Assembly: GCA_021793275.1 (NCBI GenBank)
Contig: JAJYTC010000012.1
Coordinates: forward strand, 1-48,840
Length of the DNA stretch: 48,840 nucleotides
Origin: Deltaproteobacteria bacterium
Lineage (GTDB): Bacteria; Desulfobacterota; Syntrophobacteria; Syntrophobacterales; Syntrophobacteraceae
Reading direction: 5' to 3'
The position numbers and the translations under genes are program-made. The first letter of the stretch is position 1; the number at the start of each line of letters is the position of its first letter. The notes below the pieces were generated by a model that worked only from the letters and a program-made list of their open reading frames with translations, did no database searches and was not told where the DNA came from. Below, piece by piece: positions 1 through 48,840 of the stretch.

Positions 1-187
1 GAAAATGCGGCAACTCACTCGCAATGTCCGGTTGGTTTTCGACTATTTGCGAATGACGAATAACGCGTGTACCGTGGCCAACCCATGAAAAAAGGAGAAC
101 CAATTTACCGTGCCGGATGCAGGGCTGCTCCGTTTCACGCTGGGCCAGGGTAAAAGTCAAAGGTCGAAAGGCAAAAGGCAAAATGCA

Positions 188-223
188 AAAGGCAAAAGTG
201 CGGAGTTCTTTACTTTTGCCTTT
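188..223. repeat. hairpin in an AAAGGC-rich repeat tract
   Basis: A perfect 12-bp inverted repeat (arms 188-199 and 212-223, sequence AAAGGCAAAAGT and its complement, 12-nt loop) lies inside a stretch (about 157-223) of repeated GGCAAAA units. It sits 30 bp past the stop codon of the minus-strand ACT-domain gene. On that strand it is followed by T-rich sequence, so it may act as a weak terminator. The GC-poor stem also fits the low-complexity intergenic repeats common in large environmental genomes. The rest of 1-252 shows no convincing gene on either strand. Confidence 0.45.
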
Positions 224-252
224 GCGAACTGCGCGAACACGCACCGCAGGCA

Positions 253-1260
253 TTAATTGTTGTCTGTGGGTACATGGAATTTAGTCTTAATGACCTGTAA
301 TCCATGTGGAAGGTCTCGGGCTTTGAGGATTACTGATATGGAATGAACGGCGCAGCTCAAGGCCAGGGGATGTATCCCTGCGGCCTGCATACTCTCGGTC
401 AGCGTGCCCGCAATTCGGTAGCGGTCCCCGAAATGAGGACCGTGAAAAAAGACGCCCGCTGCATCTTGTAAAGAGCGTGCGGTATGAGGCAGGTGCGCAT
501 CGAGCGCTTTGCTTACGGGCTTGCGCTGTGAGGCCGGCAGGCAGAAACTGAGGAGCACTTTTTCGAGATGGCTGCAATCGGCTACCAGGAAAGGGATTTT
601 GGTTTGAAGACCATCGACCTCTCTTAGCGCCGGCCCCATCTGCGTGAGCTCCCTGCGATTCAGGATCAAGGCCCAAAGGTCGAGGCCCGGCTGGTCCAAA
701 ACGGCATAGACTTTGATGTCCTGTTCCTCGTAGGAACCGACGACATCCCTGAAGAGCTGCTCTTTACCTACATAGGCGGTCTCCCACTTGAGGGGGGAAC
801 CGTAAGCGGGAAACTCAAAGGCGCTGAAGATGCCCTCGATGGTTGCCTTCATGTGCTCCGATGGAACTACGATCGACATAGCCGAGGGGGAGCTTGCGAT
901 TACGAGGGCATGCATATCATCGCGCCCCATGAGCTCAAGAAGCGCTCCCATTACGCGGGGCCTGCGATCATGGGGAAAGACGGAGACAATAGTGGTATCG
1001 TGCCTGAGTTGCGGCGCTATGCCGGTATCGAGCTTGAGGAGCAAATAACTGGTGAAGCTGCCTCCGCTTTCGGTGCAAAGGGAGATTGAGGAAAGTCCCC
1101 TTCCGTCATCGACTATGTGTGTCACCTGGCTGAGGTTGATTCGCTCTGCGGCCATATGGCTGCAGATATCCGCCAAGGCGTTGGCGCCTTTCTCGCACGA
1201 CCACGCTGCGTAAGAGCGTCCTTCCAGGATTTTGATTCCCCCGAGCTGAATTTTTGGCAT
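253..1260 (-). CDS. ACT-domain protein resembling aspartokinase regulatory region
   Basis: 335-residue soluble protein. The N-terminus (MPKIQLGGIKILEG) and the following LADICSHMAAERINLSQVTH segment look like the ACT-type beta-alpha-beta-beta regulatory fold found in aspartokinase C-termini. A second similar unit (VFPHDRRPRVMGALLELM ... MHALVIASSPSAMSIVVP) follows at about residues 95-145, and the C-terminal VKVIL-type segments suggest further ACT-like units. There is no kinase domain, so it is more likely a stand-alone amino-acid- or ligand-binding regulator. The ATG at 1260 is preferred to the upstream TTG at 1368 because it avoids overlapping smr and has an AGGAG motif upstream, although the spacing is long. 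It is the last gene of the uvrC-smr-ACT set on the minus strand. The exact ligand and role cannot be told from sequence. Confidence 0.6.
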   Translation of the reverse strand: MPKIQLGGIKILEGRSYAAWSCEKGANALADICSHMAAERINLSQVTHIVDDGRGLSSISLCTESGGSFTSYLLLKLDTGIAPQLRHDTTIVSVFPHDRRPRVMGALLELMGRDDMHALVIASSPSAMSIVVPSEHMKATIEGIFSAFEFPAYGSPLKWETAYVGKEQLFRDVVGSYEEQDIKVYAVLDQPGLDLWALILNRRELTQMGPALREVDGLQTKIPFLVADCSHLEKVLLSFCLPASQRKPVSKALDAHLPHTARSLQDAAGVFFHGPHFGDRYRIAGTLTESMQAAGIHPLALSCAVHSISVILKARDLPHGLQVIKTKFHVPTDNN

Positions 1261-1285
1261 GGCTTGTGTGAACGGCTCCTGTGGT

Positions 1286-1567
1286 CTATTTTCTTTTACT
1301 CGGCCCTTTCGCTCTGATCGCGGCAATTGTCGCTCCCCATCCGCCCGATTGATGGCCGGCATCGCCAAACGAAATCACCAGTGGATGCGTTTCGAGCACC
1401 GAATGGACTATACGGCGCAGGACCCCCGTACCCTTTCCATGGATTATTCGAACCTCGGTAAATCCCTTACGGCTCGCCTCTTTGAGGTAGTCGTTAAGAA
1501 GCTCTCTTACCTCTTTGGGCCTGAAGGTATGGAGGTCAATCGAATCTTCAATCGGATATCGGAACAT
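1286..1567 (-). CDS. Smr-domain protein
   Basis: 93-residue stand-alone Smr (small MutS-related) domain. The two family signatures are clear: DLHTF near residue 11 and the loop IIHGKGTGVLR near residues 41-51. Smr domains bind branched or single-stranded nucleic acid and some are endonucleases. This one has no MutS portion, so it is not MutS2. The ATG at 1567 has a GGAAAG motif 8 nt upstream. It lies 69 bp downstream of uvrC on the same strand, consistent with a DNA-repair role, and 25 bp upstream of the ACT-domain gene. The family is certain; the biochemical activity is inferred. Confidence 0.85.
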   Translation of the reverse strand: MFRYPIEDSIDLHTFRPKEVRELLNDYLKEASRKGFTEVRIIHGKGTGVLRRIVHSVLETHPLVISFGDAGHQSGGWGATIAAIRAKGPSKRK

Positions 1568-1636
1568 CTCGTTTTCTTTCCTGTTATACGAGCCGAAGCG
1601 TTCGGCTGGAAAAGCGCCTCGAAAAACAGGTGAATT

Positions 1637-3616
1637 TCAGAGTGGACTTTCCCTCGGGCCGCTTTCTTCTTCCTGCCCCTGCAAAACGGCCCTGCTTTCC
1701 ATTTCGGAGAGTACGCCAAGGACGCTTTGGGCGACCTTGCGCGGAAGGCCGGCGCTTTCGAGTTCCGAGACCGTGGCTTCCTGGATCGCATCGATGCTGC
1801 CGAAGCGCTGGAGAAGCATCTGTCTTCTGCCCGGGCCTATTCCGGCAATGGAGTCCAGGGCGGAGGTCAAAAGCGAAGTCCTGTGCACGTTTTGATAGTG
1901 CGTGACGGCGAACCTGTGGGCCTCGTCCCGTATTCGCTGGAGCAGGTGCAGGATGTCCGGATGGCGGTGCAGAAACAGCGGGTTCTTGCGACCGGGCAGA
2001 TAGATTTTTTCGTACAGTCCTTTCCCTTTGTCCCCGATGTCCGATTCGCGTTCCTTGGCGATAGAGGCTACTGGAAGCTGTTCAGGGGGCGCAATTTGCT
2101 CCAGAAGGCGCACGATTGTGTTAAGCTGCCCCTTGCCACCGTCGAGAAGGAGCAGGTCGAGGCTCGAGGAGAGTTCCGCATCGTTTTCCATGAGCCTTCC
2201 TATCACTTCGGACATCATTGCCGGGTCGTCGGGTTCGCTCTTGAGCCTTATCCTGTAGCGCCTGTAGGAATTTTTGTCCGGCCGTCCGTGTTCGAAAACG
2301 ACAACGGCCCCTACGGCGTGCTGTCCCTGGATGTTCGAGATATCCACGCAGGCGATTCGTTCGGGAGATCTCGGGAGCCTGAGCAGGCTCTTAAGAGCGT
2401 CAATGATTGCCGTATCGCGGTTTTGCCAGCGCCTGCGGCTGATCAGACCCTCGCGCGCGTTGGCCTCGGCCATGTCGAGCAGGTGCTTCCTGTCGCCTCT
2501 TTTTGCCGCCCACACCCGTACGCGCCTGCCCTTCATCTCTGAGAGCCATTCCGAAAGGACCGTTTCCGAGTCCAGCGAAACCGGAACGATAACCTCGTCG
2601 GGAACGAAACCTCCCTGGTAATAATATTGCTGAATGAAGGCCGAAATCAGCTCGGTCTTGTCGCCCGTGGCCTCTTTGAGATCGAATGCCCTCTGGCCCG
2701 AATGAACGCCCTGCCGCACGAAAAGAACCACAAGCTCGGTTCGTTCTTCCTCCTGGCAAATGCCCAGTACGTCCCGGTCCACGAAACGGTCCGACACTAT
2801 GTGCTGCTTTTCGATGGTGGCCGCCACGTTTCGCAGCCGGTCGCGATAGAAGGCGGCAAGCTCGAAATGGAGCGCCTCGGCGGCTTCCTGCATCCTTTGT
2901 TTGAGCTGCCTTTGAAGGACATCGGTCTTTCCTTCCAGGAAAAGCGTCACCTCCTCGACCATTTTCATGTAATCTTCGCGGGAAACCTTGCCTGCGCACG
3001 GGCCAAGACACTGGCCCATCGAAAAATTGAGGCAGGGCCGTTCGCGGGGGACAAGTTTTTTGCCCTTGCAAAGCCTGAGCGGAAAAAGCTGGTGGAGATA
3101 TTTGAGCGTGTCCCGGGCGGCTCTTGCCGATGTATAAGGGCCGAAATAGAGCGCGCCGTCTTTTTGAAACCGCCGGACGATATCGAGTCTGGGGTAGGGA
3201 TCGCGGGGATCGATCCGGATAGAAAGGTAGTTTTTGTCGTCGCGAAGTACAACGTTGTAACGCGGCCTGTATTTCTTTATCAGGCTGGCTTCGAGGAGCA
3301 GCGCTTCCTTTTCGGAGGATGTGAGGGCATATTCGAGGTCGGCGGCCTTGCCTAGCATTATTCGGGTTTTAACGTCCACGGCATCGCCGTTTCGGAAGTA
3401 ATTCCCGATACGTTTCCTGAGGTCCCTGGCCTTGCCGACGTAAAGAACAGTGCCGGCTGCGTCCCTGAAAATGTATATGCCAGGCAGGTGAGGAAATGCT
3501 GCCACACGGCCGGCAAGCGCGGCCGGGCCGATCAATTGCGAAGCGCCGCTCGCCGAATCGGTTCCGCTCTCGGCGCCTTCGACTGCGCCGTGGTTTTCTG
3601 TTTCAGGTTCCGGCAT
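1637..3616 (-). CDS. uvrC: excinuclease ABC subunit C
   Basis: UvrC makes the two incisions flanking a lesion during nucleotide excision repair, acting with UvrA and UvrB. The 659-residue product shows the full domain order: GIY-YIG nuclease (GIYIF ... VLYVGKARDLRKRI, about residues 45-75), a cysteine-containing linker (LNFSMGQCLGPCAGKVS), a UVR helix pair (LKQRMQEAAEALHFELAAFY), an RNase H-like second nuclease domain beginning at IACVDISNIQG, and a C-terminal helix-hairpin-helix (SIAGIGPGRRQMLLQRFGS). The length is slightly above the usual 600-620 because of an acidic N-terminal extension of about 40 residues before the GIY domain. ATG at 3616 is chosen over an upstream TTG at 3637. It is first of three minus-strand genes (uvrC, smr, ACT). 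Confidence 0.96.
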   Translation of the reverse strand: MPEPETENHGAVEGAESGTDSASGASQLIGPAALAGRVAAFPHLPGIYIFRDAAGTVLYVGKARDLRKRIGNYFRNGDAVDVKTRIMLGKAADLEYALTSSEKEALLLEASLIKKYRPRYNVVLRDDKNYLSIRIDPRDPYPRLDIVRRFQKDGALYFGPYTSARAARDTLKYLHQLFPLRLCKGKKLVPRERPCLNFSMGQCLGPCAGKVSREDYMKMVEEVTLFLEGKTDVLQRQLKQRMQEAAEALHFELAAFYRDRLRNVAATIEKQHIVSDRFVDRDVLGICQEEERTELVVLFVRQGVHSGQRAFDLKEATGDKTELISAFIQQYYYQGGFVPDEVIVPVSLDSETVLSEWLSEMKGRRVRVWAAKRGDRKHLLDMAEANAREGLISRRRWQNRDTAIIDALKSLLRLPRSPERIACVDISNIQGQHAVGAVVVFEHGRPDKNSYRRYRIRLKSEPDDPAMMSEVIGRLMENDAELSSSLDLLLLDGGKGQLNTIVRLLEQIAPPEQLPVASIAKERESDIGDKGKGLYEKIYLPGRKNPLFLHRHPDILHLLQRIRDEAHRFAVTHYQNVHRTSLLTSALDSIAGIGPGRRQMLLQRFGSIDAIQEATVSELESAGLPRKVAQSVLGVLSEMESRAVLQGQEEESGPRESPL

Positions 3617-3763
3617 GATGTGTCCATATAATTGCAAATTGCCCGCTTTTCAGTTCCTTTATTTTAAATTATAGCACGCAAGCCGGGATCGTCTTTAATT
3701 GATTCCTGTCGATCTGGTCTTTACAATTCTCAAAGGGTATAAAAAATAAGTCGATAAGTTGAT

Positions 3764-3872
3764 TTTTCCCGGCCGTGCGAAAAAAAACGATAACCCGATC
3801 CTGTCTGGAAAGCCGGCATGATGCATAAACCCCGGGCGCCCCTCGTTTTGCTGATCAATCCCTGGATTACCG
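3764..3872 (+). repeat. 109-bp direct repeat, left copy
   Basis: A perfect 109-bp copy of 4467-4575 (offset exactly 703 bp). It contains about 54 bp of the upstream region, the ribosome-binding region and the first 18 codons of the radical SAM gene that starts at 4521. The two copies bracket a 594-bp segment with the hicBA cassette. Such a long perfect duplication is far larger than ordinary transposon target-site duplications. Confidence 0.97.
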
Positions 3873-3988
3873 GCATGTCACCTCTATCAGACGGCTGTGG
3901 TAAGCGTGCTTTTTTATTGCCAAAAAGTGAATCGCGCTCTATGGTTCAAATATGGATCTTGAGCCGACCCGCGTTCTTTTCACATTAA
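3818..3988 (+). pseudogene. truncated 5' copy of radical SAM gene
   Basis: ATG at 3818 starts the same 18 codons (MMHKPRAPLVLLINPWIT) as the intact gene at 4521. At the repeat boundary (3872/3873) the reading frame runs into unrelated sequence and stops at 3988, giving 56 codons instead of 460. It carries the same GGAAAG upstream motif, so it could still be translated. It is a by-product of the duplication that accompanied hicBA insertion, not a functional gene. Confidence 0.8.
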
Positions 3989-4004
3989 ATGGTTGAGGTC
4001 TTTA

Positions 4005-4214
4005 ATGCATAAGTTCACCGCCATAATCGAGAAGTGTTCCGAAACGGGTTTGTATGTCGGGTATGTCCCGGGTTTTCCAGGAGCGCACAGCCAGGGGCAG
4101 ACCCTTGACGAACTGCACAAAAACTTGCAGGAAGTTATAAGTATGCTTCTCGAAGACGGGGAGCCTTCGCTGGAAGGTGAATTTGTAGGAACCCATGTGG
4201 TTATGGTAGCGTGA
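4005..4214 (+). CDS. hicB: HicB-family antitoxin
   Basis: 69-residue HicB-type antitoxin (UPF0150 fold), recognised by the pattern FTAIIEKCSETGLYVGYVPGFPG followed by HSQGQTLDELHKNLQEVI, which is the partial RNase-H-like fold of this family. HicB neutralises the HicA RNase and usually represses the operon. This short form lacks an obvious C-terminal DNA-binding domain. The start is the ATG at 4005, with a GAGG motif 6-7 nt upstream; an upstream in-frame TTG is rejected. Its stop overlaps the hicA start. The cassette sits entirely between two 109-bp direct repeats, suggesting recent acquisition. Confidence 0.85.
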   Translation: MHKFTAIIEKCSETGLYVGYVPGFPGAHSQGQTLDELHKNLQEVISMLLEDGEPSLEGEFVGTHVVMVA

Positions 4215-4438
4215 TGGGAAAGCCTCCCGTCCTGAAACCGAGAGAGGTCGTGTCCATTCTCGAAAAGATCGGCTTTGTCGAAGTCCGTCAGAGAGGATCC
4301 CATCGGCAGTATCGCCACACGGATGGGCGGCAAACTACCGTCCCTTTCCACAAGGGGCAGGATATTTCTCCATTATTGTTGCGTAGAATCGCGGGCGATA
4401 TCGGGTTGACCGTTGAGGAATTCCTTGGGAAGGCTTAA
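4214..4438 (+). CDS. hicA: HicA-family toxin (mRNA interferase)
   Basis: 74-residue HicA/YcfA-type toxin with a double-stranded-RNA-binding-like fold. The family features are KPREVVSILEKIGF at the N-terminus and the catalytic-histidine motif RGSHRQYRH, followed by TTVPFHKGQDISP. HicA proteins cleave mRNA independently of the ribosome. The ATG at 4214 overlaps the hicB stop codon by one base (TGATG), with an alternative GTG at 4211, so the pair is translationally coupled. The order is antitoxin first, opposite to E. coli hicAB but common in other lineages. The histidine and surrounding residues are intact, so the toxin is predicted to be active. Confidence 0.87.
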   Translation: MGKPPVLKPREVVSILEKIGFVEVRQRGSHRQYRHTDGRQTTVPFHKGQDISPLLLRRIAGDIGLTVEEFLGKA

Positions 4439-4466
4439 ATCTCCGGAGAAAGGGACCACACCTACA

Positions 4467-4575
4467 TTTTCCCGGCCGTGCGAAAAAAAACGATAACCCG
4501 ATCCTGTCTGGAAAGCCGGCATGATGCATAAACCCCGGGCGCCCCTCGTTTTGCTGATCAATCCCTGGATTACCG
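4467..4575 (+). repeat. 109-bp direct repeat, right copy
   Basis: Perfect match to 3764-3872. The right copy is continuous with the intact radical SAM gene (first 55 bp of its coding sequence), so this is the native location and the left copy is the duplicate. Confidence 0.97.
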
Positions 4576-5903
4576 ATTTTGCGGCCTACGATCTGTGGGC
4601 AAAGCCCATGGGCCTGCTTTTTCTCGCATCCCTGCTAAAAGAGGGGGGATGCGGCACGGCGTTCATCGACTGCCTGGACAGGCGTGACCCTTTCACGAAC
4701 TCCCATGCCGCGGTCCTTCCCGGCAGGGACAAAAAATTCGGGACGGGCAAATATCCGAGGATGCGTATTGCGAAGCCCGAGCCTTACGCCGGTTTCCCGC
4801 GGCATTTCCACCGGCACGGGATTCACCCCGAAAGCTTCCGGCGAAAGCTCGCTGAAATCGAAAAACCCGATATCGTCTGGGTCACTTCCATTATGACATA
4901 CTGGTATCCGGGAGTTTTGGAAGCGATACGGATGGTGCGCGATGTCTTTCCTGCCGTACCCGTATGGCTTGGCGGCATATACGCGAGGTTATGCCCCGAT
5001 CATGCGGCGCGGTGGAGCGGGGCCGACCGGGTCATAACGGAGGACCTGGCCCGCATTCCTGAAATGATTTGTGAGCTGACCGGCTTTGCCTTGAGCAATG
5101 CCCGCGTTTGGGGCGATTTTAGCTCATGGCCGCTTCCGGCCCTGGACTTATTGAAACCGGCGCCCGGTTACGCGCCCGTTCTCACCGGGGTCGGCTGTCC
5201 CTACAGGTGCCCCTATTGCGCGTCTGCAAGGCTCCAGCCGAAGCGCGCCGGATTCGACTCCCGCCGCATAATGGATCAGATTGAATGGGGCCGTAATGAG
5301 CTGGGTATAAGCGATTTTGCGTTCTATGACGATGCGCTGCTGCTCGATGCCGAACACGCGCTCAGGCCCGTGCTCGAAAAGATAGCGAAAGACGGCCCGA
5401 GGATTCGCTTCCACGTTCCGAACGCTCTCCATGTGAGGGCGCTTTCCAAAGACTGGTGCGATTTGTTGTATGCCTCGGGGTTCAGGACTATTCGGCTCGG
5501 GCTCGAGACCGCCCTGGACGGCAGGAGCCTGGAATGGGGCGGCAAGGTTGACGCGGAGATGTACCTGGAGGCAGTGGCGAGACTCTTTGAAGCCGGCTTT
5601 TCCAATGACGACGTCGGGGCCTATCTTATTTGCGGGCTGCCCGGCCAGAGGCCGGAAGAAGTCGCCGAATCCGTCCGGTTTGTGCGGCAAAGCGGGGCGC
5701 ATCCGCATATCGCCGAGTTTTCCCCCATTCCCGGAACGCCGATATGGAACAAGGCCGCTGCCCTTTCCACGTTCGACATCAAGGCCGAACCGCTCTACCA
5801 CAACAATACCTTTTTCGCGTGCCGCCGGCCCGATTTCACCTATGCCGACATGGTTGCCCTGAAGGGCCTGGCGAGGAACAGGGGCGAGGAAGAGAAGAAC
5901 TGA
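4521..5903 (+). CDS. B12-binding-type radical SAM protein
   Basis: 460-residue radical SAM protein. The N-terminal about 180 residues (LLINPWITDF ... PMGLLFLASLLKEGG ... PDIVWVTSIMTYWYPG) resemble the cobalamin-binding Rossmann domain that precedes many class B radical SAM enzymes. The cluster motif is GCPYRCPYC near residue 230 (CxxxCxxC), followed by a TIM-barrel pattern with FYDDALL and RLGLET segments. A histidine characteristic of tight B12 binding is not evident, so the N-terminal domain may not bind cobalamin. The substrate is unknown. Two ATGs in a row start the gene, with GGAAAG about 8 nt upstream. Its first 55 bp belong to a 109-bp direct repeat, and its original promoter may have been displaced by the hicBA insertion. 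Confidence 0.85.
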   Translation: MMHKPRAPLVLLINPWITDFAAYDLWAKPMGLLFLASLLKEGGCGTAFIDCLDRRDPFTNSHAAVLPGRDKKFGTGKYPRMRIAKPEPYAGFPRHFHRHGIHPESFRRKLAEIEKPDIVWVTSIMTYWYPGVLEAIRMVRDVFPAVPVWLGGIYARLCPDHAARWSGADRVITEDLARIPEMICELTGFALSNARVWGDFSSWPLPALDLLKPAPGYAPVLTGVGCPYRCPYCASARLQPKRAGFDSRRIMDQIEWGRNELGISDFAFYDDALLLDAEHALRPVLEKIAKDGPRIRFHVPNALHVRALSKDWCDLLYASGFRTIRLGLETALDGRSLEWGGKVDAEMYLEAVARLFEAGFSNDDVGAYLICGLPGQRPEEVAESVRFVRQSGAHPHIAEFSPIPGTPIWNKAAALSTFDIKAEPLYHNNTFFACRRPDFTYADMVALKGLARNRGEEEKN

Positions 5904-6075
5904 GAGCTATACGAGGGAAATCGGCCAAGGGGGCTCCGACCAGGCTGGTGTGTGAATATTGGGAGTGAAACAACGTATAGCCTGAAGGACTGGGACGTTG
6001 GGACCGCTTCCCGTATAATCACTCTACGGCACATGGCCGGAACGGGGTTGCTCGTTTGCTGTCTTAGCAATGACG

Positions 6076-6414
6076 TCAGTCTCCGATGATTTCGTTTAGA
6101 CCTTCAATGATTCGGCCCAATTCTTCCGATGATACCGAGCCGATCTTTTTTCCGATTCTTTCCGTGGAGAGTGTGCGAATTTGGCTGATTTTCACCCATG
6201 AGCGCTTCGGAGGGTCTCCGGGATCAAGTTCCAAAGTCAGTGGAAATCCAGCACGTTGAGACTGGCTGGTTATTGCCATGGCAATTACTGTTCCTGAACG
6301 TTCATTGAAAACATCCTGGCTGACGATGACAACGGGGCGCTGGCCGGCCTGCTCTTTCCCTTTTGCCGGATTCAGATCAGCCCAACGAATTTCTCCTCTT
6401 ACTATTCCGGCCAC
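6076..6414 (-). CDS. MazF/PemK-type endoribonuclease toxin
   Basis: 112-residue toxin of the MazF/PemK/CcdB-like SH3-barrel family. Diagnostic features are the N-terminal RGEIRWADLNPAKGKEQAGQRPVVIVS (including the conserved RPVVIVS strand), the central AMAITSQ strand and the later SWVKISQIRTLS, which carries the conserved region around the second catalytic loop. MazF enzymes cut mRNA at short specific sequences. The start is GTG at 6414 with GAGGAG 9 nt upstream, and it overlaps the antitoxin gene by 13 bp, typical of translational coupling. Confidence 0.9.
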   Translation of the reverse strand: MAGIVRGEIRWADLNPAKGKEQAGQRPVVIVSQDVFNERSGTVIAMAITSQSQRAGFPLTLELDPGDPPKRSWVKISQIRTLSTERIGKKIGSVSSEELGRIIEGLNEIIGD

Positions 6415-6641
6415 CGTTCCAACTCCTCAGACATGCCTTCTTCAGCAATAGCCCTCTCCTCCGTCGGATCAAGCATTGAACATTCCCGAGCAAGGCGACT
6501 TCGTTCCAGCCTCTTGAGTTTCTCTTCTACCGCATCCTGAATTGCTCTGCTTCGACTGGGAAACACCCGGTCTTTCACCAGTTGATCAAGCCGATGCACT
6601 GTATCCTTATCCATTGTGATTGCGATCTTTGCTGAAGCCAT
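6402..6641 (-). CDS. ribbon-helix-helix antitoxin (MazE-like partner)
   Basis: 79-residue antitoxin. The N-terminus AKIAITMDKDTVHRLDQLV followed by FPSRSRAIQDAVEEKL is a ribbon-helix-helix DNA-binding fold. The acidic C-terminus (EERAIAEEGMSEELERWPE) is the expected toxin-wrapping tail. The ATG at 6641 has a GGAGG motif 6 nt upstream. It precedes and overlaps the MazF-type toxin gene and probably represses the pair through the inverted repeat just upstream. Confidence 0.88.
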   Translation of the reverse strand: MASAKIAITMDKDTVHRLDQLVKDRVFPSRSRAIQDAVEEKLKRLERSRLARECSMLDPTEERAIAEEGMSEELERWPE

Positions 6642-6947
6642 TATACACCTCCAGTATGATGGTATATCATACCGGCTATCGGGTCAAGCAGATCGCTATC
6701 CGGGCGACCAGGATTCTAAGCGACACGGAGCCGTCAAAGAAAAAAGACATTAAGCGGGCATTTAGCCTTCTCGGTCAGGAATGGCTATCTTACAGGCGGC
6801 ATCTGGAAATGCATTATCCTTACATGTATTAGCTTTCGGTGAGGACGTTCCGCCTTTGCAGTCCGGTTGCCGACCCCGCCGTTCTCAGTGGCTGAGGATG
6901 GGGTTAAGTCCAAATTATACGGTTACTCATTTCGACAGGAGAAAGCC
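6642..6947. other. intergenic region between divergent genes
   Basis: About 305 bp between the antitoxin start (minus strand) and the sulfite-oxidase-family start (plus strand). It holds the toxin-antitoxin promoter/operator described separately. A plus-strand reading frame from about 6656 to 6832 crosses the operator and shows no family resemblance, so it is not called. No clear promoter for the downstream gene was recognised, apart from its AGGAG ribosome-binding site at 6936-6941. Confidence 0.5.
6654..6687 (-). promoter_or_regulatory. toxin-antitoxin promoter with overlapping palindromic operator
   Basis: A perfect 7-bp inverted repeat (GTATGAT, 5-bp spacer, ATCATAC; 6654-6672) lies just upstream of the antitoxin start. 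Read on the minus strand, a TTGACC -35-like box (6682-6687) and a TACCAT -10-like box (6659-6664) are 17 bp apart, and the palindrome covers the -10. This fits autorepression by the ribbon-helix-helix antitoxin. Confidence 0.6.
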
Positions 6948-8012
6948 ATGAAAATGGAAGGGAACCAAACGGCAAAGGGAGTGCGGGTGATGACCGAGAA
7001 CCCTCTTAACGCAGAAACTCCCCCAATATATCTTCGTTCCTGGATTACGGCGAATTCGGTGTTTTTCGATAGAAATCAGAATGCTCTGATGGAATCTCCC
7101 ATTGACATTGCCGACTGGCGGCTGACGATTTGTGGAGAAGTCGAAAAAGAAGTGGAACTTACTTTCGACGAGATTCTGCGCATGCCCAAGGCTACCGTTG
7201 CCAACACACTCGAATGTTCGGGCAACGGCCGTTCCCTGCTCGCCGAGAAGGCAAAGGGAAATCCCTGGACCATCGGAGGGGTCGGCAACGCCGTCTGGGG
7301 CGGTGTCTGGCTAAAGGACGTGCTGCAGCAGGCGGGGCTAAGGGAATCGGCTAAACATGTCTCTTTCGAAGGATTCGACAAGCCCGCCGGTTCAGCCGGG
7401 ATCAAATTCATTCGCAGCATTCCCATTGAAAAGGCCCTGTCATCTACACTTCTTGCCTATGAAATGAACGGCGAACCCCTGCCGCTCAAACATGGATATC
7501 CGCTGCGGGGACTGGCGCTCGGGTGGACCGGCGCCAACTGCATAAAGTGGTTGAGCAGGATAACGGTGCTGGGAAAGCCCTTCGAGGGTTTTTACATGGA
7601 CAAAGTCTATCGTATTTTCCAAAAGGATCAGGAGCCCAGGACAGGGGAAGTGGTTGCAGGGATTCCTCTTAAGTCCATCATCACCCAGCCTCTGGTAAGC
7701 GAAAAACTGCCCGCCGGGCCCGTCGTCGTCCTTGGCGCCGCCTACGGCGGTGAAGCGGGCATAAAGAGCGTGGAAGTTTCGACGGACGGAGGCCAAACCT
7801 GGCGTAGCGCGACATTGATAGGCCCCAACGAGCTTTACGCCTGGCGTCAGTGGCAGTATATCTGGGATGCTCAAAAGTCCGGCGTTCATACTCTTATGGC
7901 CCGCGCCACGGACAACGCTGGAAACCGGCAGCCCGAAACCGCCCGATGGAATGTTTTGGGATACTGCAATAACGGCTTCCGGGGACATGCTGTAACGGTT
8001 GAGATTGTCTAA
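6948..8012 (+). CDS. sulfite oxidase-family molybdopterin oxidoreductase
   Basis: 354-residue protein of the sulfite oxidase / nitrate reductase Mo-pterin family. The molybdenum-ligating cysteine is C90 in TLECSGNGRS. The pterin-binding region continues with WGGVWLKDVL and the conserved LPLKHGYPLRGL and GANCIKWLSRITV segments. The C-terminal about 110 residues (VVVLGAAYGGEAGIKSVEVSTDGGQTW) are the Mo-co dimerisation, Ig-like domain. There is no heme or cytochrome domain and no Tat signal visible, so it is probably cytoplasmic. Electron acceptor and substrate are unknown; sulfite is only one possibility. The start at 6948 has an AGGAG motif 6-7 nt upstream. The nearby TauE/SafE permease and flavodoxin are compatible with sulfur metabolism but not proof. 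Confidence 0.88.
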   Translation: MKMEGNQTAKGVRVMTENPLNAETPPIYLRSWITANSVFFDRNQNALMESPIDIADWRLTICGEVEKEVELTFDEILRMPKATVANTLECSGNGRSLLAEKAKGNPWTIGGVGNAVWGGVWLKDVLQQAGLRESAKHVSFEGFDKPAGSAGIKFIRSIPIEKALSSTLLAYEMNGEPLPLKHGYPLRGLALGWTGANCIKWLSRITVLGKPFEGFYMDKVYRIFQKDQEPRTGEVVAGIPLKSIITQPLVSEKLPAGPVVVLGAAYGGEAGIKSVEVSTDGGQTWRSATLIGPNELYAWRQWQYIWDAQKSGVHTLMARATDNAGNRQPETARWNVLGYCNNGFRGHAVTVEIV

Positions 8013-8191
8013 GGCTGGTCCATTCGTCGGCATTGGAGAAGGGATGCGGCGTCCCGGTCCACCAGCCGACAGGGATTGCCTCCGTGGGGGCCGGGGGCTT
8101 AAGTTGTGTGTCGCGAGGAGGTGGAAGTATCAGGGTGTTGGTTTGGAATGAGATGTTTGAGCGAAGGTATTTCTTAAAAGGAGGATGTACG

Positions 8192-8509
8192 ATGGAAGGA
8201 AAGTTTCCGGAATGGTACGGCAAGCTGCGGGAAGAGTATCGGGATTACATGGATGCTGTGGAACACCTTGGTGAAACAGTCAGAAAAGGACCGCTGGATG
8301 AAAAAACATCCCATTTGATTCAGTTGGCGGCAGCGGCGGCTATTCGCTCCGAGGGTGCGGTCCACAGCCATACCAGGAGGGCCATGGCGGCTGGAGCTAC
8401 ACGTGAAGAAATCTGCCACGCCATACTGCTTTTGACCGGTACCATCGGATTTCCTGCCGCAGCGGCGGCTTTGAGCTGGGTTTATGACATAGTGGGCGAG
8501 AAAAAGTAG
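8192..8509 (+). CDS. carboxymuconolactone decarboxylase (AhpD-like) family protein
   Basis: 105-residue all-helical protein of the CMD/AhpD-like family, with the family core HLIQLAAAAAIRSEGAVHSHTRRAMAAGATREEI (broken here: core runs from about residue 43 to 76). AhpD-type peroxidase helpers carry a CxxC motif at the SEGAVHSH position. Both cysteines are absent here and only the histidine is kept, so thiol peroxidase activity is unlikely. ATG at 8192 follows a strong AGGAGG motif. It lies 180 bp downstream of the molybdopterin oxidoreductase gene on the same strand and may be cotranscribed. The molecular role is unknown. Confidence 0.8.
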   Translation: MEGKFPEWYGKLREEYRDYMDAVEHLGETVRKGPLDEKTSHLIQLAAAAAIRSEGAVHSHTRRAMAAGATREEICHAILLLTGTIGFPAAAAALSWVYDIVGEKK

Positions 8510-8546
8510 CTTCCGCCCGCCACCGCAGAAATGCATTTTTCAGTAA

Positions 8547-8582
8547 CGCCCGGCGCCACGGGGCCTCTCGCGGCGCCGGGCG
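8547..8582 (+). terminator. GC-rich hairpin after CMD-family gene
   Basis: Perfect 11-bp inverted repeat (CGCCCGGCGCC at 8547-8557 and its complement at 8572-8582) with a 14-nt loop, 38 bp after the stop codon. There is no T-tract on the plus strand, so it may be a processing or stabilising hairpin and not an intrinsic terminator. Confidence 0.45.
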
Positions 8583-8779
8583 CGATCCCGGTGAGCGCCC
8601 TGTCCTTTCTTGCTGTCAAGGCCCTCAAGTCCTGTCTTCGCGCACTCGAGGAGCGAACGGGACGCTTTGTCCGGTAGGCTTTATCCCCCTGGACATTCCG
8701 GCCGGCAAAGAAGGCTATGCGCCCATCGTCCGTGCTCCATGGAACGAATTGGGGTGTTGGGGCCTGCGGTTGTTCCGGC

Positions 8780-8809
8780 TTGACGCATTGCCGACCTGAA
8801 CACTATATT
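8780..8809 (+). promoter_or_regulatory. sigma70-type promoter for flavodoxin gene
   Basis: TTGACG (8780-8785) and TATATT (8804-8809) are separated by 18 bp, about 75 bp upstream of the flavodoxin start codon. It is the best sigma70-like match in this intergenic region. Confidence 0.5.
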
Positions 8810-8882
8810 TTCCTCTTCGTCCCCGTTTTTATTGCGCGGGTTGTTTGAGACCGGTCTTAAAAGGTTTAAAGGAGAAGAAATT

Positions 8883-9365
8883 ATGCAGGTTCTCGTGCTT
8901 TATCACTCAAAAGGCGGCAATACACGGAAATTGGCAGAGGCGATCGCTAAAGGGGTCGAATCGGTCAAAGGGGCAAGCGCCCTCCTTAAGACCACAGCGG
9001 AGGTTACAAAAGAGGATTTTCTCAACTCCGCCGGGGTCATTGCCGGCTCCCCGGTTTATTTCGGGGTCATGGCCGCCGATTTGAAACGGGTTTTCGATGA
9101 ATTTGTGAGCACCAGGAAGAAGATGGAAAATAAGGTGGGAGCGGCCTTCACCACTTCCGGGGACCCCTCGGGCGGAAAAGAAACGACCCTCATTTCGATA
9201 ATTCAATGTTTGCTCATCTACGGCATGGTGATAGTCGGAGACCCCATGGATGCCACTGGCCATTACGGCGTGTCCTGTGTAGGGGCGCCGGACGAAAAGG
9301 CGGCTGCCAACGGGGAAAAACTTGGAAGAAGAGTTGCCGAGCTGTGCGGAAAACTTGCTTCCTGA
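8883..9365 (+). CDS. flavodoxin / WrbA-like flavoprotein
   Basis: 160-residue flavodoxin-fold protein. The FMN phosphate-binding loop is YHSKGGNTRKLAEAI at residues 6-20. The second loop GSPVYFGVMAADLKRVFDE contacts the isoalloxazine ring, and the TTSGDPSGGKETT loop completes the WrbA/NAD(P)H-quinone-oxidoreductase pattern. It is probably a cytoplasmic FMN electron carrier or quinone reductase. ATG at 8883 follows AAAGGAGAAG. A sigma70-like promoter lies upstream, so it is probably transcribed separately from the genes to its left. Confidence 0.86.
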   Translation: MQVLVLYHSKGGNTRKLAEAIAKGVESVKGASALLKTTAEVTKEDFLNSAGVIAGSPVYFGVMAADLKRVFDEFVSTRKKMENKVGAAFTTSGDPSGGKETTLISIIQCLLIYGMVIVGDPMDATGHYGVSCVGAPDEKAAANGEKLGRRVAELCGKLAS

Positions 9366-9417
9366 TCCTGTGTAATCTCTGCCCGGGAGATGGGCCGGGC
9401 GGAGAAAAGGATATAGA

Positions 9418-9648
9418 GTGAAAAGGATGGTTCCGAAGTTCAAAAGTGAAGATCGGGAGAGGGACTTTTGGTCAAATCGGGACTCTTCTGACTACATTGA
9501 TCGGGGGAAGGCAAAGCTTTCGACCTTTCCTGACCTGAAGCCCTCCACGAAGACCATCTGCGTGAGACTTCCGGAATCCATGCTCGATAGTCTCAGAATG
9601 CGGCAAATAAAAGAGATGTCCCTTTTCGGCCATCAGGCCCCGGTTTGA
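9418..9648 (+). pseudogene. frameshifted CopG-type antitoxin
   Basis: The product begins like the CopG-antitoxin family: KFKSEDREFW-type N-terminus, SSDYIDRGKAKLSTFPDLKPS, then TKTICVRLPESMLDSL, a ribbon-helix-helix beta strand and helix. Family members continue with a segment like ANKRDVPYQSL. Here the current frame turns into RQIKEMSLFGHQAPV and stops, whereas the +1 frame from about 9599 reads NAANKRDVPF. The coding frame therefore shifted at about 9597-9602 and the C-terminal helix is lost. GTG at 9418 has an AAGGA motif upstream. No toxin gene is adjacent, so this is a decayed orphan. It lies about 135 bp from a transposase element. Confidence 0.65.
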
Positions 9649-9784
9649 CCGCCGGACAAGGTTGTGTGGACGAACTCCTGCCATATGGGAGCGGTTCTGT
9701 TGCTGGAGCCTCTATAGGCATTGATATTTGACGGCATACGAGGACCGTCGCACATTTTAAAGAAAAAAAGAAAAAAGGGAAAAA

Positions 9785-9810
9785 AGGGGACGCCCTTAAT
9801 TTATTAACTT
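9785..9810 (+). repeat. terminal inverted repeat, left
   Basis: 26-bp end of the transposase unit, the exact reverse complement of 10844-10869. It overlaps the first two bases of the transposase stop codon region (9809-9811 on the minus strand). Confidence 0.9.
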
Positions 9811-10810
9811 AAGCCAAAGTGAACCCATCCTTTTTTACAATTTCGGCCCCTCTAGCGACCGACTTGCTTACAGCTACGATTGAAATATTCAGTCGGCGCG
9901 CCATGGCAGCCATGCTCATACCGAGTTCGCGCACAGCCCAGAAGCACAAAAGGCTGCGAGCCCGTACAAGCTCCTTCATTTTGCCTTCACACCAGATATT
10001 TTCCTCGGGAATATTCAACAAAATCGATACCCTTTTCGCAATAAAGTCTACATCAACTCCTCTTGATTTCAATTCATATCGTTTGTCGAATGATTCTAAT
10101 GATTTGTCCAAGACCTCAGAGACAAAATCGCTTTCTCCCAAGATACGCTCGTCGCTCTTTATATGAACTTTAGACACTCTAAGATCCCTAACTGCCGACC
10201 AGCCCCCCGCGCTCCGGATTAGACCGCCACCTGTCAGATCGTCCCTCCGACCCTCGTCTATTCCTGCAATAATAAATCCCCTGTACCGCTGCCTCGCGGA
10301 GGCGATCCGCTTACCGAAATGCAGCAGCACTTCTTCAACGTTCTGCCAGTGTTGTTCGTGTTTACCGAGAATGACTCCATGGCCGGAGAAGGGGTACCGG
10401 TCCAATTGCCTCATATCTGCTACCAGCTTTGCTCTGAAAGGGTTCAGGTGAATATATCTAACTAACTCCAAAAGGTAGCGTTCTTCCTGACATAAAATCG
10501 ATTTGTAACGGTTCTGGAACAGGTGACCGCGTCTTTGATGGCGCCGGTTGTACCGAATTGCATGACCTGAAAGCAGGCGCCGCATGACTGTAGCTATCGG
10601 ACTCAAACCGGTTCTCAACAAGAGATGAAAATGGTTGGACATCAGCGACCATGCAAAACACGCCGTTTCCGTTTGTTTCAAGATCAGACCCAAGTTCTTC
10701 ATAAAATCGTAGCGGTCTTGGTCGTCCTCAAATATTTTACGGCGCTCGATGCCTCGCGCAATGATGTGGTGCAACGCTCCCGTCGTGTCGATGCGTGATT
10801 GTCTGGGCAT
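9809..10810 (-). CDS. REP-associated tyrosine transposase (Y1_Tnp / IS200-like)
   Basis: 333-residue protein. The N-terminal about 180 residues are the Y1 transposase fold: RIDTTGALHHIIARGIERR, the metal-binding SNHFHLLLRT (HUH motif), RRHQRRGHLFQNRYKS, and the YLLELVRYIHLNPFRA helix, which carries the candidate nucleophile tyrosine of this family. The C-terminal part (about 250-325) ends with a helix-turn-helix-like segment MSMAAMARRLNISIVAVSKSV, resembling the DnaA/Trp-repressor-type HTH often found on these proteins. ATG at 10810 is chosen over an upstream TTG. It lies within perfect 26-bp terminal inverted repeats and appears intact. Confidence 0.9.
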   Translation of the reverse strand: MPRQSRIDTTGALHHIIARGIERRKIFEDDQDRYDFMKNLGLILKQTETACFAWSLMSNHFHLLLRTGLSPIATVMRRLLSGHAIRYNRRHQRRGHLFQNRYKSILCQEERYLLELVRYIHLNPFRAKLVADMRQLDRYPFSGHGVILGKHEQHWQNVEEVLLHFGKRIASARQRYRGFIIAGIDEGRRDDLTGGGLIRSAGGWSAVRDLRVSKVHIKSDERILGESDFVSEVLDKSLESFDKRYELKSRGVDVDFIAKRVSILLNIPEENIWCEGKMKELVRARSLLCFWAVRELGMSMAAMARRLNISIVAVSKSVARGAEIVKKDGFTLA

Positions 10811-10843
10811 GTGAAAGCAGTACAATGGCAAAGGCGCTGTGTC

Positions 10844-10869
10844 AAGTTAATAAATTAAGGGCGTCCCCT
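10844..10869 (-). repeat. terminal inverted repeat, right
   Basis: 26-bp end of the transposase unit, about 34 bp upstream of the transposase start codon, the exact reverse complement of 9785-9810. Confidence 0.9.
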
Positions 10870-11044
10870 AGTTTCCACATAGTTTCACAGTGCAGTCGTG
10901 CCATGGCGACCGCCGCCAACTGGTTTCTGGAAAATCAACCGAACTTGCCTTCGTAAACCCTCAGCATCCGGACGAACCTGGTCAACATGATTCTGAGATG
11001 TTGAGATGGTGCTTAAAGCAGCCACTGGCGGGGTTGAAGCCGTA

Positions 11045-11482
11045 CTACGACAGGAAGGGATTCTTTACGGTCAGGCCGTCAAAGCGAAAGCCGTCTTGGA
11101 GATCTTCCGTAAGAATCCGGGAGCAACCCGCACTCTTCGCCGCCTGGAGAATCAGCGCATCCCAGAAGGAAAGAGAATGCTTTTGATGTAGATGGGCTGC
11201 TGCGACGACCATGTCAAAATCCGGGGTTACGATCTGGAGGCTGGCCATGTATCGCATGAATTCGAGGGCATCTTCCACCGAGATCGGCGTCTGAATTTTC
11301 CTCGTCGCCACCTGGAAGAATTCCTGAACCACCTGGATGCTTATAACCCCTGAGCCTTCGCGGATATGAACCGTCACGAGCCTTCGTGCAACAGCCCTCT
11401 TTTTCTTCAGCTCGGCTGATGAATCAATGGAATAGATAAATATATTGGTATCCAGAAAGATCCTATCTTTCGTGGAGTTCAT
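11045..11482 (-). CDS. PIN-domain toxin (VapC-like)
   Basis: 145-residue PIN-domain nuclease. The acidic metal-binding residues are in FLDTNIFIYSID at the N-terminus, the VVQEFFQV glutamate, SFWDALILQAA near residue 115, and LTEDLQDG near the C-terminus. VapC toxins are Mg-dependent ribonucleases, often cutting tRNA or rRNA. All four acidic positions are present, so it should be active. The ATG at 11482 gives a 20-bp overlap with the antitoxin gene; an upstream start at 11506 is less likely. The gene's 3' end is 175 bp from the transposase element. Confidence 0.88.
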   Translation of the reverse strand: MNSTKDRIFLDTNIFIYSIDSSAELKKKRAVARRLVTVHIREGSGVISIQVVQEFFQVATRKIQTPISVEDALEFMRYMASLQIVTPDFDMVVAAAHLHQKHSLSFWDALILQAAKSAGCSRILTEDLQDGFRFDGLTVKNPFLS

Positions 11483-11693
11483 CTCGGGTCCATTCTTTTT
11501 CCCCAATCAGCGCTTTACTTCGTGTGAAGAAAGCCTCAATGCCCGTCAGAGCTGCCTCCCGATTGAGGTCGGATGAAACAAACTCCTCAAGTTTCTCCCT
11601 CACGACGGCATTGATGGATGTATTCCTTCGCAGAGCCAAGCGGCGGGCTTTAGCCAGAAGTTGATCATCGATTTTCAACGTTAGATTGGCCAT
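11463..11693 (-). CDS. VapB-like ribbon-helix-helix antitoxin
   Basis: 76-residue antitoxin. The N-terminus ANLTLKIDDQLLAKARRLA followed by NTSINAVVREKLEEFV is a ribbon-helix-helix DNA-binding domain with Arc/MetJ-type spacing. The remaining residues form the toxin-binding tail. ATG at 11693 has an AGGAGG motif 6-7 nt upstream. It overlaps the PIN toxin gene, and its promoter carries a perfect palindrome (see next entry) that it probably binds. Confidence 0.85.
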   Translation of the reverse strand: MANLTLKIDDQLLAKARRLALRRNTSINAVVREKLEEFVSSDLNREAALTGIEAFFTRSKALIGEKEWTRDELHER

Positions 11694-11727
11694 TTCGACC
11701 TCCTGGTACAACACATCTTACAGCTAT

Positions 11728-11756
11728 AAAATAGCACAGTAACTGTGCTATCGCAA
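11728..11756 (-). promoter_or_regulatory. vapBC promoter with central palindromic operator
   Basis: Read on the minus strand, TTGCGA (11751-11756) and TATTTT (11728-11733) are 17 bp apart. A perfect palindrome with 9-bp arms, ATAGCACAG-TAA-CTGTGCTAT (11731-11751), fills the spacer and touches both boxes. Binding there would block RNA polymerase, as expected for antitoxin autorepression. Confidence 0.68.
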
Positions 11757-12123
11757 GAGATCCGGTGAGTATCCTGCCCCCCTATACGTAACAAGTTCTT
11801 CAAAAAACGTTGTCGGATCTGGCGCAGTGAAAATCAACAGGACTTGCCATGAGTTATGCTTTTCTCATCCCGGGCAGCTTAAAGGATGATCATGGTATGT
11901 GGAACAGCATGTGCAACCTTCTGGCGGTGATGGCCCATGGCTGAATAAATATAGGGGCAGCCCATAATCGGAAGCTCTCTGCGAAGCTATCCATGCGGAC
12001 GGCTTCATCTGCCTCTCCATATCAGCAAAAAAGGGGGCTTTTACTGAGAAATAGTGTTCAGGAAAAGTGGAAATTCACCTTTTCATTGCGAGCGCCCAAA
12101 GAATGTCAAAAACCTTATTCTTC
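11757..12123. other. intergenic region, nothing recognised
   Basis: About 370 bp between the vapBC promoter and the 3' end of the permease gene. A 31-codon plus-strand frame starting at 11849 (MSYAFLIPGSLKDDHG) is preceded by AGGA but has no recognised family and is not called. No repeats or structured RNA were identified. Confidence 0.4.
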
Positions 12124-12981
12124 TCAGTGCACGAAGTAGATTATACTTATTCCAACGCCTATCGTTACGACAATCCTGCGCAACAGGACCGGTGAAACAG
12201 CGCCCGCCAGCCGTCCTCCGATCACTCCGCCTACTATCGCCCCGATCGCCATCACAAGGGCAACCGGCCATACGACTTCTTTAGAGAAAAGAAAAAAGAC
12301 GGCCGCGGCCACATTTATGGCAAAAGCGAGGAATTGCTTGAGAGCATTGAGCCTCGTTAGAGAATCGTCGAGCACGAGGCCAAGGACGGCAAGCACGATC
12401 ACGCTGAGACCTGCGCCGAAATAGCCTCCGTACACGGCGGAAAGCGCCACCGGGACGGCCGCTGTGATCTCGCCTCGGGTGAGTTGCTCCGGGTTGTGGC
12501 CGGGGTCCCGCAGAAGCGTTGCGGCTTCTTCGCCCGCGATGCATCCGGATGTTCTCTTCTGTGCGGTCTTTTTCGAGGCGTGGCGATAGAGAAACTTGCG
12601 CACCGGCCCCTGTGCCGCCAGAAGGCCTGAAGCAAGAAGGATGAGATAAGGCACCAATACCCGGAACAGATGTTCGCCGGTGTTTAGCAGCAGGAGTCCT
12701 CCGGCGACCCCGCCGAGCACGCCCGCAGGAAGGAGGAATAAAAGTCTTCGCTTTTGTCCCCGCAAATCCCTTATCTGTGCAAAAGTGCCGCCAAGATATC
12801 CCGGGCACAGAGCGACCGTATTGGTCACATTGGCGGCAACGGCGGGAATGCCGAGGGCGGTGAGCGTAGGAAAAGTGATAAGCGTCCCTCCGCCGGCCAG
12901 GGCGTTTACAGCCCCTCCGGCCACCGAAGCAAGGCCGACAATTGCGAATTGAAGTCCACTCAGCATCAGCATCCATCCCAT
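12124..12981 (-). CDS. TauE/SafE-family sulfite/anion permease
   Basis: 285-residue integral membrane protein of the TauE/SafE (DUF81) family, which exports sulfite, sulfoacetate or similar organosulfur anions. The two family half-repeats are visible: [21 protein letters not shown] at the N-terminus and [21 protein letters not shown] in the second half. Each is followed by the T-x-x-N-type segments ([25 protein letters not shown]). Eight or nine hydrophobic segments are separated by a charged central loop (about 135-175). The start is ambiguous among ATG 12981, a TTG at 13011 and internal ATGs; 12981 is chosen. No partner DUF1634 gene is adjacent, but a fragment of one occurs at 17514. Confidence 0.88.
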
Positions 12982-13208
12982 TGTGGCATAGCCGTCCAAG
13001 CCGGGCAGCAACGGCAGCGAGAAGGTTTTTTCAATATCACAAGGGACTTCAAAATGAAAACAGCAATGTTTTGCCTGGCAAGCCGGCCGAAGACCTCCCG
13101 CGCGCCGGCCGCACGGGCCCGATTCGGCCCTCCTCGCCTTGCCAAGGATGGTTTGGAGAATTATATAGCTCCCCGATAACTCGCACGACCTTCAAGCAGG
13201 GGTAATTA

Positions 13209-14300
13209 ATGAATGAATGCATTGAAAATATTAGGGAAAATCTTACCGGGGAAGAATGCGCCAGCAAAATTTTCGAGATGTCCGGGGCAAAGTTCGATCC
13301 CGAAATGGCCGTGGAGCTTTGGGCGAAAATCGAGCAGCACAAGTGGCTGTTGTCGGAAAGACTCTCAAGAGACGTCGGCGCCCGAACGGCCTGCATCGAT
13401 TTTCTCGAGAACATGGAGCAGGCCGTAAACGAGTACCTGTCTTATAAAAGAAACGACGTTCTAAACGAGATGGGGGCGCAGACCTTCGGCGGAGAAATCT
13501 GGGATACCATTTCAGATTCTCAGCCGCCCAAGCAGTTGGTAAACCGCAGAATCATTTTGCCCCTCACTATGGAGGACCTTTCACGCAAACACGGCGTGAG
13601 CCCTCCCCGGACGATCATCTTCTTCGGGCCTCCGGGGACCGGCAAGACCCATTTTGTCAGGGCCATAGCCGGGGTTTTGTCCTGGTGGTACATCGAGATC
13701 GCGCCGAGCATGCTCATGGAGGATGGCGCCGACAAGGTCGGGGCCAATCTGCGCAGGACTATGGAAAAAGTGAGACAGCTCCAGGATGCCGTCATCTTCA
13801 TAGACGAATTCGAGGAACTCGCGCCTTGCCGCCATGAGGCCGACCGCCTGGATAAGTGCATAACCAACGAGTTTTTGAAGCAGGTCCCGCTTTTCAAAAA
13901 CGAATCCAAGCGGCTGCTGCTCGTATGCGCCACCAATTACATTCGTCAATTGGACCCGGCATTGCTTCGACCGGGACGCTTCGATTGTATAATTCCGGTT
14001 GGGGGCCTCAATGCCGACGAGCGAAAGACGATCCTCGATTATTATCTTTCGCGGATAAACGTCGGCCAAATCGATATTGAAAGGCTCGTGGCCGAGACTG
14101 CCAGGTTCACGCCGGCAGATATCGAGTATCTTTTCGAGCAGGTCGCCCAGCTCGCCTTCGAGCGGGAGGTGGCCGAAAGCAAAGACTCCAAGGTGACTAC
14201 GGAAGATTTCCTTGAGGTCATGGCCAAAATGCGGCCTACCCTGACAGATGAAATCATCGAGGAGTTCGAAAAAGACAGTGTTACCTACGCAAGGGTTTGA
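13209..14300 (+). CDS. AAA+ ATPase of unknown function
   Basis: 363-residue classical AAA+ ATPase. Walker A is GPPGTGKT (140-147), Walker B is VIFIDEFEEL (about 195-204), sensor 1 is LLLVCATN, and RPGRFD carries the arginine-finger region seen in FtsH/proteasomal-type AAA proteins. The C-terminal ARFTPADIEYLFEQVAQLAFE is the usual lid. The N-terminal about 120 residues form a helical domain with HKWLLSERLSRDVGAR; this resembles a motif I associate with DUF4032-type proteins, but the link is weak. No protease domain or membrane segment is present, so it may be a remodelling or assembly ATPase with an unknown client. The ATG follows AGGGG. The AT-rich 3' end runs into a hairpin shared with the convergent pirin gene. 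Confidence 0.8.
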   Translation: MNECIENIRENLTGEECASKIFEMSGAKFDPEMAVELWAKIEQHKWLLSERLSRDVGARTACIDFLENMEQAVNEYLSYKRNDVLNEMGAQTFGGEIWDTISDSQPPKQLVNRRIILPLTMEDLSRKHGVSPPRTIIFFGPPGTGKTHFVRAIAGVLSWWYIEIAPSMLMEDGADKVGANLRRTMEKVRQLQDAVIFIDEFEELAPCRHEADRLDKCITNEFLKQVPLFKNESKRLLLVCATNYIRQLDPALLRPGRFDCIIPVGGLNADERKTILDYYLSRINVGQIDIERLVAETARFTPADIEYLFEQVAQLAFEREVAESKDSKVTTEDFLEVMAKMRPTLTDEIIEEFEKDSVTYARV

Positions 14301-14315
14301 TGTTTGTAAGCTCAA

Positions 14316-14394
14316 AAAAACCCGGTGGCCTAAACCCGTCCCGATGTGAAAGGGGGTGAGCGACGCATGTTTTCTAATCGCGCACCGGGTTTTT
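14316..14394. terminator. bidirectional terminator-like hairpin with long loop
   Basis: Perfect 12-bp arms (AAAAACCCGGTG at 14316-14327 and its complement at 14383-14394) lie between the 3' ends of two convergent genes. The right arm ends in five T and the left arm starts with A-rich sequence, as expected for an intrinsic terminator usable from both sides. The intervening loop is unusually long (55 nt), and the right arm lies inside the last codons of the pirin gene. Confidence 0.55.
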
Positions 14395-15297
14395 GTGTTT
14401 GATGAAAGTCCCGCCTCGGTATTCATCGAAGGCGATACGCAGTTCCTCCTGTGTGTTCATAACGATGGGGCCGTACCAGGCAACCGGTTCGCCAATTGGG
14501 CGGCCCGAAACCAGCAGGAACCGCAGAACACTGTCTTTTGCGCTGATAGAGACTCTGTCGCCGTCTTCATAAAGAATCAGATCGCCATCGCCGCAGATAC
14601 ACTCTCGATTAAGATCGAAATAACTGCGGCCAACCACTTCGTGGGAAAACGCATCCTGGTCGTCATCGAAGTAGCCCTTGCCTCCAGTCACATAGGCAAA
14701 GGCGGTATGGCCTTTTTCAACAGGATGGCTGAAGGTCGAACCGGCTGGTACGGTGACGTCCAGGTACTGCGGATTGATCACGATATCCCGCACCGGACCC
14801 CGTACACCATTTATTTCACCGCATATTATCCTGACCTTTATGCCCTTATCGAGTGTAACCTCCGGTATTTGCTCACTGCGGACATCTCGATAGCGAGGCT
14901 CCATCATTTTCATGGAAGCGGGAAGATTGGCCCAAAGCTGAAAACCACCCATGCGGCCTGCTTCGTTTCCCTTTGGCATCTCCTGATGGATGATGCCGCT
15001 GCCGGCTGTCATCCACTGCACGTCACCGACCGTGATGTCTCCCTTGTTGCCCATACTGTCACCATGCTCAACACGTCCTTCAACCACGTAGGTAATTGTC
15101 TCTATACCCCTGTGAGGGTGCCATGGGAAACCGGGGAGAAATTTTGCAGGATCTGCCGATCGGAAATCATCGAGCAGCAGGAATGGATCAAAGTGCGGGA
15201 CCTGGTAGTAGCCGAAAGCCCTTTTGAGATGAACGCCAGCCCCTTCGATGGTGGGTTTGCTCTTGGAAACCGTTTTAATCTTTCTGGTACTACTCAT
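14374..15297 (-). CDS. pirin family protein
   Basis: 307-residue pirin, a bicupin. The N-terminal cupin carries the metal-binding motif HPHRGIETITYVVEG, with the third and fourth ligands in SGIIHQEMP. The N-terminal LKRAFGYYQVPHFDPFLLLDDF is the family signature. Some pirins are quercetinases; in bacteria the physiological role is mostly unclear. ATG at 15297 follows a strong GGGAGGA motif. It is convergent with the AAA+ gene, sharing a terminator-like hairpin. All histidine ligands are present. Confidence 0.93.
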   Translation of the reverse strand: MSSTRKIKTVSKSKPTIEGAGVHLKRAFGYYQVPHFDPFLLLDDFRSADPAKFLPGFPWHPHRGIETITYVVEGRVEHGDSMGNKGDITVGDVQWMTAGSGIIHQEMPKGNEAGRMGGFQLWANLPASMKMMEPRYRDVRSEQIPEVTLDKGIKVRIICGEINGVRGPVRDIVINPQYLDVTVPAGSTFSHPVEKGHTAFAYVTGGKGYFDDDQDAFSHEVVGRSYFDLNRECICGDGDLILYEDGDRVSISAKDSVLRFLLVSGRPIGEPVAWYGPIVMNTQEELRIAFDEYRGGTFIKHKNPVRD

Positions 15298-15552
15298 TTT
15301 TGATCCTCCCTGTTTAAATGCTCGTTTTACCGGCAAACCTCTACACGACTTCAGTCATTTAAGACCCGTCAAAGGTCATGTCCAGTGAGGGATCTCAATC
15401 CGGTTCGCCGCCGGATCTCCATTCATGCCAAACCCCTGCTGTCTCCAATTATACTGTTTTTACCCTATTGATCGTCGGAAGCCCCTGATTAAAAACGAAC
15501 TATGGTCAAGCATCGCGGCCATATAACACGCAACCCGCAGGAGGACGGAATC

Positions 15553-15813
15553 ATGCGCGAGGAAACAATGGGAAGGCAGATGATTGATCTGCAAAGGATC
15601 GGCGTGGATGGTATGATCGACTATGCAATCACGCTCTGGAACTACACGGGGAGCATGTTCAACTGGTTTCTCAACCAGGCGGGCTGGATCCCCGAGGAAG
15701 GCAAGAAAGTCATAACGGAGTGGATCAACACCAACAGGAAAGGTTGTGAAACGTTCAAAGACGCCGTAGACAACGGCTACTCCAACCTCGAAAAATTCTT
15801 GGAAAGCGCCTGA
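15553..15813 (+). CDS. small helical protein of unknown function
   Basis: 86-residue protein, not recognised with confidence. It is predicted to be mostly helical, with aromatic-rich amphipathic segments (AITLWNYTGSMFNWFLNQAGW) followed by a charged helix. The size and pattern are somewhat reminiscent of phasin-like granule-associated proteins, but this is only a guess. The ATG at 15553 has AGGAGG 9 nt upstream, a strong ribosome-binding site, which makes it a likely real gene. It stands alone between the divergent pirin gene and the convergent htrA gene. Confidence 0.6.
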   Translation: MREETMGRQMIDLQRIGVDGMIDYAITLWNYTGSMFNWFLNQAGWIPEEGKKVITEWINTNRKGCETFKDAVDNGYSNLEKFLESA

Positions 15814-15899
15814 GCGCTCGCGGCTTCCGGGGGAGCGGGCCCGGTGCCGGAAAATTTACGGCCCGCGTCCCCTCTAAACCGTATTGATGTTTGAAGCAC

Positions 15900-15923
15900 A
15901 AAAGGGGAGGAGAGAAGCTCCCC
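15900..15923 (-). terminator. terminator of htrA
   Basis: On the minus strand a 6-bp stem (GGGGAG ... CTCCCC, arms 15918-15923 and 15904-15909) is followed directly by TTTT. It lies about 30 bp past the htrA stop codon, which fits a rho-independent terminator. Confidence 0.5.
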
Positions 15924-15952
15924 CCGTGCTGCCGCTCTGCGCAATCTTTTGT

Positions 15953-17389
15953 TCAACGTAAATTCATTTGTACCATGGTGCTCTGGCCGGAATTGTGGTC
16001 GACTGCCAGAACACTGATACTACGTCCTTTCAATGTTCGGAGAATCGTAAGAAGCGTCGCCGCGCTGTCTACCTGGTTATTGTCGATTTGCAATATTACG
16101 TCGTGTTTCTGAAAACCCGCTCTCCCGAAGGGACTGTTGTATGAGATATCTACTATTGTGACTCCCACCTGCGTATTTAGCCCATAGCTGTTTGCCTCGC
16201 TTGCGGTCATGGGCCTGACCTCAAGGCCGAATTCCTGTTTGAGCGTAGTCTCTATTGCCGTTTGCTCCGTTTGGAGATTTCCGATTTTCACCGAAATATC
16301 CTGTTTTGCGCCGTTGCGTATGATCGAGAGCGTTACGCGCGTCCCGGGGGGCGTGAGCGACACCTCGTTTCGCAGCATCGAAGGATTATCTACCCTGTTT
16401 CCCTGGAAGGCCGTGATGACGTCTCCGGGTTTGAGTCCGGCGCGATAGGCGGGACTACCCTTCATCACGTCTGCAACGAGAGAGCCCTGGTAGTTGCTCA
16501 AATGAAACGATTTGGCAAGTTCCGGTGTGATCTTCTGGATACTCACCCCGAGCCAGCCCCGGATGACCTTGCCATGTTCGATCAGCTGCTTAGATACGTA
16601 AGCGGCTATATTGCCGGGAATAGCGAATCCCAGCCCTTCGAAGCCTCCGGATTCGGTCATGATCGCAGAGTTTATGCCGATTACCTCGCCGTTGAGGTCC
16701 ATAAGCGGACCGCCGCTGTTGCCGGGGTTGATAGCCGCATCGGTCTGGAGGAAATCCTGGTAGCTGCTGGGTACGGAGAGGCCCGTTCGGTGTTTCGCGC
16801 TGATGATCCCCTGGGTAACGGTTTCACTTAGTCCACGCGGCTGGCCGATAGCGACGACCCACTGCCCGACTTTTACCTTGTCCGAGTTTCCGAGTGTAAG
16901 GTAGGGAAAAGGGCCGTTTCCAAAGATCTGGATAACCGCCAGGTCCGTCTTCGGGTCGGTCCCGATGACTTTTACCGACTTTCCGGAAAACTGCCTGCCG
17001 TCGGCCAGCACAACCCGGATTTTCGTCGCTCCTCCAACCACGTGGTAGTTGGTGAGAATATGGCCGGCAGGGTCGAGGATCACGCCGCTGCCAAGCCCGA
17101 ATATCTCCTTCTCAAACTTTTTGGGCATCTTGGGAATTCCAAAGAAATATTTGAAAAATGGCTGGCTTTCAAAGGGAAGCAAAGGGTTCGCAATCTCCTG
17201 GCGCTCCGTGATTTCAACGTGAACGACCGCAGGGATAGCCTCTTTTGCGACTGTCTCGACTGCGGTGACAAGGTCGGGTTGATCGGTTTGCGCGCGGGGT
17301 TTGATCGACCCGTACGCCAAAATAAGGACTAAGACCAATGAAATCATCAACAGCAGGTAAACCAGGTTTTTCAAACTCTTTTCCGCCAT
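15953..17389 (-). CDS. HtrA/DegP-type periplasmic serine protease
   Basis: 478-residue membrane-anchored HtrA protease/chaperone for envelope protein quality control. A single N-terminal hydrophobic segment (NLVYLLLMISLVLVLILAYG) anchors or exports it. The trypsin-like catalytic triad is H116 (TNYHVV), D149 (KTDLAV) and S225 (NPGNSGGPL). Two PDZ domains follow (about 275-375 and 385-478). The ATG at 17389 is preferred because it is 9 nt from GGAGG; an ATG two codons earlier leaves too little spacing. It is transcribed away from lepB and ends in a T-run hairpin. Confidence 0.94.
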   Translation of the reverse strand: MAEKSLKNLVYLLLMISLVLVLILAYGSIKPRAQTDQPDLVTAVETVAKEAIPAVVHVEITERQEIANPLLPFESQPFFKYFFGIPKMPKKFEKEIFGLGSGVILDPAGHILTNYHVVGGATKIRVVLADGRQFSGKSVKVIGTDPKTDLAVIQIFGNGPFPYLTLGNSDKVKVGQWVVAIGQPRGLSETVTQGIISAKHRTGLSVPSSYQDFLQTDAAINPGNSGGPLMDLNGEVIGINSAIMTESGGFEGLGFAIPGNIAAYVSKQLIEHGKVIRGWLGVSIQKITPELAKSFHLSNYQGSLVADVMKGSPAYRAGLKPGDVITAFQGNRVDNPSMLRNEVSLTPPGTRVTLSIIRNGAKQDISVKIGNLQTEQTAIETTLKQEFGLEVRPMTASEANSYGLNTQVGVTIVDISYNSPFGRAGFQKHDVILQIDNNQVDSAATLLTILRTLKGRSISVLAVDHNSGQSTMVQMNLR

Positions 17390-17513
17390 TTTCATGCTCC
17401 TCCGTTTTTTGTATGGAACTTGTGCGGCAATTCTACGGACCGATTCAAACTATGGCAACTATTAAGTATTCATTTCCGGCTAACCCTCGGAGCTGCGAAA
17501 CGTTTGGGGGACC

Positions 17514-17705
17514 ATGAGGCCGGCGACCTCATCTTCGGTACGGGGAACAATCCGGCTTGGTCTGCTCATTTTGATCGCCACCCCCGTTATGAAGGTTGCG
17601 TTTACCGTTATTTCCTTTATTATCCGGAAAGTCAAAGTTTATGTAGGCGTCACTCTTATCGTCCTGTCGGTGCTGCTTTTCAGCTTTGTGGGCGGCGGCC
17701 GCTGA
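17514..17705 (+). pseudogene. fragment of DUF1634 membrane protein
   Basis: 63 codons containing two transmembrane segments. The sequence LGLLILIATPVMKVAFTVISF and VYVGVTLIVLSVLLFSF matches my recollection of the C-terminal half of DUF1634 proteins, which are usually about 110-130 residues and encoded next to TauE/SafE permeases. The in-frame upstream sequence reaches a stop after only 10 codons and no first transmembrane segment is found in other frames, so the N-terminal half is missing. A GGGGGA motif lies immediately before the ATG, but the spacing is poor. It lies 4.5 kb from the TauE/SafE gene of this window, suggesting rearrangement or decay. Confidence 0.5.
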
Positions 17706-17750
17706 ATTAAGAGAGGGCATATTCGTTGTTAATCCGAAAAGGAAGTGAAG

Positions 17751-18368
17751 ATGTTCAGAAAGCAGGAGGCAATAAAGAATCTCGAGGCTATAGTCATAGC
17801 TATAGTGCTCGCTCTATTTATCCGGACTTTTATTGTCCAGTCGTTTTTCATCCCCTCCGGATCGATGAGGCCGACTCTGCTGCCCGGAGATTATATACTG
17901 GTTAATAAATTCATCTACGGAGTGCGAATCCCCTACGTGGGGACGCGGTTGTTTTTTCACAGGGTCCCGAAACGGGGGGATGTAATTGTCTTCATCTATC
18001 CCAAAAAACCCTCGGAGGACTTTATCAAGCGGGTCATCGGATTGCCGGGTGAGATAGTTCAAATCATCAACGGGAAAATATATATAAATAACAAACTGCT
18101 TCCGGACCCATGGGGCTACTTCAGCAAAAAAGAGCCTCCGGGGTTTATAGAGGCAGTGGAAAACTTCGGGCCTATCGTAGTACCCAAAAACGCCCTGTTC
18201 GTCATGGGTGACAACCGCAATAACAGCGAGGACAGCCGGTTCTGGGGGACCCTGCCGCTAAAAAACGTGTTGGGAAAGGCCTTCATCATCTATTTTTCAT
18301 GGAACAGCGAGGCCCACAGCCTGGCGCACAAAGTGAGGTGGTCGAGGATTGGCAAATGGATCCATTAG
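17751..18368 (+). CDS. lepB: signal peptidase I
   Basis: 205-residue type I signal peptidase that removes signal peptides from exported proteins at the outer face of the inner membrane. One N-terminal transmembrane segment (AIVIAIVLALFIRTFIVQSFF) is followed by box B with the nucleophile Ser38 (PSGSMRPTLLPGDY), box D with the general base Lys93 (DFIKRVIGLPGE) and box E (MGDNRNNSEDSRFWG). All catalytic elements are intact. ATG at 17751, 7 nt after AGGAAG, is preferred to the GTG at 17745. The gene converges on fixX, with only 7 bp between their stop codons. Confidence 0.96.
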   Translation: MFRKQEAIKNLEAIVIAIVLALFIRTFIVQSFFIPSGSMRPTLLPGDYILVNKFIYGVRIPYVGTRLFFHRVPKRGDVIVFIYPKKPSEDFIKRVIGLPGEIVQIINGKIYINNKLLPDPWGYFSKKEPPGFIEAVENFGPIVVPKNALFVMGDNRNNSEDSRFWGTLPLKNVLGKAFIIYFSWNSEAHSLAHKVRWSRIGKWIH

Positions 18369-18375
18369 GGGCGGC

Positions 18376-18657
18376 TCAGCCAAACTTATGCCGCACGCCG
18401 TAGCCACCGCGGGGAAAGCGCCAGTCGATATTGAAGTGGGGGCAGCCGACGCGGCACGAACCGCATTCCAGGCAGCCTTCGTAGTTGACGCTTACGCGGT
18501 CCTTTTCCATCTTGTAGACATTTGCCGGGCAGATATAGAGGCAGGGCTGATCGTCGCATTTTTTCATGCACACGTCGGGGTCGATCAGCCGAAGGTGGGA
18601 TTCGTCGTCTACGTTAAATCGATTTAGAAACAGCTTGTCTTCAACCTTTGCACTCAT
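18376..18657 (-). CDS. fixX: ferredoxin-like protein FixX
   Basis: 93-residue ferredoxin of the FixX/ETF-QO C-terminal type. Two cysteine clusters are present: C30, C34, C39, C43 (degenerate, PDVCMKKCDDQPCLYICP) and C62, C65, C68, C72 (CLECGSCRVGCP). The second forms a typical [4Fe-4S] site. FixX works with FixC to pass electrons between ETF and the quinone pool. Its ATG overlaps the fixC stop codon (ATGA), indicating coupled translation. It is the last gene of the fixABCX operon. Confidence 0.92.
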   Translation of the reverse strand: MSAKVEDKLFLNRFNVDDESHLRLIDPDVCMKKCDDQPCLYICPANVYKMEKDRVSVNYEGCLECGSCRVGCPHFNIDWRFPRGGYGVRHKFG

Positions 18658-19958
18658 CGAATGCTTCTCCATGCGTCCCAGATGAGGTGCAGCAGCCGCA
18701 AAGGGGCCGTCCGGCTCCTCATAGCCTGCCAGGCTGCGCGCTGACTGGTTTTTTTCGGCGTCTCGTCGACCGTGAGGATTGTGCGCAAAGCCGCCGAAAC
18801 CCCGTCGGGAAGGGTGGTGAAAAGCTCCTTGTGGGTTTCCAGGAAGGAAGGAAACCTGCGATATTTTTTCAGGTCCTTTAAAACGAACGACTCCTCCAGC
18901 CGCGCACCATAGGCTTGAAGCGTGCGGGAACTGAAATCGCCTTTTTCCATCGCATCGAGGATCGTTGCAGCCGCCAGTCTTCCCGAAGCCATAGCGAGGT
19001 TCGAGCCCTCCCGGTGAAGCGCGTTGAATAACATGGCCGAATCGCCGGCAATGAGGAAGCCGTCGCCGAAAAGCTTGGGCACGGTCTCAAAGCCGCCTTC
19101 GGGGAGCCAGTGCGCAATGTACTCAGTGGGTTTTCCGTCTTTTATAAGGGGCGAGATCGCCGGGTGCAGCTTCAGTCGCTCGATCATTTCGTAGGGGCGG
19201 ACCCTTTGCCTTGCGAAGTCGGAGAGGTTTGCCCCTATCCCTATCGAGACCGAACGCCTGTTGGTGTAGATAAACGCCACACCGTTCATTCCCGCAGTCA
19301 CGTTTCCCAGGATTTCATTTGTAACGCCGTTTCCGGCCGATACGCCGAAGCGTTCGTCGATGACCTCTTCGGGGAGCGCGATCAGCTCTTTTACCGCAAG
19401 GGCAACCTTGCCCGGCCTCACCTCGGGCCGAAAGCCGGACCTTGCGGCCAGCGGCGAATTGACCCCGTCAGCGAGAAGGACCACCTTTGCGCGCAAATCG
19501 CCGTCGGCCCGGTCGGTTTTCACCCCGATCACCCTGCCGGCCTCATCCCTCAGCAAATCGGTAACGACGGTCGAACAAACGACGAGCGCCCCTTTGGCCC
19601 TGGCCTGATCGGCGAACCAGCGGTCGAATTTTGCTCTTCCCACCGTGAATGCGTTGTTTTGGAGTTCTTCGAAAAAAGCGTGGTCGCGGTATGCGAAACT
19701 GATCGATCCTTGCTCGGAAAGATAGCTGATTCGGGACTCGACGATGTTGCGTTCAATGGGGCAGTTTTTCTGTGCGTAATCGGGTATTATCCGGCCCAGG
19801 CACCTGCCGTAGAGAACGCCCCCGAACATATTCTTCGATCCCGGGTATTCGCCTCTTTCCAGCACGATCACCTTAACGCCCCTGTCCGCCAGAATGCATG
19901 CCGCCGAAATGCCGGCCGGCCCCGCGCCTACGATTGCCGCATCGAACTTTTCTTCCAT
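18654..19958 (-). CDS. fixC: FixC, ETF-quinone oxidoreductase-like flavoprotein
   Basis: 434-residue FAD-dependent oxidoreductase. The Rossmann FAD motif is VGAGPAGISAA (residues 10-20) and the second FAD contact is GDGFLIAGDSAMLFNALHREG (split; about 300-320), typical of the ETF:quinone oxidoreductase/geranylgeranyl reductase family. With FixX it forms the quinone-reducing arm of the FixABCX bifurcating complex, in which NADH oxidation drives reduction of ferredoxin and quinone, or the reverse in syntrophs. The gene overlaps fixX by 4 bp and lies 13 bp after fixB. Confidence 0.93.
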   Translation of the reverse strand: MEEKFDAAIVGAGPAGISAACILADRGVKVIVLERGEYPGSKNMFGGVLYGRCLGRIIPDYAQKNCPIERNIVESRISYLSEQGSISFAYRDHAFFEELQNNAFTVGRAKFDRWFADQARAKGALVVCSTVVTDLLRDEAGRVIGVKTDRADGDLRAKVVLLADGVNSPLAARSGFRPEVRPGKVALAVKELIALPEEVIDERFGVSAGNGVTNEILGNVTAGMNGVAFIYTNRRSVSIGIGANLSDFARQRVRPYEMIERLKLHPAISPLIKDGKPTEYIAHWLPEGGFETVPKLFGDGFLIAGDSAMLFNALHREGSNLAMASGRLAAATILDAMEKGDFSSRTLQAYGARLEESFVLKDLKKYRRFPSFLETHKELFTTLPDGVSAALRTILTVDETPKKTSQRAAWQAMRSRTAPLRLLHLIWDAWRSIR

Positions 19959-19971
19959 GGAGTTTTCCCGG

Positions 19972-21222
19972 TTAGGACTTTTTGTTCCTGAGCTGGGCGA
20001 TCAGCTCGGGGACTACTTGCTGGTAATTGCCGACAATGCCAGCGTCGGCGACCCTGAAAATGGGCGCATTGGGGTCGGAGTTTATGGCCACGATCTTATC
20101 GGCCCCCTGGATGGCCACCAGGTGCTGGACCGCCCCGGAGACCCCTACGCCTATATAGAGCCTGGGGGCGACGGTCCTGCCTGTCTGGCCGACCTGTCTT
20201 TCATAGGGCAGAAGCCCGGCCTGCACCACCGGTCGCGAACAGGCCACGACCCCTCCGACCAGTTCTGCCAATTCTTCCAGAAGGGACAGCGAAGAGGGGT
20301 CGCATGCGCCGCGCCCGGCCACTACGAGCGCCGGATAGCGGACGATGTCGATGCCTGCCTCAGCGCCTGTGGGGATGAATTTTACGATCTCGGGCAGTTC
20401 GACCGCCGGCGGTTCGAACTTATGCCGGCTTACAGTTCCTTTTCTTTCAGCGTCTCTTTTGGGCATCGCGAACACCCGCGGCCTCACCGAACTCATCTGG
20501 GGCCGTTGGCGCTGGCAGAAAATGGTGGCCATAATGTTTCCGCCGAAAGTGGGGCGGGTCATTAGAAGCAGGCCGGTTTCCTTTTCGATAAAAAGTCCCG
20601 TGCAGTCGGCGGTGAGGCCGGTTTCGAGCCGTGTGGCGACAACCCCGGCAAGGTCCCTGCCCAGGGGAGTCGCGCCTACGAGAAGGATTTCCGGGCGAAC
20701 TTCTGCGCAAAGATCGGAAAGCGCCTTGCCGAACGTAGCGGATAAATATCGGGCAAGCAGAGGATCGTCCATTACGTGGATCTCGTCGCAGCCGTAGAAA
20801 ATCGCTTCCTCGGCGACATCGCCCACATTGCTTCCAAGGACGAACCCCAGGACTTTCGCGTCCAATTGTTGTGCAAGCTCCCTGGCTTTTCCGGCCAGTT
20901 CCCACGAAACAGGCGCTCCGCGCCCGTCCACGATTTCGATAAAAACCGCAACTCCCCGGTGACTCGGCGGTTGCGCACCTGGTTCGGCCGGCTTTTCTTC
21001 GGCGATCTTCCTGCGTTTTTTCTTCTCGAACCTCACCGCGTTAACCGGGCAGCTATCGAAACATTTGCCGCAGCCAACGCATACTTCCGGATCTATTTCG
21101 GCCACCCCGGCGGCATTGAGTTCGATGGCGCCGACAGGACATTCTCCTATGCAAATTTGGCAGGCGATGCACTTATCCGGAATAATTTCCGCAACTTCGA
21201 TCCCCCGCGTGTTTTTTGCCAT
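19972..21222 (-). CDS. fixB: ETF alpha subunit (FixB) with N-terminal 2x[4Fe-4S] ferredoxin domain
   Basis: 416-residue electron-transfer flavoprotein alpha subunit. The N-terminal about 70 residues are a two-cluster ferredoxin (C18, C21, C24, C28 and C48, C51, C54, C58; CIACQICIGECP and CVGCGKCFDSCP). A lysine-rich linker of about 20 residues connects it to the ETF alpha domain. The C-terminal FAD-binding signature GVSGAVQHLVAIQGADKI is clear. The fused ferredoxin is seen in anaerobes and probably relays electrons to or from soluble ferredoxin. It is encoded 25 bp downstream of fixA and 13 bp upstream of fixC. Confidence 0.94.
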   Translation of the reverse strand: MAKNTRGIEVAEIIPDKCIACQICIGECPVGAIELNAAGVAEIDPEVCVGCGKCFDSCPVNAVRFEKKKRRKIAEEKPAEPGAQPPSHRGVAVFIEIVDGRGAPVSWELAGKARELAQQLDAKVLGFVLGSNVGDVAEEAIFYGCDEIHVMDDPLLARYLSATFGKALSDLCAEVRPEILLVGATPLGRDLAGVVATRLETGLTADCTGLFIEKETGLLLMTRPTFGGNIMATIFCQRQRPQMSSVRPRVFAMPKRDAERKGTVSRHKFEPPAVELPEIVKFIPTGAEAGIDIVRYPALVVAGRGACDPSSLSLLEELAELVGGVVACSRPVVQAGLLPYERQVGQTGRTVAPRLYIGVGVSGAVQHLVAIQGADKIVAINSDPNAPIFRVADAGIVGNYQQVVPELIAQLRNKKS

Positions 21223-21247
21223 CGGCTCTTGCCCCCTCGTTTGCTCT

Positions 21248-22084
21248 CTACGCCTTCCAGCCTTTCACAAACCCCGCCGCAAACTCTTCATCGGAAAACA
21301 GCGCATCGAGGGCCGCCGATACCGCTGCTGAAACGCCCTCTGCCGCGTCCCACCTGGGCCCGGCCCTGTGGACCTGCGGTGAAGCGATCGCCTTTACCCA
21401 GGTCGGCGAACCCTTGATGCCGACCAGGGCGGAAGAGGCGCCTATGGCTTTGGCATCCCAGGTTTTAACCGGTGTTCGAAGAGAATCGATAAGCATGGGC
21501 AGCGAGGCCCTCCTCGGGGCTGCCAGTTCCAACTCGACCGATAACAGGGCGGGAAGGGCGCCCGAAATCACTTCGAATCCCCCTTCGACCTTGCGCCTGA
21601 CCTGCAAGCGTCTTTTATCGGGATCGATCCGTTCGACTTCGATCACATAGGTGAACTGGGTAAAACCGAGCCTTGTGGCAATTCCGGGTCCCGTTTGCGC
21701 CGTATCTCCATCGACAGCCTGTTTTCCACACAGGACAAGGTCGACCGGTTCAACATTTCCCAGCGTTTCTATGGCTTTTGAAAGCGTGTAGCTTGTGGCC
21801 AGAGTGTCGGCGCCGGCAAAAGCGCGGTCGGAGAGCAAAACCGCGTCGTCGGCGCCCATCGAAAGCGCCTGCCTTAGCACGCTATCGGCCTGCGGAGGCC
21901 CCATCGATATCGCCGTCACCCTTGCCCCGTATTTTTCCTTGAGCCGCAAGGCTTCTTCCATGGCGGTGATATCGTAGGGATTGGCCATGGATTCTACGCC
22001 TGCGCGAACCAGGGTGTTGGTTTCAGGATCGATTTTGACCTCGGCGGTGTCGGGCACCTGCTTGATGCAGACTACGAAATGCAT
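21248..22084 (-). CDS. fixA: ETF beta subunit (FixA)
   Basis: 278-residue ETF beta subunit. The N-terminus MHFVVCIKQVPDTAEVKID is canonical. The conserved VDGDTAQTGPGIATRLGF nucleotide-binding loop and SMGADDAVLLSDRAFAGADT are both present; the latter resembles bifurcating ETF beta subunits that hold an extra FAD. The start is ATG at 22084 with an AAAGGA motif close upstream; longer in-frame starts to 22168 are not supported. It is first of the four fix genes, 111 bp downstream of a ParB-like gene on the same strand. Confidence 0.94.
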   Translation of the reverse strand: MHFVVCIKQVPDTAEVKIDPETNTLVRAGVESMANPYDITAMEEALRLKEKYGARVTAISMGPPQADSVLRQALSMGADDAVLLSDRAFAGADTLATSYTLSKAIETLGNVEPVDLVLCGKQAVDGDTAQTGPGIATRLGFTQFTYVIEVERIDPDKRRLQVRRKVEGGFEVISGALPALLSVELELAAPRRASLPMLIDSLRTPVKTWDAKAIGASSALVGIKGSPTWVKAIASPQVHRAGPRWDAAEGVSAAVSAALDALFSDEEFAAGFVKGWKA

Positions 22085-22195
22085 TTTTCCTTTTCCCCGC
22101 GCTTGTGGAGCTTTAGGAAAAGCTTGTGGTTGAAATGCGTGGGTAAGCATCCAATCTAAAGTTGGCAAGGGTGAAGAGAGGTTTTCGGATGGAGC

Positions 22196-22426
22196 CTAAC
22201 TGAGGATGACTGCCCTGATCGTGGTCATTTTGAGCCTCTTGCAGGCCCTCCAACGTTTTTCTCCGTCAACGATCCGGAACGAATCGTACTCGAAACGAAT
22301 CAGAATAGGCTCTTGCTGACCGTCCCTCATGCTTTGCTCGATCTCTTCGATCGATTCGGCGGAATAGACGATCCGGCGATTGGGACTGATTCTGCCGACT
22401 TCAATTTCGCGAATGTCCTCGGCCAT
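22196..22426 (-). CDS. ParB-like (sulfiredoxin-fold) small protein
   Basis: 76-residue stand-alone ParB N-terminal-like domain. The pattern IEVGRISPNRR, then SIEEIEQSMRDGQQEPILIR and VDGEKRWRACKRL matches the ParB/Srx fold with its G-E-R/K-R-W-R-A box. No helix-turn-helix or C-terminal dimerisation domain is present, so it is not a chromosome-partition ParB. ATG at 22426 has a strong GGAGG motif. It lies between the response regulator gene and fixA, same strand. A nucleotide-dependent regulatory or nuclease role is possible but unproven. Confidence 0.78.
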   Translation of the reverse strand: MAEDIREIEVGRISPNRRIVYSAESIEEIEQSMRDGQQEPILIRFEYDSFRIVDGEKRWRACKRLKMTTIRAVILS

Positions 22427-22507
22427 CGTTTTCCTCCTTCCTGCTCTTGGGTGTAGCGAACCGGGCAGGCATACCCGGAGGTTATTCCTGTTAATCCTGT
22501 CTTGCTT

Positions 22508-22891
22508 TCACGCCGACTCGGGTTCGGTCGGGCTCAAGAGCTTCTGGATGCATTCTTTCAATTCCTTTATTTTTACCGGTTTGGCGAAAAAGCCGTCCAC
22601 CTTGCTTTTCATGGCTTCCACCGCCGAATCCAGGCTTGCAAAAGCCGTTACCATGATAACCTTTACTTCCGGGTAGGCCGTTTTTATCGTGCGCAGCACG
22701 TCCATTCCATCGATGCCCTTCATCTTCAGGTCGGTGATGACGACGTCGAATTTTTCCTCCCTGAGCCTCGCAAAGGCAGGTTCCGCACTGAGAAAAGTCT
22801 CCACCACATAGCCGTCGGGTTCCATGGCGACCTTTATCATTTGCCCGACAATTTTTTCGTCGTCTATCACTATGACCCTGAAACCAGGCAT
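22508..22891 (-). CDS. CheY-like single-domain response regulator
   Basis: 127-residue receiver domain with acidic pocket D10, D11 and E12 (VIDDEK), phospho-acceptor D54 (VVITDLKMKG), T/S at VTAFAS and the conserved lysine in FFAKPV. It has no output domain. Its ATG is 2 bp from the stop codon of the upstream kinase gene and is preceded by AAAGGAG, so it is almost certainly the cognate partner of that kinase. Because it lacks an output, signalling must proceed by protein-protein contact, possibly with the DUF202-array proteins of the same operon. Confidence 0.9.
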   Translation of the reverse strand: MPGFRVIVIDDEKIVGQMIKVAMEPDGYVVETFLSAEPAFARLREEKFDVVITDLKMKGIDGMDVLRTIKTAYPEVKVIMVTAFASLDSAVEAMKSKVDGFFAKPVKIKELKECIQKLLSPTEPESA

Positions 22892-22893
22892 GG

Positions 22894-24300
22894 CTAGCTC
22901 CTTTCCAAGCGACTGCAAGCCGGAAGCTCTATGGTGAAGCAGGTCCCCACCCCCGCTTCGCTTTTTACCCGCATTTCTCCCTTGTGGTTTTTGATGATTC
23001 CGTAGCTTACGAACAGGCCCAGCCCCGTTCCGCCCGCCCCTTTGGTAGTAAAGAAAGGATCGAAGATGTGGGGCAGAATCTCGGAGGATATGCCGCTGCC
23101 GGTGTCTTCGACCTCGACCTCCACGCGGGCCGAATCAGGGTTGAAACGGGTTGCAAGACGCAGCCTGTCGCCCGGCGAGGAAGCGTGAATGGCGTTAGTG
23201 AGCAGGTTGATGAGCACTCCCTGGATTTGGTCTTCATCTATGAAGACCGTCGGCAGGTCCTCCTTTAGCTCCATCTTCGAGTCGATGTTACAGACGGAGA
23301 TCATATTCTGCACGAGCCGCATGCTTTTGTTGACCACACTGTTTATGTCGGCCTCCCTGAAGTCGGGTTTCTTGGGCCTGGCAAAATCGAGCAACTCCTT
23401 GACGATTCGCTGGATGCGCTCGGTTTCGTCCTCGATCCTCTTGACGTACTCTATGTGCTCGTGCCTGCCCATTCTATCATAGAGTTCGACGAAGTTCTGC
23501 GCCAGCATGGAGATATTGTTGAGAGGATTGCCGATTTCGTGCGACACGCCCGAGATAAGAATGCCGATGGAAGCCAGCTTCCTTGCCTCGATCATCTGTT
23601 CCTCATGGTTTCGCAGTTCCCGGGCCATAGTGAGCAGAGCTGAAACGGCCATGCCGCATTCATCGCGGGATTTCTCGGGCTCGATTTTTTCGAATTCACC
23701 TCCTGAAATCAGGTGAGCGGCCTTTTCTATGCGCTTCAGCGACCCGAGGACCCTGACCGATAGAAGCAGAGTAACCCCAACGGCGGTAAACACGATCAAC
23801 ACGAAAGAAAAAAAGAGCCCCCTTTGAGAACCTGCGATAATACTGTTCACCTCCGCCCGCTCGGAGGCAGTGATATAGTTCATGAAGTCCATGGTATTGC
23901 GGCCAGCGGAGCGAACCTTTGCCTGAGCCTCGGTATTCCCGGTCCCGGCTTCCTGGAGCGTGCGGTTGTAATTTTCCAGATTGGATTCGAGCCGGGCTGT
24001 TTTCGCCTCGCCGATCGCCCTGACAATATCGGGCCTCGACCGCTCTATGGTCTTGATAGAGTCGTTTATCTTCGAGTGAATTTCCGAAAGGGCCGATTTT
24101 TCCCCATACAGGAAAAAATTCTTTTCCGCGAGCCTCATCTCGAGCAAAGACGAATCCAGACCGTCGGCAATTTCCACGAACCTCAGTTTTGTAAGCACCT
24201 GTTCGAGGCTGTGGTAGGCGAGAAAGCCGGTGACGACTATCAGCAAGATGTTGGCAAGATTTACAGCGATTACCTTATGGAATATTTTGATCTGTTTCAA
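22894..24300 (-). CDS. membrane sensor histidine kinase
   Basis: 468-residue histidine kinase. Two transmembrane segments (about 10-30 and 162-182) enclose a helical periplasmic domain of about 130 residues, resembling four-helix-bundle sensors. A HAMP linker follows, then HisKA with phospho-acceptor H254 (SGVSHEIGNPLNN), and the HATPase domain with N box (LINLLTNAIHAS), G1 (DTGSGI), F (FDPFFTTK) and G2 (GGTGLGLF). The start is TTG at 24300, about 11 nt after GAGG and immediately after the stop of the upstream DUF202-array gene. It is followed directly by a single-domain response regulator. Confidence 0.92.
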   Translation of the reverse strand: MKQIKIFHKVIAVNLANILLIVVTGFLAYHSLEQVLTKLRFVEIADGLDSSLLEMRLAEKNFFLYGEKSALSEIHSKINDSIKTIERSRPDIVRAIGEAKTARLESNLENYNRTLQEAGTGNTEAQAKVRSAGRNTMDFMNYITASERAEVNSIIAGSQRGLFFSFVLIVFTAVGVTLLLSVRVLGSLKRIEKAAHLISGGEFEKIEPEKSRDECGMAVSALLTMARELRNHEEQMIEARKLASIGILISGVSHEIGNPLNNISMLAQNFVELYDRMGRHEHIEYVKRIEDETERIQRIVKELLDFARPKKPDFREADINSVVNKSMRLVQNMISVCNIDSKMELKEDLPTVFIDEDQIQGVLINLLTNAIHASSPGDRLRLATRFNPDSARVEVEVEDTGSGISSEILPHIFDPFFTTKGAGGTGLGLFVSYGIIKNHKGEMRVKSEAGVGTCFTIELPACSRLERS

Positions 24301-24302
24301 GG

Positions 24303-25511
24303 TTAGAAAGCCTCTGCGCTTTTCAGCGCCTCATAACTCTCTTTCCTGCACGGCCAGGACCACAATATGCCGTCCACGATCATAAGAAGGCCCGCTACGA
24401 TCATAAATATGTCGAGCAGATTGAGAATGCTCGGGCGAAAATATTCCAGGAAACCCAACCCGCCGCTGGCGAAGGCGACGCCTGTGCCGATGAAGGACAG
24501 CCCGGTCCTTGCCCGCGCGTAAATCGTGCGGTAACAGGCCGCTACGGTGCGCTGCGCGGCAAAAACGTTCCTTTGGTGAGCCAGCAGGGAACGGGGTTTG
24601 TTGTCGCGCGAACCATCGATGACCACCACGGTGCGACTGGCCAGGTCGAAAAGGCGGGCCAGCATGGTCTTGCCTTCTTTGCTTTCCACCTCTCCGGGGT
24701 CAACGAACTGGTAGTCCTCGAGAAACTGCACGCTTGCCGCCGTAACCTCAATAAGCGTCTGGTGCCTGGGAGGACGGTAAAAGGACCTCTTGATCCTGTA
24801 GTAGCTGATCATACCGAGGATGAACAAAAGCAAGCCGAAACCGATCAATGACCAGTAAAACGGCGCAAAATGGACCGTGTGGCCGTTTCTAAGAAGCGCT
24901 CTTCCGACCAGTATGAACGTCAGCCCCGCCTCGAGGAAACTCATATAGGTCCTGACCGTGGCGAAATCGGTGCGGTAGGTGGCAAGCTTGGTCCTCCACC
25001 GGGCCATCGTATTGCGCCACACCGCCAGGGCCGTCCTTTCGTTTCCGGAAAGATGCTGCGGATCAGAGTTCAGAAAATCCCCTATAAAAAAGAAAATATC
25101 CTCGGCAAGAGCTACCATGAACTGATATGTCCTGCCTTCTCCCATGCATTGTCTGACGTCTTGGGCGACGAAAGGATCGGTGGGGTATCTGGCTGCGATT
25201 ATCACCGTTTCGCCGTCCAAGGCGACGGGAAACCAAAGCATCAAAGTGAGTCTTTCCGGGTCCAGACCCTCAAGGAGCTCCGGAGGCACCGGAATTCTTT
25301 CGTCGTACTCGACCCAGTCGCACCCGCAGGAAAGCGCGAGGGCCTCGAGCAGCTTGCGGCGCGGAATTCCCCGCTCGTAGCGCAGCACCTCCTCTACTTC
25401 GATGTCCCTCACTCGGGCCGCTTCCCCTGCCGAGCTCAGTTCCCCCGCGCTCAGGAGCCCCCAATCCACCAGCGGCCTGAAGCTTGCCGTCGAATCAGCC
25501 ACCGCACTCAT
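24303..25511 (-). CDS. GspE-N-like domain plus two DUF202-like membrane modules
   Basis: 402-residue protein. Residues about 13-147 have the beta/alpha pattern of the type II secretion GspE N-terminal (MshEN-like) domain, ending in LAEDIFFFIGD. Two DUF202-like modules follow (about 158-245 and 314-390). Each begins with a helix where Arg-Thr/Asn recurs every seven residues (R159, R166, R173, R180, R187; then R314, R321, R328, R335) and continues with two transmembrane segments ending in a short basic tail. There is no ATPase domain. ATG at 25511 (AGGACA upstream) overlaps the 3' end of the larger paralogue by 17 bp. The function is unknown; the operon position between a NarL-type regulator and a kinase suggests signalling. 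Confidence 0.72.
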   Translation of the reverse strand: MSAVADSTASFRPLVDWGLLSAGELSSAGEAARVRDIEVEEVLRYERGIPRRKLLEALALSCGCDWVEYDERIPVPPELLEGLDPERLTLMLWFPVALDGETVIIAARYPTDPFVAQDVRQCMGEGRTYQFMVALAEDIFFFIGDFLNSDPQHLSGNERTALAVWRNTMARWRTKLATYRTDFATVRTYMSFLEAGLTFILVGRALLRNGHTVHFAPFYWSLIGFGLLLFILGMISYYRIKRSFYRPPRHQTLIEVTAASVQFLEDYQFVDPGEVESKEGKTMLARLFDLASRTVVVIDGSRDNKPRSLLAHQRNVFAAQRTVAACYRTIYARARTGLSFIGTGVAFASGGLGFLEYFRPSILNLLDIFMIVAGLLMIVDGILWSWPCRKESYEALKSAEAF

Positions 25512-27246
25512 TGTCCTCATAGCTGAACGTCACCTTTTTCCATAACTGGGTCGGCTTGGCGTAATCAGGGATTCTGATCTCGAGGCCCTCCCAGCAATAG
25601 GGCAGTTGTTTTTTTCTGCGCTCTGCCTTGAGGTACCAGAAGATGCCCTCGGATATCATGAACAGCCCGGCGATAATCAGAACGAAATCAAAAATGGTCC
25701 ACCAAATGTTGCCCCAGCCGAAATAGACTTGCAGACCGAAACCGACCGAAAAAATACTCGTTCCGGTCCTGATGAACCTCAGGGCGGTCCTGGACCTTGC
25801 CAGCGTGGTCCTGAGCCTCGCTTTGACGTTGCGCCTCTCGGCAAGCAGCGTTCGTTCCAAAGCAAGCCCGGTGGTCCCCCAAATCCCGGGGGCGTAGGTA
25901 CCCTTGAGCGTCAGTTTGGGCGGCAGGTCGTCAAGCCGGCTGAACGCCCGGAACATGAAATCCCAGATCGAAGTACTTTCCTCGATCTGCCTGGTGGTTT
26001 TTATGCTTTCCACAACGGCGCGCCGCCCCGGAAAATACCACCTGGCGCCTTCGAAAAACATGAGGACGCCCGTCATGAGCAAGCCGGCATAAAAAAGCGA
26101 CCAGGCCCCGACAGGATAGTTTCTCCACAGCAGTATCCCGAAGCCTATCACGGAAGTGCCGGTGCTCGCGAAGGCAAGGCCCGTCCTGGATCTCGCCATC
26201 CTCGTGCGGTACATTGCGAGAAGCGTCCTCTCTTCGGCAAGGTCCGCCCTGTCTATTGCGAAAAATCTGCGCCTCATGACGGGAGAAAGCCGGTTCCAAC
26301 GGTTGCGAAGCTCCTGCGCCCCCTTGACCGGCTCGGACCTCGTAAGGACCGTGCCGAATTCGCTCGATTTTATCTGCGGAATAGTTGTCCCGAATGTCGA
26401 GCGGGCAGGCACATAGCCTATTCCCTTCGGTTCGAGCTTTCTCATGGGTATGTACCAGGTGATACCCTCCACGACCATGAAGACCCCGCCGAAAAGAATG
26501 ATCGCCTCTATTATGCTGAGCCAGCCGATCCCGAAAATCCTGAGAAGAGTAAGGCTGATGGCGATGAATTTGACCCCGATTCGCATGGCGGCCAGCCCCG
26601 TTCTTCCCTTCGCCATGGTGGTCCTGTAGCGGGACATTTTCACCCGTTCGGAGGCAAGCCTGGTGCGGATCCGAGCCAGAGGGGTCCGCCCGGCTTCGGG
26701 CGGAAAACCGGGGTTTACGTCCTGGCTGTGCTCGACCATGCGGATTATGTCGGTGGGCAGGGCGAAGACGAAGCGGAGCGCCCCCGTGCCCAGGTCGCTT
26801 TTGATCTTTTCGAACAGCATCGGGGCTGCGGGGTTCGAGGTCGCCACCAGCGCCTCTTTGGTGGTGACCGAAATCGGGAACCACAGCTCGCGCTTTAGCC
26901 CGACAAGATCGAGGCGATCGAGAATTTCGCCCGGCGTTCTCAGACTCTCGCTGAATTCGACGAACGGAAGGTTGTAATGAGTGCTCAAACAAAGCAGGAT
27001 TTCATGTTTCGCGACGCCCAGGTCTCTTAGCGACTTCTCGATTCGTCTCAGTGAGCCCTCCGAGTCGAAAACGATCTTTTCCAACTCGGCCCTTTCGATC
27101 ACTCCCCGCTCGGCCAATGCGCCAAGGGCTCCCAGGCAGTGCTCTATCGGTTCTTCAACCAATTCATTTTGAGCATGGAGGCTCTTTTGCAGCATCAGCA
27201 TCCGATCCACTTGAAAGTCGGCTTCGCCCGGCCGGGCGAATCGCAC
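25495..27246 (-). CDS. GspE-N-like domain plus three DUF202-like membrane modules
   Basis: 583-residue paralogue of the downstream gene. The N-terminal domain (about 36-175: ERGVIERAELEKIVF ... HYNLPFVEFSE ... ALVATSNPAAP ... LPTDIIRMVE) resembles the GspE/MshE N-terminal fold. Three DUF202-like modules follow at about 187-270, 331-410 and 459-545. The leading helix of each shows Arg at exact 7-residue spacing (187-222 six times; 333, 340, 347, 354; 465, 472, 479, 486, 493), usually followed by Thr. Each module then has two transmembrane segments and ends in a W-Y-x-P/L motif. GTG at 27246 is assumed; ATG at 27201 is an alternative. It lies 20 bp after the NarL-type regulator gene. Confidence 0.72.
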   Translation of the reverse strand: MRFARPGEADFQVDRMLMLQKSLHAQNELVEEPIEHCLGALGALAERGVIERAELEKIVFDSEGSLRRIEKSLRDLGVAKHEILLCLSTHYNLPFVEFSESLRTPGEILDRLDLVGLKRELWFPISVTTKEALVATSNPAAPMLFEKIKSDLGTGALRFVFALPTDIIRMVEHSQDVNPGFPPEAGRTPLARIRTRLASERVKMSRYRTTMAKGRTGLAAMRIGVKFIAISLTLLRIFGIGWLSIIEAIILFGGVFMVVEGITWYIPMRKLEPKGIGYVPARSTFGTTIPQIKSSEFGTVLTRSEPVKGAQELRNRWNRLSPVMRRRFFAIDRADLAEERTLLAMYRTRMARSRTGLAFASTGTSVIGFGILLWRNYPVGAWSLFYAGLLMTGVLMFFEGARWYFPGRRAVVESIKTTRQIEESTSIWDFMFRAFSRLDDLPPKLTLKGTYAPGIWGTTGLALERTLLAERRNVKARLRTTLARSRTALRFIRTGTSIFSVGFGLQVYFGWGNIWWTIFDFVLIIAGLFMISEGIFWYLKAERRKKQLPYCWEGLEIRIPDYAKPTQLWKKVTFSYEDNECGG

Positions 27247-27266
27247 ATATCATCCAGATGATACAC

Positions 27267-27920
27267 CTATTTCGTCAAAAGTCCCATCTCCAGGGCGAGT
27301 GCGGTCAAAGAGGAAATATTGTGCAGGTTGAGTTTATTCATCAGGTTTGTGCGGTGTTTTTCAACAGTCTTGTTGCTTATGCCCAGCCGGCAGGCTATCT
27401 CTTTGCTTTTGTTCCCCTCCGCGATCATCTTGAGGATTTCTCGCTCCCGCCTGGTGAGCGTGTCCCATGTCGTATACGACTCGATGCTCTTCCTGCCTTC
27501 CACAAAGCCTCGGGGCGCCTTTTCCTCAACGGCCGGGCTTAGATAACTCTTTCCCGAAAAGACGTTTTCAACGGCAAGCATCAATTCTTTGTATGTGGCG
27601 TCTTTGAGTATGTAACCGTCAGCTCCGCTCTTCAGAGCGCTCAAAATGTGTTCCTTGGTGCAGTGAACGGTTAGCACGAGAATTTTCGTCCGCGGACTCA
27701 GTTGCTTTATCCGCCGGGTGGCGCTGACTCCATCCATGACCGGCATCGAGAGGTCCATCAGGACAAGGTCGGGTTTTTGGGACTTGACCGCGCAGACCGC
27801 CTCGATGCCGTTTTGCGCCTCTCCAACGACCTCATAGGCAGGGTCGGAAGACAAAAGCATCTTCAGCCCCTCTCTCATGATTGTATGATCCTCTGCGATG
27901 AGGACTCTTCTCGGTTGCAT
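27267..27920 (-). CDS. NarL/FixJ-type response regulator
   Basis: 217-residue response regulator. The receiver domain has D11 (AEDH), phospho-acceptor D56 (LVLMDLSMP), T at LVLTVH and lysine in YILKDA. The C-terminal LuxR-type helix-turn-helix is LTRREREILKMIAEGNKSKEIACRLGISNKTVEKHRTNL (about residues 152-190). It should bind DNA as a dimer after phosphorylation. The probable partner is the NarX-type kinase encoded 231 bp upstream, as this pairing is typical. It leads directly into the two DUF202-array genes, which may be its targets or operon partners. Confidence 0.93.
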   Translation of the reverse strand: MQPRRVLIAEDHTIMREGLKMLLSSDPAYEVVGEAQNGIEAVCAVKSQKPDLVLMDLSMPVMDGVSATRRIKQLSPRTKILVLTVHCTKEHILSALKSGADGYILKDATYKELMLAVENVFSGKSYLSPAVEEKAPRGFVEGRKSIESYTTWDTLTRREREILKMIAEGNKSKEIACRLGISNKTVEKHRTNLMNKLNLHNISSLTALALEMGLLTK

Positions 27921-28151
27921 GCCGAAAAACTCCCGGAATTTCCCCTATGCATAAATCATGCGATATCCTTGGGGAAAATATGAAGATTTCGACCTCGAAG
28001 AGGTCTCGATATTCCTGCAATTTCGCCGTATTGGATTGAGCTGGAAATGGCGTGAGGTTCTGCGGCCCGGATAAAGTGTCGCCTTAGTGTGTCAGGTGTC
28101 GCTCGCAACGATACGATAAGTTGGTTTAAACGGGTTCGGTTTCAGCTCGAT

Positions 28152-30692
28152 TTAATTCGGACGCATATTTGCCGGCCACTCGGCGCTCAAGATGGTTCCC
28201 GTTTCAGGCGCCGACCGGATCCTCAAACAGCCGCCGGAAAGCTCCGCCCTTTCTTTCATGCTTGCAAGCCCGACTCCTTGTCGCTCGCGAACGGCCTCCA
28301 GGTCGAACCCCGCTCCATTGTCCTCTATCATGAGTCTTATGGCGCCTTCCTGGTTGGAAAGAGAAAAATCCACATACTCGGCCTTGCTGTGCTTGGCGAT
28401 ATTGTGAAAGGCTTCCTGGGTGATCCGGAATATCACGATCCTCAGAGGCTCGGGGATATCCTGTTCTTCAATGCCGATCTCGGCCTCGACATGGATTGCG
28501 GGATAGATCTGCCGATATTGCCTGAAAAACCATTTAAGGGCCGCAAGCACCCCCATATCATCGAGGACCGGGGGCCGCAGATCGCTCATGAGTCTTCGTA
28601 TCTCATTGATCGTGAGCTGGGTCCACTCGATCAAAGGATCGAGCATATCGGGACCGTGTCCGTTCCGCTTGAGCTCCTCCCGGGTTTTTTCAAGGCCCAT
28701 CTTTATGACGGTAAGCGATGACCCGATGCTGTCGTGAAGTTCTCTTGCGATCCTTTTTCGCTCTTCCTCGTGGGCCGAAAGAAGCTGCGCTGAAAGAGAG
28801 CTCAGCCTGCTTTCCGATTGCCGGAGCGCTCGTTGCGTTTGCCTCAAATCCGTGACATCGATGGAGACCGCCAGGATTCCCGTGATTTTTCCATCGGCGT
28901 CTCTGATCGGCAGCTTATCCGTCCGGAGCCATCTTTCCACGCCCGACAGGTTGACTGCGCGCTCGATAATTCCAAGTTTGGGCTTTTCCGAAGAGATGAC
29001 CTCCAAATCGTCCCGGTAAAATTTTTCTGCATCGAACGGAAAAATTTCGACCGCCGGTCTGCTCTGTATCTCTTCGACCCCTAAACCTGCAAAATCCGCC
29101 GCTGCCCTGTTGACCCGGATGAAATGGTTTTTGGTGTCTTTGTACCAGATGATTGCGGGCACGGAGTTAAATATAATATCTAGTTCGCCTGCGAGACCTC
29201 GAAACTGCTCCTCGCTTTCCCTCAGGGCTTCCTCGGCCAGCTTGCGCTCGGAGATATCGACTGCGAGTTTCAGCACCAGCGGGGCGCCCTCCGCATCCGT
29301 GAACGGATGGGTGTGAAACGAATAGCATTTTCCATCCGGAGCGGACCATTCCCAATGCCGGGGAAGCTGCGAATTCAAAGTGCGCGGTATGTCACAGTTC
29401 TCACATGCGTCGGTGCTTTCCATAAACAGTTCGTGGCATGACTTTCCCTTTGGATCGCCGAAGGTTTCCCTGAATGTGCGGTTGGTAAATATGATGGAAC
29501 GGTCCGGCGCCTGGAGGTAAACGCTTGCGGGCATGGCCTCGAGAACCGCGATAAGCCGCTGCTGAGCAGCCCTGAGCTCTCTCTCACGCGTTCGGACTTT
29601 TTCGGCCATCGTGTTGAAGGCTGATGCCAGACCTTTCAGCTCGCCGGGACCCCACACTTCGATCTCGCTTTCCACACCCCCTCCGCCAAGCTCCGAAGCA
29701 TGCTCGAACAGTCTTCGAATGGAGCTGGATATGCCTTCCGAGAGTGTGAACGCCCCGAGGAAGGCTGCGCCGGCAACGAGAAGGAATACAAGACCCTCGC
29801 GCAACGCCTGGGATTCGATCGGAGCCGCCACACCGTTTCCGGGGCGGCTGGCGCATGCAGTCCAGCCAATTGACGAGATAGGGGCAAAAGCCGCCATGCG
29901 ATCTCCCCGCCCGTCGTAGGAAGGAATGACTGCGGCGACTTCCCGGCCTTCCAAGGCCTGCCTGACAGCAGGCAGGTTTTTAAAACGGTTTCGCCTCCCC
30001 CAACTCCACTCGACCCCGGGCGCCCGGAAGACTACTGCGCCACGACTGTCGATAATGGTGATCGCTTCATCGTCATCCGGATGAATGGGAATGATATTCT
30101 CCAGCCACTCAGGATCGATTGCCGCTACCACAATGCCCAGAAGCTCTCCCTTTTCCCCCCGGACGGCAAGGCTTACGGTGAAGACGGGCTTACCCGTGAC
30201 GCGCGAGCGTAAAAGATTGCTCACCACCCACCTCTTGCCCGAGACGATCTTACGCACATAATCGCGGTCGCTCAGGTTCAAACCGACAACCGATCTCAGG
30301 CTCGACATGGTGACTCGGCCATGGGGGTCGAGCCATGCGAAGTTGCGGACAGCAGGGAACGCTGCTTTGTTCAATTTGAGTATCCGCTTCACCTCATCCG
30401 GGGCGATAGGCATAGGCATCGTTAAGTTTGCCCCTATAGCCGTCTCCTGATGGAGAAGCCCCATTATGAATGTATGGAAGGCGACCGCCACCGCCCGCGA
30501 CATCTGCGAGTCCTCGTGGGATGCGGCTTCCATTCGTTTCCTGAATCTTACGTATGTATATGCCACCTGGACGAACATCACCGGAATGAGCACGGAGAGG
30601 AGGAGCAAAAAAAGCCTTCCCCGAATGGATGAGAAAAGTTTGTGGCGGGTTGCCTGGATCGTGCCCGACGGGCTTTCAGGATTATCATTCAT
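28152..30692 (-). CDS. NarX-type sensor kinase with periplasmic Cache-like domain and two PAS domains
   Basis: 846-residue histidine kinase. A first transmembrane segment ([21 protein letters not shown]) is followed by a large periplasmic domain of about 270 residues that looks like a double Cache ([17 protein letters not shown] ... [15 protein letters not shown]). A second transmembrane segment and HAMP come next, then two PAS domains. The first PAS carries a CENC cysteine pair and CHELF, typical of several redox or heme-type PAS domains. The transmitter is HisKA_3, with H653 in [12 protein letters not shown], followed by HATPase. ATG at 30692 has AGGTGA upstream. The partner is probably the NarL-type regulator downstream. 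Confidence 0.9.
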
Positions 30693-30812
30693 GCTGAAAT
30701 CACCTGTGATCGCCGGCTGTTTGACATTCTTTAGAAGTGAATGCTCCGGTTCTGTCCTGTCTGCCTGCACCTTCCCGATGCCAGGCGGCCTCGTTCAAGC
30801 CGGTTTCATTGT

Positions 30813-31565
30813 CTATTCAGGGCGCGGCCTTTTTGCCGCAAGGTTCAGTCCCGCTATCTTTACGGCCCCGCGATGATAGCCGGCAGGGAAGAGTTCGGCG
30901 AGTTCCTCCATACCGATCCCGACCGCCTCGCATGTCGCATAAACAGTGGGGACCTCGCCGTTTCTCTCATATTGCGAGCGCATGTGCCTGATGATCCGCC
31001 AGTGCTTTTCGCTGAGAGGAGCGCTCATTTGCAGTTCGCGGGCTTTGAATATGGCGAATTCCTCATCCCACTCGTTGGGGTCGATTAGAAAACCCAGTAC
31101 ATTCACCCGGTAGACCCGTTCATCGGGGGGAACAGGTTTAAGTGGACCGTTTTGTGTTGGATGCGGCGGGGCAGTCGCTCCCCGGGCTACGCAGGACACG
31201 CGGTTGAGCTTGTGGGCTTCTTGCTGGAACTGAAGCTCGGCCTGCTTCATGACCGCGGTCATAAAGGACAGGCCCGCAAGCTTGCACGCCCCGCGCTGGT
31301 AGCCGGAGGGGAAAAGCTTTTGGAGGTCCTTGAAACTCAGCCTGTTGGCCCTGCACGTCTTATGAACCACGGGGCATAAGCCGGTTTGGCGATAGGTGTC
31401 GCGGATGAACCTCAAAACGTCCCAGTGGGAGGGGCTAAGACCGTCCGCTATGCCCAGCGCGGGCGCCATGGCCTCGGCGAAATCCTCGTCCCATTGCTCC
31501 TGGTCGAGCAGGAAACCGTCGTCGTCAAGGATGTAGGTCTTGTTTTTTCTCTCAAATGTATGCAT
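30813..31565 (-). CDS. tandem DsrC/TusE-like protein
   Basis: 250-residue protein made of two DsrC/TusE-like repeats: residues about 10-100 and 150-240. Both show the family layout: GFLLDQEQWDEDFA and GFLIDPNEWDEEFA, then LSPSHWDVLRFIRD and LSEKHWRIIRHMRS, then LFPSGYQRGACKLAGL and LFPAGYHRGAVKIAGL. In DsrC the redox pair is a near-C-terminal cysteine and a second one 10 residues earlier in the QACKIAGL-type motif. Repeat 1 keeps that inner cysteine (C94), repeat 2 has valine (V235), and neither has the terminal cysteine. C71 and C212 are conserved between repeats. It is probably a non-canonical partner or regulator, not a trisulfide carrier. ATG at 31565 has AGGGA upstream. Confidence 0.78.
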   Translation of the reverse strand: MHTFERKNKTYILDDDGFLLDQEQWDEDFAEAMAPALGIADGLSPSHWDVLRFIRDTYRQTGLCPVVHKTCRANRLSFKDLQKLFPSGYQRGACKLAGLSFMTAVMKQAELQFQQEAHKLNRVSCVARGATAPPHPTQNGPLKPVPPDERVYRVNVLGFLIDPNEWDEEFAIFKARELQMSAPLSEKHWRIIRHMRSQYERNGEVPTVYATCEAVGIGMEELAELFPAGYHRGAVKIAGLNLAAKRPRPE

Positions 31566-32328
31566 GTCATCCCTGAAGTCTTTTGCCGCGCGAGGCGCCG
31601 GCGCAGCCGTGCGTCTATGCGGCAAGCGCCGGGATGCCCGGTACGCCGAGTCGACAGTTAGTAGCAATCCAGTCTTTTGTCCGTCTTGTAAACGATACCG
31701 TATCAAAAAGGATGCCAAATGAGATTGGCTCGTGGCAAGGCGGCGAACAGTCGCCTGCTGTTTCATGTCCCCATGAAACGCCGACAAACCGCGACCTTTC
31801 GGCTGCTCGCTTACCTCTCGTCTTGACTTTTCGCAAATCCGAAACAACCCCATCGGGCAAGACCTGTCACTATTATATTCCAGGTGTATCATTTTAGTAT
31901 AGCAAAAATATCTATGCGCTCACTTTTATCATCCCGGATGGCGTCGGGTTTGCGCGACACGAAGGCCAGGCATGGATTTTGCTCTAAAAACCTGTAAGTA
32001 CGAAGCGTTAGCAGGCGCTTGGGACAGTGGCTTGCGCAAAGGTCGGCACTTCCAGGGCTGCTTTGTTTGCATCGGCTCGGGGCAAGGCTGTTTTCACCAC
32101 GAAAGGAAGGGCGCGAAGGCGAAAATGCGGGGCCGGACCGGGATTTGATCTCTGACTCAGCCTTGGGGCACTTTCCTCGCCGTCGATTTTCCGTTATATA
32201 CGAAAGGTCCTTTGCCGGGCTGTTTCGCTGTCGATCCCGGGAGTTGCGCGGCGTAAATTTTTGGATATTCTGTTCATCCCGGCCGGGGGATTTAGAGATT
32301 TTTATTGGTAATCAGGTGAGGTTGCGCA
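31566..32328. other. long intergenic region between divergent gene blocks
   Basis: About 760 bp separating the minus-strand DsrC-like/kinase/fix block from the plus-strand kinase block, so promoters for both are expected here. An AT-rich segment at about 31868-31925, unlike its GC-rich surroundings, is the likeliest promoter area. A stretch at about 32094-32125 (TTCACCACGAAAGGAAGGGC) resembles low-complexity CACGAAG-type intergenic repeats. A long minus-strand reading frame through 31565-31892 shows no protein-like features and is not called. No riboswitch was recognised. Confidence 0.45.
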
Positions 32329-34065
32329 ATGAAAACATTGCACCTGGTCATCATCGAAGATGAGGAAGCACATCTCCAGTTGATGAAACGGGCTGTTTTC
32401 ATGGAATTTCCGCAGGTTGTAATCGATCATTTTCCAGAAGCTTCTTCCTGCCTGGAAGCAATCGACCGGCTCAAACCCGATCTGATAATTTCGGATTATC
32501 TTCTGCCTGGTTTGAACGGGCTGGAATTCCTGGAAAAACTGCGCAAGAGGAACAACACCACGCCCGTGATAATGATAACCGGGCAGGGGGATGAAAGTAC
32601 GGCAGTAAGAGCGTTGAAATCGGGGGCGGCCGATTACGTGGTGAAGACCGCCGAATTTTTCAAGCTGCTTCCCGGCGCCATAAATAAGGTCCTTCGTGAG
32701 CGGAGTTTGGAAGATTCGTTGGAAATTTCCTACCGGTTCCTGGAAGCTGCGAACAGGAGCGTAGACCTTCCCGGTCTGATCGAAGATTTCACTCTCATTG
32801 CAAAGCGTTTTACGGGCTGCTCGCTGGCTGCGATCCGGCTCTTCGAGGAAGGCTGTCCCACACTCTGTGAGAGCTGTGAATTTTGTGAGCGGGGGCCCTC
32901 TGCCCCGGCGGGTCGCAGGCCGCCGTGCCAAGAGTGTTTGTGTGGGGATGGAGCAACAGGCGCCCGCTCATCCTTGCGCCCCTTTTGTACCGAAGCCGGT
33001 TCTTTTTATACCGGTAACGCCTCCTCGCTTCCGCAAAAATTCGGCGCGGGTCCAAAAGCAATGGTCCATGGCGGGAGTTGCAGCCTGTCTGAATACGAAT
33101 CGGTAGCCCTGGTTCCGGTAAGGCTGGGAGACTCCATTCTCGGACTTGTCTACATAGCCGACCGGGAACCGGGCATGGTGTCGCCGCCTGTAATCGAGGT
33201 GCTGGAGCGGGCTGCCATGGAGCTGGGGACCGCCGTTCGACGTCTCAGGGCCGCCGAGGAATTGCGAAGGGCCCACGAGCAACTGGAAATGCGTGTAAAG
33301 GAACGGACGGTCGAACTGGCGCTTGCCAACGACAAGCTCCGAAAAGAGATCGAGGAGCGAATCCGCGCCCAGGAAGCTTTGTCGAAGAGCGCCGAAGATC
33401 TCAAGCTGTTCGCCTATTCCATAATGCACGATTTAAAGAGTCCGACCATAGCCGTCCACGGCTTGACGCAACTGTTTCACAGGCAATATGCCGACAGGGT
33501 CGATCAGAGAGGCAGGAAATACTGCGAACAGATAATGAGGGCGTCCGAATACTGTTCGGTCCTTATCGGCCAGATAAATACCTACATAGCGACGAAGGAA
33601 GCCCCGCTCAATATCGAGTCGGTCCTGCTGAGCGATCTTCTGCAGACGGTCAGGGAAGAATTTTCCGACAGGTTGAGGGAGAGGGGCATTCGCTGGATAC
33701 AGCCCGAATTCGACGTAAAAATCAGGGTAGACCGGGCGGCCATGACCAGGTTGTTCACAAACCTTGTGGACAATGCGGTAAAATATGGCGGAGACGCATT
33801 GAGCGAAATAAGGATAGGATATGAGGAAAGCGCCGACTTGTGCACTATCCTGGTGAGCAATGACGGGGCGGCAATGAAAAAGGAGGATTGTGAAGCGATC
33901 TTCCGTCCTTTCCAAAGGGTCGGAAGCACGGAAGGCACTCCGGGGACCGGCCTGGGGCTCAACATAGTCAGAGAAATCGCTAAAAGGCACGGGGGAGGGG
34001 TCGAGATCGAGCCCGGACGAGGCAGGGGAGTGGTTTTCCGTATTACTATCGCCAGGGCGCTGTGA
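32329..34065 (+). CDS. REC-GAF-histidine kinase with cysteine-rich GAF insert
   Basis: 578-residue soluble hybrid kinase. An N-terminal receiver has phospho-acceptor D56 (LIISDYLLPG) and the lysine in VVKTAEF. A GAF domain (about 135-305) follows, with an unusual cysteine-rich stretch: C176, C180, C183, C186, C200, C203, C205 and C220. A coiled coil (about 305-355) leads to HisKA with H367 (SIMHDLKSP) and an HATPase ending in GTGLGLNIV. The arrangement and SIMHDLKSP motif resemble phytochrome-type kinases, but no bilin-binding signature is present. The cysteines could bind Zn or Fe-S or act as redox switches. The downstream kinase gene overlaps by 4 bp (GTGA). Confidence 0.9.
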   Translation: MKTLHLVIIEDEEAHLQLMKRAVFMEFPQVVIDHFPEASSCLEAIDRLKPDLIISDYLLPGLNGLEFLEKLRKRNNTTPVIMITGQGDESTAVRALKSGAADYVVKTAEFFKLLPGAINKVLRERSLEDSLEISYRFLEAANRSVDLPGLIEDFTLIAKRFTGCSLAAIRLFEEGCPTLCESCEFCERGPSAPAGRRPPCQECLCGDGATGARSSLRPFCTEAGSFYTGNASSLPQKFGAGPKAMVHGGSCSLSEYESVALVPVRLGDSILGLVYIADREPGMVSPPVIEVLERAAMELGTAVRRLRAAEELRRAHEQLEMRVKERTVELALANDKLRKEIEERIRAQEALSKSAEDLKLFAYSIMHDLKSPTIAVHGLTQLFHRQYADRVDQRGRKYCEQIMRASEYCSVLIGQINTYIATKEAPLNIESVLLSDLLQTVREEFSDRLRERGIRWIQPEFDVKIRVDRAAMTRLFTNLVDNAVKYGGDALSEIRIGYEESADLCTILVSNDGAAMKKEDCEAIFRPFQRVGSTEGTPGTGLGLNIVREIAKRHGGGVEIEPGRGRGVVFRITIARAL

Positions 34066-35750
34066 AGTCATGCAGACGGACCATTGCGGATAAGACTCAC
34101 TTTCTCCGTTATCCGTCGACAGATTGGCATCGTCCGTTACAGGAGCGGGTATTGAGGCCGGCATTCAGGAAACTTTCGCCCATATTGGTATTTGCTTTTT
34201 TTGCTTCCGTCACGATTGCTTTGTGGAGGGTGCAGGTCCATCATTTGCGCCAGTTGGTTGTCCGGCATGTGGAAAGTTCGGCGGAAATGGCGGGAATCCG
34301 CATCGGCACCATAATGGAAAGCCGCGAGGCGACCCTCGAACTTTTAGCGGACAGGTGGGTCGAAAGCCAAAACCGCAATTTCAGCCGCAAGCGCTTTCTT
34401 TCCTTTGCAAAGATTATTTTTAAGGATTATCCTGGCTTTTCCGGGATATTCTGGGCCGATCCGAACGGCGTTATACGCTATGTTTACCCGCAGAAGGAGG
34501 AAGCATTCAGGCTTGGCGAGAAGATCCACTACGTCCCCGGGCATAAGGTCTCGCCGTGTTTTGATCTTTTCTCAGGTCAGAAGGGTTTCCGGATAGTTCT
34601 CCCGTTAATGTTCGAAGGAAAACTTCAGGGCTACCTGTGCGGCGAGTTCGGGGTCTCTGACGTGGTCAACTTCGCCATGCCCGGCAAATTCATCGGAGAC
34701 TTTGCCGTAGACATTTATGACGACGGGCTGCGCATCTTTCATTACGGGAAGGACGACTTGTCCGGCAGCGGGATTTCCACAACGCGCGAGATCCCGATAG
34801 GCGAGAGGAAATGGCGTCTTACGATGGCGTTTCGCCACGGCTCTTATGCCGCCAGCTCCCCCGAGGTGGTTTTGTTCCTGGTTTTTGGACTCATTCTCTC
34901 AGCCACCCTTTCCATGCTGTTTTATCAACTGCTGCAGAGGATGGAAGCATACAAGACCTCCAGGGACCTGGCTCTCGATGAAATCACCGAACGAAAGCGG
35001 GTCGAGGCCGTTTTGCATGAGAAGGAAAAACAGCTGGAAGAACTCGTTTCGGAGCTTTCGGCCAAAAACACCGAACTCGAGTCGTTCGTCTATACCATCT
35101 CGCATGATCTCAAAACCCCGATCGTCACCATCGGGGGTTTTATCGGGGCTTTGCGGGAGGATTTCGGGTCGGCGATTCCCAAGGAAGCTGAAAGCTACCT
35201 GGACTACATGAGCGGGGCGGGGCAAAAAATGGAGGCCCTGATCAACGATCTGCTCGAGCTTTCACGGATCGGGCGCGTGGTTGGCAAACCGACCACGGTC
35301 CCTTTCGGGGAAATCGTCGGGGAGGCGATCGAAACGCTTAGGCCTAACATTGAGCGTCGCGGCATCAGGATAAACGTCCAGGAAAATCTTCCCGAGGTTT
35401 ATTGTGAGAAGAATAGACTCGTGCAGGTCATGTATAACTTGATCAACAACGCAATCAAATACATGGGTGAGGACAACCATGGACCGTGCATAGATATCGG
35501 GGTCGAAAAGCAGGATGATCGATGCGTATTTTTTGTCCGCGATAACGGGATCGGTATTGAGGAAAAGTATTTTGACAAGATCTTCCGGATATTCGAACGG
35601 CTTCCATCCGCTAGAAAGGAAGAGGGAACGGGGATCGGCCTGGCGATCGTAAAACGTATAATCGAATATCATGGCGGCAGGATATGGCTGGCCTCGGAAC
35701 CAGGGCGGGGGACGACATTTTTTTTCACGATCGGCGGCAAAGAGCTATGA
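34062..35750 (+). CDS. membrane sensor histidine kinase
   Basis: 562-residue histidine kinase. Two transmembrane segments (about 39-57 and 268-290) flank a periplasmic sensor of about 210 residues with Cache/CHASE-like character (GFSGIFWADPNGVIRYVYP). A coiled coil (about 300-340) then leads to HisKA with H348 (TISHDLKTP) and a complete HATPase (NLINNAIKY, DNGIGI, GTGIGLAIV). The start is GTG at 34062, overlapping the upstream stop codon. It is followed with short spacing by a single-domain response regulator that is likely its target. Confidence 0.9.
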   Translation: MKSCRRTIADKTHFLRYPSTDWHRPLQERVLRPAFRKLSPILVFAFFASVTIALWRVQVHHLRQLVVRHVESSAEMAGIRIGTIMESREATLELLADRWVESQNRNFSRKRFLSFAKIIFKDYPGFSGIFWADPNGVIRYVYPQKEEAFRLGEKIHYVPGHKVSPCFDLFSGQKGFRIVLPLMFEGKLQGYLCGEFGVSDVVNFAMPGKFIGDFAVDIYDDGLRIFHYGKDDLSGSGISTTREIPIGERKWRLTMAFRHGSYAASSPEVVLFLVFGLILSATLSMLFYQLLQRMEAYKTSRDLALDEITERKRVEAVLHEKEKQLEELVSELSAKNTELESFVYTISHDLKTPIVTIGGFIGALREDFGSAIPKEAESYLDYMSGAGQKMEALINDLLELSRIGRVVGKPTTVPFGEIVGEAIETLRPNIERRGIRINVQENLPEVYCEKNRLVQVMYNLINNAIKYMGEDNHGPCIDIGVEKQDDRCVFFVRDNGIGIEEKYFDKIFRIFERLPSARKEEGTGIGLAIVKRIIEYHGGRIWLASEPGRGTTFFFTIGGKEL

Positions 35751-35764
35751 AAAGGAATCATTGT

Positions 35765-36214
35765 ATGGGTTTAGAGCCTTATAACATATTGATAGTCGAA
35801 GACGAAGAGGCGCACGCCGCTCTTGCCGAGCGGGCGATCCGAAAAGGGGGACACATCAATCGGATCGATATAGTGAGAGACGGGGAAGAAGCCTTGGATT
35901 ACCTTTTTCATAGGGGCGAGTATGCCGAGGTTTCTAAATTCCCTACCCCCGGACTGATCATCCTGGATATAAAGCTGCCCGGAATAGACGGAATAGAAGT
36001 GCTCAAGCAGATCAAGAACGATCCGAATTTGAAGAAAATACCCGTGATAATGCTAACCACGTCGAAGCGCGAAGAAGATATAGCGAGTTCCTATCTCAAT
36101 TATGCAAACAGTTATTTGACCAAGCCGGTGGGATTCAGGGAATTTGAAGCGAAGGTGATGCAGATCAACGCTTATTGGATGGAGATAAATGAACCCCCGG
36201 TAGTGAATGAATAG
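35765..36214 (+). CDS. Rcp1-like single-domain response regulator
   Basis: 149-residue receiver with the features of the phytochrome-kinase-partner (Rcp1-like) group: IVEDEEAHAALAERA, phospho-acceptor D68 (LIILDIKLPG), and MLTTSKREEDIASSY with the lysine in YLTKPVGF. It has no output domain. ATG at 35765 has AAAGGA about 9 nt upstream; an ATG at 35747 overlapping the previous stop codon is an alternative. It is likely phosphorylated by one of the neighbouring kinases. Its C-terminal NAYWMEIN extension is characteristic of this subgroup. Confidence 0.9.
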   Translation: MGLEPYNILIVEDEEAHAALAERAIRKGGHINRIDIVRDGEEALDYLFHRGEYAEVSKFPTPGLIILDIKLPGIDGIEVLKQIKNDPNLKKIPVIMLTTSKREEDIASSYLNYANSYLTKPVGFREFEAKVMQINAYWMEINEPPVVNE

Positions 36215-36242
36215 CTTTGGGTCGAATTTGCAGGTACGAGGC

Positions 36243-37856
36243 ATGAAATCTCTGAAGCTGGCTATCATTGAAGACGAAGAAGCTCATTTTCAGCTTATCC
36301 GCCGAGCTATCGCAAAAGATGTTCCGGAAGCGGATATCTATCACTTCCAGGATGCCGGCGGGTTTCTCGAAAGTTTTCATCATATCCGCCCGGACATCAT
36401 CCTGGTGGATTACCGGATGCCGGGAATGAACGGCCTGGAATTCCTGATGCATATGCGCAGGGCCGGTAACGAAGCGCCCATCATAATGATCACCGGGCAG
36501 GGGGACGAAAGAATAGCGGTCCAGGCGATGAAGGCAGGGGCCTCCGACTATATAGTCAAGAGTCCCGACTTTTTCATGCTGCTCCCTGGCGCTATCGAGA
36601 GGGAAATTAAAAGAAAGAAGGAGCGCATGTGGGCCGAGCGCAGCTTGCGGGCCTCGCATAGTTCCCTTGAGATTGCGAATCGGCACACCGCGCTGGGCCC
36701 GCTGTTGGAGGAGTTCGCCTGGGAAGTCCAAAAAATTGCCGGATGCGATTTTGCTGGAATTCGAATTCCCGATGAGGAAGGCAATCTGCCTTTCCTCGCC
36801 TGTGTGGGACTGGGCGAGGAATTTCCTGGAAACCCCTCCACAAGCTCCCTTCCCGGGATGTGCGCCAATGTTGTAACCGGGAGTGTCGATCACCGTCTTC
36901 CCTATATAACGGAAGGCGGTTCGTTTTATACCAACGATGCAGATCGGTTTTTCGCCGAAATGAAGGAGAAAACGAAAGGGCCTGTGTGCCTTCACTGCCA
37001 CAAGTTGGGGTACAAATCCATTGCGCTTACGCCGGTGTGGGTCAAGGGCAATATCATGGGCCTGATCCACGTGGCCGACCATGAGGAAAACAAAGTCCCC
37101 CTCGAAACCGTTTCATTGCTCGAAAATGTGGGGATGGTTCTTGGGTCGGCCATTCGCCGCGTGCAGATGGGCGAGGCGCTGGGGCGCTCTGAAAAGAGAC
37201 TGAGAGCTTTGTCGTCCAAGCTGCTGCAGGCGCAGGAAGAGGAAAGAAAAAAAATTGCGATGGAGGTGCACGACAGCATAGGTTCAAGCCTGAGCGCCAT
37301 AAAACTGGGTTTGCAGTTGAGCATGGACAGGTTGAAGGAAGGCTCGCTAACGGCCGAATCCCTCGATACTTTGGTGTCGGTTACGCAGGGCGCGCTCGAC
37401 GACGCCAGAAGAATCATGGCCGCGCTTCGCCCCTCCATTCTTGACAACGTGGGCTTATTGCAGACCCTCAACTGGTTGTGCGGCCAACTGGAGAAACTCT
37501 GTCCCCAAATCCGGGTCGAGCAGGTAATGGACGTAGAAGAATCCGATATCCACGAGCCGCACAAGATAGTGCTTTTCAGGATCTTCCAGGAAGCCTTCAA
37601 CAATATCGCCAAGCACAGCGAAGCCGACCGTGTGGAAGTATCGCTCATCAAACGGGATGGAAGGATCGAGCTGCTTGTCCGGGACAACGGCAAGGGCTTC
37701 GATGCGGAGGTCGTTTCAAGAAGAAAGAAGTCTGATAGCGGATTGGGACTCACCTCCATGCGAGAACGGGCCGAACTCTCGGGAGGCAGTTTGTCGGTGG
37801 ATTCATCGCGCCACCAGGGGACGACCGTCCGCGCTTCCTGGCCCAATGACGGATAA
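36243..37856 (+). CDS. REC-GAF-NarX-type histidine kinase
   Basis: 537-residue soluble hybrid kinase with N-terminal receiver (phospho-acceptor D56, IILVDYRMPG). A GAF domain (about 120-310) shares GGSFYT and the MGLIHVADHE segment with the REC-GAF kinase at 32329. Cysteines in the GAF (including the CLHC pair near residues 249-252) are fewer than in that paralogue. The HisKA_3 transmitter carries H343 ([12 protein letters not shown]), followed by HATPase (RDNGKGF). The same DSIGSSL sequence occurs in the NarX-type kinase at 28152, so the two may share targets. ATG at 36243 is chosen; an upstream ATG at 36207 overlaps the response regulator. It ends the plus-strand signalling block. Confidence 0.88.
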   Translation: MKSLKLAIIEDEEAHFQLIRRAIAKDVPEADIYHFQDAGGFLESFHHIRPDIILVDYRMPGMNGLEFLMHMRRAGNEAPIIMITGQGDERIAVQAMKAGASDYIVKSPDFFMLLPGAIEREIKRKKERMWAERSLRASHSSLEIANRHTALGPLLEEFAWEVQKIAGCDFAGIRIPDEEGNLPFLACVGLGEEFPGNPSTSSLPGMCANVVTGSVDHRLPYITEGGSFYTNDADRFFAEMKEKTKGPVCLHCHKLGYKSIALTPVWVKGNIMGLIHVADHEENKVPLETVSLLENVGMVLGSAIRRVQMGEALGRSEKRLRALSSKLLQAQEEERKKIAMEVHDSIGSSLSAIKLGLQLSMDRLKEGSLTAESLDTLVSVTQGALDDARRIMAALRPSILDNVGLLQTLNWLCGQLEKLCPQIRVEQVMDVEESDIHEPHKIVLFRIFQEAFNNIAKHSEADRVEVSLIKRDGRIELLVRDNGKGFDAEVVSRRKKSDSGLGLTSMRERAELSGGSLSVDSSRHQGTTVRASWPNDG

Positions 37857-38293
37857 TTTCGTCCTCCGGATGTCGAAGCACGGCGGTAATTCGCCATCGC
37901 CCTTCTTTCCCGCCTCATTAAACTCCCGGCGCGATTCTCATCTCAAAAGCGGGTGTTGTGGGCACGATAAAACTGTTCCCACCCTACGTGCTAAGATTGA
38001 TAATAAGCTGTACGTCATTATAGATACGGACAAACCCATAAATGCAATGCCAATAGTGAGAGTGCCAATATTACAATTGCAGATGAACAGAATATCGTCC
38101 CAAGCCGCCCCGGATGACTTCAAGTGAGGGATATCACTCCTGTAGTGCAAAGAGCAGATTTGGCTCTCTTTCGCTCTAAGGACAGATGAGAATTGAAAAA
38201 CAATTTCTCTATGCTAATTTCTAAAATAGAAGGGCGTTTGTGAAAAATCACTTTGGCCGGACGACAAAAATCATCGCCAGGAAAGGAAAAGCC
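37857..38293. other. intergenic region, partly AT-rich
   Basis: About 437 bp between the last kinase gene and the DUF433 antitoxin. The part from about 37980 to 38290 is noticeably richer in A+T than the flanking genes, which fits recent arrival of the toxin-antitoxin remnant. A reading frame continuing from inside the kinase gene through 38127 is a shadow. No promoter could be chosen with confidence. Confidence 0.4.
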
Positions 38294-38533
38294 ATGGATT
38301 ACGCAAAATTCATCCTCCGCGACCCACAGGTCTGCGGCGGTGAGCCTGTTATTGCAGGAACCCGAGTGACAATTCGTACAATTCTAGCCAGTCTGGCGGA
38401 GGGGGCGAACATAGCTGATATTTTAAGCGATTTCCCGGCGCTGACCGAGGAGCAGGTGATGGCGGTGATTGCATTTGCCGCAGATTCCGCCGAAGAAGAT
38501 CTGCCGACCCAAGGAATTCCGAGAGTTGCATGA
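38294..38533 (+). CDS. DUF433-family antitoxin
   Basis: 79-residue DUF433 protein, typically the antitoxin to DUF5615 PIN-like toxins. The family core is ILRDPQVCGGEPVIAGTRVTIRTILASLAEG followed by DILSDFPALTEEQVMAVIAFAAD, a winged-helix-like DNA-binding fold. ATG at 38294 has an AGGAAAGGAA motif upstream; the GTG at 38240 is less likely. Its stop codon overlaps the start of a truncated toxin reading frame (ATGA). With its toxin broken, the antitoxin is probably a relic, though the gene itself is intact. Confidence 0.88.
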   Translation: MDYAKFILRDPQVCGGEPVIAGTRVTIRTILASLAEGANIADILSDFPALTEEQVMAVIAFAADSAEEDLPTQGIPRVA

Positions 38534-38637
38534 AGATTAAACTCGACGAAAACATGCCCGTGCGATTGTCCGCTTCAATGATTTCATACCCCCCGACGCT
38601 GCTTTTCAAGCCCTCCTCTCTTCGGTGCTTCTCCTGA
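38530..38637 (+). pseudogene. truncated DUF5615 PIN-like toxin
   Basis: Starts with ATG overlapping the DUF433 stop codon and reads MKIKLDENMPVRLSAS, the characteristic N-terminus of DUF5615 PIN-like proteins. The sequence then departs from the family and stops after 35 codons, whereas family members have about 110. The PIN active site beyond the first Asp/Glu residues is absent, so no toxin activity is expected. The break point is near 38575. Confidence 0.72.
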
Positions 38638-38935
38638 GCTTCCTTGTGGGGAAGTACCCTCTGACACTCCACGGCGGCCTCCGCAACCGCTATGAAACCT
38701 TCCGGTGACATCTGATGTCATTGAAAGTGTTCGAAATACGTCCGAAGCGCCCGATTTTTCATCTTTGCTACTGTTGTGAGCACCGTCCGGGCCTATAAAC
38801 GGGAAGTATGGAACGAAGTTTGCTCCAACCTCTGTCTCAGTCGGTCACCCGCCTGTTGCCCGGGACAAAGCGGAATCGAGGAGATAAATCTTCGAATTCG
38901 GCTTCCATTACCGTTTGTTCCATGAGGGTATCGCC
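38638..38935. other. intergenic region upstream of the Hdr locus
   Basis: About 300 bp. A minus-strand frame (about 38575-38711) reads MSPEGFIAVAEAAVECQRV and looks protein-like at its start, but it runs into the DUF433 gene. It could be the fragment that replaced the toxin 3' end. No family was recognised. The region must hold the promoter of the Hdr locus, but none was assigned. Confidence 0.35.
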
Positions 38936-39580
38936 ATGGCTGAAGAGGCGCGTTTAGTCGGAAGCAGCTACGGTGCTGAAAATGCCGAAATGGTGCGGCA
39001 GCCTGTTTTGTCGCCTGATTTCGATTTTCTCTATAAGGTCGAGGCCTCGGGGCCGTTCAATGCCTCGCACTGTTTCCAGTGCCGCAAATGCACCAACGGC
39101 TGTCCCGTGAGCTTCGCGATGGACATTTTCCCGGACCGGATCATTCGCCTGGCGATCCTCGGCCAAACAGCGGAAGTGCTCAACTCGCGCACGATCTGGA
39201 TATGCGCTTCCTGCGAGACGTGCAGCACCCGCTGTCCGAACGGTGTTCGCATTGCCGAGTTGATGGATTATTTCAAGGAGTTGGCCGTAGAGGCGGGGAT
39301 AAGACCCGCGCTTCCCGCAGTGGCTGTCTTTTACCGGACTTTTCTCGACAATTTAAAGCTCACAGGCAGGGTTTTCGAAGCCGGTCTGCTCCCGACCTAC
39401 TGGGTCAGGAGCAGGCAGGTGGTAAGTATGTTCAAGTCCGGGGAAATGCGTAAAAATGTTGAACAGGCTGTTAAGCTCTTCATGAAAAAACGCTTGTCCG
39501 CGCTTCCCGGCGCGGTCAGGGGAAGAGGCGAAATCAGGTCCATTTTGCGCTCATCCCGTCCACACGGGAGAAGCCAATGA
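38936..39580 (+). CDS. hdrC: heterodisulfide reductase subunit C-like ferredoxin protein
   Basis: 214-residue HdrC-type protein with two [4Fe-4S] ferredoxin motifs, CFQCRKCTNGCP (about residue 41) and CASCETCSTRCP (about residue 84), followed by a helical C-terminal region. HdrC passes electrons from the flavin subunit HdrA to HdrB. ATG at 38936 has GAGGG 8 nt upstream. Its stop codon overlaps the hdrB start (ATGA). It is first of the Hdr genes in this window. Confidence 0.93.
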   Translation: MAEEARLVGSSYGAENAEMVRQPVLSPDFDFLYKVEASGPFNASHCFQCRKCTNGCPVSFAMDIFPDRIIRLAILGQTAEVLNSRTIWICASCETCSTRCPNGVRIAELMDYFKELAVEAGIRPALPAVAVFYRTFLDNLKLTGRVFEAGLLPTYWVRSRQVVSMFKSGEMRKNVEQAVKLFMKKRLSALPGAVRGRGEIRSILRSSRPHGRSQ

Positions 39581-40446
39581 TGAAGGCGACCTACTACCCG
39601 GGATGTTCTCTTGAGGGCGTAGCGCGGGATTACGCGGATTCCATCAAATGCGTTTGCGCGCTGATGGACGTCGAGCTGCAGGAAATCCCCGACTGGAACT
39701 GCTGCGGGGCAACGGCGGCCCACAGCATAAATCGCAGGGCGAGCATCGAGCTTCCCCGACGCAACCTGAGGCTCGCTCGAACCCTTGGTAATCCCGACAT
39801 GCTTGTCCCGTGCCCGCTTTGTTTCAACCGCCTGAAGACCGCGGTGCACGATCTCGAGCTGCGCAACCCGTGTTCAGAGCCGCCGCAGGGCCTGGAGTTT
39901 CCCAAAATCTGGGACCTTGCCGCCTTTTTTGCAACGGATGAAAAACTCGAAAAAATTGCCTCCAGGGTGCAAAAGCGGCTCGAAGGACTGAGTGTCGTCT
40001 CTTATTACGGCTGCATGGCGAGCAGACCGCCTTACATAACCGGGGCCCCCGATTATGAGAACCCGCTCAGCCTGGACAAAATCGTGAAAACATTGGGCGC
40101 GACTCCGATCGACTGGCCGTACAAGACCGACTGCTGCGGAGCGAGCCTTATCGTCTCCATGCCGGGCGCCGGTTTGAAAATGGTCGAAAAACTGCTCGAT
40201 ATGGCTCGGCGGTTCGGGGCCGAGGCTGTCGTGGTTTCCTGCCAGATGTGCCAGGGGAACCTGGATATGTACCAGGACCGTATCGAAGCGGATACGGGGA
40301 AACATTACGGTCTTCCGATTATTTATTTTACCGAGCTGATAGGGTTGGCATGGCGCCTGGCTGAAGCCGGGGGATGGCTTTCGCGCCACTTCATCGATCC
40401 GGTCCCGCTTCTGCTTCGTAAAGGGTTGATGGCGGGACGCGGGTAA
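39577..40446 (+). CDS. hdrB: heterodisulfide reductase subunit B-like protein
   Basis: 289-residue HdrB-type protein with two cysteine-rich CCG domains: CxnCCG in DWNCCGATAAH with CPLC, and DCCGASL with CQMC. In methanogens these bind the paired non-cubane [4Fe-4S] clusters that reduce a heterodisulfide; in bacteria the substrate is unknown (possibly a DsrC-type or other disulfide). Start and stop overlap with hdrC indicates coupling. The following gene is an HdrA-like flavoprotein, completing an HdrABC-type set. Confidence 0.93.
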   Translation: MMKATYYPGCSLEGVARDYADSIKCVCALMDVELQEIPDWNCCGATAAHSINRRASIELPRRNLRLARTLGNPDMLVPCPLCFNRLKTAVHDLELRNPCSEPPQGLEFPKIWDLAAFFATDEKLEKIASRVQKRLEGLSVVSYYGCMASRPPYITGAPDYENPLSLDKIVKTLGATPIDWPYKTDCCGASLIVSMPGAGLKMVEKLLDMARRFGAEAVVVSCQMCQGNLDMYQDRIEADTGKHYGLPIIYFTELIGLAWRLAEAGGWLSRHFIDPVPLLLRKGLMAGRG

Positions 40447-40492
40447 ATCACGCCCCGAGGGCGTGAAAAGTACGGAAGAGGTTGACCGTCCC

Positions 40493-43400
40493 ATGGCTGA
40501 AAAAAAAGCACAGCAAATGAATGAGGTGCGGAAGACCGGCGCAATCGCCGTTTTGGGAGGCGGAATAGCGGGTATCCAAAGCGCTCTCGATATCGCAAAC
40601 TCGGGATTCAAGGTATATCTTGTCGAGGAGCAGCCTTATGTGGGCGGCGTCATGTCGCAGTTGGACAAGACTTTTCCCACCAACGACTGCTCTTCCTGCA
40701 TGATGGGACCCAAACTGGTCGAACTTGCCCATCACCGCAACATAGAGATCCTGACCAAGACAAGCGTCGAAAAGCTCGAAGGCATCCCCGGACATTTCAC
40801 CCTGAGCGTCAAGCGCCATCCGAGGTATGTGCTGGAAGACAAGTGCACGGGCTGCGGCGAGTGCGCCGAGAAGTGTCCGACCGTTGTGCCCGACGTATAC
40901 AATATGGGGCTTAGCAAGGCCAAAGCCATACATAAATACTACGCCCAGTCCATTCCGTCCGCCTATAACATTGACGCATCCAAATGCAGGAACTTCCAGC
41001 CGGGCAAAAAGTGCGGCGTATGCTCGAAAATTTGTCAGGCCGGCGCAATCGACTACAAGCAGGAGGAAAAACTGGTAGATCTGCAAGTCGGAGCGATAAT
41101 CCTCGCAATCGGCTATGAGCCTTTCGATGCCCTGAGAGCGCCCCAATACGGTTACGGGCGAACGCCCAACGTAGTTACCTCCCTTGAGTTCGAGCGGTTT
41201 CTTTCCGCGACCGGTCCAACGCAGGGCCGCCTCTATCGGCCTTCGGAGCTGGCCGTCCAGGCGAGGGTCCCGGGGATGGAAAAGGCCCTCCAGAAGCATC
41301 AGCGGGAGCTGGAGAAGTACGTAAAGACTTATGGCATGAGTTCGGATGAGTTCATCGAAAAGTACAGCAGGGGAGAGCTTTCCGGCGATCATTACGACGA
41401 GTGGGCCAGGCAATGGCGGGCACATCTGCTGCTCAAAGGGGAGTTGGAAAAGGCGAAGGAAAGAGTCGAGTCGATGGAGACCGCACGCCGGATAGCGTGG
41501 ATTCAGTGCGTCGGGTCGCGCGACAACGCAATCGGTCGGGACTACTGTTCTTATGTCTGCTGCATGTATGCGACAAAACAGGCGATGATCGCAAAGGAAC
41601 ACGACGCCGGCATCGAGACCGCTATTTTCTACATAGACCTGCGGGCCCAGGGCAAGGGCTTTGACCGCTTCTACGAGCGTGCCCGGGATGAAACAGGGGT
41701 CAGATATGTCCGGTCGATGATTTCGAGAATAGTGCCGCTGCCGGAAACCGACAGGCTGCTGATAAGTTATTCGGACGAGAATAACGTCATGCGGGAGGAA
41801 GAATTCGACATGGTCGTGCTTTCCGTGGGCCTGTGCGCGCATCCTTCGACTGTCGAACTGGCCGGGCGGCTGGGCATCGAGCCGGATCCTTTCGCATTCA
41901 TAAGAACAGGCCCGATGGATATGGTTTCCGCTTCAAGGCCGGGGATCTACGTCTGCGGCGCAGCACAGGGGCCCAAGGACATTCCCGATTCCGTCCAGCA
42001 GGGCAGCAGCGCCGCGGCCTGTGCGACCGGTCTTGTCGCCGGCGTGAGGGGATCGATGATCGAACCCCCTGCCCGCTATGAAGAACGCGACGTCAGGGGC
42101 GAAAAGCCGCGAATAGGCGTTTTCGTCTGTCACTGCGGCATAAACATCGCCGGGGTCGTCGATACCGAAGCTGTCGCGGAATACGCCAAAACTCTTCCCG
42201 GCGTCGAATATGTATTCAGCCCGATGTTCGCCTGTTCGACCGATCAGCAAAAAGAGATCAAACGGGCCATAGGGGAGCACAAACTAAACCGGTTCGTCGT
42301 TGCGTCCTGCACGCCGCGCACCCATGAGCCGCTTTTCCGCAATACGCTCCGGGAAGCCGGTTTGAATCCATATCTTTTCGAACTTGCAAATATCAGGGAG
42401 CACGATTCTTGGGTGCACCAGGCGGAGCACGAGCGTGCAACCGAAAAAGCCAAAGACCTGGTTCGAATGGCCGTGGCGAGGGTCGGCCTGCTCGAGCCAA
42501 TCTATGATTTTTCCTGTGAAGTCGTGCAGAAGGCTTTGATCATAGGAGGCGGCCTTGCCGGTCTGACCGCTGCTCTGGCGGTTGCCGAACAGGGTTTTCC
42601 AGCCGTGCTGGTGGAAAAGACACCCGAGCTGGGCGGGAATGCAAGGAAGCTCTTCTTTACCGAAGACGGAGGCGAGCCTTCAAAGTATGTAGATGATCTT
42701 ATAAAGGCCGCCGAGTCCAGCGAACTCATAAAGATTTACAGGGAAGCCGAAGTGCTGGGTATAAAAGGTTCATGCGGCGCCTTTTCAACCCGAATCGGTG
42801 TGGGCGGTGAAGTTGTGGAGGCTTCTCACGGCGTGACGATAATTGCCACGGGTGGATGCGAATATAAGCCCGCCGAATACCTTTATGGTCAAAACGGACG
42901 GGTCGTAACGCAGAAAGAATTCGAACTGATGCTTTCGAAGGGTCCCGCCTGCGTGCAAGGATTTCGAAACGTCACCATGATCCAGTGCGTGGGCTCGCGC
43001 GAACCTGAAAATTCCTACTGCAGCAGGGTGTGCTGCACGGCTGCCGTCAAGAACAGTTTGAAGCTCAAGGAGATTAACCCTGCGGCGAATGTTTCGGTGC
43101 TCTATCGGGACATCAGGACTTTCGGCATGAAGGAGTTGCAGTACGGTGAAGCAAGACGCCTGGGAGTCCGTTTTTTCCGGTTCGATGAAGACCGGAAGCC
43201 CGAGGCTGAAATCGGCGACGCAGGACTTGACTTATATGTTTTCGACTCTCAACTCAAGCGCAGGATTTTGCTGAAAACGGACCTTCTGGTTCTTAGCGCC
43301 GCAATTCGGCCGGGCGAAGATTCGAAAAAGCTGGCCGAAACCCTTCGCCTGCCCCTTGACCAGGACGGTTTCTTCCTGGAGGCGCACCCCAAACTTCGTC

Positions 43401-43795
43401 CGCTCGATTTTACCACACCCGGTTTTTTCCTTTGCGGCCTGGCGCAGGGGCCGAAGTTCGCCAATGAATCGATCTTGCAAGCGCGGGGCGCCGTGTCGCG
43501 GGCCATGACAATACTATCCCGAAAAGAGATAGTGGCTGAAGGTGTCGTGACCGAGGTCGATCCAAGCCTTTGCCGCGCCTGCGGGGAGTGTGAGCAGGCC
43601 TGCCTTTTCGATGCCATAAAAGTCACAGAGGTGGAGAACGGCAAGAAGCGGGCCGTTGTCAACCGAGCGCTTTGTACGGGTTGCGGCGCCTGTAATGGGG
43701 CCTGTCCGACAGGAGCCGCGTCGCTTGCGCATTTTCGAGATTCGCAGATAGAGGCTATGATCGAAGCATGTCGGAAAATTTCGAACCCGGTATAG
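40493..43795 (+). CDS. double HdrA-like iron-sulfur flavoprotein fusion
   Basis: 1100-residue protein with two HdrA-like halves. The first half has FAD motif GGGIAG (22-27), the CSSC motif (C66, C69), a ferredoxin motif at C118-C128 ([12 protein letters not shown]), and a second set at C165, C174, C177, C181. It also carries a charged helical insertion (about 262-335) not seen in the third HdrA protein of this locus. The second half starts with [15 protein letters not shown] near residue 543, the normal HdrA N-terminus, has another FAD motif GGGLAG at about 685 and ends with two ferredoxin motifs (about 1030-1080). Both halves keep a cysteine where the paralogue at 45439 has UGA. ATG at 40493 is chosen over GTG at 40463. 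Confidence 0.9.
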
Positions 43796-44208
43796 TTGCC
43801 TTTTTGTGTAACTGGTGCGCTTATGCGGGCGCGGACCTTGCCGGAGTGGCAAGGATGCAGTACCCGCCCAATGTCCGTATAATTCGACTCCTGTGCACCG
43901 GTAGAATGAATCACGGCTTTATACTCAAGGCGTTTGAAGCGGGCGCTGACGGCGTGATGGTCTCCGGCTGACACATCGGTGAGTGCCATTACCTGGGAGG
44001 TAATGAAAAGTGCCTTGGGATAGTCGAACAAACGCACCGCATTCTCAGGCTTCTGGGCATCGACGAGCGCCGCCTCAGGCTGAAATGGATTTCCGCTGCG
44101 GAAGGGAACATTTTCGCCGAAGAGGTGAGCGCGTTTACGAAGATGCTTGAAGAAATGGGCAGAAGCTGTCTCACCGCAGAGTCGCAGAGGGCGCAGAGAG
44201 TGCAATGA
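43768..44208 (+). CDS. mvhD: MvhD-like iron-sulfur subunit, predicted selenoprotein (UGA at 43969)
   Basis: 146-residue MvhD/FlpD-type [2Fe-2S] subunit that links HdrA to hydrogenase or formate dehydrogenase. A UGA at 43969-43971 (residue 68) interrupts the frame between DGVMVSG and [10 protein letters not shown]. In family members this is the cluster cysteine of the CHxGxCHY motif. The reading frame continues to 44208 with family-like sequence ([21 protein letters not shown]), so UGA is predicted to encode selenocysteine. A SECIS-like hairpin starts 16 nt downstream. The other ligands C14, C17, C43 and C73 are present. The start overlaps the HdrA fusion gene by 28 bp. The last dozen or so codons lie in a repeat element (44170-44249). 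Confidence 0.85.
43987..44005 (+). promoter_or_regulatory. bacterial SECIS-like hairpin of mvhD
   Basis: CATTACCT (43987-43994), loop GGG (43995-43997) and AGGTAATG (43998-44005) form a perfect 8-bp stem. The loop starts 23 nt after the UGA and begins with G, as expected for bacterial SECIS elements that recruit SelB. It lies in the coding sequence, as bacterial SECIS do. Confidence 0.75.
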
Positions 44209-44249
44209 TGGCGTTCAAAACGCTGCGTACTCGGCGTCTTGGCGGTGAG
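44170..44249. repeat. MITE-like imperfect palindromic element at mvhD 3' end
   Basis: Imperfect 25-bp inverted repeats (44170-44194 and 44225-44249; about 18 of 25 positions complementary, outermost CTCACCGC exact) of the CGCAGAG-type intergenic repeat family. The element covers the last codons and stop codon of mvhD and ends 23 bp before the HdrD-like start codon. Its insertion has replaced the natural mvhD 3' end. Confidence 0.6.
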
Positions 44250-44272
44250 TTCGGTTTTCACCTGGAGCTGAA

Positions 44273-45391
44273 ATGGAAATAGCCAGGGAACAGATCGACT
44301 ATTGCATGGAATGCGGCGTTTGCACCGGGAGCTGTCCGGTGAGCAGGGTCCTGCCTGTTTTTTCCCCGCGGCAGATGATCAAGCGCGTGCTAATGGATCG
44401 GGACGAAACGGTCCTTGAGGGCCGGGAACTCTGGGCATGTCTTACATGCGCCACGTGCAGCTCCCGCTGTCCCGCCGAGATCGACTTCCCGGAATTTGTC
44501 CGCGAGCATCGCGAAGTTGCGCGCAAGCGGGGCAATCTTCCGCAGCTCAGCCACCACGGCGCCTTACAGGCGATTATGTCGCTCCAGACTCGAAAGATCT
44601 CCCAGCATCGCACCGATTGGGCAAAGGAAATCGGCAGGTTTAAGAAGGCGGCAGACATCTTCTACTTTGTAGGATGCGCACCCTATTTCGATGCGGCCCT
44701 GAAATACGGGGCAACTTCACTCCAAATGGCCGGCAGCGTCCTGCGGCTGCTGAACCGGATGGGCATCGAGCCGGCAATGAGCGACGACGAGCGCTGCTGT
44801 GGACATGACGCCCTGTGGAGCGGCGATCATGCGACATTCCGCAGATTGGCGGCGATCAACCTGGAGGTGATCGCAGGCGCCGGCGCCAGGACGGTCCTGT
44901 TCAACTGCCCCGAAGGGTATATTACTTTTAAAACTGAAATTCCAAAGTACTTCGGAAGCCTGCCTTTTGAAGTAATGCATCTCTCGGAGTTCCTGGCTCG
45001 TGAGCTTCCCGGGGCAGGCCTGACCTTCAAGTGCGAAGAAAACGGCAATAGAGTTGTTACTTACCAGGACCCCTGCAGCCTGGGCAGGAAAGCCGGGATT
45101 TATGATCCGCCAAGAAAGCTCATAAACCTGGTTCCCGGGGTAAGGCTCGAGGAAATGCCCAGGAACCGGGAAAATTCAGTATGCTGCGGAACGAGCGCAT
45201 GGATCGAGTGCTCCGAATGCTCGAAGACGATGCAGATCGAACGGCTTCGGGAAGCTGCCGGCGCCGGGGCTTCGACCCTTATAACCGCGTGCCCCAAGTG
45301 CGGTATTCATCTTGCGTGCGCGGAGCAGAATACGGACATTACCTTGAAAATAGAAGACTTGTATTCTTTTCTTCTGGATCGTGTCGAGTAG
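44273..45391 (+). CDS. HdrD-like protein (fused HdrC and HdrB)
   Basis: 372-residue protein combining an N-terminal ferredoxin region like HdrC (CMECGVCTGSCP, C11-C21; CLTCATCSSRCP, C56-C66) with two C-terminal CCG domains like HdrB (DERCCGHD and the FNCPEGY region; DPCSLG, SVCCGTSAW and CPKCGIH). This organisation corresponds to HdrD or GlpC/LutA-type (Fe-S)-binding proteins. It probably accepts electrons from the neighbouring HdrA proteins and reduces a disulfide or similar substrate. ATG at 44273 has GGAG 6 nt upstream. It is preceded by a repeat element and followed 47 bp later by the HdrA selenoprotein gene. Confidence 0.9.
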   Translation: MEIAREQIDYCMECGVCTGSCPVSRVLPVFSPRQMIKRVLMDRDETVLEGRELWACLTCATCSSRCPAEIDFPEFVREHREVARKRGNLPQLSHHGALQAIMSLQTRKISQHRTDWAKEIGRFKKAADIFYFVGCAPYFDAALKYGATSLQMAGSVLRLLNRMGIEPAMSDDERCCGHDALWSGDHATFRRLAAINLEVIAGAGARTVLFNCPEGYITFKTEIPKYFGSLPFEVMHLSEFLARELPGAGLTFKCEENGNRVVTYQDPCSLGRKAGIYDPPRKLINLVPGVRLEEMPRNRENSVCCGTSAWIECSECSKTMQIERLREAAGAGASTLITACPKCGIHLACAEQNTDITLKIEDLYSFLLDRVE

Positions 45392-45438
45392 AGTTTTGAC
45401 CCGTGCCGGGTTTCCGGCGCCTCAAGGAGTTCAGGTAC

Positions 45439-48168
45439 GTGAATCGGGATATCCTTGTTATTGGCGGAGGGATTGCGGGCATGCAGGCCTCCCTGGATCT
45501 TGCCGAAATGGGGTTTCAGATTCATCTGGTAGAACGGCTCCCCGCTATCGGCGGCAAAATGGCCCAGCTCGACAAAACGTTTCCGACCAACGACTGCGCC
45601 CTCTGAATCCTGGCCCCGAAATTGATGGATGTCGGTCGGCATCCCAAAATTCGGCTCCTGGCATACTCTGAAGTGGAAGGCGTGGAAGGAGAGTTGGGCA
45701 ATTTCCGGGTCAGAGTGCGCAGAAAAGCGCGCTACGTAGACGAGAAAAAATGCACCGGCTGCGGCGAATGCGCAAAGGTGTGCCCCATAGAGCTGCCTGC
45801 AAATTTCGATATGGGCCTGGGTAAGCGGAAGGCGATCTACCAAAACTATCCGCAGGGGATACCGCCCGCTTATACCGTGGAAAAGCTCGACAAGTCCCCA
45901 TGCGCCAACGCATGTCCCGGCCAGGTCAACGCCCATGGCTACGTGAGCCTGATCGCACAGGGCCGCTACGAGGACGCGATGAAAGTGGTGATGAGGAACC
46001 TTCCCTTGCCTGGAGTGCTTGGCCGAGTTTGTCCTCATCCCTGCGAAACCTCCTGTCGCAGAGGCGAGGTGGATGAACCGGTTTCAGTCTGCGTTCTCAA
46101 ACGTTTTGTGGCGGACACCGTTGACATCGAGAAACTCGTCGTTCCGGAAATAGAAAAGAAAAATGAACGTGTGGCCATAATCGGCGCGGGGCCAGCCGGG
46201 TTGACCGCCGCGTACTTTCTGGCCCTGGACGGTTACGGCGTGACGATCCATGAATCGCTTCCGGTTGCGGGAGGCATGCTGCGCGTAGGGATTCCGGACT
46301 ACCGGCTGCCCCCCGCTGTGCTGGAGAAGGAAATACGGGCAATAACCGGCTTGGGGGTCGAGATAAGGTATAACAGCACTCTCGGGCGCGATTTCACTAT
46401 AGATGAGTTATTCGCGCAGGGCCATAAAGCCGTTTACCTGGCTATCGGGGCGCATCGCAGCCTGAAACTTAATATCGAGGGCGAGGACACCGATGGGGTC
46501 ATGCACGGTGTCGATTTCCTGCGCGCGGTAAATCTTTATGAAATGACCGACCTGAAGGGCAAGCGGGTCGTCGTGGTGGGAGGCGGCGACGTTGCGATAG
46601 ACGCCGCGCGTTGTGCGGTAAGAACGGGCGCGGAGACGGTGAGCATCTTGTACCGACGCACGCGAAGCGAGATGCCCGCCCGCGAGGACGAAATAGAAGG
46701 CGCACTGGCCGAAGGAATCGAAATCAAATACCTTGTTTCACCCCGGCGGGTTGTCGCCGAGGAAGGGAAGGTCGTCGGAATCGAGTGTATCGGCATGGAA
46801 CTGGGGGAAGCGGATGCATCGGGCAGGCGAAGGCCGATCCCGGTCCCGGGAAGCGAATTTACCGAAGATTGCGATATCATTATCGCGGCTATCGGCCAGA
46901 CCCCGGACAGCCTCTTTTTGGCCGAATCCGAAAAACTCCGGATCACCCGGTTTGGAACGATAAAAGTCGACGAGATAACGTATCAGACTGACCGTGCGGG
47001 GGTGTTTGCAGGGGGCGATGCGCAGTCCGGGCCGTGGATTGCAATCGGCGCGGTTGCCGCCGGCCGGGAAGCCGCCATTTCGATATCCCGCTATCTCAAG
47101 GGCGAGGACATGGCGGCGGGGCGAAAAAAAATCGAATTCCCGCAGAAAAACTTCTCCCCGGTACCTCCCGACATTGAAAAGAAGGCCCGCGTCCGCCAGG
47201 CTTCCATCCCGATGGCACAGAGAAGGAGCGGCTTTTCCGAGGTGGAGCTGGGGATTACCGAGGAGCAGGCCGTGGCCGAAGCGTCCAGGTGCCTCGACTG
47301 CATGATCTGTTGCGAGTGCAAGATGTGCGAGCAGGCGTGTCTTGCCTGCGCTATCGACCACAAGATGGAAGACCAACTCGTGGATTTGGATGTGGGGGCG
47401 ATAATCCTTGCCACAGGCTATGAGCTGTTCGATGCCCGCAGAGTGCCCGAATACGGATACGGGCGGCTGCCAAACGTGGTCACGGCCCTCGAGTTCGAGC
47501 GGCTTCTTTCCGCAGCCGGCCCCACTCAGGGCCATGTCTATCGGCCCTCGGATCTCGGCCGGGCTATAGAAGAAAAGGAGACGGCCCATCGGCTCGCTTT
47601 TATTCAATGTGTGGGCTCCCGTGACAGTAGATTCCATAAGCAGTGCTCGGCCTTTTGCTGCATGCATGCGATCAAGGAGGCGGTCATCGCCCGCGAACAC
47701 GACCCTAAAGCTGAAGCCTATATCTTCGGGATGGATATTCGAGCGGTCGGGAAGAATTTCGAGGAATACCGCAACCGGGCCGAAAATGAAGCGGGAGTGA
47801 AATTCATAAGAAGCAGGGTCGCAGAGGTTGGCGAAACCGGCAATCACAACCCGGTCATTTGGTATGAGGACACCAAAACGCGGGAAGTGCGAAGCATCGA
47901 GGTGGATCTCGCGATCCTGGCGACTGCCTGCGAACCGGGTCCGGCAGCGATGAAATTTTCGAAGCTTCTCGGCGTGCCGCTAAATGAGTTTGGTTTTTAT
48001 GCGACGAAAACGGTCCCTCCGCCCGATACCTTGCGCCCCGGGGTGTTTACGTGCGGATGTGCTCAGGGGCCGATGGATATTCCCGAATCGGTGGCGCAGG
48101 CGAGCAGCGCCGCCGCCAGAGCGGCCCGGGCGCTGTCGGTTCCCGAGCCTGTGTGGTTCGCCTCCTGA
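45439..48168 (+). CDS. hdrA: HdrA with inserted GltD/NfnB-like NAD(P)H module, predicted selenoprotein (UGA at 45604)
   Basis: 909-residue HdrA-like flavoprotein. FAD motif GGGIAG lies near residue 10. A UGA at 45604-45606 (residue 56) occurs in [24 protein letters not shown]; relatives, including the paralogue in this locus, have CxxC there. The frame stays open to 48168, so selenocysteine is predicted, with a SECIS-like hairpin 20 nt downstream. After a ferredoxin motif (C105-C115), residues about 151-600 are a GltD-like module with its own FAD (IIGAGPAG, 249-254) and NAD(P)H (VGGGDVAID, about 381) sites. The HdrA sequence then resumes at [20 protein letters not shown] at 45439 follows AAGGAG. 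Conventional calling splits this gene in two. Confidence 0.85.
45627..45644 (+). promoter_or_regulatory. bacterial SECIS-like hairpin of hdrA
   Basis: GGATGTC (45627-45633), loop GGTC (45634-45637) and GGCATCC (45638-45644) form a continuous 7-bp stem with one U-G wobble. The loop starts 27 nt after the UGA and its first two bases are G. The GGUC loop matches the start of the classic fdhF SECIS loop GGUCU. Confidence 0.75.
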
Positions 48169-48184
48169 GGCAGGAAAAGAGCCT

Positions 48185-48840
48185 ATGAACGGAAGCGGCG
48201 AAATCACGAACCTGAGCGAAGCCCGGATAGGAGTGTTTGTCTGCCATTGCGGATCGAACATCGCGGGCTACCTCGATTGTGAGGAGCTGGTGGAATATGC
48301 CGCCGCACTCCCGGGCGTGGTGTACGCAAAAGACAATCTCTACACCTGTTCGGAACCGGGAATAGCACAGATTAAGGCAGCGATAAAAGAACACGGACTG
48401 ACAAGGGTTGTGGTCGCCTCCTGTTCGCCAAGGACGCACATGCCTCTTTTCAAGAGCGCTTGCGCGGAAGCGGGACTCAATCCCTATCTGTTCGAAATGG
48501 CGAATATCCGCGACCAGTGCTCCTGGGTGCACATGCATGAGCGCGACGCCGCCCGCGTAAAAGCCATGGACCTGATCCGCATGGCTGTCGCCAAGGCTGC
48601 CCTGCTCGAGCCTCTCGAAGACATCGAGGCCTCGCTTGTAAGAAAATCCCTGGTGCTGGGCGGAGGCGTTGCGGGGCTTAGCGCCGCTTCGGCCCTTGCG
48701 GATGTGGGAGTCGGGGTGCTGCTGGTCGAAAGGGAAGCCGAACTCGGGGGCCTTGTGCGCCGCCTGAACAGGATCGGGCCGTCGAACGAGATGGCTTCCG
48801 ACCTGTTGGCTCCGCTGATCGAACAAGTAGAGGGCGCCTC
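48185..48840 (+). CDS. HdrA-like iron-sulfur flavoprotein (partial, runs off window)
   Basis: The first 218 codons of a third HdrA-type gene, continuing past the window end. It begins with the usual HdrA N-terminal domain ([51 protein letters not shown]) and reaches the FAD motif GGGVAGLSAASALAD near residue 160. The ATG at 48185 follows a GGAAAAGAG motif, 16 bp after the hdrA selenoprotein stop codon, so it is in the same operon. Whether it carries a selenocysteine or extra modules cannot be seen. Confidence 0.9.
   Translation, partial: MNGSGEITNLSEARIGVFVCHCGSNIAGYLDCEELVEYAAALPGVVYAKDNLYTCSEPGIAQIKAAIKEHGLTRVVVASCSPRTHMPLFKSACAEAGLNPYLFEMANIRDQCSWVHMHERDAARVKAMDLIRMAVAKAALLEPLEDIEASLVRKSLVLGGGVAGLSAASALADVGVGVLLVEREAELGGLVRRLNRIGPSNEMASDLLAPLIEQVEGA

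Follow-up and report, generated by a model that had tools for sequence, protein, structure and literature searches.

Two conserved MshEN-DUF202 proteins with five arginine-ladder modules: a candidate pseudo-pentameric membrane complex linked to a histidine kinase and CheY

Two overlapping genes, termed A and B, encode an MshEN-like N-terminal domain followed by three and two DUF202 membrane modules, respectively, each module carrying a ladder of arginines spaced seven residues apart. This array is a conserved unit across phyla, beyond its own locus in the window (the whole stretch of 48,840 nucleotides that was analysed). The two proteins may form one pseudo-pentameric, arginine-lined membrane barrel under the control of a neighbouring kinase and CheY-like receiver, a reading to which a probability of about 0.45 is given. 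To our knowledge, DUF202 is a widespread family with no known function in bacteria.

Gene organization and domain content

The host of the window is represented by a draft genome of 4.65 Mb. When 84,980 species genomes were scanned, the nearest relative of gene A turned up in a Syntrophobacteraceae metagenome-assembled genome (84% identical). On the minus strand, the order is dCache-PAS kinase, NarL-type regulator, A, B, the histidine kinase HK1 and CheY, followed by three genes which, named by eye from the sequence, we take to be EtfB, EtfA and FixC-like. The features are as follows.

28152..30770, minus strand: upstream dCache-HAMP-PAS-HisKA_3 kinase, shared with the closest relatives only (Pfam and locus comparison)
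27267..27920, minus strand: NarL-type response regulator, local to the own genome and outside the conserved unit (Pfam)
25495..27246, minus strand: gene A, 583 aa, MshEN-like domain and three DUF202 ladder modules; orthologues found
26716..27141, minus strand: MshEN/GspE-N-like domain of A, residues 36-177 (Pfam; fold match 5htl_B, Z 13.1)
26434..26688, minus strand: module A1, residues 187-271; ladder Arg 187, 194, 201, 208, 215, 222; Arg 236 at the far end of TM1
25978..26283, minus strand: module A2, residues 322-423; ladder Arg 326, 333, 340, 347, 354; Arg 375 at the far end of TM1
25606..25890, minus strand: module A3, residues 453-547; ladder Arg 465, 472, 479, 486, 493; best Pfam DUF202 match at 479-543
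24303..25520, minus strand: gene B, 405 aa, MshEN-like domain and two DUF202 ladder modules; orthologues found
25074..25487, minus strand: MshEN/GspE-N-like domain of B, residues 12-149 (Pfam; Foldseek fold match)
24777..25049, minus strand: module B1, residues 158-248; ladder Arg 162, 169, 176, 183, 190
24309..24599, minus strand: module B2, residues 308-404; ladder Arg 310, 317, 324, 331, 338
22894..24300, minus strand: HK1, conserved membrane histidine kinase adjoining B (two TM, HAMP, HisKA, HATPase_c)
22508..22918, minus strand: conserved single-domain CheY-like receiver; likely start ATG at 22891

Genes A and B overlap by 26 bases. The start codon of A is GTG as called, but since homology begins only at about residue 36-44, M16 or M18 may be the true start.

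A preliminary description, made from the sequence without database searches, had proposed two overlapping genes with a GspE-N-like domain lacking any ATPase, followed by three and two DUF202-like modules, and this holds. The open reading frames are as described, and Pfam profiles detect both families in both products above cut-off: MshEN (PF05157, cut-off 23.1) with 27.5 bits in A and 31.3 bits in B, and DUF202 (PF02656, cut-off 23.4) with 26.9 and 28.1 bits, in three stretches of A and two of B. No ATPase family is found by Pfam in either protein, so the C-terminal P-loop ATPase of the type II secretion and type IV pilus assembly ATPases is missing, and neither SPX nor TTM polymerase domains are detected in A or B by the same profiles. 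No DUF202 genes other than A and B were found in the own genome. The AlphaFold2 (AF2) models reach a pLDDT of 84.5 and a pTM of 0.77 for A, and 80.8 and 0.59 for B.

Distribution of the pair and the 3+2 module count

Orthologous pairs turned up in a search of 297 genomes from the window's own phylum. The scan of species genomes returned 104 relatives of A, for 80 of which the locus was fetched; these come from Desulfobacterota, Nitrospirota and, in some cases, Actinomycetota, with hardly any cultured organism among them. When modules were counted with a profile built in this analysis, all 76 uninterrupted pairs had the 3+2 arrangement, A always with three modules and B always with two, the two genes being adjacent every time. 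Three of the four remaining loci are cut by contig ends (L068, L098, L113) and the last, L091, carries a frameshift within module B2, which gives the appearance of a B-kinase fusion; such a fusion was, therefore, rejected.

Whole-genome counts agree. Among 296 Nitrospirota genomes, 26 contain exactly five ladder modules, arranged 3+2, and none contains another multiple; the sixth DUF202 matches seen in this phylum are, where their place is listed, ordinary short DUF202 genes. In 395 Desulfobacterota genomes, ladder modules occur either as 3+2 or singly, and one single-contig genome from the window's family (G374) holds the pair and a one-module gene a few kb apart. As the 3+2 count is inherited by descent, the loci do not each count as separate evidence for a pentamer, which is the main weakness of the five-fold reading.

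Module anatomy and the arginine ladder

The preliminary description had drawn each module as a helix plus two transmembrane segments. TM1 and TM2 stand, while the separate helix does not: in the AF2 models, each module consists of a single unbroken helix of 52-57 residues, running from the ladder into TM1, and a second helix, TM2, with the caveat that sequence repeats may bias AF2 towards long helices. Two transmembrane segments per module place both module ends in the cytoplasm, as a tandem fusion needs.

The ladder comprises an arginine at every seventh residue over 5-6 heptads per module. The in-phase positions are arginine in 97-100% of sequences, save one B1 position (93%), and an arginine recurs 14 residues further on, at the far end of TM1, with a frequency of.83 in A1 and.88 in A2, as well as in 13/13 one-module proteins. 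When heptads are pooled, the frequencies by position are R.96, T.77, x, L/M.82, A.91, x, x. The spacing of the four conserved positions is identical to the hpphhph pattern of Type-2 alpha-helical barrels, in which a and d positions contribute to the lumen and among which one computed design, a pentamer, places a bulky Ile at g (PMC8503928). Fitted to this pattern by analogy, the heptad register would be a=Ala, d=Arg, e=Thr and g=Leu.

In a tree of 93 modules, A2, A3, B1 and B2 are each recovered as a single clade with support of at least 98, A1 holds together save for one row at the root, and the one-module proteins make up their own clade (support 97). With nearly all types in separate clades, the five module types probably represent fixed, non-equivalent positions.

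Those one-module proteins, from the same phylum, have a far longer ladder before the module, with up to 38 in-phase arginines (L044). Orthologues of HK1 and CheY follow three of them (L044, L046, L047), a PPDK-like gene lies beside or near four (L040, L163, L164, L166), and three others (L042, L045, L161) follow a cytidylate-kinase-like gene, two of these three with a weak BON match. In L040, Pfam identifies a C-terminal receiver domain, which places the C-terminus in the cytoplasm; L163 and L164, of the same clade and length, probably carry it too.

Relationship to the VTC membrane domain

The yeast VTC complex is a 3:1:1 pentamer, whose channel is formed by five TM1 helices with K24 and R31 of Vtc1, and their equivalents, on the wall (PMC9911596). 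Yeast Vtc1 (the query being identical to PDB 8i6v_A) matches PF02656 with 63.9 bits, residues 24-85 aligning to profile positions 1-67. Assuming that the first eight profile positions are free of gaps, K24 and R31 fall on DUF202 profile positions 1 and 8, which here correspond to R479/R486 in A and R183/R190 in B, conserved at 98-100%. VTC was not reached by the module profile run against PDB sequences, and it is absent from the Foldseek and VIA lists of the AF2 models; as two-helix modules are swamped by generic helical matches, the missing match says little.

It is unlikely, in our estimate, that A and B instead reside in separate or larger assemblies, such as homo-oligomers or complexes with several copies of each, five then being an accident of duplication. 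Orthologous genes would share their module number by descent in any case, which suits such assemblies; nevertheless, the two genes are adjacent in every uninterrupted pair, the module types fall almost entirely into separate clades, and VTC also reaches five through mixed subunits. The case for five-fold assembly combines three arguments: the homology to VTC, the geometry of the ladder and the fixed types of module.

The N-terminal domains and cyclic di-GMP

The N-domain of the AF2 models has the MshE/PilF/GspE-N type of fold, with a VIA Z-score of 13.1 to 5htl_B and agreement from Foldseek. MshEN domains that bind cyclic di-GMP contain two copies of the 24-residue motif RLGxx[LVI][LVI]xxG[LVI][LVI]xxxxLxxxLxxQ (PMC5013675). 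Across 64 A and 58 B sequences, this ligand motif is lost: the Arg and Gly positions of RLG are not kept, and the two Gln positions are replaced, by Ala/Ser (.92) and Tyr (.81) in A and by Ala (.93) and Tyr (.79) in B.

A complex in which the MshEN domains bind cyclic di-GMP and gate the DUF202 part could draw on the above-threshold Pfam match and on fold matches to cyclic di-GMP-bound MshE and to the PilF GSPII-B domain, but since the ligand residues are missing from both proteins, this kind of control is most improbable and was rejected. We infer, rather, that the N-domains are docking domains at the cytoplasmic mouth of the complex. The preliminary description had left phosphorylation and a nucleotide second messenger side by side as controls of a membrane complex; cyclic di-GMP drops out, whereas phosphorylation is favoured, because a one-module relative, L040, has a receiver on the same chain. 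This fusion is the best evidence for phosphorylation acting on the membrane complex.

Kinase, CheY and other neighbours

HK1 adjoins the pair in 60 of the 71 loci with room for it and is not adjacent in the other 11, and CheY follows in 59/66. The link of the pair to a kinase and CheY is kept across phyla, and the kinase-CheY part of the two-component operon first described around the genes is borne out. Its other part, the NarL-type regulator, is not conserved: within the 80 loci, nothing close to the pair matches it at more than 35% identity, and the gene was rejected as a component of the system.

Genes with a PPDK_N domain occur within 3 kb of the pair, downstream in 36/56 and upstream in 16/57 loci with room. 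Many Nitrospirota have genes for Usp, a TauE-type permease, an Alph_Pro_TM protein and another Usp ahead of the pair, while HK1, CheY and a PPDK_N/PEP-utiliser gene come after it, sometimes joined by a Tll0287-type kinase and an NtrC regulator. This neighbourhood suggests a function linked to stress or energy. None of the Usp, TauE, Alph_Pro_TM or PPDK genes adjoins the pair in the own window, while PPDK_N genes are numerous elsewhere in the own genome.

By analogy with VTC, the barrel might be a translocase that threads polyphosphate from the neighbouring PPDK-like dikinase out of the cytoplasm. The homology of the DUF202 domains, the corresponding basic residues and the PPDK_N genes near the pair and near four one-module relatives are consistent with this. 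Nevertheless, A and B have no VTC polymerase or SPX domain, no PPDK gene stands beside the pair in the own window, and searches of the own genome recovered neither PPK1 nor PPK2, so polyphosphate is unproven and only a minor, improbable rival.

Another reading, quite possible though not probable, is a pore-less signalling scaffold: a closed coiled-coil bundle through which nothing crosses the membrane, with the arginines paired to acidic residues of their neighbours or to nucleotides or phospholipids, and with HK1, CheY and PPDK-like or Usp partners assembling on the ladder bundle. The conserved kinase and CheY genes and the frequent PPDK_N/PEP-utiliser and Usp neighbours would fit such a role, as would the docking function of MshEN-like domains in pilus and secretion ATPases (a PilB-PilZ complex is among the fold matches) and the 38 in-phase arginines of a one-module relative, far above what a membrane channel needs. 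Nevertheless, the closest solved relative of the DUF202 domain, VTC, is a channel, and the in-phase arginines run into TM1 and return at its far end, where they would be superfluous for a cytoplasmic scaffold.

Proposed mechanism

In the preferred reading of an arginine-lined barrel, A and B would be two chains of one inner-membrane complex, with five DUF202 modules (3+2) arranged round one axis. Each module would run as a long cytoplasmic helix into TM1 and fold back through TM2. An arginine every seven residues would form a straight stripe along the helix, and a ring of five such helices would make a cationic barrel leading from the cytoplasm into the membrane, like the TM1 helices of VTC, with the MshEN-like domains as a docking site at its cytoplasmic mouth. 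HK1 would sense a periplasmic signal and phosphorylate CheY, which would then bind and gate or remodel the barrel, letting an anionic substrate (or an anionic ligand) through or setting it free. In this scheme, the domains, the number of modules, the ladder, the conservation of the gene unit and the predicted helices are observed, whereas we infer the pentamer, the inward-facing arginines, the docking of CheY, the gating and the anionic substrate.

A more specific version is considered somewhat unlikely. It holds that a kinase-gated 3+2 arginine-ring barrel conducts or threads an anionic substrate over the inner membrane, as a counterpart of the VTC channel without the polymerase, and that the one-module relatives are homopentameric. 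If so, the arginine-lined stalk of these homopentamers could extend tens of nanometres into the cytoplasm.

Novelty and significance

The preliminary description knew of no system with this architecture, and a full-text search, with subscription literature and preprints outside its reach, likewise retrieved no account of tandem DUF202 arrays, MshEN-DUF202 fusions or the conserved gene unit; the term DUF202 occurs in only 14 full-text papers, and none of them deals with this architecture as judged by title or abstract. The individual domains are known, but their combination, the conserved unit and the ladder family appear to be new. Three points go beyond what had first been described: the constant 3+2 = 5 module count, the heptad ladder of arginines and the homology with the membrane domain of the VTC pentamer.

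The module count equals the subunit count of VTC, and two proteins suffice to make a pentameric assembly directly testable. The array also ties DUF202 to a defined kinase-CheY pathway, which offers a testable role for this family, and constitutes a route to the function of the Usp, TauE-type permease, Alph_Pro_TM and PPDK-like dikinase neighbourhood in Nitrospirota and Desulfobacterota. If the ladder lines a lumen, the complex would be a natural arginine-lined helical barrel, and the one-module relatives, with so many arginines in phase, would be striking structures in their own right.

Comparison with known systems

The closest parallel is VTC (Vtc1/Vtc3/Vtc4), which has in common with A and B the DUF202 membrane domain, basic residues seven apart in the cytoplasmic half of TM1, and N-terminal cytoplasmic regulatory domains on some subunits. 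While VTC obtains five by mixing subunits, the A+B system would do so by tandem fusion, as 3+2. VTC has three transmembrane segments per subunit, whereas both AF2 models show two helices per module, with a much longer arginine ladder. MshEN-like domains stand where VTC has SPX and TTM polymerase domains, and A and B come with a histidine kinase and CheY.

Small bacterial DUF202 proteins have the TM1-TM2 core in common with the ladder modules, but the short ones found here are single-module and match only from about model position 15, without the ladder heptads. The MshEN/GSPII domains of MshE, PilF, PilB and GspE share the N-terminal fold with A and B, which differ by having neither an ATPase domain nor the cyclic di-GMP ligand residues, and by the membrane modules fused on. 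Finally, designed Type-2 alpha-helical barrels space four conserved heptad positions in the same way, although their cores are built from Leu/Ile with hydrophobic a and d positions, where the lumen positions of the ladder would be Ala and Arg.

Gene Neighborhoods of the Pair

Genes A and B, which encode an MshEN-like domain followed by three and two DUF202 modules, respectively, are found in Nitrospirota within a conserved gene order: Usp, TauE permease, Alph_Pro_TM, Usp, Usp, A, B, HK1 (a membrane histidine kinase), CheY, and a PPDK-like gene (L056, L058, L062, L077, and L088; about 6 kb on each side of gene A). In some A-B clusters of this phylum, a Tll0287-type kinase and NtrC come after the PPDK-like gene. 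Tandem duplication of gene A occurs in only one of 80 loci (L076:8220-11686), with two three-module copies, then one B.

Two further features lie in the window near the pair:

30816-31892 (-), 359-aa ORF with two tandem DsrC/TusE domains (PF04358, two stretches, 139 bits)
18654-22168 (-), EtfB-EtfA-FixC-like genes

The ORF immediately precedes the dCache-PAS kinase gene. The EtfB-EtfA-FixC-like genes are downstream of the pair, as in close relatives of the window. Besides the window, L053, L054, L103, L104, L114, and L117 carry genes of this set; EtfB and EtfA also recur in distant actinomycete loci holding the pair, a hint of shared transfer or of some connection with electron-transfer flavoproteins.

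The window's source genome (4.6 Mb) holds about ten PPDK_N loci; PPK1 and PPK2 were both searched for in it, and neither was found.

One-Module Ladder Proteins

Other loci encode proteins with a single DUF202 module, carrying an arginine at every seventh residue (the ladder):

L040:7726-8778, with a C-terminal receiver domain (Pfam)
L163:2645-3697 and L164:6436-7470, close relatives of the L040 protein, same length
L044:3287-4393, L047:2394-3347, and L166:6864-7805, long ladders

The first three (344-350 aa) are each adjoined by a PPDK_N/PEP-utiliser gene. Elsewhere, cytidylate-kinase-like genes (PF13189) directly precede one-module ladder genes:

L042:6398-7201
L045:8674-9498
L161:12268-13092

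Two of these three show a weak BON match. In the long-ladder proteins, 30-38 arginines share a single heptad phase along the cytoplasmic helix, which has RTxLAxx repeats and, if helical throughout, would extend over tens of nanometres.
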